IMG/VR virus record: IMGVR_UViG_3300032893_000006
Span: 1 to 64,000 of that record
DNA from: a virus
DNA: 64,000 nucleotides
Reading direction: 5' to 3' (one strand)
Shown here: piece by piece, positions 1 to 64,000 of the stretch
Position numbering within the stretch: position 1 is the first letter of the stretch
How the letters are laid out: every line of letters starts with the position of its first letter
The notes under the pieces: model-generated
The model's input: the letters and a program-made list of their open reading frames with translations, nothing else
Database searches by the model: none
What the model was told of the DNA's origin: nothing
Program-made: the position numbers and the translations under genes

Positions 1-1
1 G

Positions 2-487
2 GAAGCAAAAGTTGCGATGGAATTCGCAATTGCTAATCGCCCGATGTACCCTGCAGCTCTCCTTGAAAAACTTGGAGCATATATGGGTGGGGATGGTAAA
101 GACTGGAGAAGTTCGGCTCAGCCTGAATTTTGCCAATGGGTTTGGACTGTGGCCGGATGTCCCAACGGGTACATTCCAAACAATGTGGCGATACGTCTTG
201 ATGATGAAGACGGATTATCGCTGCCGTATTTAGAAACAGCCGACTTGTCAGATATTCGTTACTGCGGCATGTGGCGCGGTAGGACGCAGTCGCAAGAGTA
301 TATGTTGTACTGCATTGTGCCATCTCTTCAGCATGGTCGGATACGACCGGGGGCACCTATCGAAAATGTTGCCGAATTCAAACCGGGTCAGTGCACACAA
401 GAAGAGCTAGAAAATAAAGTTAAGGACGGTTGGGACATTATGCAGCGGATGATCGCCGAAGATGGCCCATATCAGCCAGAAAGCTAA
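2..487 (+). CDS. Phage protein of unknown function, 5' end missing
   Basis: The frame is open from the first bases of the window, so the gene starts upstream; an internal ATG lies at 17. The visible part is about 160 residues, soluble, rich in acidic and aromatic residues, with no membrane segment or motif I recognise. It ends 12 nt before the RecT/Bet start and is probably in the same transcription unit. Function is unknown. Confidence 0.6.
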   Translation, partial: EAKVAMEFAIANRPMYPAALLEKLGAYMGGDGKDWRSSAQPEFCQWVWTVAGCPNGYIPNNVAIRLDDEDGLSLPYLETADLSDIRYCGMWRGRTQSQEYMLYCIVPSLQHGRIRPGAPIENVAEFKPGQCTQEELENKVKDGWDIMQRMIAEDGPYQPES

Positions 488-498
488 CGGAGGGGATA

Positions 499-1632
499 AT
501 GTCGGAGTCGAATCTTGCAGTGATGTCGTCACAGCCGACTGCGGTTGTGGTGAGCAACGAGTGGGAGAAACAGCTAGACCTGATCGCCCGGACAGTAGCG
601 CCGGGGCTCAGTCCGGAAGAGTTTCAACTCTTCTGTCACGTCGCACGTGTCCGACATCTGGACCCGCTGCAGCGTCAGATTCACGCAGTGAAGCGCCGCA
701 CTTGGAACAAGCAACTGAACGGCGGCAAGGGTGGCTACGACGAAATGATGACCATCCAGACCGGAATCGATGGGTATCGCGCCATCGCTAATCGAACCGG
801 AACCTACATGCCGTCCGACAAACCTGCCTTAATCGAAGATCAAGGCAAGGACACGATGCGCATCACGATGGGCGTGAAGAAGTTTCACGCGGCTTCTGGG
901 ACATGGCACGAGTTCTCGGCAACGGCCTACTATCGCGAGTTCGTGCAAACGCGCAAGACTGACGACGGCAAGTACGTTCCGAATGCGATGTGGGAGAAGA
1001 TGCCGGTCAACCAGTTGACCAAGTGCGCCGAGGCTCTTGCGCTCCGCAAGGGATGGCCGGAAGAGCTTGGCGGCATCTACGTCGACGAAGAGATGCAGCA
1101 CAACGACAGCCCACAGTACATGCCTCCCGACCCTGCAGCGCCGAAGCAGGACAAGACCAAGCGGGACCTTGGCACCATGAAGCCTTCAATTTCGCCCAAT
1201 CGCGGCCACGGCAACGAAGGAACGGTGCAGGTGGAGAACACGATCTGCGCCGAATGCAGAGGCGTGAACGGCCACAAGGAAGATTGCAAGAATCATCCGA
1301 AGAACAAGGCCAAGACCAGCAAAAAGCCTGAGGGGAAACAGGACCGGCGCGCGGCATGGGTGAATCAGCCGGGGCATGATCCGAAGATTCACATCGGCTT
1401 CGACGACGCGATCCAGTTGTTCGAGTTGCAGCGCGACCTCAAGATCAGCGATGAGGACATGAAGGCGTTTCTCGACAAGAACTTCGAGATTCAACACCGC
1501 TACCTGATTCGCCAAGCCGATTTTCAACTGGTCCTTGACGCACTGCGAAAGGAATACGGCCCGAAGGAGCCGGAGACGGAGACGGTAGCTGACGATGGCA
1601 GCGATCTGGCGGGAATGTTTGACACGCCATAA
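499..1632 (+). CDS. bet: RecT/Bet-family single-strand annealing protein
   Basis: Predicted ssDNA-annealing recombinase of about 377 residues that would pair complementary strands in phage recombination. The N-terminal 200 residues carry the Bet/RecT pattern: a segment ending in LDPLQRQIHAVKR, then MTIQTGIDGYRAIANRTG, and a conserved stretch around PVNQLTKCAEALALRKGWPE. The C-terminal third is hydrophilic and lysine-rich, with a CAEC..H..DC cluster that could bind zinc. ATG 499 is chosen because GGAGGGG lies just upstream; an in-frame ATG at 430 overlaps the previous gene. No exonuclease partner is seen next to it. Confidence 0.9.
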   Translation: MSESNLAVMSSQPTAVVVSNEWEKQLDLIARTVAPGLSPEEFQLFCHVARVRHLDPLQRQIHAVKRRTWNKQLNGGKGGYDEMMTIQTGIDGYRAIANRTGTYMPSDKPALIEDQGKDTMRITMGVKKFHAASGTWHEFSATAYYREFVQTRKTDDGKYVPNAMWEKMPVNQLTKCAEALALRKGWPEELGGIYVDEEMQHNDSPQYMPPDPAAPKQDKTKRDLGTMKPSISPNRGHGNEGTVQVENTICAECRGVNGHKEDCKNHPKNKAKTSKKPEGKQDRRAAWVNQPGHDPKIHIGFDDAIQLFELQRDLKISDEDMKAFLDKNFEIQHRYLIRQADFQLVLDALRKEYGPKEPETETVADDGSDLAGMFDTP

Positions 1633-1640
1633 GAAAGCAC

Positions 1641-2170
1641 ATGACACGCACACCAAAAACTTGGCTGATCTCCGATACCCACTTCAACCACGACATGCTG
1701 GTGAAACAGGGGTTCGGCCAGCCGACTACCAAGAGCAGATCATCCGGAACTGGCTGCGGCTCGTGCATCAGGATGATCTCGTTTACCACCTCGGCGACGT
1801 GATCTTCGCCAAGGCCGGGACGCTCGGCGAGATTCTGCGCTCCTTGCCGGGGAGAAAGATTCTCATCCGTGGCAATCACGACCGCGAGTCGAATAGCTGG
1901 TACATCCGCCATGGCTTCGATTTCGTCGCTCACGGCGTCTTGACCGGTGGGGTGTGGCTGACCCACGCCCCGCAGGCAACGCTGCCAGACGGGGCAATTG
2001 TGAACGTTCACGGCCATCTCCACGCAGGCACCCACAGGAGCCAGACGACCGCCGACCACTGCAAGCTACTGGCTCTCGAAGTCGACGGCTATTCGCCGGT
2101 CGAGCTTGATGAATTTGTCGGGTTTTCCTCAATGCAGCGGAAAATCCTGATGCCGTACGAGGCAGATTGA
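1641..2170 (+). pseudogene. Calcineurin-type metallophosphoesterase with a -1 frameshift
   Basis: The family signature is divided between two frames. From ATG 1641 the frame reads WLISDTHFNHDM (first metal motif DTHFNH). After about 1715 the downstream frame reads RPADYQEQIIRNW, then VYHLGDV, RGNHD and HGHLHAG, which are the remaining metal motifs. Adding one C at ttc|cgg (near 1715) gives a continuous protein of about 177 residues of the small phage/bacterial phosphoesterase type. No slippery heptamer is visible, so an assembly error or recent mutation is more likely than programmed frameshifting. If repaired it would hydrolyse phosphoesters using two metal ions. Confidence 0.8.
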
Positions 2171-2184
2171 GAATTTTTGGAGTC

Positions 2185-2213
2185 TTGACATTGCATACTT
2201 GTTGGCTTTCAAT
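2185..2213 (+). promoter_or_regulatory. Candidate sigma-70 promoter
   Basis: TTGACA (2185-2190), a 17-nt spacer, and TTCAAT (2208-2213; four of six matches to TATAAT). It follows the phosphoesterase stop and would start a short transcript that runs into the terminator at 2271-2310. Confidence 0.35.
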
Positions 2214-2219
2214 GGACTT

Positions 2220-2310
2220 GGCGTGTCCAGCGCCGGTTCGCTTCTTCCCTCCGAGGGTAAGCGACGATAAGGCCCGATCCACTCCCCCGGTGATCGGGCC
2301 TTTGATTTTT
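2220..2310 (+). ncRNA. Candidate small structured RNA
   Basis: About 90 nt between a promoter-like sequence and an intrinsic terminator, without a convincing ORF. It contains a hairpin at 2239-2263 (lower stem CGCTT/AAGCG, upper stem CCCT/AGGG with a 3-nt loop and a small internal bulge), followed by the terminator hairpin. It could be a phage small RNA or just a processed 3' end of the upstream mRNA. Confidence 0.3.
2271..2310 (+). terminator. Rho-independent terminator
   Basis: A perfect 9-bp stem GGCCCGATC/GATCGGGCC with a 12-nt loop, followed by TTTGATTTTT. It separates the RecT/phosphoesterase genes from the HNH/replication genes. Confidence 0.8.
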
Positions 2311-2443
2311 CCACAAAACGTGGTTACTTTTCCAATACCCTGCGCTTGAAATACCTCATTAAATGCGCTTTTTATGAACAATCTTTCGGCTATGATTGCG
2401 GAGTCGGGCTCGCTACCCGATACCACGCCCGTTGAAAAGTTCC

Positions 2444-2466
2444 GGGGCCGGTCACAAACTGGCCCC
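2444..2466 (+). other. Stem-loop in the leader of the HNH/replication operon
   Basis: A 9-bp stem (GGGGCCGGT/ACTGGCCCC, one G-U pair) with a 5-nt loop and no T-tract, about 95 nt before the HNH gene. It is probably a leader RNA structure. The rest of 2311-2561 holds no ORF I can support; a TATGAT hexamer at 2391 could be a -10 box but lacks a good -35. Confidence 0.35.
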
Positions 2467-2561
2467 GCGAAACTTATAGGGTGGGGTAGATCAACGGGCA
2501 CTCTCCCAACGCAAAAAATGGTTCTTGCGCTGATGGGAAAGCTGCGCCTGTAGGGGGAAAA

Positions 2562-2852
2562 ATGGTGCTGCTAAGGCCAGAGTGTGGCCCCGTGTGTTGT
2601 TGGTATTGTGGCATGGTTCTGGACCTGTCGGTTGGCTGTGTTTGTGCGAAGAATCGGTGGACAAGAGATCATCGGATTCCGCGAAGCCGAGGCGGTGAAC
2701 ACCACGCGCGGAATATGGTTCATGCGTGTGTAGTGTGCAATTCCCGCAAAGGCAATCGAACTGTTGAGGAATATAGGGAGTTTATTGAATCCAAAATCCC
2801 TGCGGAATTGAGAGGTAGCACAAGATTCTCTTTCTGGGCGGAGACACCATAA
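2562..2852 (+). CDS. HNH endonuclease, small
   Basis: A 96-residue HNH nuclease. CWYCG near the N terminus and [11 protein letters not shown] near the C terminus form the zinc knuckles, around the core [18 protein letters not shown], where DH is the HNH His position and HARN the N-containing strand. AGGGGGA precedes ATG 2562. The stop overlaps the next ATG by one base, so it is co-transcribed with the replication genes. It may be free-standing or homing-like, or act in DNA processing. Confidence 0.85.
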
Positions 2853-3607
2853 TGGGGAGAATTCGAACTGTGAAACCAGAATTTTTTTCGAGCGAAGATT
2901 TATCTTCTCTCCCTGAGTCCACCCATCTACTCGCGGCGGGACTTCTTTGTTATGCCGACGACGACGGCTACTTCAACGCAAATCCGGGTCTCATTAAAGC
3001 GACAATTTTTCCACTTCGTGAGCCCTCAGTGAGTGTTCCGGAAATGCTCCTGCAACTCGCCAGAATAGACTATGTACTCCTCGGGAAAGGGTCGGATGGT
3101 AAGAGCTATGGAAGGATCACAACCTTCGCCCGACACCAAAGAGTGAGCCATCCAACTCCAAGCAAAATAAGAGGGATGGCGATTGAATGGGATTATTCTC
3201 TGAATACTCATCGAGGACTCATTGAGGGTTCCGTGAATAGTCAGGATATTTTCGTCCCTGAAGGGAAAGGAAAGGAACAGGGAATGGAAGGGAAGGGAGA
3301 GGAGATCACCCCGGGAATGGTCGCGAAAGGGGTGCTTGACGATCTCGCTTTAGCGGGGCGCGATCTTCTCCTGAATTTGGAAAGTGTGGCCGGTGCCGAA
3401 ATGCGTGCTGGCGCGACCGCAGAAAAAACCCGCGATGCGATGATCGCGGCGTGGCGAAAATATGAAAAGGCAAAGCCAAATCTTGAGTATTCAAAAGGGC
3501 CAGCGAAATTTTTTGGAGACGGCGATTGGAGAGACTCTTCGATCTGGCCATACAAAAAGAAAATCAAGGAAGACCCAATGAGCAAGATGAAATTTGTAAA
3601 CAGGTAA
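2852..3607 (+). CDS. Phage replication initiator/organiser-like protein
   Basis: A 251-residue protein beginning [17 protein letters not shown], an N-terminal signature shared by many phage replication proteins with a winged-helix N domain (LLCYADDDGYFNANPGLIK, then TTFARHQRVSHPTPSK). The C-terminal part is basic and likely binds DNA or the helicase. It sits 12 nt before the DnaB-type helicase, so a role in origin recognition or helicase loading is inferred. Confidence 0.7.
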   Translation: MGRIRTVKPEFFSSEDLSSLPESTHLLAAGLLCYADDDGYFNANPGLIKATIFPLREPSVSVPEMLLQLARIDYVLLGKGSDGKSYGRITTFARHQRVSHPTPSKIRGMAIEWDYSLNTHRGLIEGSVNSQDIFVPEGKGKEQGMEGKGEEITPGMVAKGVLDDLALAGRDLLLNLESVAGAEMRAGATAEKTRDAMIAAWRKYEKAKPNLEYSKGPAKFFGDGDWRDSSIWPYKKKIKEDPMSKMKFVNR

Positions 3608-3619
3608 ACGGGGGAAATA

Positions 3620-5068
3620 ATGGCAGACATCGACGACTTCATACTTCCGGACAGTGTGCCGGAGCGCAGAAACGAAAAACAACAAACACAGTCCCTGATG
3701 CTGGCATCTGGACCTCCAGCGAACGTGGATGCGGAGAGAACGATTCTCGGTGCGATTCTTCTGGACAACGAAGCGTACTTAGAAACCTCCGAGACGGTCA
3801 GACCGGACGATTTTTCACTCGATTCCCATCGCCGTATCTTTCTGCGAATGTCGAACCTGATGGATCAGAACCACGTCATCGACATCGTCACACTCGCGAA
3901 CGAACTTTCAAAAAACAAAGAGATCGAGTCGGTCGGTGGTGTCGCTTATCTCGCGTCACTCACCGAAGGTTTGCCACGCCGACCTGTAATAGACGAATAC
4001 ATTCGCATTGTCAAGGACAAATCAACGTTACGCCGGTTGATGGGCCTTGCGAATTCGACGATTGAAAAAGCTGCCGATCAGTCCGAAGATGCGCTGGCAA
4101 TTGCAACGTGGCACGCCGCCGAGCTACAGGAAATCATCGAAGGCGGAGTACATCACGGGCTTGTTCAAGCCTGTGATCTATCGGTCGAGGTTCTCGACCG
4201 ATTCATCGAACAATCAAAACTTCAACAATCTCCGGGGTTCAGCTACGGCATTTCTGACCTCGACGATCAAACCGGTGGTATTCAACCCGGAGAGCAATGC
4301 GTGATCGGTGCGTACTCTAGCGTCGGCAAGACAACGCTCCTCGCGCAGGTCGTCGCCGCCAATTGCCCGAAGGGTCACCCTATGGCACTGTTTCTCTATG
4401 AGCCGACGCGGCACGACTTCCTTCGTAGGCTCTGGTCTATTGTGTCCGGCGTCCGCTACTCTGCCGTGACCAAGCCTTGGACGGCAACCAAGGACGAGAT
4501 CGAAAGGCTCATACGCGCCCAGAGCGAGGTGGCGGAGTGGCCACTTTTCATCAACGACATCAGCAATACCTACCTTGACGAGCAGATTGCGCAGACACGA
4601 ATCGCCATGCATCGCGAGAAGATAGAGCTTACCGCTATCGACTACATCCAGCGGATGAAGATTCGCTCGACCGATAAGTTTGAAGACACAAGGCTCAAGA
4701 TCGGCAGAGCCAGCACCGAGAACGCGAACTTAGTAAAGAACACAAAAAATCGCACAGTGATTCTATCGCAACTGCGTCGCAGCAATCTTGAAGCGGTGCC
4801 GACCATGGACCTTCTGCGCGAGAGCGGACAGATCGAAAACGACGCGGCAACCGTCGTACTACTGCACCTGAAGTTCGATGCAGAGCAGGGCCACTTCACA
4901 AACGAAGGCGCTGCAATCGTCGCCAAGCAGCGGTTCGGAATTCCATGTAACGTTAGTCTTGTGAAAGACCCGCAGACGGCTCTCTGGTGCGCTCCAAAAA
5001 CAAGCTCGACAACATCATCAGAGGGCCTCGGCTACAAGCGGTACGATGACGACGAAGACGCAGCGTAG
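3620..5068 (+). CDS. dnaB: DnaB-type replicative DNA helicase
   Basis: A 482-residue hexameric helicase of the RecA-fold DnaB family. The N-terminal domain (about 35-165) has the DnaB pattern DAERTILGAILLDN..DFSLDSHRRIF. The Walker A motif GAYSSVGKT is at residues 230-238 and Walker B LTAID at 337-341, followed by YIQRM. A later LSQLRRSNLE segment and RFGIPCNVSLVK near the end also fit. It should unwind the phage replication fork. It is preceded by the initiator-like gene and ends 8 nt before a zinc-finger gene. No primase is recognisable in this window. Confidence 0.93.
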   Translation: MADIDDFILPDSVPERRNEKQQTQSLMLASGPPANVDAERTILGAILLDNEAYLETSETVRPDDFSLDSHRRIFLRMSNLMDQNHVIDIVTLANELSKNKEIESVGGVAYLASLTEGLPRRPVIDEYIRIVKDKSTLRRLMGLANSTIEKAADQSEDALAIATWHAAELQEIIEGGVHHGLVQACDLSVEVLDRFIEQSKLQQSPGFSYGISDLDDQTGGIQPGEQCVIGAYSSVGKTTLLAQVVAANCPKGHPMALFLYEPTRHDFLRRLWSIVSGVRYSAVTKPWTATKDEIERLIRAQSEVAEWPLFINDISNTYLDEQIAQTRIAMHREKIELTAIDYIQRMKIRSTDKFEDTRLKIGRASTENANLVKNTKNRTVILSQLRRSNLEAVPTMDLLRESGQIENDAATVVLLHLKFDAEQGHFTNEGAAIVAKQRFGIPCNVSLVKDPQTALWCAPKTSSTTSSEGLGYKRYDDDEDAA

Positions 5069-5076
5069 GAGGTTTC

Positions 5077-5259
5077 GTGTTCCAGAAATGCAAGAAATGT
5101 GGAAGATGGTTTGGCGACGAAGTTTGCTCGACCATCTGCCCGCATCGCGGCATAGGTTTCTGCGCCGTGTGTGATTGCACAGTGTGTGTCTGCGAGAAAG
5201 AATATTCGCGAGACTGGGAACGAAGTAACAACAGCACGCGAGAAAAAGAGAATGACTAA
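5077..5259 (+). CDS. Small cysteine-rich zinc-finger protein
   Basis: A 60-residue protein starting at GTG 5077 with TAGGAGG directly upstream. It contains CKKCG, a CSTIC pair and a CAVCDCTVCVC cluster, enough for two zinc sites. It overlaps the start of the next gene by 8 nt. Function is unknown; such proteins are often DNA- or RNA-binding accessory factors. Confidence 0.65.
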   Translation: MFQKCKKCGRWFGDEVCSTICPHRGIGFCAVCDCTVCVCEKEYSRDWERSNNSTREKEND

Positions 5260-5836
5260 AAGAATTGCACTTACACAGCCAGAGCTTTTGTTCATCGCGA
5301 CAGATGGCTGTGTTGCGGAGTTTTCTTCTGATCGTGTTTATCGTTACACGCTGAGGCGGAGGTGGGAGGACCGCACCGAAAGACATCTCTCTATTGTCTG
5401 GCTGATGTTCAATCCATCAACTGCGGATGAAGTCGAGAACGATCCGACCATTCGCAAGTGCATCGGATTTTCGAGAAGATGGGGATATGAGAAGCTTGTG
5501 ATCTTAAATCTCTATGCGGTCCGAAATTCGGACCCGAGAGTGCTCCGATTCGTTGACGACCCTGTGGGTCCAGAGAATGACGAGTGGATAAGAAAAAGTC
5601 TCACAGAGGCGAGCGAGGTGGTTTGTGCATGGGGATGCGCGCAACACATGCCGACAATCGACGCGAGAATCAAAGATGTGCTGAAGATCGTTGCCGAAAG
5701 CGGTCGTCGGATGGTCTGCCTTGGATATCGCAAGGATCATCACCCACGCCACCCGTTGATGGTCAGCTACGACACACAGAGAATACCGTACAAGATCGTG
5801 AACCCTCCGGGAGAGGACCACAAGGAGGAGTCGTGA
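5252..5836 (+). CDS. DUF1643 family protein
   Basis: About 194 residues from ATG 5252, matching the DUF1643 pattern WLMFNPSTADE..DPTIRKC..FS..WGYEKLVILNLYAVR..DP. The C-terminal HPRHPL and YDTQRIPYKI segments also fit. The family is widespread in phages and bacteria and has no established activity. The upstream in-frame ATG at 5171 lies inside the previous gene and is not favoured. The stop overlaps the GTG of the next gene. Confidence 0.85.
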   Translation: MTKRIALTQPELLFIATDGCVAEFSSDRVYRYTLRRRWEDRTERHLSIVWLMFNPSTADEVENDPTIRKCIGFSRRWGYEKLVILNLYAVRNSDPRVLRFVDDPVGPENDEWIRKSLTEASEVVCAWGCAQHMPTIDARIKDVLKIVAESGRRMVCLGYRKDHHPRHPLMVSYDTQRIPYKIVNPPGEDHKEES

Positions 5837-6597
5837 ACAACGTTATCGAGATGGTGCCATCAATCGCCCTAGATGAAGCTCAGAGGGAAGAAGTGCTGGC
5901 TTGTGGCCGTCGTATCCGCACTGAAAAGATTGCCCTGCGAAAGTCCAGCATGGCTATCGGAAGAGACGGAGCGTTTATCGAAAACCTCGCTGATCGGGGC
6001 TCATGGGAAGTCTTCGGGTGCCGAAACCAGCACGAGTTCCGCATCGCCGAGGGAATCGGCAGATCGAACTGGTACCGGGTGATCGGGATAGGTCTCAAGT
6101 TCCTTGAGGTTGATCGCGAATCGTACATCGCAATGAGCCTTGAAAATGCCGAGCGTCTTGCCGCTGAGCCACCGGAGGTGCGACACGACAAAGACAATCT
6201 CCAGAAGGCTGCGGAGATGACTGCGGAAGCTTTCGACGACTACATGACAACGCTTGGTGCGCATCGCGAGGGTAGACCCAAGCGCGAGCAGTGGGTGCAG
6301 GTGAAATGGCGTATGAGGGCCGAGCAGCGCAAAGTCATTCAGAGTGCTTTGGAGACATGGAAACAAGAGCACGGGATCGAGGACGATGCGTTCGCGCTTG
6401 AAACGCTTGTCATGGAATATTCTGACCGTCCAACCTTGACTGGGTTTATTCTTGAATCCATTCCCCGGTTGACAGGAACGGTTCGCGAGACAAACGATAT
6501 CGAAACACTGAAAGCATCGCTCGTCGAGTACGTGCAGGAAATGGCAAACATTGTTCGCGTCTGCTGTGGGGAGGTAGAAGAGGAGGAAATTGCGTGA
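5833..6597 (+). CDS. Unknown phage protein, possible DNA-binding
   Basis: 254 residues from GTG 5833, preceded by AAGGAGGAG and overlapping the previous stop (GTGA). The N-terminal half is helical and basic (RRIRTEKIALRKSSMAIGRD), the middle is GRPKREQW, and the C terminus is acidic. I do not recognise a family. Translational coupling on both sides places it in the replication-region operon. Confidence 0.65.
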   Translation: MNNVIEMVPSIALDEAQREEVLACGRRIRTEKIALRKSSMAIGRDGAFIENLADRGSWEVFGCRNQHEFRIAEGIGRSNWYRVIGIGLKFLEVDRESYIAMSLENAERLAAEPPEVRHDKDNLQKAAEMTAEAFDDYMTTLGAHREGRPKREQWVQVKWRMRAEQRKVIQSALETWKQEHGIEDDAFALETLVMEYSDRPTLTGFILESIPRLTGTVRETNDIETLKASLVEYVQEMANIVRVCCGEVEEEEIA

Positions 6598-6857
6598 GTG
6601 AAACAAAAAAGGAAGAAGTGTTGCTGTTTACCGATCCACTCGTAGTCATAGGTGTCGAAAATACGCCGGACGGCAAGATGTTAACTCAAATCAAAGCGAA
6701 TGGATCGCTCACTCCTGCAGGCATGGCACTGATACTCGTTGATATTCTTCGCCACAGCGCAAAAATGTTCAACGTTGACGAAAGCGTTATTTGGGATTGG
6801 GTTGAGCGTGAGCACCTTCATCCGACAACTAAGATTCAAGAGGTCGTTCCGCAGTGA
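6594..6857 (+). CDS. Small unknown phage protein
   Basis: 87 residues from GTG 6594, overlapping the previous stop. It is soluble, with no recognisable motif; the middle (SLTPAGMALILVDILRHSAKMF) looks like an amphipathic helix pair. Function is unknown. Confidence 0.55.
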   Translation: MSETKKEEVLLFTDPLVVIGVENTPDGKMLTQIKANGSLTPAGMALILVDILRHSAKMFNVDESVIWDWVEREHLHPTTKIQEVVPQ

Positions 6858-6927
6858 GCAATGAAGTAGTCAAGCCGGTGCCTTGATTGCAGTCGGAGAT
6901 TGACAGGCTGCAGCGGAAAGGATAGTC

Positions 6928-7311
6928 GTGAAGATTTGCCAGACACACTGGGAAGAATTGATTAAGGCGCTTGAAGAGCGCGATCTGATGAAGTACGTGG
7001 CGAGCGATTCAAAGAGCGCGATCCAGAGACTTCAAGCGCAGCTTGGCGGCGATGATAGTGATAAAACATTCGAGCCGTTGCTCGGCGCTAACTTCGCCAT
7101 CAAGACGAACTTCCTCGGCGCGGTCGGCTTGGCGTGCTTTGCACCGGATGCACCATGCCCCCTTTGCTTTTTAGATGAAGGAATAAAGAAGGGCTGTGGC
7201 GATCCCAATTGCACACGGCACCATGACAGCGGCAGTGACTGGATACGTTATGCGGCAGACGACCAGCTTAATAAAGCGAGAGAATTAAAGCTCGTGCCAC
7301 CGGTTCAATGA
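6928..7311 (+). CDS. Conserved phage protein with CxxC motifs
   Basis: 127 residues from GTG 6928. It starts MKICQTHWEELIKALEERDL, a pattern I associate with a recurring phage family of unknown role, and has CPLC and a CGDPNCTRHH cluster that could hold zinc. It overlaps the HNH-like gene downstream by 4 nt (ATGA). Confidence 0.6.
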   Translation: MKICQTHWEELIKALEERDLMKYVASDSKSAIQRLQAQLGGDDSDKTFEPLLGANFAIKTNFLGAVGLACFAPDAPCPLCFLDEGIKKGCGDPNCTRHHDSGSDWIRYAADDQLNKARELKLVPPVQ

Positions 7312-7763
7312 GAAGAACTGCCATCAAGCGCAAAACACCATTGCGCTCTAAGAGTCCGAGTTGGATAAAGAAAATTGCCACCTCAAAAAAGAGGAAAACT
7401 ACAGTGAGAGTGGTTCCAAAGTTCCTATGCGATGACGGCGTGTATCGGTATCCAGACGGTCGAGAGGAATGCGAAACCAAGAGCAAGAAGGGCCGCGAGG
7501 AATACGCGCGACGGACTCGTGATATGTGGGAGCGCCAGCACCACATGTGTCGTCTCCAGATTTCGGATCAGTGCAAAGCAAAACGAGGACGGCTCCTGAT
7601 TACAGAGGCGGAGTTTGACCACGAAGATGGCCGGGGAATGGGCGGATCACATAGAGACGACAGGATAGAAGTCAATGGGAAGCCACAAAACGGCGCTGTC
7701 TGTCACTGGTGCAATACTCTCAAAGGATCACGCAGAATCCCTTACCTAGACAGCGTGGATTGA
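7308..7763 (+). CDS. HNH-type nuclease
   Basis: 151 residues with a very basic N terminus (RTAIKRKTPLRSKS). An HNH-like core follows: C residues near 82 and 88, EAEFDHEDGRGMGGSHRDDRIE, then CHWCNTLKGSRR as the second zinc knuckle. The DHEDGRG segment provides the catalytic His. It is coupled to the upstream gene by an ATGA overlap. Function beyond nuclease is inferred. Confidence 0.7.
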   Translation: MRRTAIKRKTPLRSKSPSWIKKIATSKKRKTTVRVVPKFLCDDGVYRYPDGREECETKSKKGREEYARRTRDMWERQHHMCRLQISDQCKAKRGRLLITEAEFDHEDGRGMGGSHRDDRIEVNGKPQNGAVCHWCNTLKGSRRIPYLDSVD

Positions 7764-7814
7764 CGGGCGCAATTTCCTTGACACGTCGAGGGGGTCTAGC
7801 GCAGACTATCAAAC

Positions 7815-8063
7815 ATGGGCATAGTACCTGAGCAGATCAAGTGCGACCATCCGGGTTGCAACGTCACTCGGCAAGAGGTCAATCACTGGTTTGCAGTTGA
7901 AGTAGATGAGGGGAAAGCGGTGCACATCTACGAATGGGACTATGCTGTGGCGGCGAAGAGGCTGAAGCGTTGCAAACATTTCTGCGGCGCTGCTCACGCT
8001 GTGCATCATATCAGCATGTCGTTAGGTGTAAGGACGTCATCTTCGGAGGAGCAGATTTTATGA
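7815..8063 (+). CDS. Small unknown protein with CDHPGC motif
   Basis: 82 residues from ATG 7815, with CDHPGC near the N terminus and C..HFC..AHAVHH in the middle, compatible with one zinc site. A TTGACA at 7778 lies in the gap upstream but lacks a clear -10. The stop overlaps the next ATG (ATGA). Confidence 0.55.
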   Translation: MGIVPEQIKCDHPGCNVTRQEVNHWFAVEVDEGKAVHIYEWDYAVAAKRLKRCKHFCGAAHAVHHISMSLGVRTSSSEEQIL

Positions 8064-8317
8064 TTATGGAACAAGAGCCTATTCTGGATGAAGGGCAAGT
8101 TCTTTGTGTGCTGGACGAGAGCGGCGACACGCGAATGCAGTGGGATAAAAACGACCCAGTGCAGGTTGCAAAGGCTGAGGCTCGGTTCAACGAACTCAAG
8201 GCCAAGGGCTATCTCGGCTACAGCGTCAACAAAAAAGGCGACATGGGAGAAGTGCTGAGCGCTTTCGATCCCAAGGCCGAGAGAATCATCATGCATACAC
8301 AAATGGTGGGGGGATAG
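8060..8317 (+). CDS. Small conserved phage protein of unknown function
   Basis: About 85 residues from ATG 8060, with GGAGG 9 nt upstream and an ATGA overlap with the previous gene. The sequence contains GDTRMQWDKNDP, a helical KAEARFNELKAKG and the ending AERIIMHTQMVGG. These features recur in a phage family without known function. Confidence 0.6.
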   Translation: MIMEQEPILDEGQVLCVLDESGDTRMQWDKNDPVQVAKAEARFNELKAKGYLGYSVNKKGDMGEVLSAFDPKAERIIMHTQMVGG

Positions 8318-8318
8318 C

Positions 8319-8744
8319 ATGTGTCTTTCATCTGTCATCGAGACGTGCGATCATCCATCCGATGTCATCATCGACGGATGGAAAGAGATCGACGCGAAGA
8401 ATCCGCGCTTCATGTTTAAGCAGAACGGAAGCTACGACATCCCCTTCGATAAGTGGATTACAGCAACAGACGAGCACGCGCCGACTGGCATCAAGGCGAG
8501 CGATGGCCAAACGTACGATCCCGGTTTCCATGCCTACGCCGACGAGAAGGAAGTAGACACAAAGCGTATGCAGCGAGTATTTCTGCGCGGCGTCACCTGC
8601 ATCGGGAAGCAAGGTGGCAAGAGAGCGGTGATTGCTCGCCAGATGTATCTTCCCTCGAAAAATAACGGCTGGCCACCGAAGCCCGATGAGGAAAACAAAT
8701 CGCTCATGGACCGCGTGAAGAACGTCTTGCCGGGGAATGCCTGA
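8319..8744 (+). CDS. Unknown phage protein
   Basis: 141 residues from ATG 8319, preceded by GGGGGG. It is soluble, with a Cys in the MCLSSVIETCDHPSD start and basic segments later (GKQGGKRAVIARQMYLPSK). I see no family. The stop overlaps the ATG of the next gene by one base. Confidence 0.55.
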   Translation: MCLSSVIETCDHPSDVIIDGWKEIDAKNPRFMFKQNGSYDIPFDKWITATDEHAPTGIKASDGQTYDPGFHAYADEKEVDTKRMQRVFLRGVTCIGKQGGKRAVIARQMYLPSKNNGWPPKPDEENKSLMDRVKNVLPGNA

Positions 8745-9523
8745 TGCCGATCCTCGAAAAAGAAAAAGTCATCTCTCCGGTGATTGCACCCCTACCGGAT
8801 GACGGGGCCATGTATAGCCTCTTGGGAGGAGTGGACTACGCTACGAACGCGGGGATTACGGTGGGAGCCGTGATGACAGGGGGGAACTTATCGGCAACGG
8901 TCCTCACTCTCAGCGATTTAACTCGCATGGTAGATCAGTTCCAGCAAACTATCTATACTTCGAGTGGCGCTCAGACAGCGCTTGGCCAGTCCCTCCACTA
9001 TCCAACAATCATCCCGAATTCTTTTGGGGCTCAGACTCAATATCAGGTGGATGGTTGGTACACCAGCATCGGGAGCCTATATGGGGCGATGCAGTACCAG
9101 ATCAACCAAGTGTCCAATGTCTGGACGAACATTGTCACAGCGGGTTTTGGCTGGTCCAGTTTTGCGACTCCTGAGGAGCTTGCAGTTCATCAGGAAAGAG
9201 AGGCCGCACGTGCTGCAAAGTTCGCCGCCGCCGAATCCCGCGCCGAGCAATTGATGCTCTCGCTTCTGATGCCGGATCAGGTACAACAGTACAAAGATCA
9301 CGGCTATTTTGAAACTCTGGTGGACGACCGTGTATACCGCATCAAAAAAGGCAGGGCCGGAAACGTTGAGTTGATTGTCAAGGGGAAGCCAGCGATGCGT
9401 TACTGTGCCCATCCACTCGACTGGACACCAGCGCCGGATGCAATGATCGCGCAATTTTTGATGTTGAAAACCAACGAGAAAAAGTTCATCGAAACAGCAA
9501 ACAAGACTCAACTGGCAGCTTAG
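8744..9523 (+). CDS. Unknown two-part protein at the head of the ABC/vWA module
   Basis: 259 residues. Residues 1-145 are rich in G, T, Y and Q and look like a secreted or structural domain (TIYTSSGAQTALGQSLHY..VDGWYTSIGSLYGAM). Residues 150-259 form a different domain (REAARAAKFAAAESRAEQLMLSLLMPDQ, then YRIKKGRAGNVELI and MRYCAHPLDWTPAPDAMIAQ). I associate that second domain with bacterial and phage proteins of unknown function. It may be the first gene of the module. Confidence 0.55.
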   Translation: MPILEKEKVISPVIAPLPDDGAMYSLLGGVDYATNAGITVGAVMTGGNLSATVLTLSDLTRMVDQFQQTIYTSSGAQTALGQSLHYPTIIPNSFGAQTQYQVDGWYTSIGSLYGAMQYQINQVSNVWTNIVTAGFGWSSFATPEELAVHQEREAARAAKFAAAESRAEQLMLSLLMPDQVQQYKDHGYFETLVDDRVYRIKKGRAGNVELIVKGKPAMRYCAHPLDWTPAPDAMIAQFLMLKTNEKKFIETANKTQLAA

Positions 9524-9555
9524 CAAGCTATCAAGTCTAAAATCCGGGGGGAACA

Positions 9556-10155
9556 ATGCACATTCCAGATAGCATCCGCAACGCATTATTTGAGGAAGAT
9601 GCGACACCAGCCAAGCAGGCTCCTGTTGCCGCTCCACACCCAATGCAGGCCGTTCCGCAGTCGCCAATGGACTTAGCGGCACCAGTCGCTTCGGCAACTT
9701 CCGATCCTCACGACGGAGATGCATACCAGAAGGTTCTTGTCAGAACCGACTATACTAAAGCACCGCTGTTTGCTGTGTTTCAAAAGTATCTTGCGCCCAT
9801 GGCCGACATGCCGATGGACGACAAGACGAAATTCAGCATCGCTCTCAAACAGGCTCAGGCGCAGGAGGGTCTCGACGTCAATGCGCTTCTGAAGTTGTTT
9901 GATGACGCAACAGATGCTCTCCAAAAGGCGGTCGATGGATTTGCACAAGCGACGGCTCAGTTTGTCGATGAGCAGGTGACGGCGCGCAACAAGAAAGCGG
10001 CTGACCTTGAGGCCCAAGCTCATCAACTCAAGGAAGATGCTTTTGCCGCGCAACAGAAGAGCGATCAAGCGAAGCACAACTTCGACGTCGCAGTTGCGAA
10101 ACGCTCGAACGAGATCGCTTCCGAAAAGTCAAAATATGCCAGCTTGCTGGTTTAA
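9556..10155 (+). CDS. Coiled-coil protein of the ABC/vWA module
   Basis: 199 residues, no membrane segment. The N-terminal 50 residues are Ala/Pro-rich and probably disordered. Residues 110-195 form a long helical coiled coil rich in A, K, Q and E. GGGGGAA lies upstream and the next gene starts 12 nt after the stop. A scaffold role for the membrane-anchored coiled-coil protein that follows is inferred. Confidence 0.55.
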   Translation: MHIPDSIRNALFEEDATPAKQAPVAAPHPMQAVPQSPMDLAAPVASATSDPHDGDAYQKVLVRTDYTKAPLFAVFQKYLAPMADMPMDDKTKFSIALKQAQAQEGLDVNALLKLFDDATDALQKAVDGFAQATAQFVDEQVTARNKKAADLEAQAHQLKEDAFAAQQKSDQAKHNFDVAVAKRSNEIASEKSKYASLLV

Positions 10156-10166
10156 GGAGTCCACCA

Positions 10167-11222
10167 GTGTCCACCAATATGTCACTTCCAAGCTCTGCAG
10201 ATTTGAAGTCCTTCTGGTCCCGTCCCGAAGGGAAGGTCGCAATCGGCATCTACGCAGCGGCTATCGGCGCGGTCGTCTACTTTTGGGGGCTGATCGTTCC
10301 ATTCATTGTCTCGATGCTTGAAGACACGCTACACATGGTGTATCTCGCCGGGATACTCGGTGCGGTCGCATACCTCGTGTTCGGCAAGCGTCCGCAGTTG
10401 ATGTTTCGAGTGCTCGTCAGGAAACTTACCAGCTTGTTTGTTGCCGTCTATCCTGTTGAAATTACCGAAGACAAGTTGCAGCAGATGAAAAAAGGACGCG
10501 ATAAAATGAACGGACAAATTTCGCTAGTAAAAGGAAATATCGTTCAATTGCAGCGGGTAATGCAGCAGAACCATGCCGACGCCGTTAAGGGATTCGGTAT
10601 GGCGCAACAGGCGCAAAAAATGGCGGCAGCTACCCATGACGAGAATGAGCAGTTGCGAATGCAACTGGCCATGAAAAAGGCCGCTCGTCAAGCTCAACGC
10701 CGGGAACAATCAAACATCGGCTATGCCAGCCTGCTCGAAAGACTCCAGAAGGTCTATAATTTCCTGACACGGTATGCGACCAACATCGACTTTTTTATTG
10801 ACGACACGCAGGACCAGATCGATCAAAAGAAACTTGAGTATAAGACCACCATGGCGGCGTCCAGCGCGATGAAACAGGCAATGGCGGTCATCAAGGGTAA
10901 TGCCACAGAAGAGGATATGTACGATCAGGCATTCGATTACATCGAGCAAAGCGTCAGCACGCAGCTTGGCATCATGGACGACCTGCAGCGCATCTCGCAG
11001 AACTTCATGGATGGCATGGATGTGCAAACCGGCGCTGTCGACGATGCGGCTCTTCAGGCATTGAACGCATTTGAACAGAAGGCGCTCACCTCAGGCGACA
11101 AGAGCTTTGATCTTGTCATGAGTGATGCGAAACCAAAAGCCGTTCCAGTACCCATTCGGGCAACGGGAACAACGGGGGAACTCGGCGCGTCGTCATCTGA
11201 TTGGGACGACATGCTGAAGTAG
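10167..11222 (+). CDS. Membrane-anchored coiled-coil protein
   Basis: 351 residues from GTG 10167 with AAGGAGT upstream. Two hydrophobic helices (about 24-46 and 55-73) are followed by a long charged coiled coil (about 95-260) and a Pro/Thr-rich tail ending DWDDML. The layout recalls PspA/IM30-like or KlaA-like membrane stress proteins, but there is no signature that proves either. It precedes the substrate-binding/OmpA fusion by 21 nt, so it could couple the transporter to a cytoplasmic scaffold. Confidence 0.6.
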   Translation: MSTNMSLPSSADLKSFWSRPEGKVAIGIYAAAIGAVVYFWGLIVPFIVSMLEDTLHMVYLAGILGAVAYLVFGKRPQLMFRVLVRKLTSLFVAVYPVEITEDKLQQMKKGRDKMNGQISLVKGNIVQLQRVMQQNHADAVKGFGMAQQAQKMAAATHDENEQLRMQLAMKKAARQAQRREQSNIGYASLLERLQKVYNFLTRYATNIDFFIDDTQDQIDQKKLEYKTTMAASSAMKQAMAVIKGNATEEDMYDQAFDYIEQSVSTQLGIMDDLQRISQNFMDGMDVQTGAVDDAALQALNAFEQKALTSGDKSFDLVMSDAKPKAVPVPIRATGTTGELGASSSDWDDMLK

Positions 11223-11243
11223 CAAGACACGGAGGGAAGAAAT

Positions 11244-13058
11244 ATGGCAGGTTTGAAGAAGGGGCCACGGGTCGTACTTGCGGCCTTGGCTGTAGTTGGA
11301 GTTATCTTTGGTCTCCGCACTGCAATGCAGAAGGGACTGATCCCTACACCGGGAATTATGAAGTCATTGGTTGCGGCGCGGGTGACGTTGCCGCCACAGC
11401 AAGATGCAGAAGTTGCGAATGTCGTGGCTCTTCCGTATCCATCGTCAAGTCCTGCGAGCGTCTCCGCAAACCACATTCAGTTCGATGTGTGGGAGTGGAA
11501 TGCTATGTTCTCGCTGATCTACGCAAACGGCGGCGCGAACACAACCAAGGGCTCTTTGATGGAGAAGAACAACGTCAATCTCACTCTGCATCGCGAAGAC
11601 TCAAACGAGCAGATGAAGGCCGATCTGCTCGCCTGCGCAAAGCAACTTCACGATGGTGCGCAAAATTGTACGACTGGAGCCGAAGCGATTGTTGTTATGG
11701 GCGACAGCGGTGGGCAGTGGCTTGCCGATCTTAATCCGCAGTTAAAGAAGCTCGACAAGTCAGGTGCGTATGACGCTGAGATTATCGGTGCGGTAGGCCG
11801 GTCGAACGGCGAAGATGCCCTGCTTGGCCCTGCTGAGTGGAAGACCAATCCACAGAGCATGAGGGGCAAGACCGTCGTCGGTGTGATTCGCGATGGCGAC
11901 TGGAACATCGCGCTCAATTACGAGGGCTCGAACGGGCTCAAGAACAATCCCGATTTGAAGACCTACGATCCGGATGCGGTCAACTGGATAGCCGCTCCTG
12001 ACGAAGACTACATCAAGGCCGTAACCGAGGTTTATGTTCCAAACCGCTGCGAAGAGCGGCAGGTGGTCAAAGACGGCAAGATGACCGGGGAGACAAAGAA
12101 CGTATGCCCGGACGGAGTAGTTACATGGACTCCGGGAGACGAGCAGGCCGTTCATGGACGTCCGGGAACAACAAAGATCATCTCGTCGCACGAATACGCG
12201 TCGCAGATGCCAGCAGTAATCCTCGGCATCAAGAAGTTTTTCAATGACAATCGCGACGAGATCAACGGCCTGCTTGCTGCGTCGTTTCAGGCTGCGGATC
12301 AGGTGAAAGCATTCGATGCCGTCCGTCAGGCTGCAGGCAAGATGTCGGCACAGCTTTACAACGACCAGACAGGCGACTACTGGTATCGCTATTACAAAGG
12401 CTTCACCGATCCGACAGGCGTGCCATTGGGTGGTTCTGCCGTTTTCAATCTCCAAGACGATATCAATTATTTCGGCCTAGACGGTCAGCATAACAACAAC
12501 ATGCGTGCGACCTATGAGACGTTTGGGAAGATCGCAACCATGAATTACCCGGCGCTTTTCAAGGACAACCCCATCCCGCCATATCGCGAAGCCGTCGATC
12601 CGTCATTTATCAGTGGAGCACAAGCGCTGTTAAGTTCGAGCGATGCAGGGGGAGCGAGCGCTGAGACAGTTGATTATTCTGCACAGGCTCAAAGCGGCGA
12701 GGTTCGCGGCCATAAGGCCGTTTACATCAACTTTGCGACCGGCTCAGACGTACCTCTGCCCGACAGCATTCCTGCCTTGAACGAACTAAAGGACGCGCTG
12801 GCAATCAATTCACAGCTTGCCATTAAACTCGATGGTTATACCGACAACACGGGATCGGATACAGTGAACGTACCGCTCAGCAAGGCGCGTGCCGAGGCAG
12901 TGAAGCACTTTTTCCAGCAAGCTGCGCCGATGAGCTTCCCTGACTCGCGGTTTGTTTCTGTTGACGGTCACGGCTCCGCCGATCCGATTGCGGCCAATAC
13001 TTCAGCAAGCGGTAAGGCTCTCAACCGGCGTGTGGAGATCACGCAAATCGGGCAATAA
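11244..13058 (+). CDS. Membrane-anchored substrate-binding protein fused to an OmpA domain
   Basis: 604 residues. An uncleaved-looking N-terminal helix (about 9-25) anchors it. Residues about 75-450 resemble a periplasmic substrate-binding protein of the NitT/TauT ABC type (FDVWEWNAMFSL..MVVMGDS-like segments, KTVVGVIRDGDWNIAL). Residues about 490-604 are an OmpA-family peptidoglycan-binding domain (VYINFATGSDVPL, KLDGYTDNTGS, LSKARAEAVKHFF, VDGHGSADP, NRRVEI). It would hold substrate between inner membrane and cell wall for the permease and ATPase downstream. Such a fusion is surprising in a phage genome. Confidence 0.75.
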   Translation: MAGLKKGPRVVLAALAVVGVIFGLRTAMQKGLIPTPGIMKSLVAARVTLPPQQDAEVANVVALPYPSSSPASVSANHIQFDVWEWNAMFSLIYANGGANTTKGSLMEKNNVNLTLHREDSNEQMKADLLACAKQLHDGAQNCTTGAEAIVVMGDSGGQWLADLNPQLKKLDKSGAYDAEIIGAVGRSNGEDALLGPAEWKTNPQSMRGKTVVGVIRDGDWNIALNYEGSNGLKNNPDLKTYDPDAVNWIAAPDEDYIKAVTEVYVPNRCEERQVVKDGKMTGETKNVCPDGVVTWTPGDEQAVHGRPGTTKIISSHEYASQMPAVILGIKKFFNDNRDEINGLLAASFQAADQVKAFDAVRQAAGKMSAQLYNDQTGDYWYRYYKGFTDPTGVPLGGSAVFNLQDDINYFGLDGQHNNNMRATYETFGKIATMNYPALFKDNPIPPYREAVDPSFISGAQALLSSSDAGGASAETVDYSAQAQSGEVRGHKAVYINFATGSDVPLPDSIPALNELKDALAINSQLAIKLDGYTDNTGSDTVNVPLSKARAEAVKHFFQQAAPMSFPDSRFVSVDGHGSADPIAANTSASGKALNRRVEITQIGQ

Positions 13059-13234
13059 CAATAACGTGGCCTGAGGCTATTTACAGAATCTTCACGGAAA
13101 TCGGCGGCGCGTTATTACTCGCCGCCGTCCTACTTGCCTTCTTTACAAACTTCTGGGCCGACTTATTCAGGTTCCTAGATCGAAACAGAAAAACAGAGTT
13201 TATTCCAACCAAAGACACCGAGGACGAGGAATGA
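13055..13234 (+). CDS. Hidden one-TM ORF without a standard start codon
   Basis: This frame is open from an upstream stop at 13013 to TGA 13232-13234. Near its 5' end it reads TWPEAIYRIFTEIGGALLL, then a hydrophobic helix and a charged tail (DRNRKTEFIPTKDTEDEE). It has no ATG, GTG or TTG; ATA at 13055 or 13061 are the possible starts. Its stop overlaps the permease ATG (ATGA), the arrangement used by most genuine gene pairs here. Alternatives are a -1 frameshift extending the OmpA fusion, or an assembly error that removed a start. Confidence 0.45.
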   Translation: MTITWPEAIYRIFTEIGGALLLAAVLLAFFTNFWADLFRFLDRNRKTEFIPTKDTEDEE

Positions 13235-14007
13235 AGGAAGCGTTCACACCAAATGCCGTTCTCGACAAGTCGGCGATGCGGACTCTTATTGGCATCGAGG
13301 TCATAACGGCGATGATCCTCTGGTTTGTCAGTCCGTCGCCATTGCTGCCAAAGCCGGGAGAGGTATGGTCGTCGTTCGCCGACCTCTGGCAGCAGGGCCT
13401 CGGTGCGGAACTGATTACCAGTCTCGTGCTCAACCTCGAAGCCATTCTCGCGGCGACGGTGGTATCGCTGCTGTTGTCCTATGCGAGCGTGATACCTGTG
13501 TTTCAGCCGATAGTCAGATTCATCGGCAAGCTCAGGTTTCTGTCTCTGGTTGGCCTCACCTTCGTGTTCACTCTCATGACGAGCAGTGGCCACGAATTGA
13601 AGCTGTCGATTCTGGCTTTTTCGGTGACTGTGTTTTTTGTGACGTCGATGGAGGACGTACTGGGATCGATCCCGAAAGAGGTCTACGATCTGGCGCGCGT
13701 GCTGCACATGGGCAAGTGGCGGATGGTGTGGGAGGTTGTTGTGCTTGGCCAGTTCGACAAGGTCTTCGATGTCATCCGGCAGAACGCGGCGATGAGTTGG
13801 ATGATGCTTACTCTTGTTGAAGGCATCGTGCGGTCGGAAGGTGGTATTGGTGCCGTGCTGCTCGACCAGAACCATCACTTCCGCTTGTCGGCAGTGCTCG
13901 CAATCCAGTTGACGATCTTGATGCTTGGCGTTGCGCAGGACTACGCTTTTGGCTTCGCAAAGAAGTTCTGCTGCCCCTATGCGTTTCTCACCGTGGAGGC
14001 ACGATGA
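13231..14007 (+). CDS. ABC transporter permease, NitT/TauT-like
   Basis: 258 residues with about five or six hydrophobic helices, preceded by GAGGACGAGG. The EAA-type cytoplasmic loop reads EVYDLARVLHMGKWRMVWEVVVLGQ. The C-terminal part (EGIVRSEGGIGAVLLDQN) is also typical of the SsuC/TauC class. It should form the membrane pore together with the ATPase encoded next (ATGA overlap at 14004). Confidence 0.85.
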   Translation: MKEAFTPNAVLDKSAMRTLIGIEVITAMILWFVSPSPLLPKPGEVWSSFADLWQQGLGAELITSLVLNLEAILAATVVSLLLSYASVIPVFQPIVRFIGKLRFLSLVGLTFVFTLMTSSGHELKLSILAFSVTVFFVTSMEDVLGSIPKEVYDLARVLHMGKWRMVWEVVVLGQFDKVFDVIRQNAAMSWMMLTLVEGIVRSEGGIGAVLLDQNHHFRLSAVLAIQLTILMLGVAQDYAFGFAKKFCCPYAFLTVEAR

Positions 14008-14834
14008 ACGTTCCCTACGTGTACAAAGACGTCATCCTGAAGCTCGACAACATCTGCCTTGAGTACGACGGCAGGCCGATCCTCAAGAACATGTCTGCCG
14101 AGATACGGGATATTTACATCCCCGGAAGGGTAACAGGGCAGATCGTCGCAATCTTGGGTCCGAGCGGTGTGGGCAAGACGCAAACCTTCAGGATCATGGC
14201 CGGTCTGCATCGTCCAAGCTCTGGACAGGTGTTGCTTACTGACGGCACCGGCTTCCATCCCGTGCGAGCAGGGCAGGTCGGAGTCGTTGCGCAGAACTAT
14301 CCGTTGTTCAATCACCGCTCGATTTTCGGGAACCTGATGATCCCGGCGCTCGCTCACCAGAAGGACTATGCGGCAGCGAAGGAAGCTGTTGCCGATGGGC
14401 TGGAGAAGTTTGGCCTCTCGGACAAGGCTACTCTCTATCCGGCTCAGCTATCGGGCGGTCAGCGCCAGCGCGTGGCGATCCTGCAGATGTTGCTTTGTCA
14501 AGAGCAAGTTATTCTCATGGACGAACCATTTTCTGGTCTCGATCTGGTGATGCTTGAAAAGACGTGCGAGACGATCTCGGACGCGGCAAATCTTTCCGAA
14601 TTGAACACCATCGTGATTGTCACCCACGACGTCACGGCTGCTGTATCGATTGCAGATCATATTTGGCTCTTGGGCAGGGACCGCGCCGTCGATGGGAGCA
14701 TTATTCCCGGCGCTCGCATCGTCGAGACATACGACCTGTTAGCGCGCGGTTTGTGCTATGAAAAAGGCGCAATTACAAATCCACGTTTCATGGAAACGGT
14801 GCGCGAAATCAAAGACAAATTCCGGAATCTATAG
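14004..14834 (+). CDS. ABC transporter ATP-binding protein
   Basis: 276 residues with the complete ABC ATPase set: Walker A GPSGVGKT (52-59), Q-loop Q97 in VVAQNYPLF, signature LSGGQRQ (149-155), Walker B VILMDE (169-174) and the D-loop SGLD, H-loop TH208D. It should energise the permease upstream and is therefore a functional-looking importer subunit. The C-terminal 60 residues are family-specific. Close in class to NitT/TauT importers; the substrate is unknown. Confidence 0.93.
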   Translation: MNVPYVYKDVILKLDNICLEYDGRPILKNMSAEIRDIYIPGRVTGQIVAILGPSGVGKTQTFRIMAGLHRPSSGQVLLTDGTGFHPVRAGQVGVVAQNYPLFNHRSIFGNLMIPALAHQKDYAAAKEAVADGLEKFGLSDKATLYPAQLSGGQRQRVAILQMLLCQEQVILMDEPFSGLDLVMLEKTCETISDAANLSELNTIVIVTHDVTAAVSIADHIWLLGRDRAVDGSIIPGARIVETYDLLARGLCYEKGAITNPRFMETVREIKDKFRNL

Positions 14835-14842
14835 GAGGCATT

Positions 14843-15223
14843 ATGGATGCATCGCAAGTAGCGGACAAAGCCATTACCGAACTGATGCAGCGCATTGATG
14901 GTTTAGCGATGAAACTGGGCACTACGGCAAACCACGTGTTCGATATCTATGTTGCACAAGCACGAGTTGAGGCGACTCGCGACGCAATGGTTTCTATCTT
15001 CTTCTTCATTGTGGGAATGGTGGCTGCAATAAGGGCACATTCCATCTACAAAAAAAGAGTTGAAGACGATGAGTTACCGGTTTTATTTGAATGCTTTATC
15101 TTTGTCGCGATTATCTCCTTCGTATTTACATTATTAAATGCCTACGCATCATTCGGCGAAGCGCTCAACCCGCAATATTGGGCATTGCATCAACTGGGAA
15201 CTGATATAAAATCTCTTTTCTAA
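14843..15223 (+). CDS. Two-TM membrane protein, holin-like or module component
   Basis: 126 residues, with TAGGAGG before ATG 14843. The soluble N terminus (AITELMQRIDGLAMKLG) is followed by two hydrophobic helices (about 48-65 and 82-102). The size and topology would suit a holin, but the position right after the ABC ATPase argues for a role in the transporter module. No lysin gene is nearby to support a lysis role. Confidence 0.55.
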   Translation: MDASQVADKAITELMQRIDGLAMKLGTTANHVFDIYVAQARVEATRDAMVSIFFFIVGMVAAIRAHSIYKKRVEDDELPVLFECFIFVAIISFVFTLLNAYASFGEALNPQYWALHQLGTDIKSLF

Positions 15224-15278
15224 AAAGGAGGTCGCGGTAGACAAAGCAAGGAGAGATCAAGGAAATGGTTCGTACGCT

Positions 15279-15866
15279 ATGAGCTTGCCGTGTGCAACAT
15301 GTCATGCAGACTGTTGTGGTCCGGTTGTACTGACCAAGTTCAGACTGCAACGCATCAATGATTATCTTCGGTCTAAGCCGCGAGAGGAACTGGAAAGGCT
15401 AGCGGCCCAGAAGCGGGATTGGGTGACCTGCAAGTTCGTAGATACGCAAGATTTTTCATGCTCTGTGTATCCAGTAAGGCCACGGCAATGCGAACTGTAT
15501 GGACGTGTTGCCGGAATGAGGTGTCCTCATGTAAATGGGTTGGTAAACATCGTAACTCAATCTACCGCAGACCTGTGGATGGCGCTTGAGCTAGAAAGTG
15601 AAGTTGTTGGGTTGTCAAACGAATACAAATGGAGGGAAATCATGGGCGGAAATCAATACACCGTAGCAGAAGATACTGGGTCCAAGTTGGAACAGCCGGG
15701 ACCAACGCCACAACAGGTCGAGCTTCTTGTATGTAAGTGCGGAGACTGCACGCACTGGGAGATCGGCCATAACTTCATTATGTGCCGCACATGCGGCGAT
15801 AGCTTTAGCGCTGAGATAACGGTGCCTGACCACGATAAGCTTATCTGGCAGATACATCAGCGCTAA
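15279..15866 (+). CDS. YkgJ-type cysteine-cluster protein with C-terminal zinc ribbon
   Basis: 195 residues. The N-terminal half has the CxxCxxxCC start (CATCHADCC) and the CSVYPVRPRQC motif of the YkgJ/CxxCxxCC family, thought to bind zinc or an iron-sulfur cluster. The C-terminal part adds CKCGDC and CRTCGD, a zinc ribbon. It follows the ABC genes and precedes the HxD protein, so a redox or metal-sensing role in the same pathway is possible. Confidence 0.75.
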   Translation: MSLPCATCHADCCGPVVLTKFRLQRINDYLRSKPREELERLAAQKRDWVTCKFVDTQDFSCSVYPVRPRQCELYGRVAGMRCPHVNGLVNIVTQSTADLWMALELESEVVGLSNEYKWREIMGGNQYTVAEDTGSKLEQPGPTPQQVELLVCKCGDCTHWEIGHNFIMCRTCGDSFSAEITVPDHDKLIWQIHQR

Positions 15867-15927
15867 ACAAGCTTCCCCGCAATGGGAAGGCGCGGGTCTT
15901 TAGAGATGGCCCGGGGAGGGGCCGAAA

Positions 15928-16071
15928 ATGAAATTCTTGAACAAGGGACCCGCACACAATATTGAATCTAGGAAGCACGGCTATGAGAATCGTCGCCATA
16001 ATGTTATCGATTGTGTTTGCGGTCACATCTGTATTAGCGATTGTATACGCTATTCGCCATCGGTCCGATAA
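15928..16071 (+). CDS. Possible 47-residue leader or alternative small ORF
   Basis: ATG 15928 follows a strong GGGGAGGGG ribosome-binding site. The product is hydrophilic and ends in a Cys-rich segment. It overlaps, in another frame, the more protein-like membrane ORF at 15983. It could be a leader peptide or an incorrect frame; which of the two is translated cannot be decided from sequence alone. Confidence 0.25.
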   Translation: MKFLNKGPAHNIESRKHGYENRRHNVIDCVCGHICISDCIRYSPSVR

Positions 16072-16096
16072 AGACGGTGGTGGAAACGTGTTTTAA
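15983..16096 (+). CDS. Tiny single-TM protein
   Basis: 37 residues: a hydrophobic helix starting MRIVAIMLSIVFAV, followed by a polar tail (RHRSDKDGGG). AGGAAG lies about 7 nt upstream. It fills the gap between the YkgJ-type gene and the HxD gene. Function is unknown. Confidence 0.4.
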   Translation: MRIVAIMLSIVFAVTSVLAIVYAIRHRSDKDGGGNVF

Positions 16097-16111
16097 CGAA
16101 AGAGGTGGCAG

Positions 16112-16744
16112 ATGTTCGTCAGTGAGTTTCGTAAAGTTGGAGACTTGAAGCTCCCTCCGTACAGTGGAACTCGGGTTATGATGCTTCCAATCGTAATAGG
16201 TGACTGCGCCAGTATCCCAGACTTTTTATCCCATTACAGATGGACAGCATGGCGACTGGCTCACATGGCTGATCCTGAACATCTCGGCAAGGTCGGCTAT
16301 CTCACCATAGATGAAAAACATGTACTTGCTGGCACGACGCACAGGCGCGCAGGGATGCATGTTGATGGTGGCAAAGACAGAGGGTGGGGCGGCGGAGGCT
16401 GGGCAGGAAAAGACACTGGAATGTTGACTATCTCGTCTCATGTTGGATGCCGTGCTTGGGCTCAGACATTCGATGGAGAAGTTGGTGATGAGGGCGACTG
16501 CGAGGGCTTATTCGATGAGCTTCAATCGAGCGGAACTCTGCTCGCACCGGGCACTGTCTACTGGCTTGGAGGTCTGTGTGTTCACGAGTCTCTTGCTCAG
16601 CCCAGTGATGTGAAACGCCAGTTTGTTCGTCTCTCTCTACCATCAGAAGCGCCATGGTATGAAGGCTACACAGAGAATCCCTTGGGCGTTCTCCCAACAG
16701 GCCAAATTCTTCCGCGACGCAAATTTATGGACGAAGGTGCATGA
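16112..16744 (+). CDS. Unknown protein with HxD and H residues, possible 2OG-Fe(II) oxygenase-like fold
   Basis: 210 residues. GMHVDGGKD, GWGGGGWA, SHVGCRAWAQTF, APGTVYWLGGLCVHES and RQFVRLSLPS are the notable blocks. An HxD motif followed about 90 residues later by H and then R is the layout of double-stranded beta-helix Fe(II)/2-oxoglutarate oxygenases. Overall similarity is not enough to claim it. The stop overlaps the J-domain/kinase gene (ATGA), placing it firmly in the module. Confidence 0.6.
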   Translation: MFVSEFRKVGDLKLPPYSGTRVMMLPIVIGDCASIPDFLSHYRWTAWRLAHMADPEHLGKVGYLTIDEKHVLAGTTHRRAGMHVDGGKDRGWGGGGWAGKDTGMLTISSHVGCRAWAQTFDGEVGDEGDCEGLFDELQSSGTLLAPGTVYWLGGLCVHESLAQPSDVKRQFVRLSLPSEAPWYEGYTENPLGVLPTGQILPRRKFMDEGA

Positions 16745-17775
16745 GCGAACTGCAACTTATCTACGAACGCTTGGATCAGGCGTGCTGCCCAGAGGAAGTC
16801 TTCGGCGACGCGGCTGATATTTCTGCGAACTTTAAGCTACTTGCCCGTGCGTGCCATCCAGACTTTCACCCCGGTGATCCGTTAGCGAAGAAAGCGTTTC
16901 AAAAGCTCAATTCATTGAAAGTGGTCGCCGAGGAAAGGGTGAAGGCTGGCGAGTGGGGAAAGAAAATTCCCTTGCCGCACTGCACGCCGGTAAAGATCGG
17001 TGCATACGATGTCAACCGCGATCCGCAGATTGGAGACATTGCCGATGTATATCGCGTGCGCGGCGCGGATGCATACGTTAAAGTGGCGCGGAGTCACAAT
17101 GACAATGATTTGATCCGTGCTGAAGCTGAGGCGCTGAAGGTGCTTGAAGGTGTAAAGCCACCTATATGCGAAGGGATTCCAAAACTACGCTCAACCTTCC
17201 AGATTGACGGTCTGCGAAAGAGAGAAGTCAATGTAATCCTCGGATTTCCGGATTTTATTTCGCTTCTCAATGTACGCGGCAAAATGGACGTTGACGCTCG
17301 CACGTCGGTATGGATATTTAAGCGACTTCTTTCTGTTCTTAGTTGGGTACATCACTTTAAGATGATTCACGGGGCAATTCTCCCGCCGCACGTTCTCGTC
17401 TATCCAGACAACGACGGGAGGTCCGGATTTGATCCACGCAAACACACAGTGAGAGTGATCGACTGGTGTTATAGCGTGGATTACAAAAAACGCACGCGGC
17501 TTTCGGCGTGGGTTCCGGCGTGGAAAGATCATTATGCTCCGGAGCTACTCAATAAGACCGGCATCGGTCCATCGTCAGATATTTACATGGCGGCAAAGCT
17601 CATCCGCTATCTGTGCGGTAAATTGCCGCCTGCGATGGAAACAGTTCTCAACCGTTGCCTAGACCCCAATCCAAAGAAACGCTACCAGAAGGCTGGACAC
17701 GTTTTCGATGATTGGATGAAGGCGGCTGTGATGGAGTTCGGCTCTCCAAAATGGCATGAGTTCAACTTGCCGTGA
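16741..17775 (+). CDS. J-domain fused to an atypical protein kinase
   Basis: 344 residues. Residues 1-70 form a J-domain with the HPD triad at 39-41 (ACHPDFHPGD). Residues 95-340 have a protein-kinase fold: nucleotide-binding Lys K114 in AYVKVAR, catalytic-loop equivalent MIHGAILPPHVLV at 208-220 where HRD has become HGA, and a DFG equivalent IDW at 240-242. Loss of the HRD aspartate suggests a pseudokinase or a non-standard mechanism. The combination is known from bacterial proteins linked to vWA genes, and a vWA gene lies 740 nt downstream. A signalling or chaperone-adaptor role is inferred. Confidence 0.8.
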   Translation: MSELQLIYERLDQACCPEEVFGDAADISANFKLLARACHPDFHPGDPLAKKAFQKLNSLKVVAEERVKAGEWGKKIPLPHCTPVKIGAYDVNRDPQIGDIADVYRVRGADAYVKVARSHNDNDLIRAEAEALKVLEGVKPPICEGIPKLRSTFQIDGLRKREVNVILGFPDFISLLNVRGKMDVDARTSVWIFKRLLSVLSWVHHFKMIHGAILPPHVLVYPDNDGRSGFDPRKHTVRVIDWCYSVDYKKRTRLSAWVPAWKDHYAPELLNKTGIGPSSDIYMAAKLIRYLCGKLPPAMETVLNRCLDPNPKKRYQKAGHVFDDWMKAAVMEFGSPKWHEFNLP

Positions 17776-17785
17776 GCGAGGAATA

Positions 17786-17980
17786 ATGATGGAAGATTAT
17801 CAAGAACAAGTAATTCAGGAAAAGGCCGATCTCGATCTTAAAATCGAGAAGCTCAATCGATTTGTGAGCGGAGAGACTTTTCAATTACTGGACTCCGAAG
17901 AGCAGCAACGCATGACCGAGCAGCTATCGTACATGAATGCCTACTCGGAAGTGTTAGGACGACGCATCGTCGAGTTCTAA
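17786..17980 (+). CDS. Small helical phage protein
   Basis: 64 residues, entirely helical, with the pattern EDYQEQVIQEKADLDLKIEKL..SGETF and SEVLGRRIVEF, which I recognise from many small phage proteins of unknown function. Two tandem ATGs (17786, 17789) follow GAGGAA. It sits between the kinase and the HNH-AP2 insertion. Confidence 0.65.
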   Translation: MMEDYQEQVIQEKADLDLKIEKLNRFVSGETFQLLDSEEQQRMTEQLSYMNAYSEVLGRRIVEF

Positions 17981-17991
17981 CTCCCAACTGT

Positions 17992-18020
17992 GGTAAATTT
18001 TTACCCATGAAGCGGGTAAA
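17992..18020 (+). promoter_or_regulatory. Overlapping inverted repeats trapping the start codon of the HNH-AP2 gene
   Basis: GGTAAA-TT-TTTACC (17992-18005) overlaps TTTACCC-(7 nt)-GGGTAAA (18000-18020). The 7-nt loop of the second hairpin begins with the ATG at 18007. No Shine-Dalgarno sequence is visible. This could be an operator or a translation-limiting hairpin. Confidence 0.5.
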
Positions 18021-18504
18021 GGTTGGAGAACATTGGGCAGAAGTAGATAATCGCGATTTTGCCCTAGTATCGCAATATAAATGGAGATCGACAAAAGGAG
18101 GCGATCCGGGCAAGAACGGAACGATATATGCGATAGCTCATACTTCGATGGTAAACGGCAAGCGAAATACAGTATCCATGCACCGTTTGATATTGAACGC
18201 TCCGAAAGGAGTTCAGGTAGATCACGACGACGGCAATGGGTTGAACAATAAACGGAGGAATATACGGCTGGCGACAAACCAGCAAAATCAGAGAAACAGG
18301 AAGCCCGGTTCAAATCAAAGCTCTAAATTCAAAGGAGTATCGCTCGATAAACGACACGGAACTTGGAAGGCGTACATCATTGTCGATGGAAAGAACATTT
18401 GGTTAGGGCAGCATAAAACTGAGGAAGATGCGGCCAAAGCCTATGATGTGGCTGCTCGCAGGTTGTTTGGCGAGTTTGCAAAATGCAATCTCAGCAACCC
18501 ATAA
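18007..18504 (+). CDS. HNH homing endonuclease with AP2 DNA-binding domain
   Basis: 165 residues. The HNH core is MHRLILNAPKGVQVDHDDGNGLNNKRRNIRLAT with DH and N residues in place, followed by NQQNQRNRK. The AP2 domain spans about 102-160 (KGVSLDKRHGTWKAYI, AAKAYDVAARRLFGEFA). This is a free-standing homing endonuclease inserted between the small helical gene and the vWA gene. It is distantly similar to the one at 60797. Confidence 0.9.
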   Translation: MKRVKVGEHWAEVDNRDFALVSQYKWRSTKGGDPGKNGTIYAIAHTSMVNGKRNTVSMHRLILNAPKGVQVDHDDGNGLNNKRRNIRLATNQQNQRNRKPGSNQSSKFKGVSLDKRHGTWKAYIIVDGKNIWLGQHKTEEDAAKAYDVAARRLFGEFAKCNLSNP

Positions 18505-18515
18505 AGGAGGACACA

Positions 18516-19364
18516 ATGGGGGGTGGATCATGGGACACTGGAACATATCGGAGCGCTGCATCAACGCGCAAGGCTACCGGCGTAGATGACTTCGCATTTA
18601 CCAAGACGGCGACATCGGCACATACGAATCTTGATCCGATGCGCATCAACACCAAGCCATTCAGCAAGCTGGAATCAAGGGATTCTGCAGACCATCCAGA
18701 ATCGAATCCCGTGCTGGTCTGCTTTGATGTGACAGGATCGAACATCGAGCGCGCTGTCGACGTGCAGAAGAAGCTCCCAACTTTAATGGAGCTTCTGAAT
18801 AAGTACCTGACAGACCCTCAGGTTGCAGTTGCCGCAAATGATGACTTCAAAGTTTCAGGAACAAACGCGATCCAAATTTCGGACTTTGAGAGCGACAATC
18901 GAGTTGACGATCACATCCGCAACATTTTTCTTGTAGGCAACGGCGGGGGCAACAACGGCGAATCATACGATTTATTGCTCTATGCTGCGGCGCGCAAGAT
19001 GGTGCTCGATTCTGTGGAGAAGCGCGGCAAGAAGGGATACATGTTCTTGTATGCCGATGAACTGATATTCCCCTCCGTTTTGAAGCACGAAGCGGAAGCT
19101 GTGTTCGGCGACAAAATCGAGTCCGACATTCCGATTGCCGAGATCATTGAGGAAGCAAAGCGCAACTTCAACATCTTTGTGATCTGGCCGCGCGGCGGCG
19201 AGGACCGCGCTCATGAGCAGTACAAGACGCTGTTCGGCGAGGAATTTGTTCTCGTCTCGCAACATCCAAATCTGCTCTGTGAATTGATCGTCTCGACCAT
19301 TGCCCTTTACGAACAGAAGCCTGCAGATGTTATCGTCAACGACCTGATCGCAATCGGTGGGTAA
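18516..19364 (+). CDS. von Willebrand factor A domain protein, truncated by transposon insertion
   Basis: 282 residues from ATG 18516 (AAAGGAGG upstream). It begins MGGGSWDTGTYRS, and the MIDAS motif D71-V-T-G-S75 sits in PVLVCFDVTGSN. GNGGGNNGESYDLLLYAAARK and KRGKKGYMFLYADE fit the bacterial vWA family found near tellurite-resistance-like and stress operons. The last codons come from the inserted IS. Removing the IS and one copy of the 8-bp target repeat restores 31 more codons that end at TAA 22086-22088. The shortened protein keeps the whole vWA core and may still work. Confidence 0.85.
   Translation: MGGGSWDTGTYRSAASTRKATGVDDFAFTKTATSAHTNLDPMRINTKPFSKLESRDSADHPESNPVLVCFDVTGSNIERAVDVQKKLPTLMELLNKYLTDPQVAVAANDDFKVSGTNAIQISDFESDNRVDDHIRNIFLVGNGGGNNGESYDLLLYAAARKMVLDSVEKRGKKGYMFLYADELIFPSVLKHEAEAVFGDKIESDIPIAEIIEEAKRNFNIFVIWPRGGEDRAHEQYKTLFGEEFVLVSQHPNLLCELIVSTIALYEQKPADVIVNDLIAIGG
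19352..19359. repeat. Left 8-bp target-site duplication of the IS1595-family element
   Basis: AATCGGTG directly before the left inverted repeat; the identical sequence follows the right inverted repeat at 21986-21993. Eight-bp duplications are typical of the IS1595 family. Confidence 0.9.
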
Positions 19365-19383
19365 TAATATACTTGACTAATGA
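19360..19383 (+). repeat. Left terminal inverted repeat (24 bp)
   Basis: Identical to the reverse complement of 21962-21985 over all 24 positions. It contains TTGACT, a -35-like hexamer facing inward. Confidence 0.95.
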
Positions 19384-19582
19384 TGCCAATTCGACCAAGA
19401 TTGAAACTGCCGTGACAGGGCGGCATGTCTCATTGATACTTGCCGAGCAAATAATTGCCATGTTTCAGGACTCTGGAGCCTGCGAGACGGAGAGATTCGC
19501 AGCCTTGGATATAGCTAGGGCATTGGTCCCAGTGCTTCCAAATGCTTCATGCTCGATTGAGAAAAACAGTGAAGAGAATTAG
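19373..19582 (+). CDS. Small passenger ORF at the left transposon end
   Basis: 69 residues from TTG 19373, inside the inverted repeat. It has a helical segment (VSLILAEQIIAMFQ) and ERFAALDIARALVPVL, which looks protein-like. No ribosome-binding site is obvious, so the true start may be internal. Function is unknown. Confidence 0.35.
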   Translation: MTNDANSTKIETAVTGRHVSLILAEQIIAMFQDSGACETERFAALDIARALVPVLPNASCSIEKNSEEN

Positions 19583-19695
19583 CGCTCTTTTCCAGTGCGC
19601 GTAGCTATCGTTTGAAGCTGAACTCGAATTTGTTGAAGTTCTGAAGCGATCCGCGCGATGGCTGCTACTAATTGAGCCGCTGCTGCATCGGTCAT
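19579..19695 (-). CDS. 38-residue helical protein in the transposon
   Basis: The minus strand carries ATG at 19695 with AGGAGG 6 nt upstream and a perfect TATAAT at 19724-19719. The product is an all-helix peptide (AAAAQLVAAIARIASELQQI..). It is convergent with, and overlaps by a few bases, the ORF ending at 19582. It is similar in style to small phage or transposon proteins of unknown role. Confidence 0.45.
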   Translation of the reverse strand: MTDAAAAQLVAAIARIASELQQIRVQLQTIATRTGKER

Positions 19696-19875
19696 GATGT
19701 CCTCCTGAGATGGCAGCGATTATACTGCTGTGTGGAGAAGTGGACGGGCGATTCGGATGATTTCCTAGTTTGGCAACCTAATGAAATGGATTGCCTTATA
19801 CCACATAGTCTTTGGTTTTGTACCCATTTATGCACCACTATTGAACTAAATCCGTGGAAATCACGCCCGGTGGAG

Positions 19876-19881
19876 ATATAA
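19876..19881 (+). promoter_or_regulatory. Candidate -10 box for the Panacea gene
   Basis: TATAAT at 19876-19881, with a poor -35 (GTGGAA, 17-nt spacer), about 55 nt before the Panacea ATG. It would give this passenger gene its own promoter inside the transposon. Confidence 0.35.
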
Positions 19882-19935
19882 TGAAAACGGGATATTCGCC
19901 AAAAGTTCGCTTTTTGCGAGGTGGAGGGACGGGTT

Positions 19936-20478
19936 ATGCTTCAATATTCAGCAAAAACGGACAAGTTTAAGTCGCTGGTTCACTACATCTGCTGGCGCTG
20001 CGCAAGTGATCCGTCCAAGCTCGGGGCAGTGAAGCTCAATAAGGCTCTATGGATTGCTGATTTGGCTGCTTACTATTACCTGGGAAAGCCAATCACCCGA
20101 TCACGCTATGTGAAGCGCCAGTTTGGACCAGCTCCGAAGGCGATTCTCCCAGTTCTGCGCGAGCTGCAAGCGGAAGGCAAGCTGGACATACGGGAAGGAG
20201 ATTTCTACGGGAAGAACAAAAGAACGTTTATTTGCCTTCAGGACCCTTCCACGGACTTCATGAGCAACGAGGAAAAGAATCTAGTCGATAAAGCGACCGA
20301 GCTTGTTTGCGACAAACACACCGCCAAATCGATCAGCAATAAGTCGCACGATCATATTTGGAAAGCGGCCGAAGATGGGGAAGAACTTCCTCTTTCTACC
20401 GTATTTGTTAGCCCCGAAGCGATCAGTGATGAAGATAGGGAATGGGCGCGGGAACAACTAGAAAAAAACGCGGCCTAA
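19936..20478 (+). CDS. Panacea (SocA/DUF4065) domain protein, likely antitoxin
   Basis: 180 residues from ATG 19936 with GGAGGGA upstream. The core GAVKLNKALWIADLAAYYYLGKP..YVKRQFGPAPKAILPVLREL and the later SHDHIWKAAEDGEELPL match the Panacea/SocA domain. Panacea proteins neutralise many unrelated toxins and also occur as the SocA adaptor. A short toxin-like ORF follows 24 nt later. As transposon cargo it could stabilise the element by addiction. Confidence 0.8.
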   Translation: MLQYSAKTDKFKSLVHYICWRCASDPSKLGAVKLNKALWIADLAAYYYLGKPITRSRYVKRQFGPAPKAILPVLRELQAEGKLDIREGDFYGKNKRTFICLQDPSTDFMSNEEKNLVDKATELVCDKHTAKSISNKSHDHIWKAAEDGEELPLSTVFVSPEAISDEDREWAREQLEKNAA

Positions 20479-20502
20479 TGTCAAGATCTCAAGCGAGAAC
20501 TC

Positions 20503-20682
20503 ATGCTTCGAACTGTCGTTGAAGAGGCTATCGTCAGTGAAACAATCGACCGGCACGCAGAAACCTATCCGAGGCTCGGAGAGGCTTTTGATGGTCTCAA
20601 GTGGTTTTTGGCGCACAGTGCTGAGTCCGGAGAGATTCTAGATGACTTTCACTGGATATTTCGCAACCAAGCCATGACCTAA
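20503..20682 (+). CDS. Short toxin-like partner of the Panacea gene
   Basis: 59 residues from ATG 20503. MLRTVVEEAIVSETIDRHAE..RLGEAFDGLKWFLAHSAESGE recalls small RelE/ParE-like proteins that accompany antitoxins, but it stops before the C-terminal strands usually seen, so it may be shortened. There is no strong ribosome-binding site. Position directly after the Panacea gene is the main argument for a toxin role. Confidence 0.45.
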   Translation: MLRTVVEEAIVSETIDRHAETYPRLGEAFDGLKWFLAHSAESGEILDDFHWIFRNQAMT

Positions 20683-20795
20683 ATATCCCAGCCATTTTAG
20701 TTATCTACACATTTGATGAGAATAAAGTCACCTTGAAATTCATAGCACTTCGAATGCCTTCAGTAGAATAGTGCGCTTAGGGGGTGCGAACGGTC

Positions 20796-20969
20796 ATGAG
20801 AGCTAAACCGCAGTCCGAAGAGTACGAGAGGTTTGAAGGGCTTCTCGGAAAAGTTCTAGCAGTACCGAAAGCAGAGATAAGCAGACGAATAGAAGAGGAC
20901 AGGCGGGACAACCCTAAATCCTCTTCCCACGTCGCTGCCTCTCAAACCAAGAGGGCCGATCAAAGCTGA
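20796..20969 (+). CDS. Small basic protein of unknown function
   Basis: 57 residues from ATG 20796 (GTG 20784 is an alternative). EYERFEGLLGKVLAVPKAEISRRIEED followed by a polar tail is a pattern of small proteins common in soil bacteria, with no known role. It converges on the transposase gene and overlaps its 3' end by 10 nt. Confidence 0.5.
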   Translation: MRAKPQSEEYERFEGLLGKVLAVPKAEISRRIEEDRRDNPKSSSHVAASQTKRADQS

Positions 20970-21934
20970 CCACTCTGGGTTTTTCCGGTCAGTTCTGCAT
21001 AAGTCAATCTCTTGCCCTCAATTTGCGATACTGCCAGCGCGAAGCGATCTGCGTCGGTCAAAGGATTGTCTTTCGTGGCGCGGTTGTTGTAGCGGAAAAC
21101 CTGCTCACTCAAGTACTGATCGAGATGGAAAGGCTCAACTGCAACGTAAGTGCCTTTCAGAGTCCTCTTGAGCAGCGCCCAGAAGTTCTCGATTCCCTGA
21201 GTGTGAACCTGTCCGCGAACGTACTCTTGCGAGTGGTTAATGACCTTGTGAACGTAGTTCCTATCGAGTCCCTGATAGCCCACATGTTCATCGGTGTAGA
21301 CCTTGGCAAAGGGAGTCACGTTTTTGAGGATGGTGTCTTGCAAGGTTGCGCGGGTGACATTGGGAACCACCTTGGCGCGGACCTGGCGAAGTTCCCGATC
21401 CAAGATGCCATGAACCGCAGTCTTTGCGATGTAATGGCTCTTATTGCGGTCGATCGCATACTTCTGGCGCTGCTTGCGGTTCATCTTCACGGGATTGGGG
21501 CCGATGAAGGCCTCATCGGATTCAACCGGACCACCAAAGCCGAACTTATGCTTGCGGTCATCCTTCAATGCCTCTCTGAGGCGGTGCAGCATGAACCAAG
21601 CTGACTTCTGAGTGACGCCGATATCCTTCGCAAGCTCATAGGAGCTAATGCCGTTCTTGCAGTTCGCCAAGAGCCACATGGCAACCAGCCATTTATCGAG
21701 CGCGATGGCAGAATCTTCGAAGATGGTTCCAACCTTCACAGAGAACTGCTTGCCACAATCCCGGCACTGCCAGCGCTTCTGGTTGGCAAGCCAGTGCTGC
21801 CGATCCTTCTTGGCGTCACACTTGGGGCAAACGGGACCGTCGGACCATTTCAGACCGGCCACGGTATCGATGCACACTTGAGCGTCAGAGAAGTATCTGA
21901 TTGCATCTGCAAGAGTTTTCACTTGGTTTGCCAT
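20960..21934 (-). CDS. IS1595-family DDE transposase
   Basis: 324 residues. An N-terminal zinc ribbon (CPKC near 36 and CRDCGKQFSV near 57) and an HTH precede the DDE core: ESDEAFIG (D140), VYTDEHVGYQGL, and GIENFWALLKRTLKGTYV. This is the typical IS1595 (ISPna2-like) organisation. It catalyses cut-and-paste or copy-type transposition at the 24-bp inverted repeats. The gene is complete, so the element may be active. Confidence 0.95.
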   Translation of the reverse strand: MANQVKTLADAIRYFSDAQVCIDTVAGLKWSDGPVCPKCDAKKDRQHWLANQKRWQCRDCGKQFSVKVGTIFEDSAIALDKWLVAMWLLANCKNGISSYELAKDIGVTQKSAWFMLHRLREALKDDRKHKFGFGGPVESDEAFIGPNPVKMNRKQRQKYAIDRNKSHYIAKTAVHGILDRELRQVRAKVVPNVTRATLQDTILKNVTPFAKVYTDEHVGYQGLDRNYVHKVINHSQEYVRGQVHTQGIENFWALLKRTLKGTYVAVEPFHLDQYLSEQVFRYNNRATKDNPLTDADRFALAVSQIEGKRLTYAELTGKTQSGQL

Positions 21935-21961
21935 AACAAAAACAGAATAGCGAAGAATTCG

Positions 21962-21985
21962 TCATTAGTCAAGTATATTATTACC
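21962..21985 (-). repeat. Right terminal inverted repeat (24 bp)
   Basis: Perfect reverse complement of 19360-19383. It lies 27 bp upstream of the transposase start, so the transposase promoter probably overlaps it. Confidence 0.95.
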
Positions 21986-22088
21986 AATCGGTGTCGGCGA
22001 TAGCGAAGCCAAGGCTCTGGTAAAGAGAGCCGCAGTTAGTGCCTCGACGATCACACCGTCAAGCGCTGGCAGCGCAGCACGTCTATAA
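21986..22088 (+). pseudogene. 3' remnant of the vWA gene plus right target duplication
   Basis: AATCGGTG (21986-21993, target duplication) is followed by an open frame of about 31 codons reading VGDSEAKALVKRAAVSAS and ending at TAA 22086-22088. Joined to the vWA gene after removal of the transposon it continues in frame. It is now separated from its gene by 2.6 kb. Confidence 0.8.
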
Positions 22089-22097
22089 CGCTCTATA

Positions 22098-22119
22098 GGA
22101 GGGGCCTTTGCGCCCCTCC
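22098..22119 (+). other. Strong stem-loop before the PurA-like gene
   Basis: A perfect 8-bp stem GGAGGGGC/GCCCCTCC with a 6-nt loop, between the old vWA stop and the PurA-like start. There is no T-tract, so it is more likely an attenuator or processing site than a terminator. One arm contains a Shine-Dalgarno-like sequence, which pairing would hide. Confidence 0.5.
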
Positions 22120-22137
22120 GTGAGCCCGGGGGAATCG

Positions 22138-23271
22138 ATGAGCTACGCATTTTTGATTGCAGGTCTTGGCTTTGGGGACGAGTCGAAGGGGGCCACGGTC
22201 GATGCGCTCTGCCGTGCGCTCCCGGTCGACTTGATTGTGCGCTATAACGGAGGCTGTCAAGCGGCCCACCACGTGGTTCTGGAAGATGGCCGTTCACATT
22301 GTTTTTCTCAGTTCGGTGCCGGAATGCTGGCGCGGCCAAACATCAAAACGTTCCTATCGAAGTACATGTTGGTTGAACCGTATTCCATGATGAACGAGGC
22401 AGAAGCGCTGTCGACGATGACTCCAGACGTGTGGGGACGCGTCGCCGTCGACAAAAATGCTGTCGTGGTTACGTTCTTCCATCAGCACCTGAATAGGCTG
22501 AGAGAATGTGCGCGTGGCGCAGATCGTCATGGAAGCTGCGGTAGGGGTATAGGTGTCGCTCGCGAGATGCATCTAAAGCATGGAGACAAAGTTCTACTTG
22601 CGGGCGACTGCAAAAACGCGACCACAGTTTACGAGAAGTTGATGTTTACGATGGAAGAGTTAGAGCCAGAAATTAGTGAATTGCGCGACAAGGTTCGAAG
22701 CCGATACAACAGGCTGCACGATCTTGAAATGGTGGAGTCTTCCGCGCAAAAATATCTCGAATGGCCAGCAAACATCGTCGACGGATTCGAACCTCAAGAG
22801 ATGATGATATTCGAAGGCGCACAAGGCGTAATGCTGGATGAGAAGTATGGGACCGCACCGCACAACACGTGGACCAACACCACATTTGAGAATGCAGATG
22901 CGATGCTCGATGAGGCGGGGGTGAAGGAGCGCCACAGGATCGGATGCATTCGGACTTATCACACTCGCCATGGCCAAGGTCCATTCCCCACGGAAGATGC
23001 AAACCTCGATCTACCAGAGTTGCACAACGGCAACGAGGGATTCCAAGGTGTGTTCCGTGTAGGGCATCTGGACTTAAATCTCGCCAAGAGAGCTATCAGT
23101 GTGTGTGGAGGAATCGACACGCTCGCAATCAGCCACATGGACTATCTGCATCGTCTGGGATGGGCCGAGAGCGACTTCATAGCCTCGGTGAGCGCCAATC
23201 TCAGAACACACATTGGGATGCTTGGAAGAGGCCCTACCGCGCAAGACAGGACGGTCTCGGTTTCAGCGTAA
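22138..23271 (+). CDS. Adenylosuccinate synthetase-like enzyme (PurA/PurZ superfamily)
   Basis: 377 residues from ATG 22138, shorter than bacterial PurA (about 430). It has the GTP-binding loop GLGFGDESKG in place of PurA GDEGKGK, the substrate loop YNGGCQAAHHVV (H equivalent to the PurA catalytic His), HGSCGRGIGVAREM, and FEGAQGVMLDEKYGTAPHNTW. It likely joins aspartate to a purine-like nucleotide using GTP. Possible substrates are IMP (PurA), dGMP (PurZ, diaminopurine DNA) or a metabolite of stress operons. No other diaminopurine-pathway gene is seen here. It directly follows the vWA gene of the ABC/kinase module. Confidence 0.85.
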   Translation: MSYAFLIAGLGFGDESKGATVDALCRALPVDLIVRYNGGCQAAHHVVLEDGRSHCFSQFGAGMLARPNIKTFLSKYMLVEPYSMMNEAEALSTMTPDVWGRVAVDKNAVVVTFFHQHLNRLRECARGADRHGSCGRGIGVAREMHLKHGDKVLLAGDCKNATTVYEKLMFTMEELEPEISELRDKVRSRYNRLHDLEMVESSAQKYLEWPANIVDGFEPQEMMIFEGAQGVMLDEKYGTAPHNTWTNTTFENADAMLDEAGVKERHRIGCIRTYHTRHGQGPFPTEDANLDLPELHNGNEGFQGVFRVGHLDLNLAKRAISVCGGIDTLAISHMDYLHRLGWAESDFIASVSANLRTHIGMLGRGPTAQDRTVSVSA

Positions 23272-23286
23272 AGAAAGAGAGCAGCC

Positions 23287-23646
23287 GTGATAATCGAAAT
23301 CCTCAACAGCTTTTCTGGCGACGACAAGCACGAGATTGACACCGAGAAGGACGATGGCCGCGTACAGGCCGCGAAGCTAGTCGACGATCTGATTCGGTCG
23401 GGGTCGGCTGTTTTTCTCGAACGCGAGGTGAATGGCGAGACCTATACGTACCGGGTGACAGGTTACGATCCGGTAGCGAATAAGCTCACCATTCGTCTGG
23501 ACGCACAGCACGTAGAAGATGCTGCAATTGAACACGCGCCACGCAGGCGCGGCAGGCCGAAGGGAATACCGCGCGGCCAGTCGTATGGCAGAGTGAGTCC
23601 AGAGTCTGGACGTACGGTCGCTGTAGCTCCACGGAGCGGTGGCTAA
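23287..23646 (+). CDS. Small protein with an AT-hook-like tail
   Basis: 119 residues from GTG 23287. The N-terminal half is acidic (DTEKDDGRVQAAKLVDDLI) with a small beta-rich domain (YTYRVTGYDPVANKLTIRL). The tail contains RRRGRPKGIPRG, an AT-hook-like minor-groove binding motif. It ends overlapping the next ATG by one base. A DNA-binding role is inferred. Confidence 0.6.
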   Translation: MIIEILNSFSGDDKHEIDTEKDDGRVQAAKLVDDLIRSGSAVFLEREVNGETYTYRVTGYDPVANKLTIRLDAQHVEDAAIEHAPRRRGRPKGIPRGQSYGRVSPESGRTVAVAPRSGG

Positions 23647-24413
23647 TGGCGACGGTTCCTGCAATACCTGAAAAGCTTACGTGGGACGACGTCCGCGCCG
23701 GAGTCGCAATGCTAGCGAGGCAGCGCGGCTGGCACCATGGTGTCCCGATTATGAGTATCTTCGATCAGAGTCGTCGCATCATTCTGGCAAAGGGATGCCC
23801 ACTTTCTGACGTTCATGGCCACGACACGCCGATCTCGATGGACGGGCAAACACGGGTCCATGTCTGTCAAGTGAGCGACGTCGACGAGGCTCAAGACGAG
23901 CCATATGTCGTCAACATGTGGAAGACCACGCCCAAGACGATTGCAGTCGGGAAGTATTCGAAAGGCGCTGTCTGTTTCAAGAGTGACGGCACAAGAGAGC
24001 GACTCGAAATGTATCTCTCGTCGCTTCTCTGTCAGGCTGGCGCAGTCGACGCAGAAGCAGAACTGCACGCGATGGTCTCGTTGTTGAAGAGACTCAATCG
24101 CAATCAGCGTGACAGCTACATCCTTGGCGGCGCGTTTCCTGAAACGAGCAAGAGGTCCGGCGTGACATACATCTTCAGAAAGGGGAGGCCGACGCTTGCG
24201 TTGAAAATAGAAAAAGTGGAGGGCGGAGAGAAGCGCCATTTTCTAGCCGCGTTATGTTCGCATCCGCTTGCTTGGTTTGAGAACACGTTCGTAGGAGCTT
24301 ATCCGCCATCGGACGAGGTCTTGGCCAATCTTCTTTCGGTGCGAGCAGACGAGCACGCATTCTGGAAGAAGAGCCATCAGCATTCTCTCGATGATCCAGC
24401 AGCAGGAGTTTAA
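23646..24413 (+). CDS. Unknown phage protein, 255 residues
   Basis: A soluble protein with no family I recognise. It has many His and Cys residues (RGWHHGVPIM, LCSHPLAWFENTF) and a basic middle segment (LNRNQRDSYILGG). Coupled to the AT-hook gene by a one-base overlap. Confidence 0.55.
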   Translation: MATVPAIPEKLTWDDVRAGVAMLARQRGWHHGVPIMSIFDQSRRIILAKGCPLSDVHGHDTPISMDGQTRVHVCQVSDVDEAQDEPYVVNMWKTTPKTIAVGKYSKGAVCFKSDGTRERLEMYLSSLLCQAGAVDAEAELHAMVSLLKRLNRNQRDSYILGGAFPETSKRSGVTYIFRKGRPTLALKIEKVEGGEKRHFLAALCSHPLAWFENTFVGAYPPSDEVLANLLSVRADEHAFWKKSHQHSLDDPAAGV

Positions 24414-24427
24414 CAAAGGGGACGAAT

Positions 24428-24676
24428 ATGAAGGTAAACAATTTCGATGTGCTTAAAGCAATGAGCGCTGAGAATAAAGACATTCGCATGGCCACAATGG
24501 ATAATTTCGCCTATATGCAAAAGACGAAGCACGGGACGCGTGTTTCTGTTGGTGTTGAAGGCGACGTTATTGTACCGATTACAACCGGAGAGCTTGTAGG
24601 ATGTTTGCTGCTGTGGAACAAAAAGCAGTTCGATGAAATGAAGAAGAAGTTGGAGACCGAAGCGGACGCGGTATGA
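24428..24676 (+). CDS. Small unknown phage protein
   Basis: 82 residues from ATG 24428, preceded by AAAGGGGACG. A beta-rich centre (GTRVSVGVEGDVIVPI) and a helical C terminus (KKQFDEMKKKLETEA). Unknown function. Confidence 0.55.
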   Translation: MKVNNFDVLKAMSAENKDIRMATMDNFAYMQKTKHGTRVSVGVEGDVIVPITTGELVGCLLLWNKKQFDEMKKKLETEADAV

Positions 24677-24693
24677 GTGCTTCTTGGTGATCT

Positions 24694-25215
24694 ATGTCAG
24701 AAAACGAATCGATCACGTACACGCCAGAACAGCAAGAGCAGATTCGGGTGGCTCGCGAGCGGCTGATGAAATCGGCTGGCATTCGGGACTTTGCGCCATT
24801 GATATTGGAATACATGAAGCCCGGAGTTGCCATTCATACGGATCGCGCAGCGGGAAAAACAGAAGCGCTTCTTGTTGCGGTTCGCGAGCGTTGCGACGGT
24901 CGAGCAGTTGTGGTAGCGAGAACTACCGATATGGTAGAAGCTCTTCGCAATAGATACAGGAAAAAATTCTGGACCTCTATGAATTCGGACATGCCATTTT
25001 TCAAGACTGCAGAAGCGGCGATCAGTTTTCTACCCGGACGGAAGCTACCGATCTACTGCGATGAATGGTGGAGCTTTTCCAAGACGGCTCAAGAGGCTCT
25101 TGCTAAAAGCGGTCTTGTCGCCGGAGCGGTCGGAACCATACCGGGTTTGGCTGGATGCATCGAACCGTTCCCGCTTTTGGGGCCAAAAGAGAGCGAGGAT
25201 GAATGGATTTTGTAG
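24694..25215 (+). CDS. Small P-loop NTPase-like protein
   Basis: 173 residues. DRAAGKTEALL fits a Walker A motif (AxxGKT type) near residue 51, and LPIYCDEWW fits Walker B (hhhhDE). Only the first half of a RecA-like fold is present, similar to the N-terminal part of helicases or terminases. It overlaps the next gene by 13 nt. ATP binding is inferred from motifs only. Confidence 0.55.
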   Translation: MSENESITYTPEQQEQIRVARERLMKSAGIRDFAPLILEYMKPGVAIHTDRAAGKTEALLVAVRERCDGRAVVVARTTDMVEALRNRYRKKFWTSMNSDMPFFKTAEAAISFLPGRKLPIYCDEWWSFSKTAQEALAKSGLVAGAVGTIPGLAGCIEPFPLLGPKESEDEWIL

Positions 25216-25550
25216 GGACAATTCCGAAGTGGTTTTTCAATCAATGGGTCGCCGAAGGTGACGCTGCCGGTGATCCTCCGACCGGCCAAGAGTGGGGTTG
25301 GTTTACCCGCGATCGCCAAGCGGCCAATATTCATCCGGGCGACCGATTCTACGTCGTCGCCCATGGCAAGCTGCGGGGATGGGCACCTGTCACTCGGGTC
25401 TGTCGGGACGAGGGTGGCTGGATTATCTGCCGCCAAGGCGACGCCGTGGCTTGTACCTTAGACGAAAGCATTCCGGGTTTCAGGGGTCTCCGCAGGCGCT
25501 GGTGGAACCGAGAGCAAGAGAGGCCATTTCCGGGCTGGCAAAAGCCATAA
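25203..25550 (+). CDS. PUA/ASCH-like small protein
   Basis: 115 residues. EWGWFTRDRQAANIHPGDRFYVVAHGKLRGWAPVTRV resembles the start of ASCH/PUA RNA-binding domains (a GD-turn then beta strands). It is Trp-rich near the end. It is the last plus-strand gene before the terminator. Confidence 0.5.
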   Translation: MDFVGTIPKWFFNQWVAEGDAAGDPPTGQEWGWFTRDRQAANIHPGDRFYVVAHGKLRGWAPVTRVCRDEGGWIICRQGDAVACTLDESIPGFRGLRRRWWNREQERPFPGWQKP

Positions 25551-25590
25551 AAAGGGCGTTTTGGGCACAAAAAAAGACGCCTTTTTGGAC
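25549..25590. terminator. Bidirectional terminator between convergent blocks
   Basis: AAAAAGGGCGT and ACGCCTTTTT pair with one bulged G. T-runs follow on both strands, so it can end both the plus-strand block and the minus-strand block read through from the recombinase. Confidence 0.65.
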
Positions 25591-25661
25591 GTCTAATTTT
25601 TGTGATGAAAATACACGGAAAATGCCGGGTTTCCACACCAACCAGTTTTGACCGATTTTCG

Positions 25662-25690
25662 TATCGAACCATCGTGGTATCAATTCGATA
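25662..25690. other. Inverted repeat near the serine recombinase gene
   Basis: TATCGAA/TTCGATA separated by 15 nt, about 64 nt from the recombinase stop. It could be a recombinase binding site or a terminator stem; the evidence does not distinguish these. The rest of 25591-25753 holds no ORF. Confidence 0.3.
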
Positions 25691-25753
25691 AGCCTTCATG
25701 AGCACAAACAGCCCAAAAGCCACTTTGAATCACTGATGGTGCAATATCTCGTT

Positions 25754-26452
25754 CTAAGTTGTGCCTGAGTTCATTTCGTTTTGGGACTGTTTTTGACGTG
25801 CAATGATCTTCGCGACTGTGCTGCGATGCCATGGCCCTCCTGAGCGCGTTTTAAGGCTCGTGGAATTCATCTGAGCAGCGATCTGTTGGCAGGTCATTCC
25901 CGATTGGAATTTGAGGCTGGTAATGAGGCTGAGCGCAACCTCTTCTCCCTCCTTTTCGCCGAACGCGCGACGGCCTTCGCACTTTCCATTCTTCCGGCGC
26001 AGGCGCTCCCGGGCTCCCCGGAGTTTGAGGACGGTTACGCAGCGATCAAATTCAGCGATTGCCGCGAGTATTTGCCGAATGAGCTTGGCGGTGGGGTTTA
26101 GGTCGTCACCTGCGGTAAGGTCTACGCCACCGGACGCCGCCACAACTCGAACGCCGATTTTTTGGAATTCTCGGACGATGACTTCGGCGACGATCATGTC
26201 GCGCGCTAGGCGGTCGCTCGACTCGACAATAACGAGCCCAATGCCGTTGGCTTGAATAAACTGCATACAAGCCGACAGCCCCTCCCGGTTTTCCAATTCC
26301 ATTTTTCCAGTAACGCCTTCATCGCGAAATTCAGAAACCACTTCGACGTCGTTGTTGGAGGCATATTTGATTATGACTTCTCGTTGTCTGTCCCACGTAT
26401 CGCCTAAAATCTGGCCATCGCCGGAGCATCGCATGTAGGTTGCAGCCTTCAT
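25754..26452 (-). CDS. Serine recombinase (resolvase/invertase family)
   Basis: 232 residues. The catalytic domain starts YMRCSGDGQ with the nucleophile at Ser10, followed by FRDEGVTGKMELENREGL, IVESSDRLARD (Arg residues of the active site) and AIAEFDRCVTVLKLRGARERLRR. The C-terminal HTH is QQIAAQMNSTSLKTRSGGPWHRSTVAKII. At 232 residues it is in the small resolvase/invertase class rather than the large integrases. It may resolve multimers or act in integration. Confidence 0.88.
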   Translation of the reverse strand: MKAATYMRCSGDGQILGDTWDRQREVIIKYASNNDVEVVSEFRDEGVTGKMELENREGLSACMQFIQANGIGLVIVESSDRLARDMIVAEVIVREFQKIGVRVVAASGGVDLTAGDDLNPTAKLIRQILAAIAEFDRCVTVLKLRGARERLRRKNGKCEGRRAFGEKEGEEVALSLITSLKFQSGMTCQQIAAQMNSTSLKTRSGGPWHRSTVAKIIARQKQSQNEMNSGTT

Positions 26453-26895
26453 AGTTTGTTCCTCCTTTCACGAGCTTGCCTTGCTGTTGCGACACTATGA
26501 CAATGTGGAGAGCAGTACATCGCGCGCTGCATAATAGAGTTAAATTCCTTCTCACAAATAGCGCATGAATGGTGATACCGCTTGCGGCGTGGATGCCGGT
26601 TTCTTGCCTGCTCTTTCGGCGTTGCCCACCGGCAATTTCCCGGTTCGTAGTTGCCGTCTTTGTTTGGATAGCGGTCTATCGATGTTCCGGATGGAGGCTC
26701 CCCCATGTCGGCGAGAAAGTTTTCGAACCGATGCCATCGGCTGCAAACGCGAATGCCCTTCCCTCCCCAGTCCTCAAATCGAGTACAGGACGGCGTATAG
26801 CAACGCGCCAGCATCATTTGCCAGATGCGATAAATGCGAGTTGGCTTACCCCCTCGTTTATGGCCATGAATCAATCTGCCATTGGGGTTGCTCAT
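26449..26895 (-). CDS. Homing-endonuclease-like protein
   Basis: 148 residues from ATG 26895. The core RIYRIWQMMLARCYTP, GKGIRVCSRWH..FENFLADMGE and NYEPGNCRWATPKEQ is shared with the protein at 38412. The C terminus has a zinc-finger pattern (CAICEKEF..MYCSPHCH). Phage proteins with this core are usually free-standing HNH-like endonucleases. Confidence 0.7.
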   Translation of the reverse strand: MSNPNGRLIHGHKRGGKPTRIYRIWQMMLARCYTPSCTRFEDWGGKGIRVCSRWHRFENFLADMGEPPSGTSIDRYPNKDGNYEPGNCRWATPKEQARNRHPRRKRYHHSCAICEKEFNSIMQRAMYCSPHCHSVATARQARERRNKL

Positions 26896-27194
26896 CGCTT
26901 CCCTCCGAGTATTCGCTTCGATGTTTCTTCGAACGCCGCGTCGGTCGGCTCTGGAATCCACCCCATTCTGTGCAGGATCGTCAACTGCTCATCTCGCGCG
27001 CCACGGCAAAGATGTGTCTGCTTTTTGCCGTGTAGAGCCGGATGGTGGCAAATCTGCGATGCCTGCAAAACGGTTCTGCTCATCACCCGGTTGCGCAGTT
27101 CGATGTCGCCGCCGTCGCGAAATGGGCAGCTTGCGCACTTCTCCGCCATCACTGGCCAGTTCTTAATGTTCTTCGGCATCGCGTACTTTCGCAT
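26892..27194 (-). CDS. Conserved phage protein with CASCPFR motif
   Basis: 100 residues. CASCPFRDGG, ICHHPAL and THLCRGARDEQL, then GWIPEPTDAAF, form a recurring Cys/His pattern in phage and plasmid proteins of unknown function, possibly zinc-binding. It overlaps both neighbours. Confidence 0.65.
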   Translation of the reverse strand: MRKYAMPKNIKNWPVMAEKCASCPFRDGGDIELRNRVMSRTVLQASQICHHPALHGKKQTHLCRGARDEQLTILHRMGWIPEPTDAAFEETSKRILGGKR

Positions 27195-27567
27195 CGAATT
27201 CGGCTTTCGGCATCTGCTTCACGAAAACAAAAGGGGCGTCCATGAATCTCTTTTGGAAGTCTCCAATCCCGTTTTCATTTAAAATCTCGTAAGTTTTTCC
27301 AACGGTTCCGGCAAGTTCCATCATGGCGGTAACAGCACGCATCACCGAGATGACGTAGTGACGAGTCCCCTGTACCGATCCCTCGTACCAACTCTTGCCA
27401 TCTTTTTCATCGAAAGGGTCGGTACTCTCTTTCGAGTAGTAGCGAAAGCGGTAGATTACCTCGTATGTTTTTTCTGGCTCTATTTCCCGGACCGCGCACA
27501 TCCAGTCCTCAGTACGGGTCGTAGCGAGGAACCATACGCCAACAAGCTTTTCATCAAACTTAATCAT
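27163..27567 (-). CDS. Unknown phage protein
   Basis: 134 residues from ATG 27567, with GAGGAGG upstream on the minus strand. A beta-rich N terminus (VGVWFLATTRTEDWMCAV) and helical C terminus. No known family. It overlaps both the previous and next genes. Confidence 0.55.
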   Translation of the reverse strand: MIKFDEKLVGVWFLATTRTEDWMCAVREIEPEKTYEVIYRFRYYSKESTDPFDEKDGKSWYEGSVQGTRHYVISVMRAVTAMMELAGTVGKTYEILNENGIGDFQKRFMDAPFVFVKQMPKAEFDAKVRDAEEH

Positions 27568-28612
27568 CGGTTTCCTCCTCGATAAACTGCGTTTGTTTTT
27601 CCTGAAAGAATGGAGTGAGATGCTTCGTTCTTTTGCCGCTATTGATGTGTTCGACAATCAGGTTGGCGAGATGATTGATGCCGGTTCCGGTCGCAGTAGC
27701 GAGAACACGGATAGATGGATCGGTGGTTGGGAATGTGGCAATTTTTCTTTGCAGGTCTGCAGGCACCGAGAAGACAGCATCCTGCCAGAAGTCTTCGTGA
27801 CGCGCAAATACGCGCGCCAATGCCTGAAGAAAACCATGCCTCAGGACTGGAGATGATTCCTTGTAAACAACATCATGCAGGTTGAAGCACTTGTCGATGA
27901 CTTCCCAGAACTCTCGAACGTTACCCATCAAAGCGCCGCGCCCGATCTTATCGTGAATGATTCCCAATAACCGAACGGTTCGCGTCATCGAACGTTCAAA
28001 GCCACTGCTAATCAGCCTGTTATGCAGAACCGCAGCTATATAGATTAAAGTCATCGCGGAGATTAGCTCCTCGCGTTTCATGCGCTGTTGCCAGCAGACT
28101 TTTCTGTACATCACAAACTGGCTCATTGAGCAAAGCTGGTGGAGACATTGAATAGCAGGCGACTCGTGGCGAAAGTTGCGTAAGAGAATATTCGGGCTCA
28201 GCTTTACGCGAGTGACGTTCAAAGCACGGAAGCGTTTTCGTTCAACTTCTTCGGTTGTGTTGAAGCTGACAACGGCACCAAGACGCGGAGTGATTCCCTT
28301 GTCGAGCAGCTTCATTGCGGCAGTACGGCGCTGGAGACCGTCGATGATGTAGACAGGGTCTTGGACGTAGAAGGTACCATCTTCACGCTCAATATAATTA
28401 CCGCCGCGACATCCGAGTTGAATATCCGGAACGCCACCTTGCTGCAGGGCTGTCATCAAAGCCCCAATTTTACGGTCCGGAAGAATTTCTCGTTGATACT
28501 CAGCAACATTCAACAGCGAAAGGCTAGCAGCATCGATCACTCCACGAAGGACGATCTCCGCACCCTGCTCGTCAATTGCCGCACAGGTCATTTTGATAGA
28601 AGTACGTTCCAT
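27560..28612 (-). CDS. DGQHR-like (ParB/DndB superfamily) protein
   Basis: 350 residues. The motif YIIDGLQRRTAA near residue 90 is a DGQHR-type nucleotide-binding signature shared by DndB-like and ParB-like proteins. The N terminus contains YQREILPDRKIGALM, the usual preceding helix. The long helical C domain is unrecognised. Role may be regulatory or in DNA modification; no dnd partner genes are seen. Confidence 0.7.
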   Translation of the reverse strand: MERTSIKMTCAAIDEQGAEIVLRGVIDAASLSLLNVAEYQREILPDRKIGALMTALQQGGVPDIQLGCRGGNYIEREDGTFYVQDPVYIIDGLQRRTAAMKLLDKGITPRLGAVVSFNTTEEVERKRFRALNVTRVKLSPNILLRNFRHESPAIQCLHQLCSMSQFVMYRKVCWQQRMKREELISAMTLIYIAAVLHNRLISSGFERSMTRTVRLLGIIHDKIGRGALMGNVREFWEVIDKCFNLHDVVYKESSPVLRHGFLQALARVFARHEDFWQDAVFSVPADLQRKIATFPTTDPSIRVLATATGTGINHLANLIVEHINSGKRTKHLTPFFQEKQTQFIEEETDD

Positions 28613-28622
28613 AAATCCTCCG

Positions 28623-28808
28623 CTACTTTCTTCCGTCGTCGTGTGGCCATCCGGCGCGTTTCAACGTATCAACAATGACACGGGCCGGATCGGAACCGGT
28701 CTCTAGTTTGTGCGCTCGGTCTTTTCGCCGAACGGCTCCCGCAACAGAAGGAGCAATCACCGCAACCGCGAACGCAACGCCAAAGCAAAAGCACTGGAGC
28801 CCGCTCAT
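28623..28808 (-). CDS. Small single-TM protein
   Basis: 61 residues from ATG 28808 (GGAGAAG upstream). An N-terminal helix (FGVAFAVAVIAPSVAGAV) and a polar C terminus (DPARVIVDTLKRAGW). It overlaps the upstream gene (ATGA). Unknown function. Confidence 0.5.
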   Translation of the reverse strand: MSGLQCFCFGVAFAVAVIAPSVAGAVRRKDRAHKLETGSDPARVIVDTLKRAGWPHDDGRK

Positions 28809-29131
28809 TTCTTCTCCGAAGTTTGTCGCGCTTTGAGCATCGAATCCGCAATCTGATAGGCGACCTTGCATTTAGAGGTGAGCGTGGTGCCGCCTGTAGT
28901 TTCTAGGATGGCACTCAATGCCGCCATGGCAAACTGATCGCGCAAAGATATGTGCAAGCTCTCAATCTTAGCTGCAATTTCATAGAGGGCGACGAGCTTC
29001 ATCGAATTGACAGTGGACGTGAAAACAACGGCAGAATCTTGTTTTTTCACGTCACCGCTCGCGACGCGTTCTTCGACTTCCCGCCTAATAGCGTCGAGCA
29101 GCGCCACAGGGTTTTTCTCAGCAGTTGGCAT
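28805..29131 (-). CDS. Conserved small phage protein
   Basis: 108 residues, mostly helical (LDAIRREVEERVASGDV, KVAYQIADSMLKARQ). The C-terminal ADSMLKAR pattern recurs in phage proteins of unknown role. Translationally coupled to both neighbours. Confidence 0.6.
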   Translation of the reverse strand: MPTAEKNPVALLDAIRREVEERVASGDVKKQDSAVVFTSTVNSMKLVALYEIAAKIESLHISLRDQFAMAALSAILETTGGTTLTSKCKVAYQIADSMLKARQTSEKK

Positions 29132-29330
29132 CCTGTTGCCTCACTTTCGTCGGTAACGGCAGAGACAGCTTTTGCCGTGGTTGCGGCTTTCGCCTGATTT
29201 TGACGCCGTTCCATTCTCGGGTTCCACAACCGGGGCACTCAGCAGGCGGGGTTTTGGCGAGCGAGTGCCAAACATGGTGACACTTGGCGCACGTACATTT
29301 CTTTACCGGAATGGTGACGATCTCGATCAC
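29118..29330 (-). CDS. Zinc-ribbon protein
   Basis: 70 residues. CTCAKCHHVW and CPGCGTREW form a zinc ribbon; the C terminus is basic. Overlaps genes on both sides. Likely nucleic-acid-binding. Confidence 0.65.
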   Translation of the reverse strand: MIEIVTIPVKKCTCAKCHHVWHSLAKTPPAECPGCGTREWNGVKIRRKPQPRQKLSLPLPTKVRQQDANC

Positions 29331-29572
29331 AGGACCTCCTTTTTTCTGCGAGCCCGAGACTCGGCCTGCTTGGTTCTCAAATAAACGCGCCGGTCAGCCT
29401 TTCCGGTCTTGAAGCGCCGGTCAGGTGTCCCATTCCACGTTGTGCGTTTGCAGAATCTGCAAGCGCGCGGCGGATCAACTTTATGAGACACCCAAGTCTG
29501 TCCTTTCCCCGGGCAATCTAAAAGCTCACACCGGCAGAGCCAACCCTTCACTGTAATTTTCTTTGCGCTCAC
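29327..29572 (-). CDS. Zinc-binding small protein
   Basis: 81 residues with CRCELLDC and CRFCKRTTWNG, a zinc-ribbon pair, and a basic C terminus (RTKQAESRARRKK). Similar in style to its downstream neighbour, suggesting an ancient duplication. Confidence 0.6.
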   Translation of the reverse strand: MSAKKITVKGWLCRCELLDCPGKGQTWVSHKVDPPRACRFCKRTTWNGTPDRRFKTGKADRRVYLRTKQAESRARRKKEVL

Positions 29573-29586
29573 GGGTCTGTCTCCTT

Positions 29587-30396
29587 CTACTTGAGGTTGT
29601 CAACGAAGTTTGAGAGCTTCAGGAGCTTGATCCGGTTGACGTCGATGTAGACAAACTCTTCGTCAGTTAGCGCCTTCATCTCCACATCTTTCAGGAGCGA
29701 GCGAACCAGAGAGAGGAGGTCCACGGTTTTCTTCGGCGGCGCTATCGTTCGCTTGACTGTCTTGCGTCCCTTGGAACGCGCTTCCTCGACACGCTGCTTC
29801 AGGACGAGACTTGCTCCGCTGCCTGACTTCCGAATCTCGGACAAAGCGAGCGATGGCGTCACGGCCTGCTCAGAGAGCAGGAACTTGATATCGTCGGGAG
29901 CGTCGGATAACTCGATTGCCTCGGTAATGAAGCGAGCCTTGTATCCAGTCCTGACGGAGATTTCGTCGGGCGTCCATCCGTAGGCGGCGAATCTGCGGAA
30001 CGCGCCGCCTAATTCCCACTTGGAGAGCGGTTTGCCTGTGTTAGCGGTGATAGCCGTCAAAAGCCGGTCGGCTTCGTTGTTGCCGGGAACCTGAATGACA
30101 GGCACCCCCTTAATCTCGACTCCCTCCTTGATGAGTTCGCGGACAGCGCGTAGACGGCACTCACCGTCGACAAGAATTGCGGTTTTGGTCGCCGTATCAA
30201 AGCGCACCAGAAGGGGAACAAGGACACCGTTCGACTTGATGGAGTCCTTGAGTTCGTCGAGGTGCGCCCGGTTTTCTGGGAGCCGGTAGTTACGAGGGTT
30301 GAACTTGTCTTCCGTGACGATGACGGCAGGGTCGACGGTGAACATATCGCGTGCCCCGATCTTCAGATCACGAAGCCGGGTAATCTCATTTGCCAT
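29587..30396 (-). CDS. parB: ParB-family DNA-binding protein
   Basis: 269 residues. The N-terminal ParB/Srx domain has NPRNYRLP, LKDSIKSNGVLVPLLV and DGECRLRAVREL (the CTP/box II-like motif, here GECRLRA). An HTH follows (GWTPDEISVRTGYKARFITEAIEL). The C terminus is basic and helical. It probably binds a parS-like site; one lies at 44551. No ParA is seen in the window. Confidence 0.82.
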   Translation of the reverse strand: MANEITRLRDLKIGARDMFTVDPAVIVTEDKFNPRNYRLPENRAHLDELKDSIKSNGVLVPLLVRFDTATKTAILVDGECRLRAVRELIKEGVEIKGVPVIQVPGNNEADRLLTAITANTGKPLSKWELGGAFRRFAAYGWTPDEISVRTGYKARFITEAIELSDAPDDIKFLLSEQAVTPSLALSEIRKSGSGASLVLKQRVEEARSKGRKTVKRTIAPPKKTVDLLSLVRSLLKDVEMKALTDEEFVYIDVNRIKLLKLSNFVDNLK

Positions 30397-30466
30397 GGGT
30401 AATCTCCTCCCGAAGTTGAGTTGTGCCGCCTGTACGGCGTTTTGTGGTGTCGTTTTACGAATGTTT

Positions 30467-31558
30467 TCAGATTCGCATCGGCATCACGACATAGCGGAAG
30501 CCGTCTACAGAAAGCTCCCCTGCGGCCTGGCTATCCTTCAACGCCAGAGTGAAAGGTTTTTCTCCAATCGCGACAAGAAAATCGATGAAGTATTCGTAAT
30601 TAAAGCTTATTTTCATCGGACTGACAGGACCGCCAACTTTGCACGCGACAGATGCCTTTGCCGATCCGTGCTCCGTGCTTTGTGCAGAGAGAACCACAGC
30701 ATCTGACAAGACTGAGATAGTGACCGCACCAGAGCGCTCATCGGAACATTTCGCAACCCGCTTCATCGTGTTTGCGAACTGTGTCGACGAATCAAACGAC
30801 AACCGGATTTTATTGTCGCGAGGCATCACCGCCTCAAAGTTGGGGAACTGGCCGGTAAGTTTGCGGCTGAGAATAGTGCAGGTCTTGGTGTGAAAGGTCT
30901 GAGTGTCATTGTCCTTGCCAATCCCCACATCTCCGCCACAGTTTCTACGCACCCATTCCATAGCTCGCCGAAGAACAATGGTCTCCTCCAGAGAGCCGTT
31001 TCCCGCAGCTAAGTTATAGGCCAAGCGATGGCCGTCTGTCGCTGCTGTAGTGACAGTGCCATTCTCGGACTTTATTAGCATTCCATTGATGGTGTAGCGG
31101 GACTCTTCGTGCAAGATAGCGAAGAGGCTGCGGTCGATCAAAGTCGCCATTGTCTTTCCATCAATAGTGAGTGTTGCTGCCGATGGCTCGGGAGTCTGCG
31201 GATAGTTCGCAACACTCAAAGTAGGAAACTGGAAAGCAATCTCGCCGCAGGTTACAGAGACGGAGCGGCTCACATCGTCTGTACCCTTGGAAGTGTCCTC
31301 AAGGTACTCAAGCGTGACGGGACCTTTCTCTCCCTTTAACGCATTGAGCACGGTTTTATGTGGAATTACGAAGTCCCCCGAACCTTTGGCTTCAAACGGA
31401 ACGATAGTAGCAATATCCAAGTCTGTCATGGTTCCATCCTTCACGCGCGCATAAGTAAGGATAGGGACCGTCGATTTTTTTGCGACATACGTGCTGTTCA
31501 GGGCATCGACGAAAGCCTTTACGGTCGTTGTGATTTTGTGAGGTTTCTTTTTGGCCAT
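30467..31558 (-). CDS. dnaN: DNA polymerase sliding clamp (beta subunit)
   Basis: 363 residues. Three-domain clamp pattern: ESRYTINGMLIKSENGTVTTAATDGHRLAYN in the second domain, FPNFEAVMPRDN, and the C-terminal VMPMRI ending typical of beta clamps. It would tether a replicative polymerase to phage DNA. GTG 31564 is an alternative start with AAAGGA close by. No polymerase is in the window, so host Pol III or a phage enzyme elsewhere is expected. Confidence 0.9.
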   Translation of the reverse strand: MAKKKPHKITTTVKAFVDALNSTYVAKKSTVPILTYARVKDGTMTDLDIATIVPFEAKGSGDFVIPHKTVLNALKGEKGPVTLEYLEDTSKGTDDVSRSVSVTCGEIAFQFPTLSVANYPQTPEPSAATLTIDGKTMATLIDRSLFAILHEESRYTINGMLIKSENGTVTTAATDGHRLAYNLAAGNGSLEETIVLRRAMEWVRRNCGGDVGIGKDNDTQTFHTKTCTILSRKLTGQFPNFEAVMPRDNKIRLSFDSSTQFANTMKRVAKCSDERSGAVTISVLSDAVVLSAQSTEHGSAKASVACKVGGPVSPMKISFNYEYFIDFLVAIGEKPFTLALKDSQAAGELSVDGFRYVVMPMRI

Positions 31559-31608
31559 AGGCACACCGTCCTTTCAATTGAAGTGGGGGAGTTGAGGTTG
31601 GAGGCTGC

Positions 31609-31890
31609 TTACTTCGCAGCCTTCTTCTGTTCGGCGTGGTACTTCGCCCACCGCTTCTTCTGCGCGTCTGCGATCCGCTTGCGCGCTGCCGGACTCAGAG
31701 TGCGCTTGCCACGCGCGGTCTTGACCGGGCCGTTCTTGCTCTCCTTCTTCGTACCACGGAGGTCTTCAGCGATAAGGCGAATGCCTAGAGAGCTTCCGAG
31801 GACTTCCATAGCGGCCAAGGTTTTCAGAAACATAATGCGCTTGGCGATTTGGTCTTCGAGTTCGTGTACTACAGCTTTCAAATTGCTCAT
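31609..31890 (-). CDS. Small histone H1-like/basic protein
   Basis: 93 residues. The helical N terminus is followed by a basic tail (GKRTLSPAARKRIADAQKKRWAKYH), a motif frequent in small bacterial DNA-associated proteins. A DNA-compacting or regulatory role is inferred. Its leader contains the AC-rich spacer and a conserved palindrome. Confidence 0.6.
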   Translation of the reverse strand: MSNLKAVVHELEDQIAKRIMFLKTLAAMEVLGSSLGIRLIAEDLRGTKKESKNGPVKTARGKRTLSPAARKRIADAQKKRWAKYHAEQKKAAK

Positions 31891-31935
31891 AGTGGTTTCT
31901 CCCTTTGTGGTTGATGGTTATGGTTGTGGTTGACC

Positions 31936-31950
31936 GTCCAGAGTTCGGAC
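31936..31950. repeat. Recurrent palindromic motif (copy 1)
   Basis: GTCCAGAGTTCGGAC, an imperfect inverted repeat between two minus-strand genes. It belongs to a set of similar sites at 35648, 41028, 42571, 43180 and 62227. Confidence 0.45.
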
Positions 31951-31961
31951 AGGAATGAAAC

Positions 31962-32246
31962 TTACTTGGCGATAGTGGCCCAGTCTTCAGACGGAGATGT
32001 CTCGCTATCGCCGTCCATCCAACTACAAGCATCCCGTGCGCTCGTTCCGGTATGCTCACTCCATTCGCCAGACTCTTCATTGTCGAAGGTCTCGTCCTCA
32101 TCGACTTCACCGCGCAAGACAGCGATCTGTGCATCGATAGCCGCGTGGTTATCATCACCGAAAAACGTCCTAGCTGGAATCCGTGGCTTGAGTGCTTCAA
32201 GCGCTTCGATCTCAGCATCGATCTCTTCGCGTGTAGGTCTACTCAT
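31962..32246 (-). CDS. Acidic small phage protein
   Basis: 94 residues, strongly acidic in the C-terminal half (EVDEDETFDNEESGEW), helical N terminus (REEIDAEIEALEAL). Unknown; could be a DNA mimic or a partner of a basic protein. Confidence 0.55.
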   Translation of the reverse strand: MSRPTREEIDAEIEALEALKPRIPARTFFGDDNHAAIDAQIAVLRGEVDEDETFDNEESGEWSEHTGTSARDACSWMDGDSETSPSEDWATIAK

Positions 32247-32266
32247 GCGTCTCCCTTCAGTGTGTG

Positions 32267-33190
32267 TTACAGGTTTTCCAGAACGTCAGTCACGCGCTCC
32301 CAGTTAGTGCTGCAACGCCTGAGTAGCTCACGGTGGTTCTCTTCTTCCTCTTCGACGCGCTTGTATGCATCGTCGTCGCGAATCTCAACCACTTTGCGAC
32401 GTATCAAGTCTGCAATGACCGTTGGGTCCAAAGCGTCAAGCTCCCAACTGTCATCACCATGCACGTCGGCATAGCTGCGGAACCGGCTATCGGTGCTCTT
32501 GGCCGGGTTCGGTGGCGGTTTGTACTGCCGAATCTGATTCATGTTGAGAGCAATCCGGGAGAATTCAAACTGCGAGGAATCCCCCAGATGGTGAGCCATG
32601 AACATGCGGATGCGATCTTCAATATCGCGGCTCATGTCCTGTCCGGAAGGGTCGTGGTCGCCGAGATGAATCACATGGGTGGCTTGACCTTTCCTTGCGT
32701 TCCTGATGAAGCGCTGCGCGGCTCCCCACATCTCAGACTGAGACGTGTATCCACGGCAGGAGAAGTACGAAACATCCTCGGTCCGGCAGACACCTTCGAT
32801 CACGCCGACCAGTGCGTCTTTTTCGATCCACACCTCAGGACGTACCGGGCAGTTCTCCCACTTGTCTTTGCGATATTGTTCGGCGATGGCGGCGATGATC
32901 TCTTCCGGGCTGTCCCAGTGAGACACACTGCGAACGTTCCGCGTGCGATCCTCAAGAGCATTCCAGTCGATCATGCCTGCCAGACGCGCGTCGTTGACGA
33001 TGCTGCCGACACGCTTGTACTCCTGCTGCTTGTTCGGGATGATGTCCCTACTCACTAGCTGGTAGTACAACTGTCGAAGCGTCAGAACGAATCCTTGCGC
33101 CTGATATTGGGCAATGATGGCGTTACAGGTAGCGATGAGTGAGCGGCTTGACTCTGAGAACCGCTTCTCTTGATATTCAATCTTTGGCAT
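32267..33190 (-). CDS. Toprim-domain protein, topoisomerase VI A-like
   Basis: 307 residues. An N-terminal winged-helix-like segment (GFVLTLRQLYYQLVSRDIIPN) resembles TopoVI-A/Spo11 proteins. The Toprim domain has the Glu of VWIEKDAL and the DxD of HLGDHDPSGQDM, which bind Mg2+. The catalytic Tyr region of TopoVI is reduced. It may nick DNA or act in primase-like or recombination roles; family members are common in phages but little studied. Confidence 0.75.
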   Translation of the reverse strand: MPKIEYQEKRFSESSRSLIATCNAIIAQYQAQGFVLTLRQLYYQLVSRDIIPNKQQEYKRVGSIVNDARLAGMIDWNALEDRTRNVRSVSHWDSPEEIIAAIAEQYRKDKWENCPVRPEVWIEKDALVGVIEGVCRTEDVSYFSCRGYTSQSEMWGAAQRFIRNARKGQATHVIHLGDHDPSGQDMSRDIEDRIRMFMAHHLGDSSQFEFSRIALNMNQIRQYKPPPNPAKSTDSRFRSYADVHGDDSWELDALDPTVIADLIRRKVVEIRDDDAYKRVEEEEENHRELLRRCSTNWERVTDVLENL

Positions 33191-33196
33191 CTATCC

Positions 33197-33977
33197 TCAC
33201 TTTCCAGCGCCAAGCATGAAGCTCGCTCGGCTCTCAATTGCTTTGAGTACGTTTGCAGGATCACCGAAGAACGATTCGATTTTGTCGGATAATTTACAGA
33301 TCGACAGCATCGCTTCGTAGAAAAACTTTGCTGCTTCCTCGGTGTAGGGAATTTCCTGCAAGTGATCGAGTTCTCTTTCCGCAAACCCACCGATGAAGGA
33401 GTTCAGTTTATCCAGATAGTTGTCAGGTTCAGAATGACAGTTATCGCCTGCGCGCTCCCACACGATCTGATCTCCCGACTTGCGATGAGCCGTGACCTTG
33501 ACATAAGCCCGTGCCATCAAGCCCACCGAATATGTGTGATCGTCACTTGGCCAGCGGTAGTCGTGGATGCCGTGCCACGATCCTTTGTTTTCGGAGTAGT
33601 TCTTGTCGTAGCCGCCATTCGGGACAATCTTTCCATCTGCTGTCTTCCAGTAATGGATATTGGCACGTGTTGTGTAGAGAATGACTGTCTCGCGTGTGAC
33701 CTCGCAGTTCACATAATCCTGTGCGGCGATGCGAAGAAACTCGATGCCCTCCGCTTTGGTTTTTGTCATGACGTAGTAATTCACGCGCATCTTGCCGACA
33801 GAGATATCGCGTTTCTTGGCAGCGTTCGCTTTCGCTGTTAGCTCAAGCTCTTCCGGGATGGTGAAGGTGAACCACCCATCCTTATCGACACTGATCTCAG
33901 TCCGAAAAGAGAATTGGGTCGCCGCCAGAGTAGTTCTCCGGTCGAACTTCGATCTTTTCCGTTCCCAGTGATGGCAT
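33197..33977 (-). pseudogene. Unknown phage protein interrupted by a +1 frameshift
   Basis: From ATG 33977 (sharing a base with the stop of the upstream gene) the frame reads MPSLGTEKIEVRPENYSGGD, then hits a stop. The next frame continues TEISVDKDGWFTFTIPEELEL and runs on as a 200-residue protein to 33197. Removing one base from the A-run at 33905-33908 (TTTT on the coding strand) joins them into about 259 residues. The larger part has aromatic-rich segments (GSWHGIHDYRWPSDDHTY). Function unknown. Confidence 0.7.
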
Positions 33978-34387
33978 CAGGCCCCCAGTCTCTTCCGAAG
34001 TTTAGACCACTCTGCCCCAGTCAAAAGGTCGAGCGGATGGTTGTCAGGAGTCATCTCAGAGAGAAGGAACTGGATCGCGCTGGCATCCTTATAGTCGGGA
34101 CGCTCATGGAAGGCGCGATACTTTTCCTCGCGCTCGATACGCTCGCGATTCTTTTCTTCGTGCTCTCGAATCATTTCTGGCGTGGCGACGACAAAATGCG
34201 AGCGGCTGTACCCCTTGGTGCGTCCAGTGACCTTGTCGATCTGCGTAGTACCGACCCAGACACTTTTCGGAGTAACCTTTGTGATGGTGTGGATGACTCC
34301 AGACCATCGCGTTTCACCGGAAGCAATCGAGCGAATAATTGGGGCGATCTTATCGCCTGCCTTTACATCCATCAATGTCTTTTCCAT
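33977..34387 (-). CDS. Unknown phage protein
   Basis: 136 residues from ATG 34387 with GGAGG upstream. Beta-rich N terminus (DVKAGDKIAPIIRSIASGE, TKVTPKSVWVGTTQI), a charged helix (REHEEKNRERIEREEKY) and a short C domain. Its stop overlaps the ATG of the frameshifted gene, supporting that start. Confidence 0.6.
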   Translation of the reverse strand: MEKTLMDVKAGDKIAPIIRSIASGETRWSGVIHTITKVTPKSVWVGTTQIDKVTGRTKGYSRSHFVVATPEMIREHEEKNRERIEREEKYRAFHERPDYKDASAIQFLLSEMTPDNHPLDLLTGAEWSKLRKRLGA

Positions 34388-34445
34388 AACACCTCCGCGA
34401 TCTCCGATTGAGTTGCCCTCGAAACCGTGTAGCTTTTTTCAGGGA

Positions 34446-34637
34446 ATGGCAACGGATCGGAGTCAAGGATCGTCACCGATCAGACGCACAGCGATACGTT
34501 ACCCAGTGCCCAGTGTCGATGGCGGCAAGAAGTTCAAGCGCCTCGGAGGAATCGCCCGATTCCTTGCCACCATCTACGCCGCCGCGATTTTCATGGCGGC
34601 AACTCAAGTTCTCCAATTGATCCCCCGATCAAGATAG
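34446..34637 (+). CDS. Possible small plus-strand membrane protein
   Basis: 63 residues from ATG 34446 preceded by AGGGA. A basic N terminus is followed by GGIARFLATIYAAAIFMAAT, a hydrophobic helix. It lies alone on the plus strand in a gap between minus-strand genes. Plausible but supported only by hydrophobicity and a weak ribosome-binding site. Confidence 0.3.
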   Translation: MATDRSQGSSPIRRTAIRYPVPSVDGGKKFKRLGGIARFLATIYAAAIFMAATQVLQLIPRSR

Positions 34638-34675
34638 AAAAGTTACTTGTTAGTCTGCGCTCAGAGGGAACGTCA

Positions 34676-34703
34676 TGTCAACAAGAATTTTACCGAAGTA
34701 AAA
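34676..34703 (-). promoter_or_regulatory. Operator-like element with -35 (copy 1)
   Basis: TGTCAA (TTGACA on the minus strand), 4 nt, then AATTTTAC-NNNN-GTAAAA. The same arrangement with identical spacing recurs at 42487-42513. It probably controls the minus-strand genes starting at 34387; no good -10 box is visible. Confidence 0.5.
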
Positions 34704-34705
34704 GG

Positions 34706-34918
34706 CTATGACTTGTCACGAGTCTTCAAGAGAAACAGCGGCCATAGACAAGCCACCTGTATCTTGGCCAAGAGATAGTAGAATTCGAAGCCCTCGAAGC
34801 GCTCGCGACTTCTGCGGTCTGCTTCCCGAGAGCTTTCTGTAGGTGTGAGAATCATGCCAGCGAAGATCACGGCGACACTCAGGACGTATGCCGTCGCGAT
34901 CACGATAAGCGCCCTCAC
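34706..34918 (-). CDS. Two-TM small membrane protein
   Basis: 70 residues from GTG 34918 with AGGAG upstream. Helices RALIVIATAYVLSVAVIFAGMIL and YYLLAKIQVACLWPLFLL. It overlaps the stop of the upstream gene (GTGA). Unknown function. Confidence 0.6.
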   Translation of the reverse strand: MRALIVIATAYVLSVAVIFAGMILTPTESSREADRRSRERFEGFEFYYLLAKIQVACLWPLFLLKTRDKS

Positions 34919-35121
34919 TGCGTGCTCCTGAAGCGAGCGTAAATCTTGTCGTTCGCTCTTGCGACAATCCCCGCTGGTCCGGGGACATTGAGCCTCACGC
35001 TCTCCGCCGCGCTCTTGCACTTCCTATGCCAGACGGTGGTGCCCCAATACTCACTGACCACCTTGCGATAGATGAAGTTGTAGCGCCGGACGTAGATATC
35101 GATTATCGGTCGTGGTTTCAT
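34915..35121 (-). CDS. Small basic protein
   Basis: 68 residues, rich in Arg, Tyr and Lys (IDIYVRRYNFIYRKVVSEYW). No known motif. Coupled to the membrane protein gene downstream. Confidence 0.55.
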   Translation of the reverse strand: MKPRPIIDIYVRRYNFIYRKVVSEYWGTTVWHRKCKSAAESVRLNVPGPAGIVARANDKIYARFRSTQ

Positions 35122-35156
35122 GCGTCCTCCGAATGTTGGTCGCCTATCAAGGCGGG

Positions 35157-35594
35157 TTACTTCGTTAGCTTGGCCACATACCGCTTGCAGGATTCGAGTG
35201 ATGGAAACGTTTCGCTCGGTTGCTCGCCGGTTGGTATGTAGCGCCAGCCGTCCGGCGTCTCTTCGATCTGGCCTTTAATCTGGCCGTTGATAGAGAGCAC
35301 GCAGGAACCATCCTTGAGGTGTTTGAATTCGATGTGCACGCCGCTCGCTATCACCAGATCGAGGCGCGAGGATACCATCTCCGGCGCGCGTCGCACAGAG
35401 GCGTGTTTCTGCTCTTCCACAACTTCCCACTTGCCTACATTGTTGCCGTTGCGGTCGCGGATATTTCCACTCTCGCCGCCAGCGGCAGGCTCCTGCGGCC
35501 ACTCACGCTTACTCTTGGCGTACAGTTCCGTCCACACGTCGTCCAGACTCTGCATGGCCTCGTTGCCGAGTTCAATTTCCAGTCTGAATTTCAT
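35157..35594 (-). CDS. Unknown phage protein
   Basis: 145 residues from ATG 35594, chosen over ATG 35600 because GGAGG lies at a better distance. FRLEIELGNEAM at the start and a beta-rich C terminus (LVIASGVHIEFKHLKDGSCVLSI). Unknown function. Confidence 0.55.
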   Translation of the reverse strand: MKFRLEIELGNEAMQSLDDVWTELYAKSKREWPQEPAAGGESGNIRDRNGNNVGKWEVVEEQKHASVRRAPEMVSSRLDLVIASGVHIEFKHLKDGSCVLSINGQIKGQIEETPDGWRYIPTGEQPSETFPSLESCKRYVAKLTK

Positions 35595-35647
35595 AGTCAT
35601 TTCCTCCGATACTCACGCTGTGAGCCGTTGTGGTGCGTTGGTGTTTA

Positions 35648-35662
35648 TCCAGACCTTGGACG
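35648..35662. repeat. Recurrent palindromic motif (copy 2)
   Basis: TCCAGACCTTGGACG just after a minus-strand gene stop and about 55 nt before the next minus-strand start. The identical 15-mer occurs at 43180. Confidence 0.5.
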
Positions 35663-35890
35663 CTAGCGCCGCACGGCGCGCACGTCGCAGAGGCTAGTGC
35701 GTCCCGGCGCGAAGCGTACGCGCAGAATAGGTTCGAGCCACGGCATCACATCTTCAACCGTGACGTTGCCTGCTGTCCAGAATCCTTCCGACTCTTGGCC
35801 GTGCGCAATACGCACTTGCGTCCTCCCCATGGACGGCGAGTAGTAACAGGTGACGCGCGGTGCCTCTGGTGTTGTGTTGGTCTCGCTCAT
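35663..35890 (-). CDS. Small unknown phage protein
   Basis: 75 residues from ATG 35890. Beta-rich (PRVTCYYSPSMGRTQVRIAHG) and basic at the C terminus. No known family. Overlaps the stop of the upstream gene. Confidence 0.5.
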   Translation of the reverse strand: MSETNTTPEAPRVTCYYSPSMGRTQVRIAHGQESEGFWTAGNVTVEDVMPWLEPILRVRFAPGRTSLCDVRAVRR

Positions 35891-36516
35891 AGGCACTCCC
35901 CGTCCTCGTCGAATTCGTATTCGTTCGCTATGATGGTTTCGTCGACTGCCTCGTCACTGGTTTGGTAGTGATACTCCTCTTCAAGACTTCTGTATATCCA
36001 ATCTGCAAAGCTGCGCATGGAGTCTTGGAGTTCATTGGATACAACGAGACTTAATTCGTCTCCCTCATCGTCGGTGGCTGTGACGCTCATCATCCCCGAG
36101 TGACTATAGCGGTTGTCGTTCTGGCTGATTATGCCGTTCATCGACTTGCCTTCGAGAAGACGCAGGCGGCATTGCAGCGCCATGAGCGAGTCTGCGATCT
36201 CGTGCAACGTCGAGTCGGTAGGAAATTCTTTACGAATAGCTTCTGCGCATCCGGGCTCAAACTTATAGCTGCCGGTAAAGCACGCGCCGTCGCCCTGTGA
36301 CCAGAATCCAGACCACCAGATGTTTACCTCGTGGCGCGTTTTTCCGTTCATGAGCTTCACCTCATGCGTGTTGAACGTGATTCCAAGAATTTTCGCCGCC
36401 GTCTCGAATGATTCGTACTCTGGTTCAAACTCAAAGCCTTCGAGCCACCATTCGCGCGCACGTTGCTTTGCTTCATCCGACAACTGTTCGAACTGTAAAA
36501 CGGTCTCTGTCTCCAT
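35887..36516 (-). CDS. Conserved phage protein with WWSGFWSQGDGACF motif
   Basis: 209 residues. FEQLSDEAKQRAREWWLEG and IWWSGFWSQGDGACFTG are features of a widespread phage protein family of unknown function, sometimes labelled antitoxin without proof. Acidic C terminus. A GGAGGGG ribosome-binding site precedes ATG 36516. Confidence 0.7.
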   Translation of the reverse strand: METETVLQFEQLSDEAKQRAREWWLEGFEFEPEYESFETAAKILGITFNTHEVKLMNGKTRHEVNIWWSGFWSQGDGACFTGSYKFEPGCAEAIRKEFPTDSTLHEIADSLMALQCRLRLLEGKSMNGIISQNDNRYSHSGMMSVTATDDEGDELSLVVSNELQDSMRSFADWIYRSLEEEYHYQTSDEAVDETIIANEYEFDEDGECL

Positions 36517-36562
36517 AGTGTGTCCCCTCCGAGGGATTGTCAGTTCATATCGTGTTGGTTGT

Positions 36563-36757
36563 TTATCGATTGATCTTCTTCTTCATCACCAATTCAACGC
36601 AAACAGCGATGGAGAGAAACAGCGCAAGCGGACCTAAGAGAGCAATCAGCGCGACATCGGGATCAATTCTCCCTTGATCGTCTCGAACTATATCCAGTGC
36701 AATACGTGCGCCGAAAACTCCGGCGATAAACCATAACGCTACGATGATTCCTATCAT
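36563..36757 (-). CDS. Two-TM small membrane protein
   Basis: 64 residues from ATG 36757 (AAAGGA upstream). Helices IGIIVALWFIAGVFGARIAL and VALIALLGPLALFLSIAVCV, basic tail MKKKINR. Unknown role. Confidence 0.6.
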   Translation of the reverse strand: MIGIIVALWFIAGVFGARIALDIVRDDQGRIDPDVALIALLGPLALFLSIAVCVELVMKKKINR

Positions 36758-36807
36758 GTTGTTGTCCTTTCTGCCGGGAAACCGACCCGGCGCGGGTTGC
36801 GAGTTTA

Positions 36808-37128
36808 TCAGTCTGGTGGAAGCCCCCTCCATGTGTTTCGAATGAAGTCGCCAAAAGCGCCACTAATCATCACGATGCATTTATGGGTATAGAAAATTGA
36901 TGGTTGTGTGCGGACAGCGTAGGAAAGAAAATTCGCCGCGTCGGTTGTCCGGCCAGAATCGAAAAGGCGATTCAAATAAACCACTAATGCCCTGATCTGC
37001 TTTTGTGTTTGAGCAGTTGTCGCCGCCAGCCGCGCCACACGCTCAATAGCGGTATCACTGTCAGGGAATGGCGCGGTTGCCGGGGCAGATAGAATTGCGG
37101 TTACTAGGTCCGCTACTGAAATACTCAT
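36808..37128 (-). CDS. Unknown phage protein
   Basis: 106 residues, helical (AIERVARLAATTAQTQKQIRAL), neutral to basic. No family recognised. Confidence 0.5.
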   Translation of the reverse strand: MSISVADLVTAILSAPATAPFPDSDTAIERVARLAATTAQTQKQIRALVVYLNRLFDSGRTTDAANFLSYAVRTQPSIFYTHKCIVMISGAFGDFIRNTWRGLPPD

Positions 37129-37174
37129 TGCCGGTCCAGTCTGCCGCGATACGCTCGCGGCCAGCGGTTACTGG

Positions 37175-38428
37175 CTAACGGTCAACGTACACTGTATCCC
37201 CGAATGGTGCCGTTTTGTTTTCGGTCGTGCTCAACCACAACACGGGGTACGGTGGCGGAACCTCAGGAAAGGTTCCGTACAGGTCCGTGATGCAGATGGC
37301 GCACACTGCTGTGCCGTCCTTCTCGATTGCCTCAAGCGCTGGCCGAAAGTTCGTGCCGCCGCCGCCTTTGGGTTTCCACTCCAACGGCTCGCCCTTGCCA
37401 AAATGATCGACGCCACACACGGCGGCATCCGCATAGATCACAGTCACGCCAGCCGGTGAGCACTCGTCGATGACGGACTCAATAATTCCACGCGCGTATT
37501 GCAGTGACGTGGCGTCGACTGATCCTGACGTGTCTACCATGATTGCGACTTCGCCCATCTCGTGCGAGTGAAGCGCTGGCAGGTAGATGCCATGCGAGAT
37601 GTAGCGGGTATTAGGCCGCGTCCATGAGTAGTCGCTATTAGTGCGCTCAGAAAAGAAACGGAGCAGTAGAGACCGCAGGTCGACGCGCGGCCTCATTGCC
37701 ACTTCCATGAAACGATTCATGCCAACCGGGAGGTTCCCCATCATCTTGGCTTGCGTCGCCGCCATGGTCGTGCGCTCTTTCCAGTCCTGCTCACTTGGAG
37801 CAGGCGCGCCGCCCTCGTCTGGCTGTGTAGGCGCGTCGCGGACTTCACCGAGCGGGTCAGGCTGTCCATCACCGCTAGCGCCGTCCTGAGGGGTTCCCTG
37901 CGCGTTTGATTGGCCCTGTGACGCGCTGTTCGATTGTTGCTGGCCCTTTCCACCCTGTTTCTGCTGCTGGCCATTGCTGCCGCCAGTTCCGGCCTGCTGT
38001 TGGCCAGACTTGCCGCTTTGCTGGCCCGGATTTTCACCAAGTCGCGCGTAGTACCATTCTGCCGACTTGCCCTCCTCTCCAGACTTCGGATAGAAAACAC
38101 CTTCTGGCAACTTAAAACCAGCCTCGCGCAGTTCGTGATTGATTGCCATGTCGCAGGCCATGTTCCATGGCGTCATGCCGCGCCCGTCACGCCGCCATGG
38201 ATGCCCCGCCGCGCAGTGCATGACTTCATGCGCGACTAGCGCCGTGCATACGTCATGCGATAGCGTCTCGATGAAGGCGGGATTGAAAGCCAGTACGCGT
38301 CCATCTGTCCACGCCGTCTGGCACGTTGAATCTTCGCGCAGTTCGAGATGCAGCGCGAGCGATCCAAAGAACGGGGATTCGAGGACCAAACTTGTACGGG
38401 CTGCGACCAGTTTACTTTTTGCGCTCAT
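37175..38428 (-). CDS. vWA-domain metallopeptidase-like protein (DUF2201 type)
   Basis: 417 residues. The N-terminal half carries HEVMHCAAGH, an HExxH zinc-protease motif, in a DUF2201-like domain (ALVAHEVMHCAAGHPWRRDGR, MACDMAINHELREAG). A Gln/Gly-rich linker follows. The C-terminal vWA domain has the MIDAS motif DTSGSVD. It is encoded downstream of a MoxR-type ATPase and a DUF3150-like gene, the classic ATPase-plus-vWA pairing used for protein remodelling or metal loading. GAGGAG precedes the ATG. Confidence 0.8.
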   Translation of the reverse strand: MSAKSKLVAARTSLVLESPFFGSLALHLELREDSTCQTAWTDGRVLAFNPAFIETLSHDVCTALVAHEVMHCAAGHPWRRDGRGMTPWNMACDMAINHELREAGFKLPEGVFYPKSGEEGKSAEWYYARLGENPGQQSGKSGQQQAGTGGSNGQQQKQGGKGQQQSNSASQGQSNAQGTPQDGASGDGQPDPLGEVRDAPTQPDEGGAPAPSEQDWKERTTMAATQAKMMGNLPVGMNRFMEVAMRPRVDLRSLLLRFFSERTNSDYSWTRPNTRYISHGIYLPALHSHEMGEVAIMVDTSGSVDATSLQYARGIIESVIDECSPAGVTVIYADAAVCGVDHFGKGEPLEWKPKGGGGTNFRPALEAIEKDGTAVCAICITDLYGTFPEVPPPYPVLWLSTTENKTAPFGDTVYVDR

Positions 38429-39053
38429 ATCTTTTTCTCCTCATCGTCAGCGATTTTTCTGTGCTGTGTTTGAGTAATCTCTCATGTAAAGTTCCCGGAG
38501 TGATGCCAAGTTTATTTGCCCATTCAGTCAGAGTCAGCGTCTCTCCGTTATGTGTGAGTCTGCGATTGTGCCGAGTATTATTCGCCTGCTCTTTAGCGCT
38601 CGCCCATCGGCAATTTCCCGGCTCGTAATTGCCATCGTTGTTGTTACGTTCGATGGACTGCCCACGTTCACGCTCGCCCATATCAGCAAAAAAGTTTTTG
38701 AAGTCTAACCAACGCTGGCAGATTGCAATGCTACGTGCGCCGTAGAGCGGATACTTCGGATCAAGCGGATTGGTGCATCGAGAAAGCATTCCTTTCCAAC
38801 TGGCATAGGCGCGCGTTTTGGACCGCCCATGCGTGGTTTTCAGTTCCTGCATTCTTGCCGACGTGCGATCTCGTTTGAGACATCCGCACGACTGTGTATT
38901 GCCGGTGATGAGACGGTAACCTAGAACAATTGCGACCGCTCCGCAATCGCACTGACATTCCCACTGTGTATTTCCAGCACGATTACTCGCTGCGCGCCTC
39001 ACTACTTGCAGGCGCGCAAACCGTTTACCAGTCAGATTGAGAGGGCTACTCAT
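38412..39053 (-). CDS. Homing endonuclease inserted in the ATPase/vWA operon
   Basis: 213 residues. N-terminal zinc-finger-like CQCDCG..SCGCLKR; the nuclease core (KTRAYASWKGMLSRCTNP, ICQRWLDFKNFFADMGE, NYEPGNCRWASAKEQ) is the same as in the protein at 26449; a C-terminal HTH-like segment TLTEWANKLGITPGTLHERL follows. It overlaps both neighbours by a few bases, so the invasion left the operon readable. Confidence 0.75.
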   Translation of the reverse strand: MSSPLNLTGKRFARLQVVRRAASNRAGNTQWECQCDCGAVAIVLGYRLITGNTQSCGCLKRDRTSARMQELKTTHGRSKTRAYASWKGMLSRCTNPLDPKYPLYGARSIAICQRWLDFKNFFADMGERERGQSIERNNNDGNYEPGNCRWASAKEQANNTRHNRRLTHNGETLTLTEWANKLGITPGTLHERLLKHSTEKSLTMRRKRYERKK

Positions 39054-39952
39054 TGTGCAACGATTTTCCCGTAAGTTGCCGCCATTGCGTCCAGAATGCT
39101 CTGTGCGCGTTTGGCTGTATCGACGCGTACGTTCATGTCCTCGCGCAGTACCTGAGGCTCAGCAACGGCCAGCGCTTCGGTTTGCTGGCGCAACTGTTCG
39201 AGCGTCGGATCATCGGCAAGGTTGATGCGCTTCAAAACGTCGCACACGTCACGAGCGTTCTGAATGAGAGAATCACGGAAGATTCCGGGCTTGATCTCGC
39301 CATCCTCGCCCTTGGTCGTCGCCGTCAGACGTTCGTGGATGCGTTGCACAACTTCATGCAAGCGCTTCACGGCGTCGTTTTGCGCGTCCTCAAATTCCGC
39401 CCTTGCGCGCTGCTCTGTTTTCTCTGCGAGTATCTTGATCTCCTCTTCGGAGAGTTCAACGCGCCAATCTCCGGCAGACGGCACAGGTTTGAATTGAATA
39501 TCAAAGCTGTAGCGCGAGCGAAGGTCGGTCGGGTAGTCCGTATCTTCAAACAGGCCATTAAAGCGCCGCTGCGCTTCGACGCGAAGTGCCGGATAGTCAG
39601 CGATGAATTCGTCAAGCAGCGTATCGAACTTGTGCCGCCCTTGCCGCATGAGGTCCATGTACGTGTGGTAGTTTTTGACGGGCAGAATGCGCCATCCGTC
39701 GTCGGACCATGGCAGCGTCTGTGCATCGTTCAACTGGCGCAGCGCGCCGATGTGCTGTACCAGTGCCTTGTACGTTACAGCGTCGGCAGGCAGAAGGTGC
39801 TTGTTATAGCGGCCTGCGTCCAGACTTGCGCCGTGCGCGTCGGCGACTTCTTGCGAGACCTTGCGGTCATATTTGCGCGCCGTCCATGCGGTGATGCGCA
39901 ACCCTGCGAGCATTGCACGCGTGTGAAGGTCTTTCTGTTGTGTTTTTGCCAT
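39050..39952 (-). CDS. DUF3150-like protein of the ATPase/vWA module
   Basis: 300 residues. TAWTARKYDRKVSQEVADAHGA..GRYNKHLL, TLPWSDDGWRILP and a long charged helix in the C half fit proteins found between MoxR-type ATPases and vWA proteins. Likely a structural or substrate-adaptor subunit. Starts 3 nt downstream of the ATPase stop. Confidence 0.65.
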   Translation of the reverse strand: MAKTQQKDLHTRAMLAGLRITAWTARKYDRKVSQEVADAHGASLDAGRYNKHLLPADAVTYKALVQHIGALRQLNDAQTLPWSDDGWRILPVKNYHTYMDLMRQGRHKFDTLLDEFIADYPALRVEAQRRFNGLFEDTDYPTDLRSRYSFDIQFKPVPSAGDWRVELSEEEIKILAEKTEQRARAEFEDAQNDAVKRLHEVVQRIHERLTATTKGEDGEIKPGIFRDSLIQNARDVCDVLKRINLADDPTLEQLRQQTEALAVAEPQVLREDMNVRVDTAKRAQSILDAMAATYGKIVAQ

Positions 39953-39954
39953 GG

Positions 39955-40985
39955 CTATCGATTACCCCCCGAGATAAGTTGCCCCAATGGGCCAGCGTTG
40001 AGATTGTTGAAGGTTTGTGTATACGCAAGTTTGGGCGTGTGACGGATTGCATCACGAAAAGCCAAGACAGCGAATTCGCCGCGATCCTTCGTGAGCCGTG
40101 CAATGTACTTTCCAACATGCGCAAAGTTCTGTTCGTTGGCGCGTGCCGCAAGTCCAGTCGTCACCGCGTACAGTTCGTCGACCTTGGTTGGGATCGGTGA
40201 ATTAACTGGATCGGTAAGAATCTGATCGATGGTGACAAGACTTCCAGCGAGCTTGCGAAATGCAAGGTACTCGGTCGCTGCTGCGACTCCGACTGCGCCA
40301 GCGAAGGCGGCGGCTTCAATGTCGCGCGGCAGGTTCAACTGCTCAAGCTGTGCGACGCGCGCCCATGTGCGCGGTACCGGCGAGTTTACAAGGTCTGCCG
40401 ATGCTTCGAACTTTGAGAGCAGGTCTGGCCGGTAGCGAAGGAAGGCAATCAGAGTAACCGGGATGCCGGAATCAATCGCCCATCCTGACCAGTCGTCGAT
40501 GATTGCTTCGAGTTCGACGATAGCCGCGAACCGCGACTTGACGGGCTCAAGGATGCCAGTCACGCCAGCGCGATCTGTACGGCGGTTTGTTGCCGCGACG
40601 AACGTCACGCAATCGGGCAGCTTGTGACCGTTCACGCGACGCGCCAGCAGCAACTGCATAAAGCTGGCCTGCACTGCCGGTGGAGCTTGGCCAAGTCATC
40701 GAGAAACCACACGGTTGGCTTGGTGGCGTCGATTGCGTCGGCGAGTTCGCCGTACGGAAGAAAGGTTGCGCGCTTCGCGCTTTTCTCCGGCCACGGCAAG
40801 CCCTTTGCGTCGGTCGGGTCGGCGACGGCAGGATGCGAGATGATGAGTTCAGCTTTTGCCGCTTGCGTGGCTTGCAGCACGATATCTGTTTTGCCGATAC
40901 CGGGTGCGCCAGTGATGAGTAAGGGCAGGCGCGCGGGAATCATTGCCGCGAGCAGTTGAGTAAGTTGCGATGGACTGATTGCCAT
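39955..40985 (-). pseudogene. MoxR-type AAA ATPase with a -1 frameshift
   Basis: From ATG 40985 the frame has Walker A ITGAPGIGKTD and ends after VWFLDDL (Walker B). The downstream frame resumes APPAVQASFMQLLLARRVNGH and carries FVAATNRRTD (sensor) and a long C domain to 39955. Adding one G in the GGCC run at 40689-40692 gives DDLGQAPPAVQ, the exact motif expected, and a protein of about 343 residues. It probably drives the vWA metallopeptidase module. The break is most likely an assembly indel. Confidence 0.8.
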
Positions 40986-41027
40986 GGTGTCCCCTCCGAG
41001 GGATGGTGTGTTGATGGTTGTGGTTGT

Positions 41028-41044
41028 GTCCAGATTCTGGACGG
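41028..41044. repeat. Recurrent palindromic motif (copy 3)
   Basis: GTCCAGATTCTGGACGG in the leader of the ATPase gene: 7-bp arms GTCCAGA/TCTGGAC around a single T. Followed on the minus strand by an AC-rich spacer and then TCGGAGGGG. Confidence 0.5.
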
Positions 41045-41051
41045 ATGCATA

Positions 41052-41297
41052 TTACAGCGTGTCAATGTCGAAGTGAATGCGACCACGCAACACGCGTGCG
41101 CGTGTCTTGATGCGGTTGAGGTCGACAATCGCGCGGCTGTAGTTGCCGGTGATCTCGCGCCACTCGTCCTCGCTCATATCGTCTGTCTGGTTGCGGAAAT
41201 TTGCGCGTGCGGTTTCGAATGCGTGCTGCGCGTAGGATGCCTCGCCTTTCAGCGCGTGCAGTTCGCTAGCGCTTTGAATCAATCTGGTTATGCTCAT
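41052..41297 (-). CDS. Small helical protein
   Basis: 81 residues, entirely helical (LIQSASELHALKGEASYAQHAFET..NFRNQTDDMSE). No known family. Confidence 0.55.
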   Translation of the reverse strand: MSITRLIQSASELHALKGEASYAQHAFETARANFRNQTDDMSEDEWREITGNYSRAIVDLNRIKTRARVLRGRIHFDIDTL

Positions 41298-41332
41298 AAC
41301 CCCTCCGAGGGTTGGGTTGTGGTGCGTTGCGG

Positions 41333-41515
41333 TTATGCCAGCAGGTCGATGCGCTTGGTGCTTGTCATCAACTGCGCAGGTCGTGAGACGTAGCGCGCGA
41401 CCTCAAACACTGTCGCTGTGCTGTCAACGTCGCGTTGTATGGCCAGTGCCTTGCGTGCAGCGTCCTCTTCTGACTCTGCGTCGACTTCGATGGTCCACGT
41501 GACTCTGTATTCCAT
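41333..41515 (-). CDS. Conserved 60-residue phage/plasmid protein
   Basis: YRVTWTIEVDAESEEDAARKALAIQRDVDSTATVFEV is a compact beta-alpha-beta domain seen repeatedly as a free-standing small gene in phages and plasmids; role unknown. Confidence 0.7.
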   Translation of the reverse strand: MEYRVTWTIEVDAESEEDAARKALAIQRDVDSTATVFEVARYVSRPAQLMTSTKRIDLLA

Positions 41516-41554
41516 GTGATCTCCCCAATGATCTCAATGACAGTGCGTTGTGGT

Positions 41555-41680
41555 TTACTGCTTATTCTTGCGCTCCATTGAATTGGGCAGAACAAACAGC
41601 TTGATGATGGCCAGACCTGCGAACGTCCCGGCCACGATGATTCCGATGTACGAGAAAGCGAAAAACACTTGGTTGTGCAT
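41555..41680 (-). CDS. Small single-TM protein
   Basis: 41 residues from ATG 41680 with GGAGGGA upstream. FFAFSYIGIIVAGTFAGLAI is the membrane helix; the basic C terminus is MERKNKQ. Unknown. Confidence 0.6.
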   Translation of the reverse strand: MHNQVFFAFSYIGIIVAGTFAGLAIIKLFVLPNSMERKNKQ

Positions 41681-41724
41681 GGTGATTCCCTCCGAGTAGT
41701 GGTGTGCGGTGCGTGGTGGGTGAC

Positions 41725-41859
41725 TTACTCGTCGTCCTCGATCTCGCTGGCGTCGCAGTTGTAATCCATGCCGCAATCGCGGCAGCGAAGGTGCGCCAGT
41801 TTACCGAGAATGCCGAGCAGCGTTGCGTACAGTGATCCACATGCTGGACAAGACATCAT
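41725..41859 (-). CDS. Zinc-ribbon mini-protein
   Basis: 44 residues from ATG 41859 (a second ATG directly follows), with GGAGGG upstream. CPACG and CRDCG form a zinc ribbon; the C terminus is acidic (EIEDDE). Confidence 0.6.
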   Translation of the reverse strand: MMSCPACGSLYATLLGILGKLAHLRCRDCGMDYNCDASEIEDDE

Positions 41860-41898
41860 GTTTTCCCTCCGAGTTGAAGTGTGGTCGTGCTGGTGCGG

Positions 41899-42123
41899 TT
41901 ATGCGCTGCGGTGCTCGTGGCGCGCGTAGACGTTGGCAGGTTCGCCTGTGAAAGTTGGAAGAGTTTGAAGGTCTGGGAAGCCAGCTTGCTGCGCTTCGAG
42001 GTTGACGATTTTCTGCGCCCTGTCAATGATCGTCATAAAATCCCGATGCGTTCTTGGGTCCATTTCTGATCGATCTGTTCTTATAGCGATGCGTGTCAGC
42101 TTGCTATACGCTTCGAGGTACAT
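41899..42123 (-). CDS. Small unknown phage protein
   Basis: 74 residues from ATG 42123 with GGAGGGA upstream. Helical start (EAYSKLTRIAIRTDRSEMD), no known family. First clearly intact gene of the minus-strand block. Confidence 0.55.
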   Translation of the reverse strand: MYLEAYSKLTRIAIRTDRSEMDPRTHRDFMTIIDRAQKIVNLEAQQAGFPDLQTLPTFTGEPANVYARHEHRSA

Positions 42124-42486
42124 TGCGATTCCCTCCGATGCTCCATTAGTAGTTGCTCAGGCGCGCCGCGTGAAGGCTGGAGTTTTGCGCCCGGAGAATG
42201 CAGCGATGCATTCCCATACTCATACTCAAAATGCACTCTCAGGTACTTGTGCCATTCACCATCGGTTAGCGCGCGTCTCGCGACGTTGCCCGTTTGCGTG
42301 TCTCACGACATGAGGTGATCCGTCCGCTTCGCTGGAATAGCGTGTGCAGGGGTTTCACAGGTTTCAGCGTTGCCCGTGTTCGCTCTGAGTTTTCAATGAC
42401 CTTGAGTTGATTCCCCCTGAGGGGTTTGGGTGTCTCACGACAGCCATCAACTTACAGAGACGACTCTACAGAAGATACTCTGCGCC
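42124..42486. other. Gap with a possible decayed gene
   Basis: No intact gene. A minus-strand frame across 42150-42310 reads DALTDGEWHKYLRVHFEYEYGNA without a usable start and with an odd C terminus, so it may be a decayed gene. GAGGGGTTTGGGTGTCTCACGAC-like text suggests no terminator. Confidence 0.3.
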
Positions 42487-42513
42487 TGTCAACAACAATT
42501 TTACGAGAGTAAA
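42487..42513 (-). promoter_or_regulatory. Operator-like element with -35 (copy 2)
   Basis: TGTCAA (TTGACA on the minus strand), 4 nt, AATTTTAC-GAGA-GTAAA. Same layout and spacing as 34676-34703. It is positioned to control the minus-strand block beginning at 42123. Confidence 0.5.
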
Positions 42514-42570
42514 GAAACATCCCACGGAAGTGGTATGGAAGGGTGGTAGGTCTGAGTGGTAGGGGTGTGC

Positions 42571-42588
42571 GTCCGAAGTTTGGACGGG
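42571..42588. repeat. Recurrent palindromic motif (copy 4)
   Basis: GTCCGAAGTTTGGACGGG, 19 nt upstream of a plus-strand start. TATGAT follows at 42594-42599 and could serve as a -10 box. Confidence 0.4.
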
Positions 42589-42606
42589 CGGGGTATGATC
42601 GTGAGC

Positions 42607-42831
42607 ATGAGCCAACCTGATTACGGCCTGCGTCTTGAACCGGGCATCTTGAATGTTGTGACGTTGCGTCTCGTTCTTGACCGCGAGCATAAACCGGAGA
42701 CGATCACGGTCGTCTGCCACACGTACTACCAAGGTTCCGGTGATGTGGAGTTGTGGAACGTTGAGGACGGTCGCCTTGTGCGTCGCGCGACGTACTATCG
42801 CGTACTCAGTTGCGAGCGAGTGGACGACTGA
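42607..42831 (+). CDS. Small unknown protein at the strand switch
   Basis: 74 residues from ATG 42607 (ATG 42595 is an alternative). LRLEPGILNVVTLRLVLDRE and CHTYYQGSGDVELWNVEDGRLVRR form a beta-rich domain that resembles in layout the protein at 43652. Unknown function. Confidence 0.45.
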   Translation: MSQPDYGLRLEPGILNVVTLRLVLDREHKPETITVVCHTYYQGSGDVELWNVEDGRLVRRATYYRVLSCERVDD

Positions 42832-42833
42832 TA

Positions 42834-43024
42834 TCACTTCATCGGGTAGAGTTTCCAATGGTCGTGGCCGATACGGTTTCTCGTCGCGTAGCGCAACCAG
42901 TCTAGGCGTGGTACTCGCACAGTGCGACAAGACGTGGCGGTCGCATCTTCGGGATGATCTCCAGCCAGAACGTCGCCCCATTCGTGGTGATCTCTTCCAG
43001 TGTCTCGATCTCGCTCGTCGCCAT
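42834..43024 (-). pseudogene. Possible small gene with a frameshift
   Basis: From ATG 43024 the frame reads MATSEIETLEEITTNGATFW..RLVALCEYHA then TAG; the shifted frame continues DWLRYATRNRIGHDHWKLYPMK to a stop at 42834. Restoring one base near 42902 gives about 63 residues, convergent with the plus gene ending at 42831. Moderate confidence because the two halves are short. Confidence 0.4.
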
Positions 43025-43101
43025 GCTCAACCTCTGCGCTTTATGATACCCTGCGCTCATGAGTGATTCACGCGTGAAGTGCTACCAGTTGCGCCGGTAC
43101 C

Positions 43102-43206
43102 GTGCTCGCGATCTTTGACGTGATCTCGTTTGCCGTCTGCGCTGTCGTCGCCATCGTGATTATGTGTCTCGCGATCATTTCCAGACCTTGGACGGGTGGA
43201 CGATGA
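43102..43206 (+). CDS. Possible single-TM small protein
   Basis: 34 residues from GTG 43102: LAIFDVISFAVCAVVAIVIM is a clear membrane helix. Its TGA overlaps the ATG of the next gene (ATGA). There is no ribosome-binding site, so an upstream start in another frame (ATG 43060) with a missing base is possible. Confidence 0.35.
   Translation: MLAIFDVISFAVCAVVAIVIMCLAIISRPWTGGR
43180..43199. repeat. Recurrent palindromic motif (copy 5)
   Basis: TCCAGACCTTGGACGGGTGG immediately before ATG 43203; its first 15 bases equal those at 35648. Confidence 0.5.
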
Positions 43207-43445
43207 AGCGCCGCAACTTTCTTCGCATGGTTGCCGGTGCCGCTGTTGCGCCAGCGCTGCCCGGTGTGGACGATCCCGTTTTTTCCCCGCTGCGCCCGGA
43301 TTCCTGTGCTGACGTTGCGCTTGCGCAACAACTGGCGATCACTCCCCGTGAAGCGCTATTCTTTTTGGGCTCCCCTGCGCTGCACGTCGTGTACCTCAAT
43401 TCTGTGACTATAGTGGTGGGCTTCAAGGGGGATAATTCCGAATGA
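43203..43445 (+). CDS. Small protein with a Tat-like signal
   Basis: 80 residues. MKRRNFLRMVAGAAVAPALPG resembles a twin-arginine signal (RRNFL) followed by a hydrophobic stretch and a cleavage-like AxP site. The mature part is short and unremarkable. Could be a short exported protein; uncertain. Confidence 0.4.
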   Translation: MKRRNFLRMVAGAAVAPALPGVDDPVFSPLRPDSCADVALAQQLAITPREALFFLGSPALHVVYLNSVTIVVGFKGDNSE

Positions 43446-43651
43446 CTCTTTCCCAAGCGAGACGTCATCTTTCACGCTGCGAATTCTTTCAATTGCGCCA
43501 TCGTGTTCGCTCCACTTTCCGCTGCACCGGCCTGCGCTTTCGCCTCATGGCCGAAGTTGACATCATCCTCTTCGACTTGTAACCCAAAAATCCGGTGTCT
43601 TGTGATGATCCCACCCAGTGGGCCATTCCACTCCTCGAAAGGAAACCAACC

Positions 43652-43855
43652 ATGAAACCTGAAACCATCAATCCCATCAAGCTCACCATCGACTGCGACG
43701 ACTCCAAGCCCATCGTCACCACATGCCACTTCTACACCTTCAGCCCATTGACGAAAGTTCTCGCACTCTACATCGTCATAAATGGTCGACTCGTCGAAGC
43801 TGGTTGCTATACCCGCGTCTCTCAGTACAGCGAGCACAGAACACAAGACAAGTAA
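43652..43855 (+). CDS. Small unknown protein
   Basis: 67 residues from ATG 43652, with AAAGGAA upstream. INPIKLTIDCDDSKPIVTTCHFYTF..LYIVINGRLVEAG resembles in pattern the protein at 42607 (beta-rich with an HTYY/HFYTF segment), which suggests an ancient duplication. Unknown function. Confidence 0.45.
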   Translation: MKPETINPIKLTIDCDDSKPIVTTCHFYTFSPLTKVLALYIVINGRLVEAGCYTRVSQYSEHRTQDK

Positions 43856-44540
43856 CCCCACCTTACGTGCACCACGCGCGGAACCGTGCACACGCGATCC
43901 CTGCGCTTTTCTCCCCACCACTGCCCTCTGCGCAACTGCCCCGCGCTGCGCTCTCTCTTCGTGTCCACGTGCGAAACCTCCGCATCTATTTCCCACGTCG
44001 CCAGACTACAACCTCATCCCGCGCCCTCCACGCATCCCTCTCAACCCTCCCTGCACTTCATCTCTACCGCGACATCGCTTTGTGTCTCTTCCGTACTTCG
44101 CTCTCCCCGTAGTGGTGCTCTTCGATTCTTCCGCACTTCGCCAGCGTCACCGCGCGGCAGGCTAGAAACCCTTCCGGCCAGAATGAAGCGCTATCAAGCG
44201 CTATCAAGCGAAAACCGGCGCAGCATTCACGCTCGCGCATCGGTCGGCTGCGGTGCCGGTGGTGCCGTCTGGTGCCCGTTCTTGGCCCGGAATTGGCCCC
44301 CGGCGCGCCCTTGGTCCCTGTCTGCCGCCCATTCTGTAGAATCGGCGACCGGACCCCCACAAGTGCCCCACACGCGTGGATCGGTCGACCCGTTGCCCCT
44401 GTCAGATGACCCGGATGGGTGACGAAGGCGGAGCGAAAACGTTGTCCGGCCACCCCCCCACCGCCGCAGGCAGTGACGGCTTTCCGCCTTGGTCCTTTAT
44501 GCCCAAAAAAAATATAGAGCGCAGACTTTCATAGCGCATA
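43856..44540. other. Pyrimidine-rich gene-free strand-switch region
   Basis: About 700 bp without a supportable gene. 43860-44130 is strongly C/T-rich on the plus strand; 44186-44210 holds 2.5 tandem copies of AAGCGCTATC; 44500-44520 is A/T-rich. Open frames here on either strand lack ribosome-binding sites and look like composition artefacts. It lies between divergent gene blocks and next to a parS-like site, so an origin or centromere region is possible. Confidence 0.45.
44186..44210. repeat. Tandem 10-bp repeat, 2.5 copies
   Basis: AAGCGCTATC twice followed by AAGCG. Short iteron-like repeat in the gene-free region. Confidence 0.6.
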
Positions 44541-44550
44541 ATGAGCGCAG

Positions 44551-44566
44551 CGTTTCACGTGGAACG
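44551..44566. other. parS-like centromere site
   Basis: CGTTTCACGTGGAACG contains GTTTCACGTGGAAC, which fits the bacterial parS consensus GTTYCACGTGRAAC at every position of the 14-bp core. It lies in the strand-switch region 48 nt before the RHH gene, about 14 kb from the parB gene. No second copy was found in the window. Confidence 0.65.
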
Positions 44567-44613
44567 TTTGTTCTTGACGCAGATGTAGTTGATTGCGATA
44601 CAGTGTAGTGATT

Positions 44614-45354
44614 ATGAATACAAATTTACCGACATCGATTCGAATTCCGAAAGTGGTGATGGAGTTGGCGCGAAAGATGGCGCAGGCTGAAGAGCGCAGT
44701 GTTTCGTACATTCTGTTGCGGTGGATTCAGGTTGGTGCTCAGAATGAGGCGCAGGGTTTGAGTTCACATTCACCGGTTGGTTCTGGCGCGGGTGCGGATG
44801 AAAAAGCGCAGAAAAGTTCGGAAGTTGTTCCGTTCTCCGGCGCGTTGGCTGGTGAAGTCGCTTCTGTCGCTTTGGTCGCGGAATCCCCCCGAGAGGGGAG
44901 CAAGACGCCCGGAGCGCAGAGTATCCCGGGTGGCCCTCGCATTCGCGTCGGCTCCAGCCTTAATGGTGGCGAGGTCTTACGCCATCAGGCGCAGACTATC
45001 TCAGGAGCCCCCGCTTCCTCCATTGAAGACTTGCGTATCGATTCCGTCATCCGCGCAATCAACGCCACACCACCTCCAGAGAACTTTCCGGGCATGTCCG
45101 GCACTCCCATTAATACGGAACCATTTCACCCTGAACCGTCTACCTGTGCGATCAAGTACACTCCCGAGCCAGCGAAGGTCACCAGTAAACTCGGCAAGGC
45201 GCAGAAAAAACCGAAACCGATTCTCCCCCCACGCTCGATTCCCGGCGTCACCACCGCTGCAGAACTTCCCACACCTCCCAAGGAAAAACACTGCCCCTCC
45301 TGCGGAGCCATCAGGGGGATGCACCAGAAAGGCTGTAAGGAGAGCCGCAAATGA
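44614..45354 (+). CDS. Ribbon-helix-helix protein with long linker and C-terminal zinc motif
   Basis: 246 residues from ATG 44614. Residues 5-45 (LPTSIRIPKVVMELARKMAQAEERSVSYILLRW) form an Arc/CopG-type ribbon-helix-helix. A long Pro/Ser-rich linker follows, ending with HCPSCGAIRGMHQKGC, a small zinc site. As the first gene after the parS-like site it could be a regulator or partition accessory. TTGACG at 44574 may be its -35. Confidence 0.65.
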   Translation: MNTNLPTSIRIPKVVMELARKMAQAEERSVSYILLRWIQVGAQNEAQGLSSHSPVGSGAGADEKAQKSSEVVPFSGALAGEVASVALVAESPREGSKTPGAQSIPGGPRIRVGSSLNGGEVLRHQAQTISGAPASSIEDLRIDSVIRAINATPPPENFPGMSGTPINTEPFHPEPSTCAIKYTPEPAKVTSKLGKAQKKPKPILPPRSIPGVTTAAELPTPPKEKHCPSCGAIRGMHQKGCKESRK

Positions 45355-45773
45355 AAGCGCAAGTATTTCCGATGGTGAATCCCGATGAGCAAGCGCGACG
45401 GAAGTTTGCGTCGCACGTCCAGAACGTCGCTTTCAACCTTACGCTCAGTCGAAGAATGATTGATCTTCTACAGGTCGTGCGGGACTACGGATTTCCATAT
45501 TACGTTGTAGGTTCTAAACAACAGCGAGAAGAATACGACCGCTTCAAAAGCGTGTGTGAGTACCAAAACGGCGCACACCAGTACATCAACATGGTTAACG
45601 CACTGGAGCGTCGCGGCCTCGTGATCCTCAAGCCGTTCACCAAGAAAACGAAAATCGGCGATAGGAATATTGTCCTGAGTCGTGCTGGTGAAATCGTTTG
45701 CGACATGCTTGTTGAATCGGGGCTGATGCCTTGCCGCAATGAAGCACAAACCAAAGCAGCGGGGTCCCGATGA
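45351..45773 (+). CDS. Small winged-helix-like protein
   Basis: 140 residues; LSRRMIDLLQVVRDYGFPY, HQYINMVNALERRGLVILKP and LSRAGEIVCDMLVESGL fit a winged-helix fold as seen in MarR-like proteins. Overlaps the previous gene by 4 nt. Confidence 0.5.
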   Translation: MKAQVFPMVNPDEQARRKFASHVQNVAFNLTLSRRMIDLLQVVRDYGFPYYVVGSKQQREEYDRFKSVCEYQNGAHQYINMVNALERRGLVILKPFTKKTKIGDRNIVLSRAGEIVCDMLVESGLMPCRNEAQTKAAGSR

Positions 45774-46018
45774 GATTCGCCCGTCCCCGCAAGAGCGCCG
45801 TGCTGACGTACCTCAACGAGCAAAAGCAGAAGAAGTACGATGAGGAGCATTACAAGGACTGGCCTGCGGTCACCGGCAATGAGATCGGGAATAACTTCCG
45901 TTGTCTCTTCTGTGGCGCACCACCCGGAAAGCAGTGCATGAGAGCCGATGCAACTTTCAGAAACTACCCGCACCAGAAACGACGCGATATGGCCGCGGCC
46001 TATGAGGAGTTAAAATGA
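45770..46018 (+). CDS. Small zinc-finger phage protein
   Basis: 82 residues. FRCLFCGAPPGKQCMRADATFRNYPHQKRR is the CxxC...C...H zinc motif of a common small phage protein family. Basic N terminus. ATGA overlaps on both sides. Confidence 0.7.
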   Translation: MRFARPRKSAVLTYLNEQKQKKYDEEHYKDWPAVTGNEIGNNFRCLFCGAPPGKQCMRADATFRNYPHQKRRDMAAAYEELK

Positions 46019-46395
46019 CACCGCGACAGCTTGAAATTCTTCAACACACGCTCGGCTGCGACAAGTACGGCCAGAACGCGCACCGGTATGTCCCCGCTCA
46101 CCCAGACTACTTTCCCTATCACCGCAATCACTTCTGCGCAGGCGCGTCCGATGAACCCGATTGTCGAGCCCTTGTCGAAATGGGCTTTATGCAACAGCAC
46201 CAGACGACGCAGTGGTTGCCCTACTTCAACTGCTCGGCGACCGAAGCTGGAATCAAAGCGATGCGCGAAGCGTCGCCTAAGCCACCACGCCTGACCAGAT
46301 CGCAAAAACGGTATCAGGATTTCCTCGACTGGGCTGATGCAACGAACGGCAACTTTCGGCAGTTTCTCCAGCAGATCAAGGAGCAGCGGCGATGA
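46015..46395 (+). CDS. Conserved phage protein (RNHF type)
   Basis: 126 residues. TPRQLEILQHTLGCDKYG, YRNHFCAG-like YHRNHFCAGASDEPDCRALVEMGFM and SATEAGIKAMR are features of a phage family of unknown function that looks winged-helix-like. Confidence 0.65.
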   Translation: MTPRQLEILQHTLGCDKYGQNAHRYVPAHPDYFPYHRNHFCAGASDEPDCRALVEMGFMQQHQTTQWLPYFNCSATEAGIKAMREASPKPPRLTRSQKRYQDFLDWADATNGNFRQFLQQIKEQRR

Positions 46396-46817
46396 AGGGA
46401 CACATTCACATTTGCTCCTTCTCGACCGGCATCGACGAGATGAGGCGACAAGACCAGCGCGATCCTGCCAAGGTGCTGGCCGTGCTCAAAGAGAACCCAC
46501 GCTTCAGCGCCTTCGAAGCCAGCGCAAATCAGGGGATCGCACGCACCATGACGCTGCTTTTCGAGCGTGGACTCGTCAAAGACGTCGGCGGCGAATACCC
46601 ATGGACCATCGTCGAGATTCTCCCTGCAGGCGAAGAAGTTCTCGCCGGAGGCCCTATGCCACCGAAGCGTGATCCATTGGTCGATGCGGTTCGGATCAGC
46701 AAGCGTACCTACGTCAGCAAGGAAATCGCGATCAAGTACAACTTGCCCGAATACATCCCGACCGAGCGAGAAAAGAACTCGGAAATTATTCTGCCCGTAG
46801 GAAGGAAGCGCAAATGA
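46392..46817 (+). CDS. Unknown phage protein, possible winged helix
   Basis: 141 residues with VLAVLKENPRFSAFEASANQGIARTMTLLFERGLV, a helix-turn-helix-like stretch, and a C terminus rich in Lys. Coupled by a 4-nt overlap. Confidence 0.5.
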   Translation: MKGHIHICSFSTGIDEMRRQDQRDPAKVLAVLKENPRFSAFEASANQGIARTMTLLFERGLVKDVGGEYPWTIVEILPAGEEVLAGGPMPPKRDPLVDAVRISKRTYVSKEIAIKYNLPEYIPTEREKNSEIILPVGRKRK

Positions 46818-47041
46818 TACGCCGAAGATGGACAGCCGCGCGAGAGAAAGGTCTGATCGACGCCCTCTGCATCGTTGCCAGAGCTTTTGTCGAACAGATG
46901 ACATGGTGGGGGCATATTCCGCTACTAGGTCTCATTGTGGTCAAACGACGCGACAAGCTTTTGCGGATCGAAAAATACCTTCAAAAACAGATAACTGAAA
47001 ATCACTACGCGAAGTATTTTCCGCAGGAAGACGACAAATGA
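46814..47041 (+). CDS. Small protein with a central hydrophobic helix
   Basis: 75 residues; MTWWGHIPLLGLIVV could be a membrane segment, with basic flanks. Coupled to neighbours by ATGA overlaps. Confidence 0.5.
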   Translation: MIRRRWTAAREKGLIDALCIVARAFVEQMTWWGHIPLLGLIVVKRRDKLLRIEKYLQKQITENHYAKYFPQEDDK

Positions 47042-47139
47042 AACACACCAACGTGGAAGTCTTAGAGTTGATCGGACCGCTAGACGATTGGCCCAGTACA
47101 CGGTTCATCATTCGCAGCAAAGACGAGCCCGGAAACTAA
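47038..47139 (+). CDS. 33-residue peptide
   Basis: ATG 47038 overlaps the previous stop (ATGA). The product MKHTNVEVLELIGPLDDW.. is soluble and unrecognised. Coupling is the main support. Confidence 0.4.
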   Translation: MKHTNVEVLELIGPLDDWPSTRFIIRSKDEPGN

Positions 47140-47238
47140 TTGCAGATGCTTGGATAAAGTTTAGAAGACAAAAAATGAGTGCAACAAGAATTGCGATCAT
47201 TCAACAGCAACGCAACTGATTAGTATTGAGGTGTGTCG

Positions 47239-47391
47239 ATGAAAGACTTTGATCCCAACGAGTGGCACAAGGAGAACGACAGAAAAATAGAATCCAAGAT
47301 CAATGCGGTATGGTTGCTGACTGTTTGTTTGATCCTCCAGTTGTTGAAAATCGCAGTGATCCTTGCAATGCTGGCTAAATTTTATCGGTGA
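47239..47391 (+). CDS. 50-residue single-TM protein
   Basis: ATG 47239 after GAGG. A charged N terminus (FDPNEWHKENDRKIESKI) is followed by a membrane helix (AVWLLTVCLILQLLKIAVI). Unknown. Confidence 0.5.
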   Translation: MKDFDPNEWHKENDRKIESKINAVWLLTVCLILQLLKIAVILAMLAKFYR

Positions 47392-47403
47392 TGCGGAGGG
47401 GTT

Positions 47404-47766
47404 ATGACGGCTGAAGAGGAAGTAAGAGCCGCGTGGGTGAATGCTCATTATGACGGCCATCGCATCATCGCGGACCACTATCTATCTGGGGCGCATTGGA
47501 TTCTCTCGGGGAATATCAACTATCCATTTGACCGGTCAAACCACCAGAATGAGCAAACCGCGTGGAAAGCGGCTCTTGAATACACGCGCTCCCGGCTGGC
47601 GGAGATTGCGGAGTTGGATGAGGAGATGAGTCTGCTGGCTTATTTGGCATCTCGGTGTTCCGCTGAAAAGCCTGCGCAGGCGGCTAATCGTATCCATTCG
47701 CGCCTGCAATCCATTCGCGCCGATCTCACTCGCGGCATGAACCCCGCGCAATTCACCAGCAAGTAG
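47404..47766 (+). CDS. Unknown phage protein
   Basis: 120 residues from ATG 47404 with GGAGGGG upstream. WVNAHYDGHRIIADHYLSGAHW and a helical C terminus; similar phage proteins exist, function unknown. Confidence 0.55.
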   Translation: MTAEEEVRAAWVNAHYDGHRIIADHYLSGAHWILSGNINYPFDRSNHQNEQTAWKAALEYTRSRLAEIAELDEEMSLLAYLASRCSAEKPAQAANRIHSRLQSIRADLTRGMNPAQFTSK

Positions 47767-47782
47767 CCGGAGGAGAAGGAAG

Positions 47783-48172
47783 ATGGAGCAGTTAATTTTG
47801 CATCTGTTTGGCGACTACGTGACGCAATCGGACTGGATGGCGCAGAACAAGACTAAGCGGGATTTGCCAGCCTTTACTCACGCGCTCGTCTATGCGCTAC
47901 CGTTCTTTTTGCTTACCAGAGATTCGGTACGCGGACAGATCGCGTGGGCAACCATCTTCCTGACCCATTTTGTCATTGACCGCTATCGGCTGGCGCGATA
48001 CGTGGTCTGGGCGAAGGAATGGCTATCACCGACGCGACCGTTGCCGTGGAAGGATTGCACTGGCACAGGCTACGATCCAGCGAAACCTGCATGGCTTGCG
48101 GTGTGGCTGATGATTGCGGCGGACAACACCTTACATTTGGCAATCAACTACGCAGCAATTCGCTGGCTGTGA
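47783..48172 (+). CDS. DUF3307 family membrane protein
   Basis: 129 residues. HLFGDYVTQSDWMAQNKTK near the N terminus and several membrane helices match DUF3307, a family found in phages and bacteria with no known activity. GGAGGAGAAGG lies upstream. Confidence 0.75.
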   Translation: MEQLILHLFGDYVTQSDWMAQNKTKRDLPAFTHALVYALPFFLLTRDSVRGQIAWATIFLTHFVIDRYRLARYVVWAKEWLSPTRPLPWKDCTGTGYDPAKPAWLAVWLMIAADNTLHLAINYAAIRWL

Positions 48173-48206
48173 GCAAGTAACCGTCAGGACGCGGAGGGAG
48201 TGGGGG

Positions 48207-49229
48207 ATGATTCATTTGCTTCAGATCGATGGCAAGATACCGAACATCGCGTTGATGCGTCTTGCCGCGCATTATCGGTCTCGGGGCGAAGAAGTGAAGT
48301 ATCACCGCGCGGATTCCTTGGAGAGCGTGAAGCGGTGGTGGTTCGGCGATACAGACAAGATTTATGCCAGCGTCATCTTCTCGCGGTCCATGCCTGTCAT
48401 TAAGGAGTTGCTAGATGGTCGGCCTGATGCAATTGTCGGCGGCACGGGATCGGACGCTCCGCCGCTGCAAATCAGCAGTCTTGAGGCTCATGGAGTGACC
48501 ACACTAGAACAGGACTACTCCATTTATCCCAAATACGACAAGAGTATCGGATTCACGCAGCGCGGGTGCAGGCTCCAGTGTTCTTTCTGTGTAGTCCCCC
48601 AAAAGGAAGGCCGGGTTCGCGGAGAACATACCGTGTCCGAAATTTGGAGGGGCGATCCATGGCCGCGCGAGCTAGTTTTGCTCGACAACGACTTCTTTGG
48701 CCAGTCCGAATGGAAGGCGCGGATACAAGAGATTAGAGATGGCAATTTCAAAGTCAGCTTCAATCAGGGCATCAACGCTCGCTGCCTTACAGATGAAGCT
48801 GCTGAGGCGATTGCATCTGTGCGCTATTACGACGATGACATGAAGACACGGCGCATCTACACCGCGTGGGACAGCAAGAAGGATGAAGACCGGCTGTTCG
48901 CAGGTCTTGAGCGGCTTGTGCGCTATGGCGTGAAGCCGGATCACATCATGGTCTACATGCTCATCGGCTACTGGCCGGGAGAAACCTCGGAGGATCGAGA
49001 ATATCGACGTCGAAGGTTGCGTGAGTTTGGAGCGCGTCCATTTCCGATGGCGTACATTGGGCCTGATACATCGCCAGACCTCGCGCTTGAGTTGCGCGGC
49101 TTCCAACGGTGGGTAATCCGCCGTGCAGATGTAGGCAAGAATCGCTGCTCGTGGGAAGAGTTCAAGGCCGCAAAGTATCGGCCAGAGCGAATTGGAATGA
49201 AGTTAACCGCACCCGTAGGTGCAGAGTAA
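48207..49229 (+). CDS. Radical SAM enzyme
   Basis: About 340 residues from ATG 48207. The cluster motif CxxxCxxC is seen as GCRLQCSFCVVP, and LVLLDNDFFGQSEW and FNQGINARCLTDEAAE match radical-SAM B12-type proteins; the N-terminal 90 residues resemble a B12-binding-like fold (IVGGTGSDAPP). It should cleave S-adenosylmethionine to make a radical; the substrate is unknown. A few phages carry such enzymes for DNA or RNA modification. Confidence 0.8.
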   Translation: MIHLLQIDGKIPNIALMRLAAHYRSRGEEVKYHRADSLESVKRWWFGDTDKIYASVIFSRSMPVIKELLDGRPDAIVGGTGSDAPPLQISSLEAHGVTTLEQDYSIYPKYDKSIGFTQRGCRLQCSFCVVPQKEGRVRGEHTVSEIWRGDPWPRELVLLDNDFFGQSEWKARIQEIRDGNFKVSFNQGINARCLTDEAAEAIASVRYYDDDMKTRRIYTAWDSKKDEDRLFAGLERLVRYGVKPDHIMVYMLIGYWPGETSEDREYRRRRLREFGARPFPMAYIGPDTSPDLALELRGFQRWVIRRADVGKNRCSWEEFKAAKYRPERIGMKLTAPVGAE

Positions 49230-49254
49230 GCAGGGGAGGGGAACGGTGGCAAAG
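49204..49254 (+). repeat. Leader repeat A, copy 1
   Basis: 51 bp spanning the stop, a GCACC/GGTGC mini-hairpin, a GGGGAGGGG ribosome-binding site and the first codons of the gene at 49246. It matches 50002-50052 at 46 of 51 positions. Confidence 0.75.
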
Positions 49255-49491
49255 TTTAGGAAGAAGCCGGTTGTGATCGAGGCAATTCAGTACCTTGGCG
49301 ATGAAGCAACCTTAAACCAGATCATTGCAATGGGTTGTCCAAGAGTTGAGCGAGAGGATGATTGGGCAATTCCTACGCTTGAAGGGGAAATGTCTGTCTC
49401 CGTCGGCGACTGGATTATCAAGGGTGTGATGGGTGAGTTTTATCCGTGCAAGCCGGATATTTTCGCTGCGACTTATGAGCGTGCTGATTAG
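49246..49491 (+). CDS. Conserved phage protein (KKPVVIEA type)
   Basis: 81 residues from GTG 49246. KFRKKPVVIEAIQYLG and FYPCKPDIFAATYE are the two hallmarks of a widespread small phage family of unknown function. Confidence 0.75.
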   Translation: MAKFRKKPVVIEAIQYLGDEATLNQIIAMGCPRVEREDDWAIPTLEGEMSVSVGDWIIKGVMGEFYPCKPDIFAATYERAD

Positions 49492-49521
49492 CCCCTTGGG
49501 GCGGCGAGGAGGATGGGGATG
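49488..49521 (+). repeat. Leader repeat B, copy 1
   Basis: TTAGCCCCTTGGGGCGGCGA and a further 14 bases through GAGGAGG and ATGGGGATG. Nearly identical to 50343-50377 (one extra C there). Contains a GCCCC/GGGGC palindrome. Confidence 0.75.
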
Positions 49522-50004
49522 GAAGACGAAGACGGAATCATCATCAGCAAGATCGAAGTGAGCTTTGCTCGTCCAGTTGAGTTGACTCAGCGGGAGATGC
49601 GGACGATCCACGAGATAGTCAGCAATGCTGCGCGACGTACCGAGACGCCAGAGTTCGTTCATTGGGCATCTGGCACCGGATCAAAGCCCAACTGGAGCAA
49701 GACGGATTGCCAGATATTCGGGTTTGAGCCTACGAAGGATTCTCTGGAAAGCGGCGAGCCAACGTTCGATGATTCTGTCTACTTCATCGAAACCTCAACG
49801 CGGGAGCGCTACGACACCGAGCCGTTCAAGCCGTACCAGAAGCCGAAGACGCCAGCGGATCGATTCTGCGAATTGCTCGAAGCGATTGACCAGCGCTGCG
49901 CGGCGGCTGATGGCCCCGTCACGCCGACGATCCAAGAAGCGACCACCGATGAGCTGCGTCGGCTATACCTGTTCGCAGACCGCATCAGGAAATCAGCAAT
50001 CTAA
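49519..50004 (+). CDS. Conserved phage protein, two domains
   Basis: 161 residues from ATG 49519 (ATG 49513 would place GAGGAGG too close). KIEVSFARPVELTQREMR, ASGTGSKPNWS and DDSVYFIETSTRERYDT fit a known phage family of unknown function; the C-terminal helix is separate. Confidence 0.6.
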   Translation: MEDEDGIIISKIEVSFARPVELTQREMRTIHEIVSNAARRTETPEFVHWASGTGSKPNWSKTDCQIFGFEPTKDSLESGEPTFDDSVYFIETSTRERYDTEPFKPYQKPKTPADRFCELLEAIDQRCAAADGPVTPTIQEATTDELRRLYLFADRIRKSAI

Positions 50005-50052
50005 CCGCACCCACGGGTGCAGAGTAAGGAGGGGAGGGGAACAGTGGCAAAG
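50002..50052 (+). repeat. Leader repeat A, copy 2
   Basis: Copy of 49204-49254 with five mismatches, again ending in a GTGGCAAAG start of a different gene. Confidence 0.75.
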
Positions 50053-50346
50053 CAACCGATGGTTAAAGGTAATCTCTATTCCATTACATGGACTGTAACG
50101 CCACGTAGATTTTGCGAAACTTGTCGCAGTCGAACTTTAGGCGGATATACGGAGCGGAGCCGCGTGGTTGCTCTTTCGATGAAAGATGCCATAGAGGTTA
50201 CTCGACCTCACGGATATTATCCCGACGCCGAACCTCTCGAAGCAAGGCTCTTGATAGCTGACTTCGCGGTGATCGTTGCTCCAAAGGCTGCGTGGGACGT
50301 GGCTAACAATCAGCCTTACAAGGATGTTGACTTGGAGTCTATTTAG
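50044..50346 (+). CDS. Unknown phage protein with CETC motif
   Basis: 100 residues from GTG 50044. YSITWTVTPRRFCETCRSR and a helical segment (VALSMKDAIEVTRPHG). No known family. It shares its first codons with the gene at 49246 through the repeated leader only. Confidence 0.5.
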   Translation: MAKQPMVKGNLYSITWTVTPRRFCETCRSRTLGGYTERSRVVALSMKDAIEVTRPHGYYPDAEPLEARLLIADFAVIVAPKAAWDVANNQPYKDVDLESI

Positions 50347-50377
50347 CCCCCTTGGGGCGGCGAGGAGGATGGGGATG
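50343..50377 (+). repeat. Leader repeat B, copy 2
   Basis: Copy of 49488-49521 preceding the gene at 50375; includes the GCCCC/GGGGC palindrome, GAGGAGG and ATGGGGATG. Confidence 0.75.
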
Positions 50378-50581
50378 ACGGACAGGCAGTTTGTGAGGAA
50401 GGCGCATCCAGATGCCAGAGTGGATAAGTTTGTGTGCGTAGAAGGTTGCAGCCACTATCGAGTCGTGCGCCCCCAAAAAAATGGGCGATCAATAATTTTG
50501 GGCCTTTATGAGGACACGCCCAAGCTAGCATGGACTTCCGCAGCCAACCGCCTCTGGGCGCAGAAGGGAGAAGGACGGTGA
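50375..50581 (+). CDS. Small conserved phage protein
   Basis: 68 residues from ATG 50375. RKAHPDARVDKFVCVEGCSHYRV and AWTSAANRLWAQ match a recurring small phage family, function unknown. Its GAGGAGG site is in leader repeat B. Confidence 0.6.
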   Translation: MTDRQFVRKAHPDARVDKFVCVEGCSHYRVVRPQKNGRSIILGLYEDTPKLAWTSAANRLWAQKGEGR

Positions 50582-50742
50582 CTGAAATTTTGTGCGATCT
50601 TCGCCGAATTGAAATCCTATGCTTTTTCGTTGGAGCATTCAGCACCTTTCCGTTTTCTTTCATATTGGGCATGGCTTACGCGGAGTCTGAATTTTATAAG
50701 CGTCGCAAGAAAGCGCAACCACCCGAGAGGAGCAGCAGATGA
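50578..50742 (+). CDS. Small single-TM protein
   Basis: 54 residues from GTG 50578 (GTGA overlap with previous stop). IEILCFFVGAFSTFPFSFIL is the membrane helix; basic C terminus. Unknown. Confidence 0.5.
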   Translation: MTEILCDLRRIEILCFFVGAFSTFPFSFILGMAYAESEFYKRRKKAQPPERSSR

Positions 50743-52007
50743 ACGAGAAGCAGAGACAGCACATGCGCGACAGATTCCTGAATTGGACGCTGCCGAGCAA
50801 CTTCAACCCTGACGGCGGCATAACCTTCGAGCGGTCTAAGAGCGCCGTCAAATTCAACCATCCTTGGCCAACGGGAACGAACGTCTTGGACGCTTGTCAG
50901 GCAGAAGAAATGGTCAAGTACATAGTCGAAGGACTGCCCGCCTGTGACGCCGTTCTCGCGCATGAGCGCAAAGCGAACGAGGGGCTGAAGATTGCCGCGA
51001 GGAATGCGCTTGAGGCGTTGCGTGATGTGCTGCAAGGAAATGACATTGCATTTGAACGCGATCAACCAATCACGTCATGGAACGGTAGCCAATTTCGTCG
51101 CCGTGGGTATGACTGTATTTATGAACTACAAGCCGCCCTCGCCGTGTCAGCGCAACCCGCCAGCGAATCACCGATCGACAGGACCGATGACTGGGAAGCG
51201 CGGCAGGATACGAAGCAACCCGCCAGCGGGGGAGAGATGCAGAGGCCAGAGATGTGCAGCACCACCACGGTCAACTACCCGGCTGTGGTTTCCGAACACA
51301 AACATCAATGGATCGAGCGCATCGATGAGGACGATAAGTTATGCAGGACGTGTGAAACCTGTCCCGCCATTGAGTACTACAATCCATCCTCTCAACCAGC
51401 CGCGCCCACCGAGCAGCCCTCCGGTGATGTGGTGGAGCGGATGCTGGATGAATACCATAATTGGCCCGATAGATCGTCGCACTACTGCGCACGTGAGCGC
51501 GAGCGCATGTCCGCCGCTCTCAAGGTCGCCCGTGAAGGGATGTACTCGCTTGAGGAAATCGAGAAGGCTATCGCCTCAACAATGCAAGAGCACTGCGAAC
51601 TAAACGGCTACGAGGACTTCGTTAAGTATGGTGTCCGCCAGCGCCTCACCCGCCCGGAGCCGACTCCCAACACTCTCATACAGACGCAGCGGCTCGGCCT
51701 TGATAAGTTAATCGACCAGCGCAATCGCATCGTTGCCACCGAGATTCCAGACCCGGCTTGCGACCACCTGCGCGATGAAGTTGTCTTGGCTTTCGACATT
51801 CTCACGCAAATCCTTGGTGAGCATTTTCCTCTGATGCAGGAAAGCGCTGGCCTACGCGCTGAGTTGAAGGAGACGAGTGCAAAAGAGAAGATCGAGGCAG
51901 TTCTTTTCAGAAATCGTGACATGCTCGGATTTAAGGGTCAGACTGGTGAATCTCAAATTGATTCACTGGCCGCTGATATCGTGGCCGAGTTGAAGGAGAA
52001 GGCATGA
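50739..52007 (+). CDS. Large multi-segment phage protein of unknown function
   Basis: 422 residues. It has helical N- and C-terminal parts (MVKYIVEGLPACDAVLAHERKANEGL, EIEKAIASTMQEHCELNGY), a Pro/Ser-rich middle, and a CRTCETC motif. Overlaps by 4 nt on both sides. It looks like fused phage small-protein domains; function unknown. Confidence 0.55.
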   Translation: MNEKQRQHMRDRFLNWTLPSNFNPDGGITFERSKSAVKFNHPWPTGTNVLDACQAEEMVKYIVEGLPACDAVLAHERKANEGLKIAARNALEALRDVLQGNDIAFERDQPITSWNGSQFRRRGYDCIYELQAALAVSAQPASESPIDRTDDWEARQDTKQPASGGEMQRPEMCSTTTVNYPAVVSEHKHQWIERIDEDDKLCRTCETCPAIEYYNPSSQPAAPTEQPSGDVVERMLDEYHNWPDRSSHYCARERERMSAALKVAREGMYSLEEIEKAIASTMQEHCELNGYEDFVKYGVRQRLTRPEPTPNTLIQTQRLGLDKLIDQRNRIVATEIPDPACDHLRDEVVLAFDILTQILGEHFPLMQESAGLRAELKETSAKEKIEAVLFRNRDMLGFKGQTGESQIDSLAADIVAELKEKA

Positions 52008-52180
52008 AAGCACTGAAGATCGTACTCTGTGTTTTTTGTTCGATTGCTTCGTCTTTTGAATCAGCATGGAGCTTTGTGCGATATCCAGATACGTGGTGGG
52101 CATTGTCTGCTGGAATGTGCGGAATGATTCTTGCCTTCGTATTTGGCATGATGGCAATTAAGGAGGCAGGCCGTGAGTGA
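52004..52180 (+). CDS. Two-helix membrane protein
   Basis: 58 residues from ATG 52004, overlapping the previous stop and the next GTG. Helices ALKIVLCVFCSIASSF and SAGMCGMILAFVFGMMAI. Unknown. Confidence 0.55.
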   Translation: MKALKIVLCVFCSIASSFESAWSFVRYPDTWWALSAGMCGMILAFVFGMMAIKEAGRE

Positions 52181-52517
52181 CGCGAAGGTAAATGAAAGTG
52201 TGGCTGCCGTAGACGAACTTTTGGAGGCGTTAGAGGAGGGCATAGCGTCACTGAGAGGCAAGAACCTTGAGCTTAGCATTCAGGTGAAATCCCTGACCGC
52301 CGAGCGAGACGCGCTGAAGGCAGACAATGACAAGTTGAATGACGCTCTCAATATCATCGGAGAAAAAGAGTTTGCCAATAGCGGCTACAACCTTCCGCAG
52401 ATGGTGCGCCTGATAGATCAGCTTGTGACTCTCCGAGCGCAGGTGGAGGCCAGCCCTTCTCGACAACCATCCAGCACGCCATTGCAATCTATGCAAGATA
52501 AACGAGCGCGTCACTAA
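52173..52517 (+). CDS. Coiled-coil protein
   Basis: 114 residues from GTG 52173. A clear coiled coil (LLEALEEGIASLRGKNLELS..ERDALKADNDKLNDAL). Unknown role; perhaps a scaffold. Confidence 0.55.
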   Translation: MSDAKVNESVAAVDELLEALEEGIASLRGKNLELSIQVKSLTAERDALKADNDKLNDALNIIGEKEFANSGYNLPQMVRLIDQLVTLRAQVEASPSRQPSSTPLQSMQDKRARH

Positions 52518-52588
52518 AGAAGATTTTTATGCGCAGTTTGGGAAAATGCCGCATAAAATTACTTGGTAGTCCAATTGAGGAGAAAGAA

Positions 52589-52813
52589 ATGTCTCTGTAC
52601 CCGTTAGAACTAAAGCGTGGCAGCAAGATTCACTACGAGGGCCGGGAATACAAAGTCAATTTGATTGACGCATGGCACGACTCACTGGGATTCTTCCGGA
52701 ATAAAGTCGGAATCGAAACAACAACTGGAGTCTACCTTTTGGTGCCGGTGTCGTTCCCGCTTGAAACGGAAGCACCATATGTGCCGGTAGCAATGATTAA
52801 GCCAAGAGACTGA
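52589..52813 (+). CDS. Unknown small phage protein
   Basis: 74 residues from ATG 52589 (GAGGAGAAAG upstream). LELKRGSKIHYEGREYKVNLIDAW and VYLLVPVSFPLE give a beta-rich fold. No known family. Confidence 0.5.
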   Translation: MSLYPLELKRGSKIHYEGREYKVNLIDAWHDSLGFFRNKVGIETTTGVYLLVPVSFPLETEAPYVPVAMIKPRD

Positions 52814-52822
52814 GGAGCTATA

Positions 52823-53140
52823 GTGGAAGACCTCAAACCATGCCCATGGTGCGGCGAAGACCCGCAGTACATGGAACACGCGGCGAGCGGAGAGGCTTCT
52901 CTTGGCTGCATAAATAGCGCCTGCAAGTTCGAGCCAATGTGGGCATTCAAGATCGAACTTTCTCCTGAGTTTATCGCTGCTTGGAACAAGCGCGCCGACG
53001 ATGTAGCGTACCGCGAACTCGCGAAACTTTGCCGTAAACTCCTCTCAACCAAAACTATTCCAGAACTCGATAGCATCATTCTCGATGCGCGCATATTACT
53101 TAATCAGTTCAAGGAGAGAAATACACTATGGCCAGATTGA
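52823..53140 (+). CDS. Lar-type zinc-finger protein
   Basis: 105 residues from GTG 52823. LKPCPWCGEDPQY, CINSACKF and ELSPEFIAAWNKRADD fit the Lar/restriction-alleviation zinc-finger family. Such proteins can soften host type I restriction; here this is inference from the family. Confidence 0.75.
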   Translation: MEDLKPCPWCGEDPQYMEHAASGEASLGCINSACKFEPMWAFKIELSPEFIAAWNKRADDVAYRELAKLCRKLLSTKTIPELDSIILDARILLNQFKERNTLWPD

Positions 53141-53382
53141 GAGACCTCGTCCAAGAAATGGACCGCGATGGCTACTCGCTTAATGAAGTGTTAGCTGCGA
53201 TTCGTCGAGAATGGTTCGTAATGGAACTACAAAAATACACTGGAAATCAGTGTCTTGTAGCTGCAAGACTCGGTATTCATCGGAACACCGTTAACAGAAA
53301 TCTTAGAAAATATTCCGTCGATCCAAAAATTGGCCGTGGACGTCAAACGAAATTTATGTACCAGAAAGGAACGGAGAAATGA
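53128..53382 (+). CDS. Fis-type HTH protein
   Basis: 84 residues; GNQCLVAARLGIHRNTVNRNLRKY is a Fis-family helix-turn-helix. Overlaps the previous gene by 13 nt. Likely a transcription or nucleoid regulator. Confidence 0.75.
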   Translation: MARLRDLVQEMDRDGYSLNEVLAAIRREWFVMELQKYTGNQCLVAARLGIHRNTVNRNLRKYSVDPKIGRGRQTKFMYQKGTEK

Positions 53383-53651
53383 AAGGCACAGTGCAGTTCT
53401 TCAACAACAGCAAGGGATGGGGATTTATCAAGCGGGAAAATGAGGCTGACTTGTTTGTTCACTATACGGGCATCAAGTCGGAAGGCTATAAGACACTCAA
53501 CGAAGGTGACGTCGTAGAGTTCGATGTAGCACGCGGCCAGAAAGGTGAGCAGGCCGAAAACGTCACCGTCATCACCAAAGCTCAAATAAAGCCGGTTCAC
53601 CGGCACGCAAAGGCATCAAATGCGTCCGAAGCGTCTGATTCTGGTAATTGA
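53379..53651 (+). CDS. Cold-shock-domain protein
   Basis: 90 residues. RNP1 KGWGFIKR and RNP2 LFVHYTGI are intact; a short variable tail follows. It should bind single-stranded RNA/DNA. ATGA overlap with the Fis-type gene. Confidence 0.85.
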   Translation: MKGTVQFFNNSKGWGFIKRENEADLFVHYTGIKSEGYKTLNEGDVVEFDVARGQKGEQAENVTVITKAQIKPVHRHAKASNASEASDSGN

Positions 53652-53973
53652 AGCGAACGAAACGGCTCTTTCTACGTTGTTGTTGGCGATTTCGATCAAC
53701 GGATTTAGAGTAATTGGCGTCTGCGATAAAGATCAGGCGCTTAAAGCTCTATCCGAAAACGAGATCGACGCAGTGTTTATGCGTACACCGGTGGCTTGCT
53801 GGTTTGATGTACCGGTTGTCGTCTGCGACAGCATATCGCGCGCTATAGTACGGCTCCGCATAGCTACATGGGGAGCACCAAGGAAAAACAAATCGGATGC
53901 GAACTCCAGAGGAAAAACGAGCGCAGGTGAAAAAATCTCTGCAGAAGCGCAAGCAGAGGTTAAAAAAGGCTAA
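53620..53973 (+). CDS. Receiver-like protein without a phospho-acceptor
   Basis: 117 residues. RLILVIEANETALSTLLLAISINGFRV resembles the first strand and helix of response-regulator receivers, but the acidic pocket and the phosphorylated Asp are not evident. The C terminus is basic. Probably a degenerate receiver repurposed for protein binding. Confidence 0.45.
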   Translation: MRPKRLILVIEANETALSTLLLAISINGFRVIGVCDKDQALKALSENEIDAVFMRTPVACWFDVPVVVCDSISRAIVRLRIATWGAPRKNKSDANSRGKTSAGEKISAEAQAEVKKG

Positions 53974-54094
53974 TCTTTGCCAAGATTGTGGAAAAATGGA
54001 CCGTAAAGACGACAAGACCTTATGTCTATTCTGTCTCAACGCACGGCGGCGACGGCGCGCCACGGCAAAAATCGAGAAAGATGCTTACCCCTAA
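53897..54094 (+). CDS. Small zinc-finger-like basic protein
   Basis: 65 residues. LCQDCGKMDRKDDKTLCLFCLNARRRRR has two CxxC pairs between basic segments. Overlaps the previous gene by 77 nt in another frame. Likely nucleic-acid binding. Confidence 0.55.
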   Translation: MRTPEEKRAQVKKSLQKRKQRLKKANLCQDCGKMDRKDDKTLCLFCLNARRRRRATAKIEKDAYP

Positions 54095-54098
54095 CCGC

Positions 54099-54126
54099 TT
54101 GACATTCAACAGAAACGCGTTATCGT
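54099..54126 (+). promoter_or_regulatory. Candidate sigma-70 promoter of the XRE gene
   Basis: TTGACA (54099-54104), 16-nt spacer, TATCGT (54121-54126; four of six). It ends 36 nt before ATG 54162, which has GGGAGGG as a ribosome-binding site. Confidence 0.5.
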
Positions 54127-54161
54127 AAGGCGCAGAGATGGATAAAATGGGAGGGCGATAA

Positions 54162-54401
54162 ATGCCGCGAAGAAAGCCGACACCTGAGGACCTTGATCGT
54201 CGCCAAGCGCGAGCGGAGGAAATGAAAGCTTTCATGGCTGACAATAATTTTACTGAGGTAAAATTAGCCGATGTTCTCGGCGTTTCGCGAAGAACTGTTC
54301 AAATGATGAAAGCTGGAAGGGTCACGCCATCGACAGAAACAATTCGAAAATGGGAGTCGCTTTTGAAGCAATACGGACTCAAGCCCACGCTGCCGCTGTA
54401 A
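54162..54401 (+). CDS. XRE/Cro-family HTH regulator
   Basis: 79 residues; KLADVLGVSRRTVQMMKAGRVTPSTETIRKWESLL is a classic XRE helix-turn-helix. It could act as a phage regulator. A palindrome of the AATTTTAC-N4-GTAAAATT type lies inside its own coding sequence (54246-54265). Confidence 0.8.
   Translation: MPRRKPTPEDLDRRQARAEEMKAFMADNNFTEVKLADVLGVSRRTVQMMKAGRVTPSTETIRKWESLLKQYGLKPTLPL
54246..54265. promoter_or_regulatory. Internal operator-like palindrome
   Basis: AATTTTAC-TGAG-GTAAAATT with perfect 8-bp arms. It has the same half-sites as the elements at 34686-34703 and 42497-42513, so the XRE protein might bind all three. Confidence 0.35.
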
Positions 54402-54436
54402 ATGATGTAATCTAGGAAATCATCAGGAGGAGATTT

Positions 54437-54901
54437 ATGCCATTGGAAGTAGACGAAGTAGTTGATATCCCCGGTTTGACGGGCGAAGAGATCATTGTCG
54501 ATCTTTGTGAGCAAATCAAAAACAAGCTCCGTCGCGATTGCAATCTCCGTCCTGCTGATTCATACATTAACGGATACAGTGCAGAGATTTCGGTGAAGAT
54601 TCAGTGCTACGGCATCGATACTGCGCAAGTGGAGACGACGATTTCTGCGACAAAAGAACCTCCGTCCGAAGCGGGAACAAAACCTGTTTTGGAAGTAACC
54701 GAGCAGGTGATTATTGCCCATGAACCCGATCTCGAAGCTGTTCGCGACCGCAGCGCACTAGAAGCCCCGCAGCTTGAGAAAAACGATACTCCGGCACCAT
54801 CTGCTCCAGAAGGAGAAAAAGCTCAAGAGCCAAGTCGTCGCCAATACGGTCAACGGACGCATCGTGTTGCAGGAGGCGGAGCCGGAAGCTTCGATAAGTA
54901 A
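54437..54901 (+). CDS. Unknown phage protein
   Basis: 154 residues. Structured N half (EEIIVDLCEQIKNKLRRDCN, YSAEISVKIQCYGID) and an Ala/Glu/Pro-rich C half ending GGGAGSFDK. Unknown. Confidence 0.55.
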   Translation: MPLEVDEVVDIPGLTGEEIIVDLCEQIKNKLRRDCNLRPADSYINGYSAEISVKIQCYGIDTAQVETTISATKEPPSEAGTKPVLEVTEQVIIAHEPDLEAVRDRSALEAPQLEKNDTPAPSAPEGEKAQEPSRRQYGQRTHRVAGGGAGSFDK

Positions 54902-54919
54902 TACGCCACGAGAAAGGGC

Positions 54920-55213
54920 TTGTTTAGTCGTCTAGGCGTCGGCAAATCGAATGGAAAACCCCATCGTGTTTGTCGGAAATGCCGGGAAATTGTTCGTCGC
55001 CATGACAAATGGCGTCAGGTGAAACGACACGTTTTCGGGATATTCGGAACCGTGTACGAAATCGAGCACAAAGATTGTAGCGATCCGGAGCTTAAAATCG
55101 CGAAAATGCTGGCTCAGCCTGAGACGCCAATGTCGCAATGGCTCCGGGAGAACCAATTACCGGCGACGACGTGGACCGGCACTAGCGACAAAGTGTCGGA
55201 GACGATTCAATGA
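54920..55213 (+). CDS. Unknown protein with a CRKC motif
   Basis: 97 residues from TTG 54920 with AAAGGG upstream. HRVCRKCREIVRRHDKW and HKDC may form a zinc site. Basic. Overlaps the next gene by 4 nt. Confidence 0.5.
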   Translation: MFSRLGVGKSNGKPHRVCRKCREIVRRHDKWRQVKRHVFGIFGTVYEIEHKDCSDPELKIAKMLAQPETPMSQWLRENQLPATTWTGTSDKVSETIQ

Positions 55214-55569
55214 ACTCAGTTCAAGAAGACCAAATCATCAAAGCAGTGGCTATGTTTGCCGAGGCTTTTCGTAGCCTCGCCGACACAGCGCGGAGTGCCT
55301 ATGAGGAAGGGAAAAGGGTCTCAGAACGGCTCTGGCCCGAGCGACCAGAGAAACAGCGAGAAGCTAAAGTCTCCAGAGTCCCCACAGCCGAAGACAGGGC
55401 GAAAGAAGACCAAGGTGCAGCCGATACGCGCCCCATTAGTCAATGGCTCTCCCTCGACGAAGAACTCGCTGAGCCCCGCCTTGGACCAAGAGAGCGAGAA
55501 TGGCTTAGAGAGCACCCCGAAGAACAAGTCTATGCGCCGGGTACCAAAGCTGGCGGTAAAGCGGGATAG
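55210..55569 (+). CDS. Unknown acidic protein
   Basis: 119 residues from ATG 55210. Helical start (KAVAMFAEAFRSLADTARSAYEEG), then a charged low-complexity stretch and GPREREWLREHPEEQ. It overlaps the next gene in another frame. Confidence 0.55.
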   Translation: MNSVQEDQIIKAVAMFAEAFRSLADTARSAYEEGKRVSERLWPERPEKQREAKVSRVPTAEDRAKEDQGAADTRPISQWLSLDEELAEPRLGPREREWLREHPEEQVYAPGTKAGGKAG

Positions 55570-56179
55570 ACACGATGACGCACTTCGTCGTCTCGGTGTT
55601 CGCCAAACAGAAGTCGATCTTTGTCCGCCATTGACAACGATGATTCGTACCACAATTCGTGGCGGGACGAGAACTGCGCTGCGCGCTATGCGATTCGCAT
55701 CGAACGATCTATCGATCAAGGCTTTCCTCGACACATACAATTCAATTCCAGAAGGCGACCGCGAAAAACTGCCTTGGGAGGCCATCGCAATTGCTGCCAA
55801 AGTCGACGTTGAGCGTTTGTTAGGAGCGATACATTTCGCCCTTCAATCGGATTCAGTGATGCAGGTAAAATTCATTGCGCTGAGCCATTATCCGAGCGTG
55901 ATGAAGAAGATGATGAAATATGCGAAAGATAAAACTGGAGAACGCGACCGTGCGGCTATCAATCAAGCAATGGGATTCACGCCTTCTCCCAAGCCGCCTA
56001 CTTTTATAGGCAAAGCGATATTTGGAGCAGAATCGGTTTCCGATGATTCCGAAGAAGAAATAAAACAACCGGCATTTTCAATGGAAGATAACGTAAATTC
56101 TATTTTTCCATCTTCAACCGACATGCAAAATAAATTGATTCCGATACGTCAACGCCTCCTCGAAGAAGGCGATAAGTAA
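55532..56179 (+). CDS. Possible terminase small-subunit-like protein
   Basis: 215 residues from ATG 55532; the frame is open further upstream (ATG 55301), but that part overlaps 55210-55569 and reads as low complexity. Helical segments (DLSIKAFLDTYNSIPEGDREK, AIAAKVDVERLLGAIHFALQ) directly precede the terminase large subunit, the usual position of the small subunit. No signature proves it. Confidence 0.5.
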   Translation: MRRVPKLAVKRDRHDDALRRLGVRQTEVDLCPPLTTMIRTTIRGGTRTALRAMRFASNDLSIKAFLDTYNSIPEGDREKLPWEAIAIAAKVDVERLLGAIHFALQSDSVMQVKFIALSHYPSVMKKMMKYAKDKTGERDRAAINQAMGFTPSPKPPTFIGKAIFGAESVSDDSEEEIKQPAFSMEDNVNSIFPSSTDMQNKLIPIRQRLLEEGDK

Positions 56180-56316
56180 ATAATTCCGAGCGCGGATGGC
56201 ATGTTCTCTTCACAGCCAGCGCCACGTGACAAGCAAGCTGGCTGACGGAGGCAGCTATTTATTCCCCAAAAATCGTACAGGCAAATCTCGACGCTTTCGC
56301 GGCCAAAAATAAGTGG

Positions 56317-59300
56317 ATGCCTATTCCACACTCGCAAGATGAGATCGACGACTTCAAAGAAGTAATTGCAAAAATCGTCGACATCGAAGAGACTAGCCGA
56401 TCCGCCTCTGTATCTCTTAAAGGCCCAATCAGTTCGAACGTCGCGACGGAGATCAGGCAGTTCATTCAAAACGAACAAGTCTTATGCGCCCTCGATAACA
56501 GCTATTGGGAGGCGCGCTACGCATACGTGTGTAACGAGAAGGGAGAGATTTCAAAATTTAGGAACAGAAAATCTCAGGAAGTCTTCGATCAAATTGTCGG
56601 CGACTTCGACGAGCGTCAGGTCTCAATTGAGGTTCTTTGCCTCGATCCGAACGCTAAGATACTGACTGCTGACCTCAAGTGGAAACGCCTCGATGACATT
56701 CAAATCGGCGAAGAACTGGTAGCTGTCGATGAAGGGCAAAGCATGAACGAGAGACGTGCTGAAGCAGCAAAGCGACAGCGCGAATTGAGGAGCGGCGTTC
56801 ACAGAGGAAAATCGACAAAACGCTTGCGTAAAGAACGTAAAATGCGAACGACTATTGTCGAAAATAAATGGGAATCTTGCAAAGAAGCATTGAAGTTTAC
56901 GTTTGAAGATGGGAGAACTTTAATCTGCTCGGCGGATCACCAGTGGTTGTGCAAGCAGCGCGGAGGATGCGAACCTATATGGCAAAAATCTGAAGAAATG
57001 CGGGTGGGAGATCAGGCCAGATATATAACGAAGCCGTGGAATGAGCAGACAACCGCTGATGCATGGATGGGGGGAATCATCGATGGAGAAGGATCGCTCG
57101 ACAGTGGATGTGGCATCGAAATAAATATCACTCAGGTGTTCAATGTAGTTTTCGACCGCGTAAAGGAATATCTTTCGATCTCCGGATATAACTTCCAACA
57201 GGGAATCGACAAAAGACAGCCGTCTAAGGATGGCAGGGGAAAACTGGGATCAAAGGACGTCGGGAGGTTATACGTTTCGCGGATGGATGAAGCATTTCGG
57301 ATCATCGGCCAGACGAGGCCATTCCGTTTTATCTCTAAAAAATGGTGGGAAGGGAAAAGTCTTCCCGGAAAGAAGACAGGAATTGGCTGGTCACGGATTG
57401 TAAAGATTGAAATCCTTCCAAAACAGCGCATGATTGACATCCAAACTTCGACAAGGACATTCATCGCGGAGGGTTTTGTATCTCACAATTGTCTTAAAGG
57501 TCGGCAGGTCGGAATCACGACCAAGACCGCCTTGAAGTTCATGCACCGTCTGATGTTCATCCCCCACACACAGGCTGTTATGGCTTCGGTACAAGCTGAG
57601 AAGTCGGAACTCATTGGCCGAATTCTGGACATTGCATATACCAAGTCGCCATGGTGGCTAGTGCCGATGCGCGGCTCCAAGGGACGGTTCGACAATGGCT
57701 CCGTCTTATCCATCCAGTCAGGTATGCAGGCGACCGGTATTGCTCAGGGATGGACGCCGACTTGCCTTCCGTACTTCTCAAAAATCCGAATGGCAAACGG
57801 ATTCCTCAAGGCGATTAGTGAAGTTAGTGTAGGTGAAAGAGTTCTCACACATCAAGGTAAAATCGCAACTGTAAAAAAGGCTTTCGAAACAAAACCTTTT
57901 GCGCAAACGAAAGTTTTACGACTATGGGGACACTATTCACCACTCGAATGCACAATCGAACACCGCGTCTCGACGCCGGATGGTTTTGTTGAGGCCGACC
58001 AGATTTCAGTGGGAGACTATGTATGCCATCCGCTGCGAGAGATTAAACACTCTCTCCTCAAGGCTCAGTTTACGCACTTCAGTCGTGGCAAGATCGCAGC
58101 AAACAAGGCGCATAATTTCGATGCTCCGTTCGATCTTCCATTTGGGTATTTGTGTGGCCTGTACCTCGCTGAAGGCAGCTTGCATAAGAGTGGAATTGGG
58201 AAGAAAAAGCCGTATCTGTCAGAAGTAATTTTTACGGTACATGAAAGAGAAGCAGAGGACCGTGTTCAGATGTTGCGTCGATTTCTCGGGAAGGAGCAGC
58301 ATATAAAAGTTAAGAAACACAACGAGCATGGCGCGCAGATTAAAATTTCAGCGGCTTGGCTGGCGCGGTGGATATCGGAAAATTTTGGAGAGAAAACAAA
58401 CAAGCAAATTCCAGACTGGATTTGGGATGCTGGCGAAGAATTTTGCAGGGGAATACTCTATGGATATTTAGATGGAGATGGCCATTGCGATACCAGCAGC
58501 AATAATGTGGTAGCTCCGACAATATGTTCGCAGATCGCTTATCAGATGCGCGACTTGGTCGCATCTTTGAAATACGGTTGGGCATCGATTTATTTCGTTG
58601 ACGAACATAGGCAAGGTTCCATGAAAAAGCGTCCAGTTTGGCGGCTGGTGTTGAGTGGCCCCGTTGGTGCGGGATATCGTCGGGATCGCGGACTGCCGTT
58701 CAGAAAACCGATGAAACATGCTCGCCATTGGCGCTATGGAGTCGACGGCAAAACAGTCGATGTGATGATTGAAAGCATTTCCCATAACTCGTCTGCTAGC
58801 CTTTGGGATTTGGAGGTTGATAGCGAAGACCATTCGTTCACTACAGATCAGTGTGCGGTACACAATTGCGTGCACATCTCCGAGCTTGCCGACATTCCAA
58901 AGCCAGAGAAGGTCATTGAAGAAGGTCTGCTCCGCGCCACCCACTCGTCTCGAAATCTATTCCTTGTTCTCGAAGGAACTGGCGGCGGCAATACAGGATG
59001 GCTTGCGGAGACTTGGCGTAACGCCAAGCGCGATTATCCACTCGGCAAGCACCGTCTCTGCCCGATCTTTCTGCCGTGGTTTACTGCCACCGATCTCTAT
59101 CCGGAAGCGGATTGGATTCGTAAATTCCCGATCCCCGGAAACTTCATGCGCGAGCGTCTCGATGCCACAGTCAAGCACGTCGCTCGGTGCGAGGCATTCG
59201 TCCGCAACACGCCGTACATGCGCAAGGTTTATGGTGCAGGATGGACGATGCCAATCGACCAGCAGTGGTTCTATGACTTCAATTATCGGCAGGCAGTCAA

Positions 59301-60384
59301 CAACCGCACACAGAGAGTGTGGATGGCGCAGATGCCTGCTGACGACTTCGAGGCGTTGACAGGAAAGCATGACTCCGTCTTCGAAGCGGATGTCATCGAG
59401 GACCTTGAGAGCAATATCTATGAGATCATCACGAATCGCGCTACAGGAGAAGAGACAAAGCTGCGCAAGCAGCCGGTGGATGCGTATGCGATCACCGGCC
59501 ACGATGTCGACCCGTCGTTTTACCCGAGCAAGGACCAGATCGATTTTAGCAAGCCGCCAATCAACGTTTATTGGAATTCGAGCCGAGGCCAAGAGTACGA
59601 GTGGCAGATGGTCCCTCTGATTTGGCTTCCCGAAGAAAACGAAGAAAACACGATGGATCGTCTTCTGATTTTTGAACACCCAGCCAAATGGAACGAGTAC
59701 ACTCTTGGTATCGATACAGCGGATGGTCTAGGCAAAGAAGACGAAGAAAGGACTGTGCTTTCGCTGGCGAAAAATCGCTATCATGGCGGCTACGATGAAC
59801 AGGTAGCCGAATTCACCTCGAACAGAGTTAATGCGGCGCAGGCTGTAGCATTCGCCGCCTGCATTGGAGCGTACTGGAGCCCTTGCGTTCAAGATAGTCG
59901 TGGCATCATGTATGCTATCGAACAGATTGGAAGGCCGGGAGAGACATGTCAGCACCAGCTAAAAATGATGGGATTTCATCGTCATTACCGTCCCAAAAGG
60001 TTCGATTCAAAAAAAATCAAAGATGAATTAGGAAAGAAAGAAGGATGGTGGTCAAGCGCTTGGGCAGTACCGATCCTGATGACGCGGTACGTTGAGGCGA
60101 TCAATGGGGGATGGTACGTTCCTCGTTCGCGTTGGCTGATTGAGGAATTGAAGACGTTGGAGCGCCGTCAAGCGGCAGGAAAGTCGAAGATGGTGCACAG
60201 AAGCGGCCAATTCGATGACAGAGTTCGAGCGTCGGCACAGTCGTTTTTCTGCGCGCACGACCTCGATGTTCTCGCAGACCGCGCCCAAAAGAGAAGAGTC
60301 GTGCCAAAGCAAATGAACGAACCTACGCCAATGCGGCGAGCGGGGCAAGTCTCAGTGAGCGACGGCGATGACGATTGGGGATAA
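56317..60384 (+). CDS. terL: Large terminase subunit containing two inteins
   Basis: 1355 residues as translated from ATG 56317, about 703 after removal of two inteins. Exteins carry Walker A as CLKGRQVGITTKT (directly after intein 1), a Walker B-like region CVHISELADI (directly after intein 2), and a C-terminal RNase H-like nuclease (GIDTADGLGKEDEE, YAIEQIGRPGE, DDRVRASAQS). It should package phage DNA. The frame continues upstream to ATT 56257, which sits 5-6 nt after ACGGAGG; a start there adds YSPKIVQANLDAFAAKNKW. No ATG has a comparable ribosome-binding site. Confidence 0.92.
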   Translation: MPIPHSQDEIDDFKEVIAKIVDIEETSRSASVSLKGPISSNVATEIRQFIQNEQVLCALDNSYWEARYAYVCNEKGEISKFRNRKSQEVFDQIVGDFDERQVSIEVLCLDPNAKILTADLKWKRLDDIQIGEELVAVDEGQSMNERRAEAAKRQRELRSGVHRGKSTKRLRKERKMRTTIVENKWESCKEALKFTFEDGRTLICSADHQWLCKQRGGCEPIWQKSEEMRVGDQARYITKPWNEQTTADAWMGGIIDGEGSLDSGCGIEINITQVFNVVFDRVKEYLSISGYNFQQGIDKRQPSKDGRGKLGSKDVGRLYVSRMDEAFRIIGQTRPFRFISKKWWEGKSLPGKKTGIGWSRIVKIEILPKQRMIDIQTSTRTFIAEGFVSHNCLKGRQVGITTKTALKFMHRLMFIPHTQAVMASVQAEKSELIGRILDIAYTKSPWWLVPMRGSKGRFDNGSVLSIQSGMQATGIAQGWTPTCLPYFSKIRMANGFLKAISEVSVGERVLTHQGKIATVKKAFETKPFAQTKVLRLWGHYSPLECTIEHRVSTPDGFVEADQISVGDYVCHPLREIKHSLLKAQFTHFSRGKIAANKAHNFDAPFDLPFGYLCGLYLAEGSLHKSGIGKKKPYLSEVIFTVHEREAEDRVQMLRRFLGKEQHIKVKKHNEHGAQIKISAAWLARWISENFGEKTNKQIPDWIWDAGEEFCRGILYGYLDGDGHCDTSSNNVVAPTICSQIAYQMRDLVASLKYGWASIYFVDEHRQGSMKKRPVWRLVLSGPVGAGYRRDRGLPFRKPMKHARHWRYGVDGKTVDVMIESISHNSSASLWDLEVDSEDHSFTTDQCAVHNCVHISELADIPKPEKVIEEGLLRATHSSRNLFLVLEGTGGGNTGWLAETWRNAKRDYPLGKHRLCPIFLPWFTATDLYPEADWIRKFPIPGNFMRERLDATVKHVARCEAFVRNTPYMRKVYGAGWTMPIDQQWFYDFNYRQAVNNRTQRVWMAQMPADDFEALTGKHDSVFEADVIEDLESNIYEIITNRATGEETKLRKQPVDAYAITGHDVDPSFYPSKDQIDFSKPPINVYWNSSRGQEYEWQMVPLIWLPEENEENTMDRLLIFEHPAKWNEYTLGIDTADGLGKEDEERTVLSLAKNRYHGGYDEQVAEFTSNRVNAAQAVAFAACIGAYWSPCVQDSRGIMYAIEQIGRPGETCQHQLKMMGFHRHYRPKRFDSKKIKDELGKKEGWWSSAWAVPILMTRYVEAINGGWYVPRSRWLIEELKTLERRQAAGKSKMVHRSGQFDDRVRASAQSFFCAHDLDVLADRAQKRRVVPKQMNEPTPMRRAGQVSVSDGDDDWG
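56638..57489 (+). other. Intein 1 in terL (LAGLIDADG type)
   Basis: 284 residues. It starts at Cys (CLDPNAKIL), has block B-like SADHQWL, a LAGLIDADG-type motif GGIIDGEGSLD, and ends with block G FVSHN followed by Cys at 57490. It is inserted immediately before the terminase Walker A motif. Confidence 0.9.
57763..58866 (+). other. Intein 2 in terL (LAGLIDADG type)
   Basis: 368 residues. It starts at Cys (CLPYFSKIRMANGFLKAI), has IEHRVSTPDG as block B, two LAGLIDADG-type motifs (LCGLYLAEGSLH, ILYGYLDGDGHC), and ends with AVHN before Cys at 58867. It is inserted just before the Walker B-like region. Confidence 0.9.
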
Positions 60385-60402
60385 TTAAGAAAGGGAATAG
60401 AC

Positions 60403-60804
60403 ATGTCGAGAAATGCATATTTGACGACTCCGGTCGTGTTCTGGCTCGATACGTTGAATGGTACCGTCAAGATGGGGCTACCGGAACAGTATGAAGCACC
60501 GCCATTTCATGAAAAAATCGTCTGTAACACTGTGTGGGACGTCGAGAGATGGTCGCAAAAGATGCGCGAGCAGGATCGCATTCGGCAACAGATGGAAGAC
60601 GATAAACGTGGCGCTGAAGAAGAGCGCATCCGTGGCGAGATTCGTAGCCACATCCACCACCTGATCGCAAATTCCAAAAACAATCTCAATCGAGATTTTC
60701 TCAAAAAATACCTTGAAAAATCCGACAAACTGCCGAACGATCCGACGCGATGGAATCGCGAAAGCTATCTCCACATTGAAGGTTACGAGAAAAACCATGG
60801 ATAA
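60403..60804 (+). CDS. Unknown protein after the terminase
   Basis: 133 residues. N-terminal beta-rich part (YLTTPVVFWLDTLNGTVKMG) and a long charged helix (KMREQDRIRQQMEDDKRGAEEERIR). Unknown; possibly head-related from position only. Confidence 0.5.
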   Translation: MSRNAYLTTPVVFWLDTLNGTVKMGLPEQYEAPPFHEKIVCNTVWDVERWSQKMREQDRIRQQMEDDKRGAEEERIRGEIRSHIHHLIANSKNNLNRDFLKKYLEKSDKLPNDPTRWNRESYLHIEGYEKNHG

Positions 60805-61390
60805 GATTAAGAGCGAAAATGCTAGACGCCAATGGGCTGCACGTAGGAAAGAACGTAGTAGCCACTGGCAAATAGAAGATGGCACAGTTCATATCTCAAT
60901 GACCAGAGGCTTAGAAGCCTTGATTGATTTTGACGATTTCGAACGTGTTCGGCTTTATACATGGGTTCCACGTTTTTCGCACACGCGAAAATCCGACGGT
61001 GTATCGGTCTATTACGCAGAGGCTGTGGTCCCAAACGAAACCGGAACTGAGAAGATATTTCTTCATAATCTAGTCATGCCGCCCACAGATGGAATGCGCG
61101 TGGATCACCGAGATCGTGATGGCTTAAATTGCAGAAAAGGCAATCTTCGTTTTGGAACAGAATCTCAAAATTCTGCAAATAAATCATCAGTGCGGACTAT
61201 TCGAAAATATAGAGGTGTTGTTAAGGACAACACCTCTAAGAATTGGATCGCGAAGATCATGGTCAATGGCAAATATATTTGCAAGTGCGGATTACCTACA
61301 GCAGAAGCCGCTGCTCGTGCCTACAATGATCTCGCGCTCTCCCACTTTGGAGAATTTGCCATGCTGAATACATTTTCGGGGGTCGTGTAG
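60797..61390 (+). CDS. HNH homing endonuclease with AP2 domain
   Basis: 197 residues from ATG 60797. HNH core KIFLHNLVMPPTDGMRVDHRDRDGLNCRKGNLRF and an AP2 domain (YRGVVKDNTSKNWIAKIM..EAAARAYNDLALSHFGEFA). Second such gene in the window, placed between head-region genes. Confidence 0.88.
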   Translation: MDKIKSENARRQWAARRKERSSHWQIEDGTVHISMTRGLEALIDFDDFERVRLYTWVPRFSHTRKSDGVSVYYAEAVVPNETGTEKIFLHNLVMPPTDGMRVDHRDRDGLNCRKGNLRFGTESQNSANKSSVRTIRKYRGVVKDNTSKNWIAKIMVNGKYICKCGLPTAEAAARAYNDLALSHFGEFAMLNTFSGVV

Positions 61391-61611
61391 TGAAATCGCT
61401 ATCAGGAAAAGATTGTCCGGTGCCTTGTGATGAAAGTTGGTGTGATTGGCAGAGAGCAATCGGCTTCTACTGCTTTCAGGTCCGTATTTCTCAATGGAGA
61501 CAGCGGATATCTTTAACGCCAACGTTGATGCTCGATTGGGAAGGGCTTGAATATCTTTCATTGAGCGTCATTTGGGTATTCTGGGAATTAGCAATTGATT
61601 GGCGTCTTTGA
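61390..61611 (+). CDS. Small unknown protein
   Basis: 73 residues from GTG 61390. Trp-rich C terminus (VIWVFWELAIDWRL) and a CPVPCDESWC stretch near the N terminus. It shares its first base with the previous gene's stop region and overlaps the next ATG. Unknown. Confidence 0.45.
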   Translation: MKSLSGKDCPVPCDESWCDWQRAIGFYCFQVRISQWRQRISLTPTLMLDWEGLEYLSLSVIWVFWELAIDWRL

Positions 61612-61826
61612 TGCATATCACTCAATGCTTCATTCACGATCACGTTCTCCGGGAGGATGAAGTCTCATCGGCAACTGAGATCGGAAGAAAAACGTATGAC
61701 GGCGAAGGTTCTCATCGCCCAGAATTGAGTGTTTGGTTGTGGAGGGTCAGAAGGGACAACGGAAGAACTTGCTACGGCCACGGCAGCGACCCGAGCCATG
61801 GTGAAAAGCAATACATGGGGGAGTAA
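61611..61826 (+). CDS. Small unknown protein
   Basis: 71 residues from ATG 61611 overlapping the previous stop. HITQCFIHDHVLREDEV, then polar. Unknown. Confidence 0.45.
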   Translation: MHITQCFIHDHVLREDEVSSATEIGRKTYDGEGSHRPELSVWLWRVRRDNGRTCYGHGSDPSHGEKQYMGE

Positions 61827-62203
61827 TGCATAAAAAGTATCATGGAAAAAAGCACAGAAAGAGGGGCACCAGAGGAAGGGAACGCACCACGGAGGCTGTT
61901 CGTAAGAAACCAGAAAAGCCTGCCCAAGTTGCGACGATACCGAATCCGATGCATGTAAAGGGTCTTGATTCGTCCCCAGTCGGTCCTGTCCTACTTGAAC
62001 GCATTTGTGATAGCGGAAGGAAGGAACTGCCTGTTCTGGAAGTGGTAGAGCGATACAATGGCGCTCAGCCCTTTTGGGGATGCGGAATTAAGTTCCGGTG
62101 GTACTTCGGCTCTAGCTGTCAATGTCCGCAATGTTTTCGCATTTACTCTTTTACGAAAACCGATCTCGATGAAAAGAATGTTTGGATAGTCCCGCAAAAT
62201 TGA
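61826..62203 (+). CDS. Unknown basic protein with CQCPQC motif
   Basis: 125 residues from ATG 61826. Very basic N terminus (HKKYHGKKHRKRGTRGRER) and a C-terminal part with CGIKFRWYFGSSCQCPQC that may bind zinc. Unknown. Confidence 0.5.
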   Translation: MHKKYHGKKHRKRGTRGRERTTEAVRKKPEKPAQVATIPNPMHVKGLDSSPVGPVLLERICDSGRKELPVLEVVERYNGAQPFWGCGIKFRWYFGSSCQCPQCFRIYSFTKTDLDEKNVWIVPQN

Positions 62204-62226
62204 TGTAAAGTGACTGAGAATACGTC

Positions 62227-62241
62227 GTCCAGATTCTGGAT
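62227..62241. repeat. Recurrent palindromic motif (copy 6)
   Basis: GTCCAGATTCTGGAT, identical to the first 14 bases of the copy at 41028. It lies 25 nt before the portal-like GTG start. Confidence 0.45.
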
Positions 62242-62265
62242 TTCCGGGGGGGAAACGGAAATGAA

Positions 62266-64000
62266 GTGCCTGTTCAACTGGAAGCCTATAACAGCCGGAA
62301 GGTAGACACGGTTCGTTGGCAGTGTCCTCCTTTCGAATCTTCTCCTGAATCAAGAGTCTCGTGGGTCGAGGACATGATTCAAGAGGGAGAGGGTTTCCTT
62401 GAGAATCAAAGTTGCTACAAGAATCTGAGCGAGAGCCTACGCATTTTCGACGCCGTTGTTCGTGCAGACAAGACCAAGTCGACGCTCCTCACGAACGAAC
62501 TCAAATACGACATCAGAAAATTCTGCGAGACGCTTGCCGAGGTCCGTGAGATTGCAGGATACGGATCAGATCATCCCGCCTACAAGCCAATCGCGGAGAT
62601 GCTGACCAAGGTTGCGAAAGCTGTCTATCTTGAGTCAGATTTTCCGTTCCAAATCCTGAAAGTTTTGCAGTACGCAGCCGTCATGGGTATCGGCTATCTC
62701 TGGCCGAAAGTGAAGGCAGATGAGTATGGCTATGGCGAGCGCAAGCTTGTGTTCGAGCCGCTCGGGCTGCTCGATGTCATTCCCGTGCAGATTCCCCGCA
62801 GCAATGATATTCAGGATGCATACTGCGTTACCATCTTCGACTACCTGCCGATTGCTGAAGCTTACGGACGTTTCCCGCTGTTTCAAAACCAGCTACAGGT
62901 AATCGGTCGATGGAACTACAAGAACCGAATTCAAGCGCGCCGTCAGGATTTTGCGGAGATGCATCGCTACGGAGATCAGAACCGCTCGTTCGGAAACCTA
63001 TACTGCGAGATTCGCTACACATTTGTTCGGGACATGCGCATCAACACAACCGGGCAAGAACTTCCTATGGGGGATGAAGGAACGACGTGGTTCTACCGCG
63101 TGCCAACGGTTGGCCAAACGATATTCGATGGCATTCACAATGGTCTGCCGTCGTTCCGTGCAGCGACGAAGGAAGATTGCCGCGTGTATCCGGGTTTGCG
63201 TTTAATCATCACGTCGACCGGCATCGAAAAGCCCTTGTACGATGGACCAGCATTCGACTGGGATACCAAGATGCCTGTCATTCAGTACACCGTCGACGAC
63301 TGGGCATGGGAGCCTCTTGGTCGGTCTCTCGTTGAAGACGTAGGCCGCATCGAGCAGACTCGCCGCAAGATCGAGAGGAAACTCGATCAGGTCATCACCG
63401 TCACCTTGAACCCGCCGCTTGGCTACAACATGACTGAAACTGGTGGTCCGAAGATCGAGCACTTCGACATCTTCGAAGAGGACGTCCGCATCGGTCTCGA
63501 CGGCAAGCCGAGCGAAACAATTCAGTCGGTGCTTCCGGACGAAGTGCGCCCAACAGAACTTCATTTCAAATTCCTTGAGTACCTGAAGAACGCTCTGCAG
63601 ACTCAGTTAGGATTGCTCGATCTCGGGAATCTCCAGAACATAAAGATGAATATTGCAAGTGATACTGCCGACAAGATGTTGGAATCGATAGGGCCTATCG
63701 CGAAAGGTATTGCCGCGCGCATCGAGAAAGCCAATAAATCTGTCGGTAACCGCGTGAAGTCGCTCATACTTCAGTGGTTCAATGTCCGGCGCATTATGGA
63801 GTACATCGGACCGACTGTGGCCCCGGAGATTTTCGATTTCAATCCCGATGATCTAATTCCGAGCCACCTTCCGGACGAGATGATCGGTAACGCTTTTCCA
63901 GAGAACGCCTCGATGTACTCGCGTCTGGAAAGAGCGCGGTGGTTTGCAAGAAATATTCGTCTGATCTCTGTTCCAAACACGCTTTTGCGGATCACCCAAA
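62266..64000 (+). CDS. Portal-like head protein, 3' end outside the window
   Basis: The frame stays open from GTG 62266 to the window end (over 570 codons). The product is soluble and large, with segments such as DDWAWEPLGRSLVEDVGRIEQTRRKIERKLD and NPPLGYNMTETGGPKIEHFD that fit phage portal proteins, directly downstream of terL. GTG 62266 is the first plausible start (AACGGAA upstream). Assignment is by position and pattern, not by a proven motif. Confidence 0.65.
   Translation, partial: MPVQLEAYNSRKVDTVRWQCPPFESSPESRVSWVEDMIQEGEGFLENQSCYKNLSESLRIFDAVVRADKTKSTLLTNELKYDIRKFCETLAEVREIAGYGSDHPAYKPIAEMLTKVAKAVYLESDFPFQILKVLQYAAVMGIGYLWPKVKADEYGYGERKLVFEPLGLLDVIPVQIPRSNDIQDAYCVTIFDYLPIAEAYGRFPLFQNQLQVIGRWNYKNRIQARRQDFAEMHRYGDQNRSFGNLYCEIRYTFVRDMRINTTGQELPMGDEGTTWFYRVPTVGQTIFDGIHNGLPSFRAATKEDCRVYPGLRLIITSTGIEKPLYDGPAFDWDTKMPVIQYTVDDWAWEPLGRSLVEDVGRIEQTRRKIERKLDQVITVTLNPPLGYNMTETGGPKIEHFDIFEEDVRIGLDGKPSETIQSVLPDEVRPTELHFKFLEYLKNALQTQLGLLDLGNLQNIKMNIASDTADKMLESIGPIAKGIAARIEKANKSVGNRVKSLILQWFNVRRIMEYIGPTVAPEIFDFNPDDLIPSHLPDEMIGNAFPENASMYSRLERARWFARNIRLISVPNTLLRITQ

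Follow-up and report, generated by a model that had tools for sequence, protein, structure and literature searches.

Inteins are already known from the large terminase (TerL) of mycobacteriophages, for which one survey distinguishes the types TerL1-a to -e, TerL6-f and Pham3880-g, and reports fast splicing of the Pham3880-g terminase intein in E. coli (Kelley et al., 2016; PMC5050341). In haloarchaea, the co-homing of inteins MCM-a and MCM-d into an empty allele was found to be inefficient (PMC10643990), and the movement of inteins to new sites has been held to be very rare, flanking homology being absent (PMC1635734). Terminase inteins located at either the P-loop or Walker B (PMC5050341), terminases with two inteins (PMC7156551, PMC7886860) and inteins at neighbouring sites of an ATPase (PMC10643990) are all published.

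The gene described here lies in a stretch of 64,000 nucleotides (the window), positions 1 to 64,000 of the 134,337-base record IMGVR_UViG_3300032893_000006. It is identified from its sequence as the gene for TerL, the genome-packaging motor, of an uncultured tailed phage. This gene has very probably been invaded independently by two unrelated self-splicing, homing inteins.

The terL gene and its relatives

The open reading frame at 56317..60384 (plus strand) encodes 1355 amino acids (aa) from its first ATG, with its sole stop at the end. The start codon is probably an ATT at 56257, 20 codons 5' of that ATG. GGAGG is found five bases upstream of it, and at the aligned start position of the family relatives use ATG (36), TTG or GTG, with ATC in L004, L035 and L074 (L numbers are handles for other loci). 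If used, this start would give a precursor of 1375 aa and a spliced protein of 723 aa. The gene is laid out as follows.

56257 to 60384, plus strand: terL with both inteins, likely ATT start, precursor of 1375 aa
56257 to 56637, plus strand: N-extein, start of the ATPase domain, C-terminal letters ..QVSIEVL
57490 to 57762, plus strand: middle extein, 91 aa, first residue the +1 Cys
57496 to 57522, plus strand: deviant Walker A, K-G-R-Q-V-G-I-T-T, within the middle extein
58867 to 60384, plus strand: C-extein with +1 Cys, Walker B, remaining ATPase and nuclease half
58870 to 58884, plus strand: Walker B, VHISE, within the C-extein

In spliced numbering, Walker A starts at K110, the Lys at the motif start being the deviant form, and Walker B is V-H-I-S203-E204. 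Residues K110, R112, Q113, G115, T118, S203 and E204 are invariant in the extein alignment, so both Walker motifs are conserved once the protein is spliced. The spliced protein matched the terminase large subunit families PHROG 5989 (1.7e-9, against a weaker 1.1e-6 for the precursor) and PHROG 2 (4.8e-7). A Pfam search of the spliced protein returned no TerL family match, and comparison of its profile with solved structures, by sequence, gave nothing recognisable. Among cultured phages, Tunturiibacter phage Tunturi_1 is the nearest: its TerL shares 28% identity over 90% (E 8e-73), and its portal protein is matched by an ORF that follows in the window, at 62218. The host of Tunturi_1 is an acidobacterium. 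A separate gene just 3' of terL (60713..61390) encodes a free-standing HNH endonuclease (Pfam HNH_3, PHROG 99).

Boundaries of the inteins

The preliminary description had placed two inteins in this terminase, with joined exteins of 703 aa. Its coordinates were exact to the base, and the joined exteins, read from the ATG at 56317, are indeed 703 aa long. Both inteins have the Cys start, the HN end and the +1 Cys ascribed to them (a caret marks the point of insertion).

56638 to 57489, plus strand: intein 1, 284 aa, CLDPNAK..FVSHN, precursor residues 108-391, site s3
57763 to 58866, plus strand: intein 2, 368 aa, CLPYFSK..CAVHN, precursor residues 483-850, site s5 (WTPT^C199 VHISE)

The claim withstood the test of refutation set for it beforehand, because the joined exteins aligned with intein-free TerLs of related uncultured phages (seven TerLs, 51-66% identity), and both junctions were free of gaps. 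In a search covering all C/S/A...N|C/S/T boundary pairs, for which the references included the window's own joined protein, the reported boundaries won clearly (140 vs 64 and 154 vs 71); the same test also placed the sites of the relatives. Matches were obtained to Pfam Intein_splicing (1e-9) and LAGLIDADG_3 (2e-7), and to two copies of the NCBIfam intein C-terminal region with a score above the family cut-off. A tblastn search of the rest of the virus record found no third intein copy. A scan of the whole record with the Pfam intein profile was not used as evidence, since it missed even the known inteins.

An assembly or frameshift artefact is ruled out by the single open frame and the conserved residues on both sides, and a group I intron by the inserts being in frame and protein-like.

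The inteins had also been said to interrupt Walker A and Walker B precisely. They do adjoin these motifs, but neither motif is cut and the insertion points flank them: intein 1 is inserted before C108, two residues ahead of the Walker A Lys, and intein 2 before C199, four residues ahead of the Walker B Ser-Glu.

Splicing and endonuclease features

With Cys1, a block B His, a terminal HN and a +1 Cys, both inteins look like class-1 inteins by sequence. Block B is SADH in intein 1 (98-101) and TIEH in intein 2 (64-67). The block F His is present in intein 2, while intein 1 has Arg at that place, a position occupied by His, Lys or Gly in its relatives. A Hint fold is predicted for both. The predicted structure of intein 2 (pLDDT 88) consists of a Hint domain and a two-motif LAGLIDADG endonuclease, and Foldseek matched it to the whole intein-endonucleases TliVMA, PI-PfuI and PI-SceI with E values down to 2e-15 (2e-15 to 8e-14 for TliVMA/PI-PfuI). 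For intein 1 the Hint part was predicted confidently and the endonuclease part poorly (pLDDT below 50), and its splicing half matched the Hint domains of the gp41-1, RecA and DnaB inteins. The LAGLIDADG motifs claimed for both inteins were found, two of them intact in intein 2 and one in intein 1.

57073 to 57093, plus strand: LAGLIDADG-type motif GIIDGEG, the sole clear motif of intein 1
58156 to 58176, plus strand: first LAGLIDADG motif of intein 2, GLYLAEG
58462 to 58482, plus strand: second LAGLIDADG motif of intein 2, GYLDGDG

The catalytic acids are invariant in both intein families, which extend far beyond this phage. The two inteins share no meaningful similarity and therefore represent two separate acquisitions. 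Purifying selection was seen on inteins where it could be measured (L105/L106, dN 0.18 vs dS 3.9; L093/L104, dN 0.12 vs dS 1.5), dS being saturated for pairs involving the window's own inteins. The best isolate match of intein 1 was LinStu gp250, a mycobacteriophage C1 terminase intein (E 5e-20), which, as we read its annotation and cluster, belongs to the same protein group as Pham3880-g.

The translated precursor would fold two Hint domains, and each intein would excise by the class-1 pathway, with an acyl shift at Cys1, attack by the +1 Cys and cyclisation of the Asn. Excision would join the exteins and restore the ATPase core, intein 1 lying beside Walker A and intein 2 in the Walker B strand, and the unspliced precursor may reasonably be expected to have no ATPase activity. 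At the DNA level, the inteins would persist by homing, in which the LAGLIDADG domain cuts the intein-free terL of co-infecting phages and repair of the cut allele copies the intein in. Empty alleles do occur among the relatives, and homing itself is predicted. We infer that both inteins splice, to which the continuity of the exteins lends indirect support, and that the endonucleases are active, more tentatively so for intein 1.

It is conceivable, if rather unlikely, that one or both inteins have lost mobility while keeping splicing and vertical inheritance, or that one is splice-dead and the gene a dead allele. The single motif and poorly predicted endonuclease part of intein 1 point in this direction, but the D and E of that motif are invariant in all nine aligned inteins, at identities as low as 24%, and LAGLIDADG enzymes with one motif can work as dimers. 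Between the window and its closest relative TerL, L004, which has intein 1 only, identity is 67% for intein 1 and 76% for the extein, as would be expected without recent homing; the frame of the window gene is nevertheless open through all five segments.

Intein sites in the TerL family

The family was sampled as 59 TerLs from viral contigs with duplicates removed, 44 of them intein-free and 15 intein-bearing; a search of bacterial and archaeal genomes for the window's TerL family found none. Six intein sites occur across the family, every one in the ATPase half, and at least three intein lineages lie behind them.

s1, before C57: L014, L058, L094
s2, before C72: L001, L017, L056
s3, before C108: window, L004, also the cousin L175
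s4, before residue 117, inside Walker A: L106
s5, before C199: window, L001, L002, L093, L104; mini-intein in L102
s6, before S203: L003, L105, L106

Double inteins, described earlier as rare, are uncommon here (three of the 59 TerLs), with site pairs that all differ (window s3+s5, L001 s2+s5, L106 s4+s6). They are not unique, as there are terminases with apparently three or four inteins and two-intein TerLs have been published. With three observed among 59 TerLs, doubles were not shown to be commoner than chance (Fisher p 0.13). In L004, the residue at the intein 2 site is Ala.

The exteins of L045, L102, L104 and L105 are 94-99% identical, yet all four differ in intein state: L045 is empty, L102 has a 134-aa mini-intein, L104 is full at s5 and L105 is full at s6. 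The intein state therefore turns over quickly. The mini-intein of L102 (5095..5496) lies at s5 and has no endonuclease. The TerL of L102 is 98.9% identical to that of L104, whose intein at the same site is full-length but diverged.

A number of other arrangements were observed. L180 (69..5114) encodes a 1682-aa TerL with apparently four inteins. One lies in Walker A and one at Walker B; the other two, read by eye and from profile hits, lie at the C-motif (^TPRGQGN) and downstream of it (^SREEIEI). L251 (3..4154) encodes a GpA-type terminase with apparently three. Short TerL paralogues of about 420 aa, corresponding to the N-terminal half, are found beside terL in L006 (8066..9322), L007 (147..1445) and L086 (2814..4106), with similar ones in L008 and L038. 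In these the Walker A Lys and the Walker B Ser-Glu are altered and the nuclease half is absent; the window's virus record has no such paralogue. The TerL ORF of L016 is split in two near its C-terminal end (2441..4381 and 4406..4708), perhaps through a frameshift, an intron or a sequencing error.

Probable shifts of the insertion sites

The relatives of intein 1 are TerL inteins (best 80 of 270 loci), with full-length identities of about 37-67% to about 60 distinct loci. The usual site of this family is inside Walker A (Gx^[ST]) and was used in 72 of the 75 distinct contexts scanned; in the window, intein 1 lies 9 codons upstream of it, with a +1 Cys. Intein 2 on its own found no relatives in viral contigs, the peptide patterns being too strict, and these were later found by family alignment. 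Among 43 contexts of its family, 30 are ^[ST]E and 9 are ^CxHxSE as in the window, where intein 2 lies 4 codons upstream of the usual Walker B site, also with a +1 Cys. Both usual sites are vacant in the window.

57516 to 57517, plus strand: s4 (Gx^[ST]), where inteins of the intein 1 family usually sit, vacant here, 27 nt 3' of the site used
58878 to 58879, plus strand: s6 (^SE), where inteins of the intein 2 family usually sit, vacant here, 12 nt 3' of the site used

In the trees, the s3 inteins and the s4 intein of L106 form a 100/100 clade nested among P-loop-site inteins. All s5 inteins fall in one clade (support 100), which lies within the Walker-B-site inteins (support 92). Relative to the sites usual in their families, the window inteins thus sit 27 nt (intein 1) and 12 nt (intein 2) upstream. 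Comparison of a single with a double origin of s3 gave an AU p of 0.195. The inteins at s1 and s2 are one lineage at sites 15 codons apart, the support for their split being weak (74/75), and further shifts were found in L193 (6 codons) and L247 (1 codon). The Walker A and Walker B families have Ser or Thr as +1 residue at the usual sites and Cys at the shifted ones, a pattern that is partly expected because only Cys, Ser or Thr can serve as the +1 residue. Intein-free TerLs have Cys at s1, s2, s3 and s5 in 95%, 84%, 7% and 52% of cases, respectively, so a Cys was available at these sites before insertion.

We lean towards the view that TerL inteins relocate repeatedly within the gene, by 1 to 15 codons, onto Cys codons, and that this phage carries two inteins relocated independently of each other. 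At the new Cys codon, the extein would supply the splicing nucleophile. Such short shifts keep flanking homology and would thus offer an easy route to new sites, against the opinion that an intein almost never moves to another site. At a guess, the shift proceeds by recombination at a shared TGY codon. An improbable alternative is that the s3 and s5 inteins are fresh invasions by unrelated inteins that have always used these sites, rather than relocated members of the P-loop and Walker B families. Site s3 is common to three TerLs and s5 to nine distinct contexts, both therefore being established sites, and the s5 inteins are a single clade; the nesting of both groups among inteins of the usual sites speaks against this alternative.

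Inteins of the Walker B TerL family were also observed in portal proteins (Pfam Phage_portal_3) of L122 (2825..7612) and L124 (2771..5746), at sites (..C^SELGEVP and ..M^STLGEVP) resembling the TerL site ^SELADIP. Here an intein may have jumped from terL into a second packaging gene that offers a look-alike target.

Significance of the locus

Taken by itself, the window gene is an ordinary, well-preserved intein invasion of a terminase. What is unusual is that both inteins appear to be members of widespread TerL families shifted by a few codons onto Cys codons. Its value lies in the surrounding set, in which near-identical exteins differ in state and empty alleles stand beside a mini-intein, full inteins and doubles. 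With these real alleles it could be tested whether adjacent inteins impede one another's homing in phages, as they do in haloarchaea, and how an intein changes its insertion site.

It is most improbable that the double insertion is a regulatory device, with conditional splicing gating packaging until late infection, even though ATPase motifs are where inteins concentrate in many hosts and a regulatory role of TerL inteins has been suggested (PMC7156551, PMC5050341), since an intein-free majority (44 of 59 relatives) and the turnover of states among near-identical TerLs fit a parasite better than a fixed regulator, and TerL inteins tested in other systems spliced quickly.

Comparison with known systems

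In the open-access full texts, no description was found of these exact two sites, of their pairing or of recurrent short shifts. The mycobacteriophage TerL inteins (PMC5050341) resemble those of the window in being confined to the ATPase half and in their LAGLIDADG mobility. Of their sites, a and b fall within the P-loop, whereas intein 1 of the window lies nine residues upstream; site e is at Walker B, and there are others. Intein 1 is homologous in sequence to the Pham3880-g type (LinStu gp250), although at an identity of only about 25%. The hosts in that study are mycobacteria, and the part available makes no mention of a two-intein TerL.

The TerL of Microcystis phage Mic1 likewise has two inteins, the larger with an endonuclease domain, but at different sites, in the C-motif (TG^C..N^TPKGYG) and in the nuclease half (DHL^C..SN^CDALRY) (PMC7156551). 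The Mic1 inteins match the family of intein 2 alone, and weakly. Two inteins are also found in the TerL of the crAss-like Delta phage OBYQ01000140; these are described as being of the Hint-Hop type in a TAG-recoded gene (PMC7886860). The TerLs of L106, L107 and L178 (IMG/VR, same family) likewise carry two inteins, homologues of intein 1 (55%) and of intein 2 (33%). Unlike those of the window, they occupy the usual sites, GM^ST of Walker A and V^SE of Walker B, and so lie within both motifs. As in the window, the haloarchaeal MCM-a and MCM-d are mobile inteins that occupy neighbouring positions in a single ATPase gene, there an archaeal helicase in place of a phage TerL (PMC10643990).
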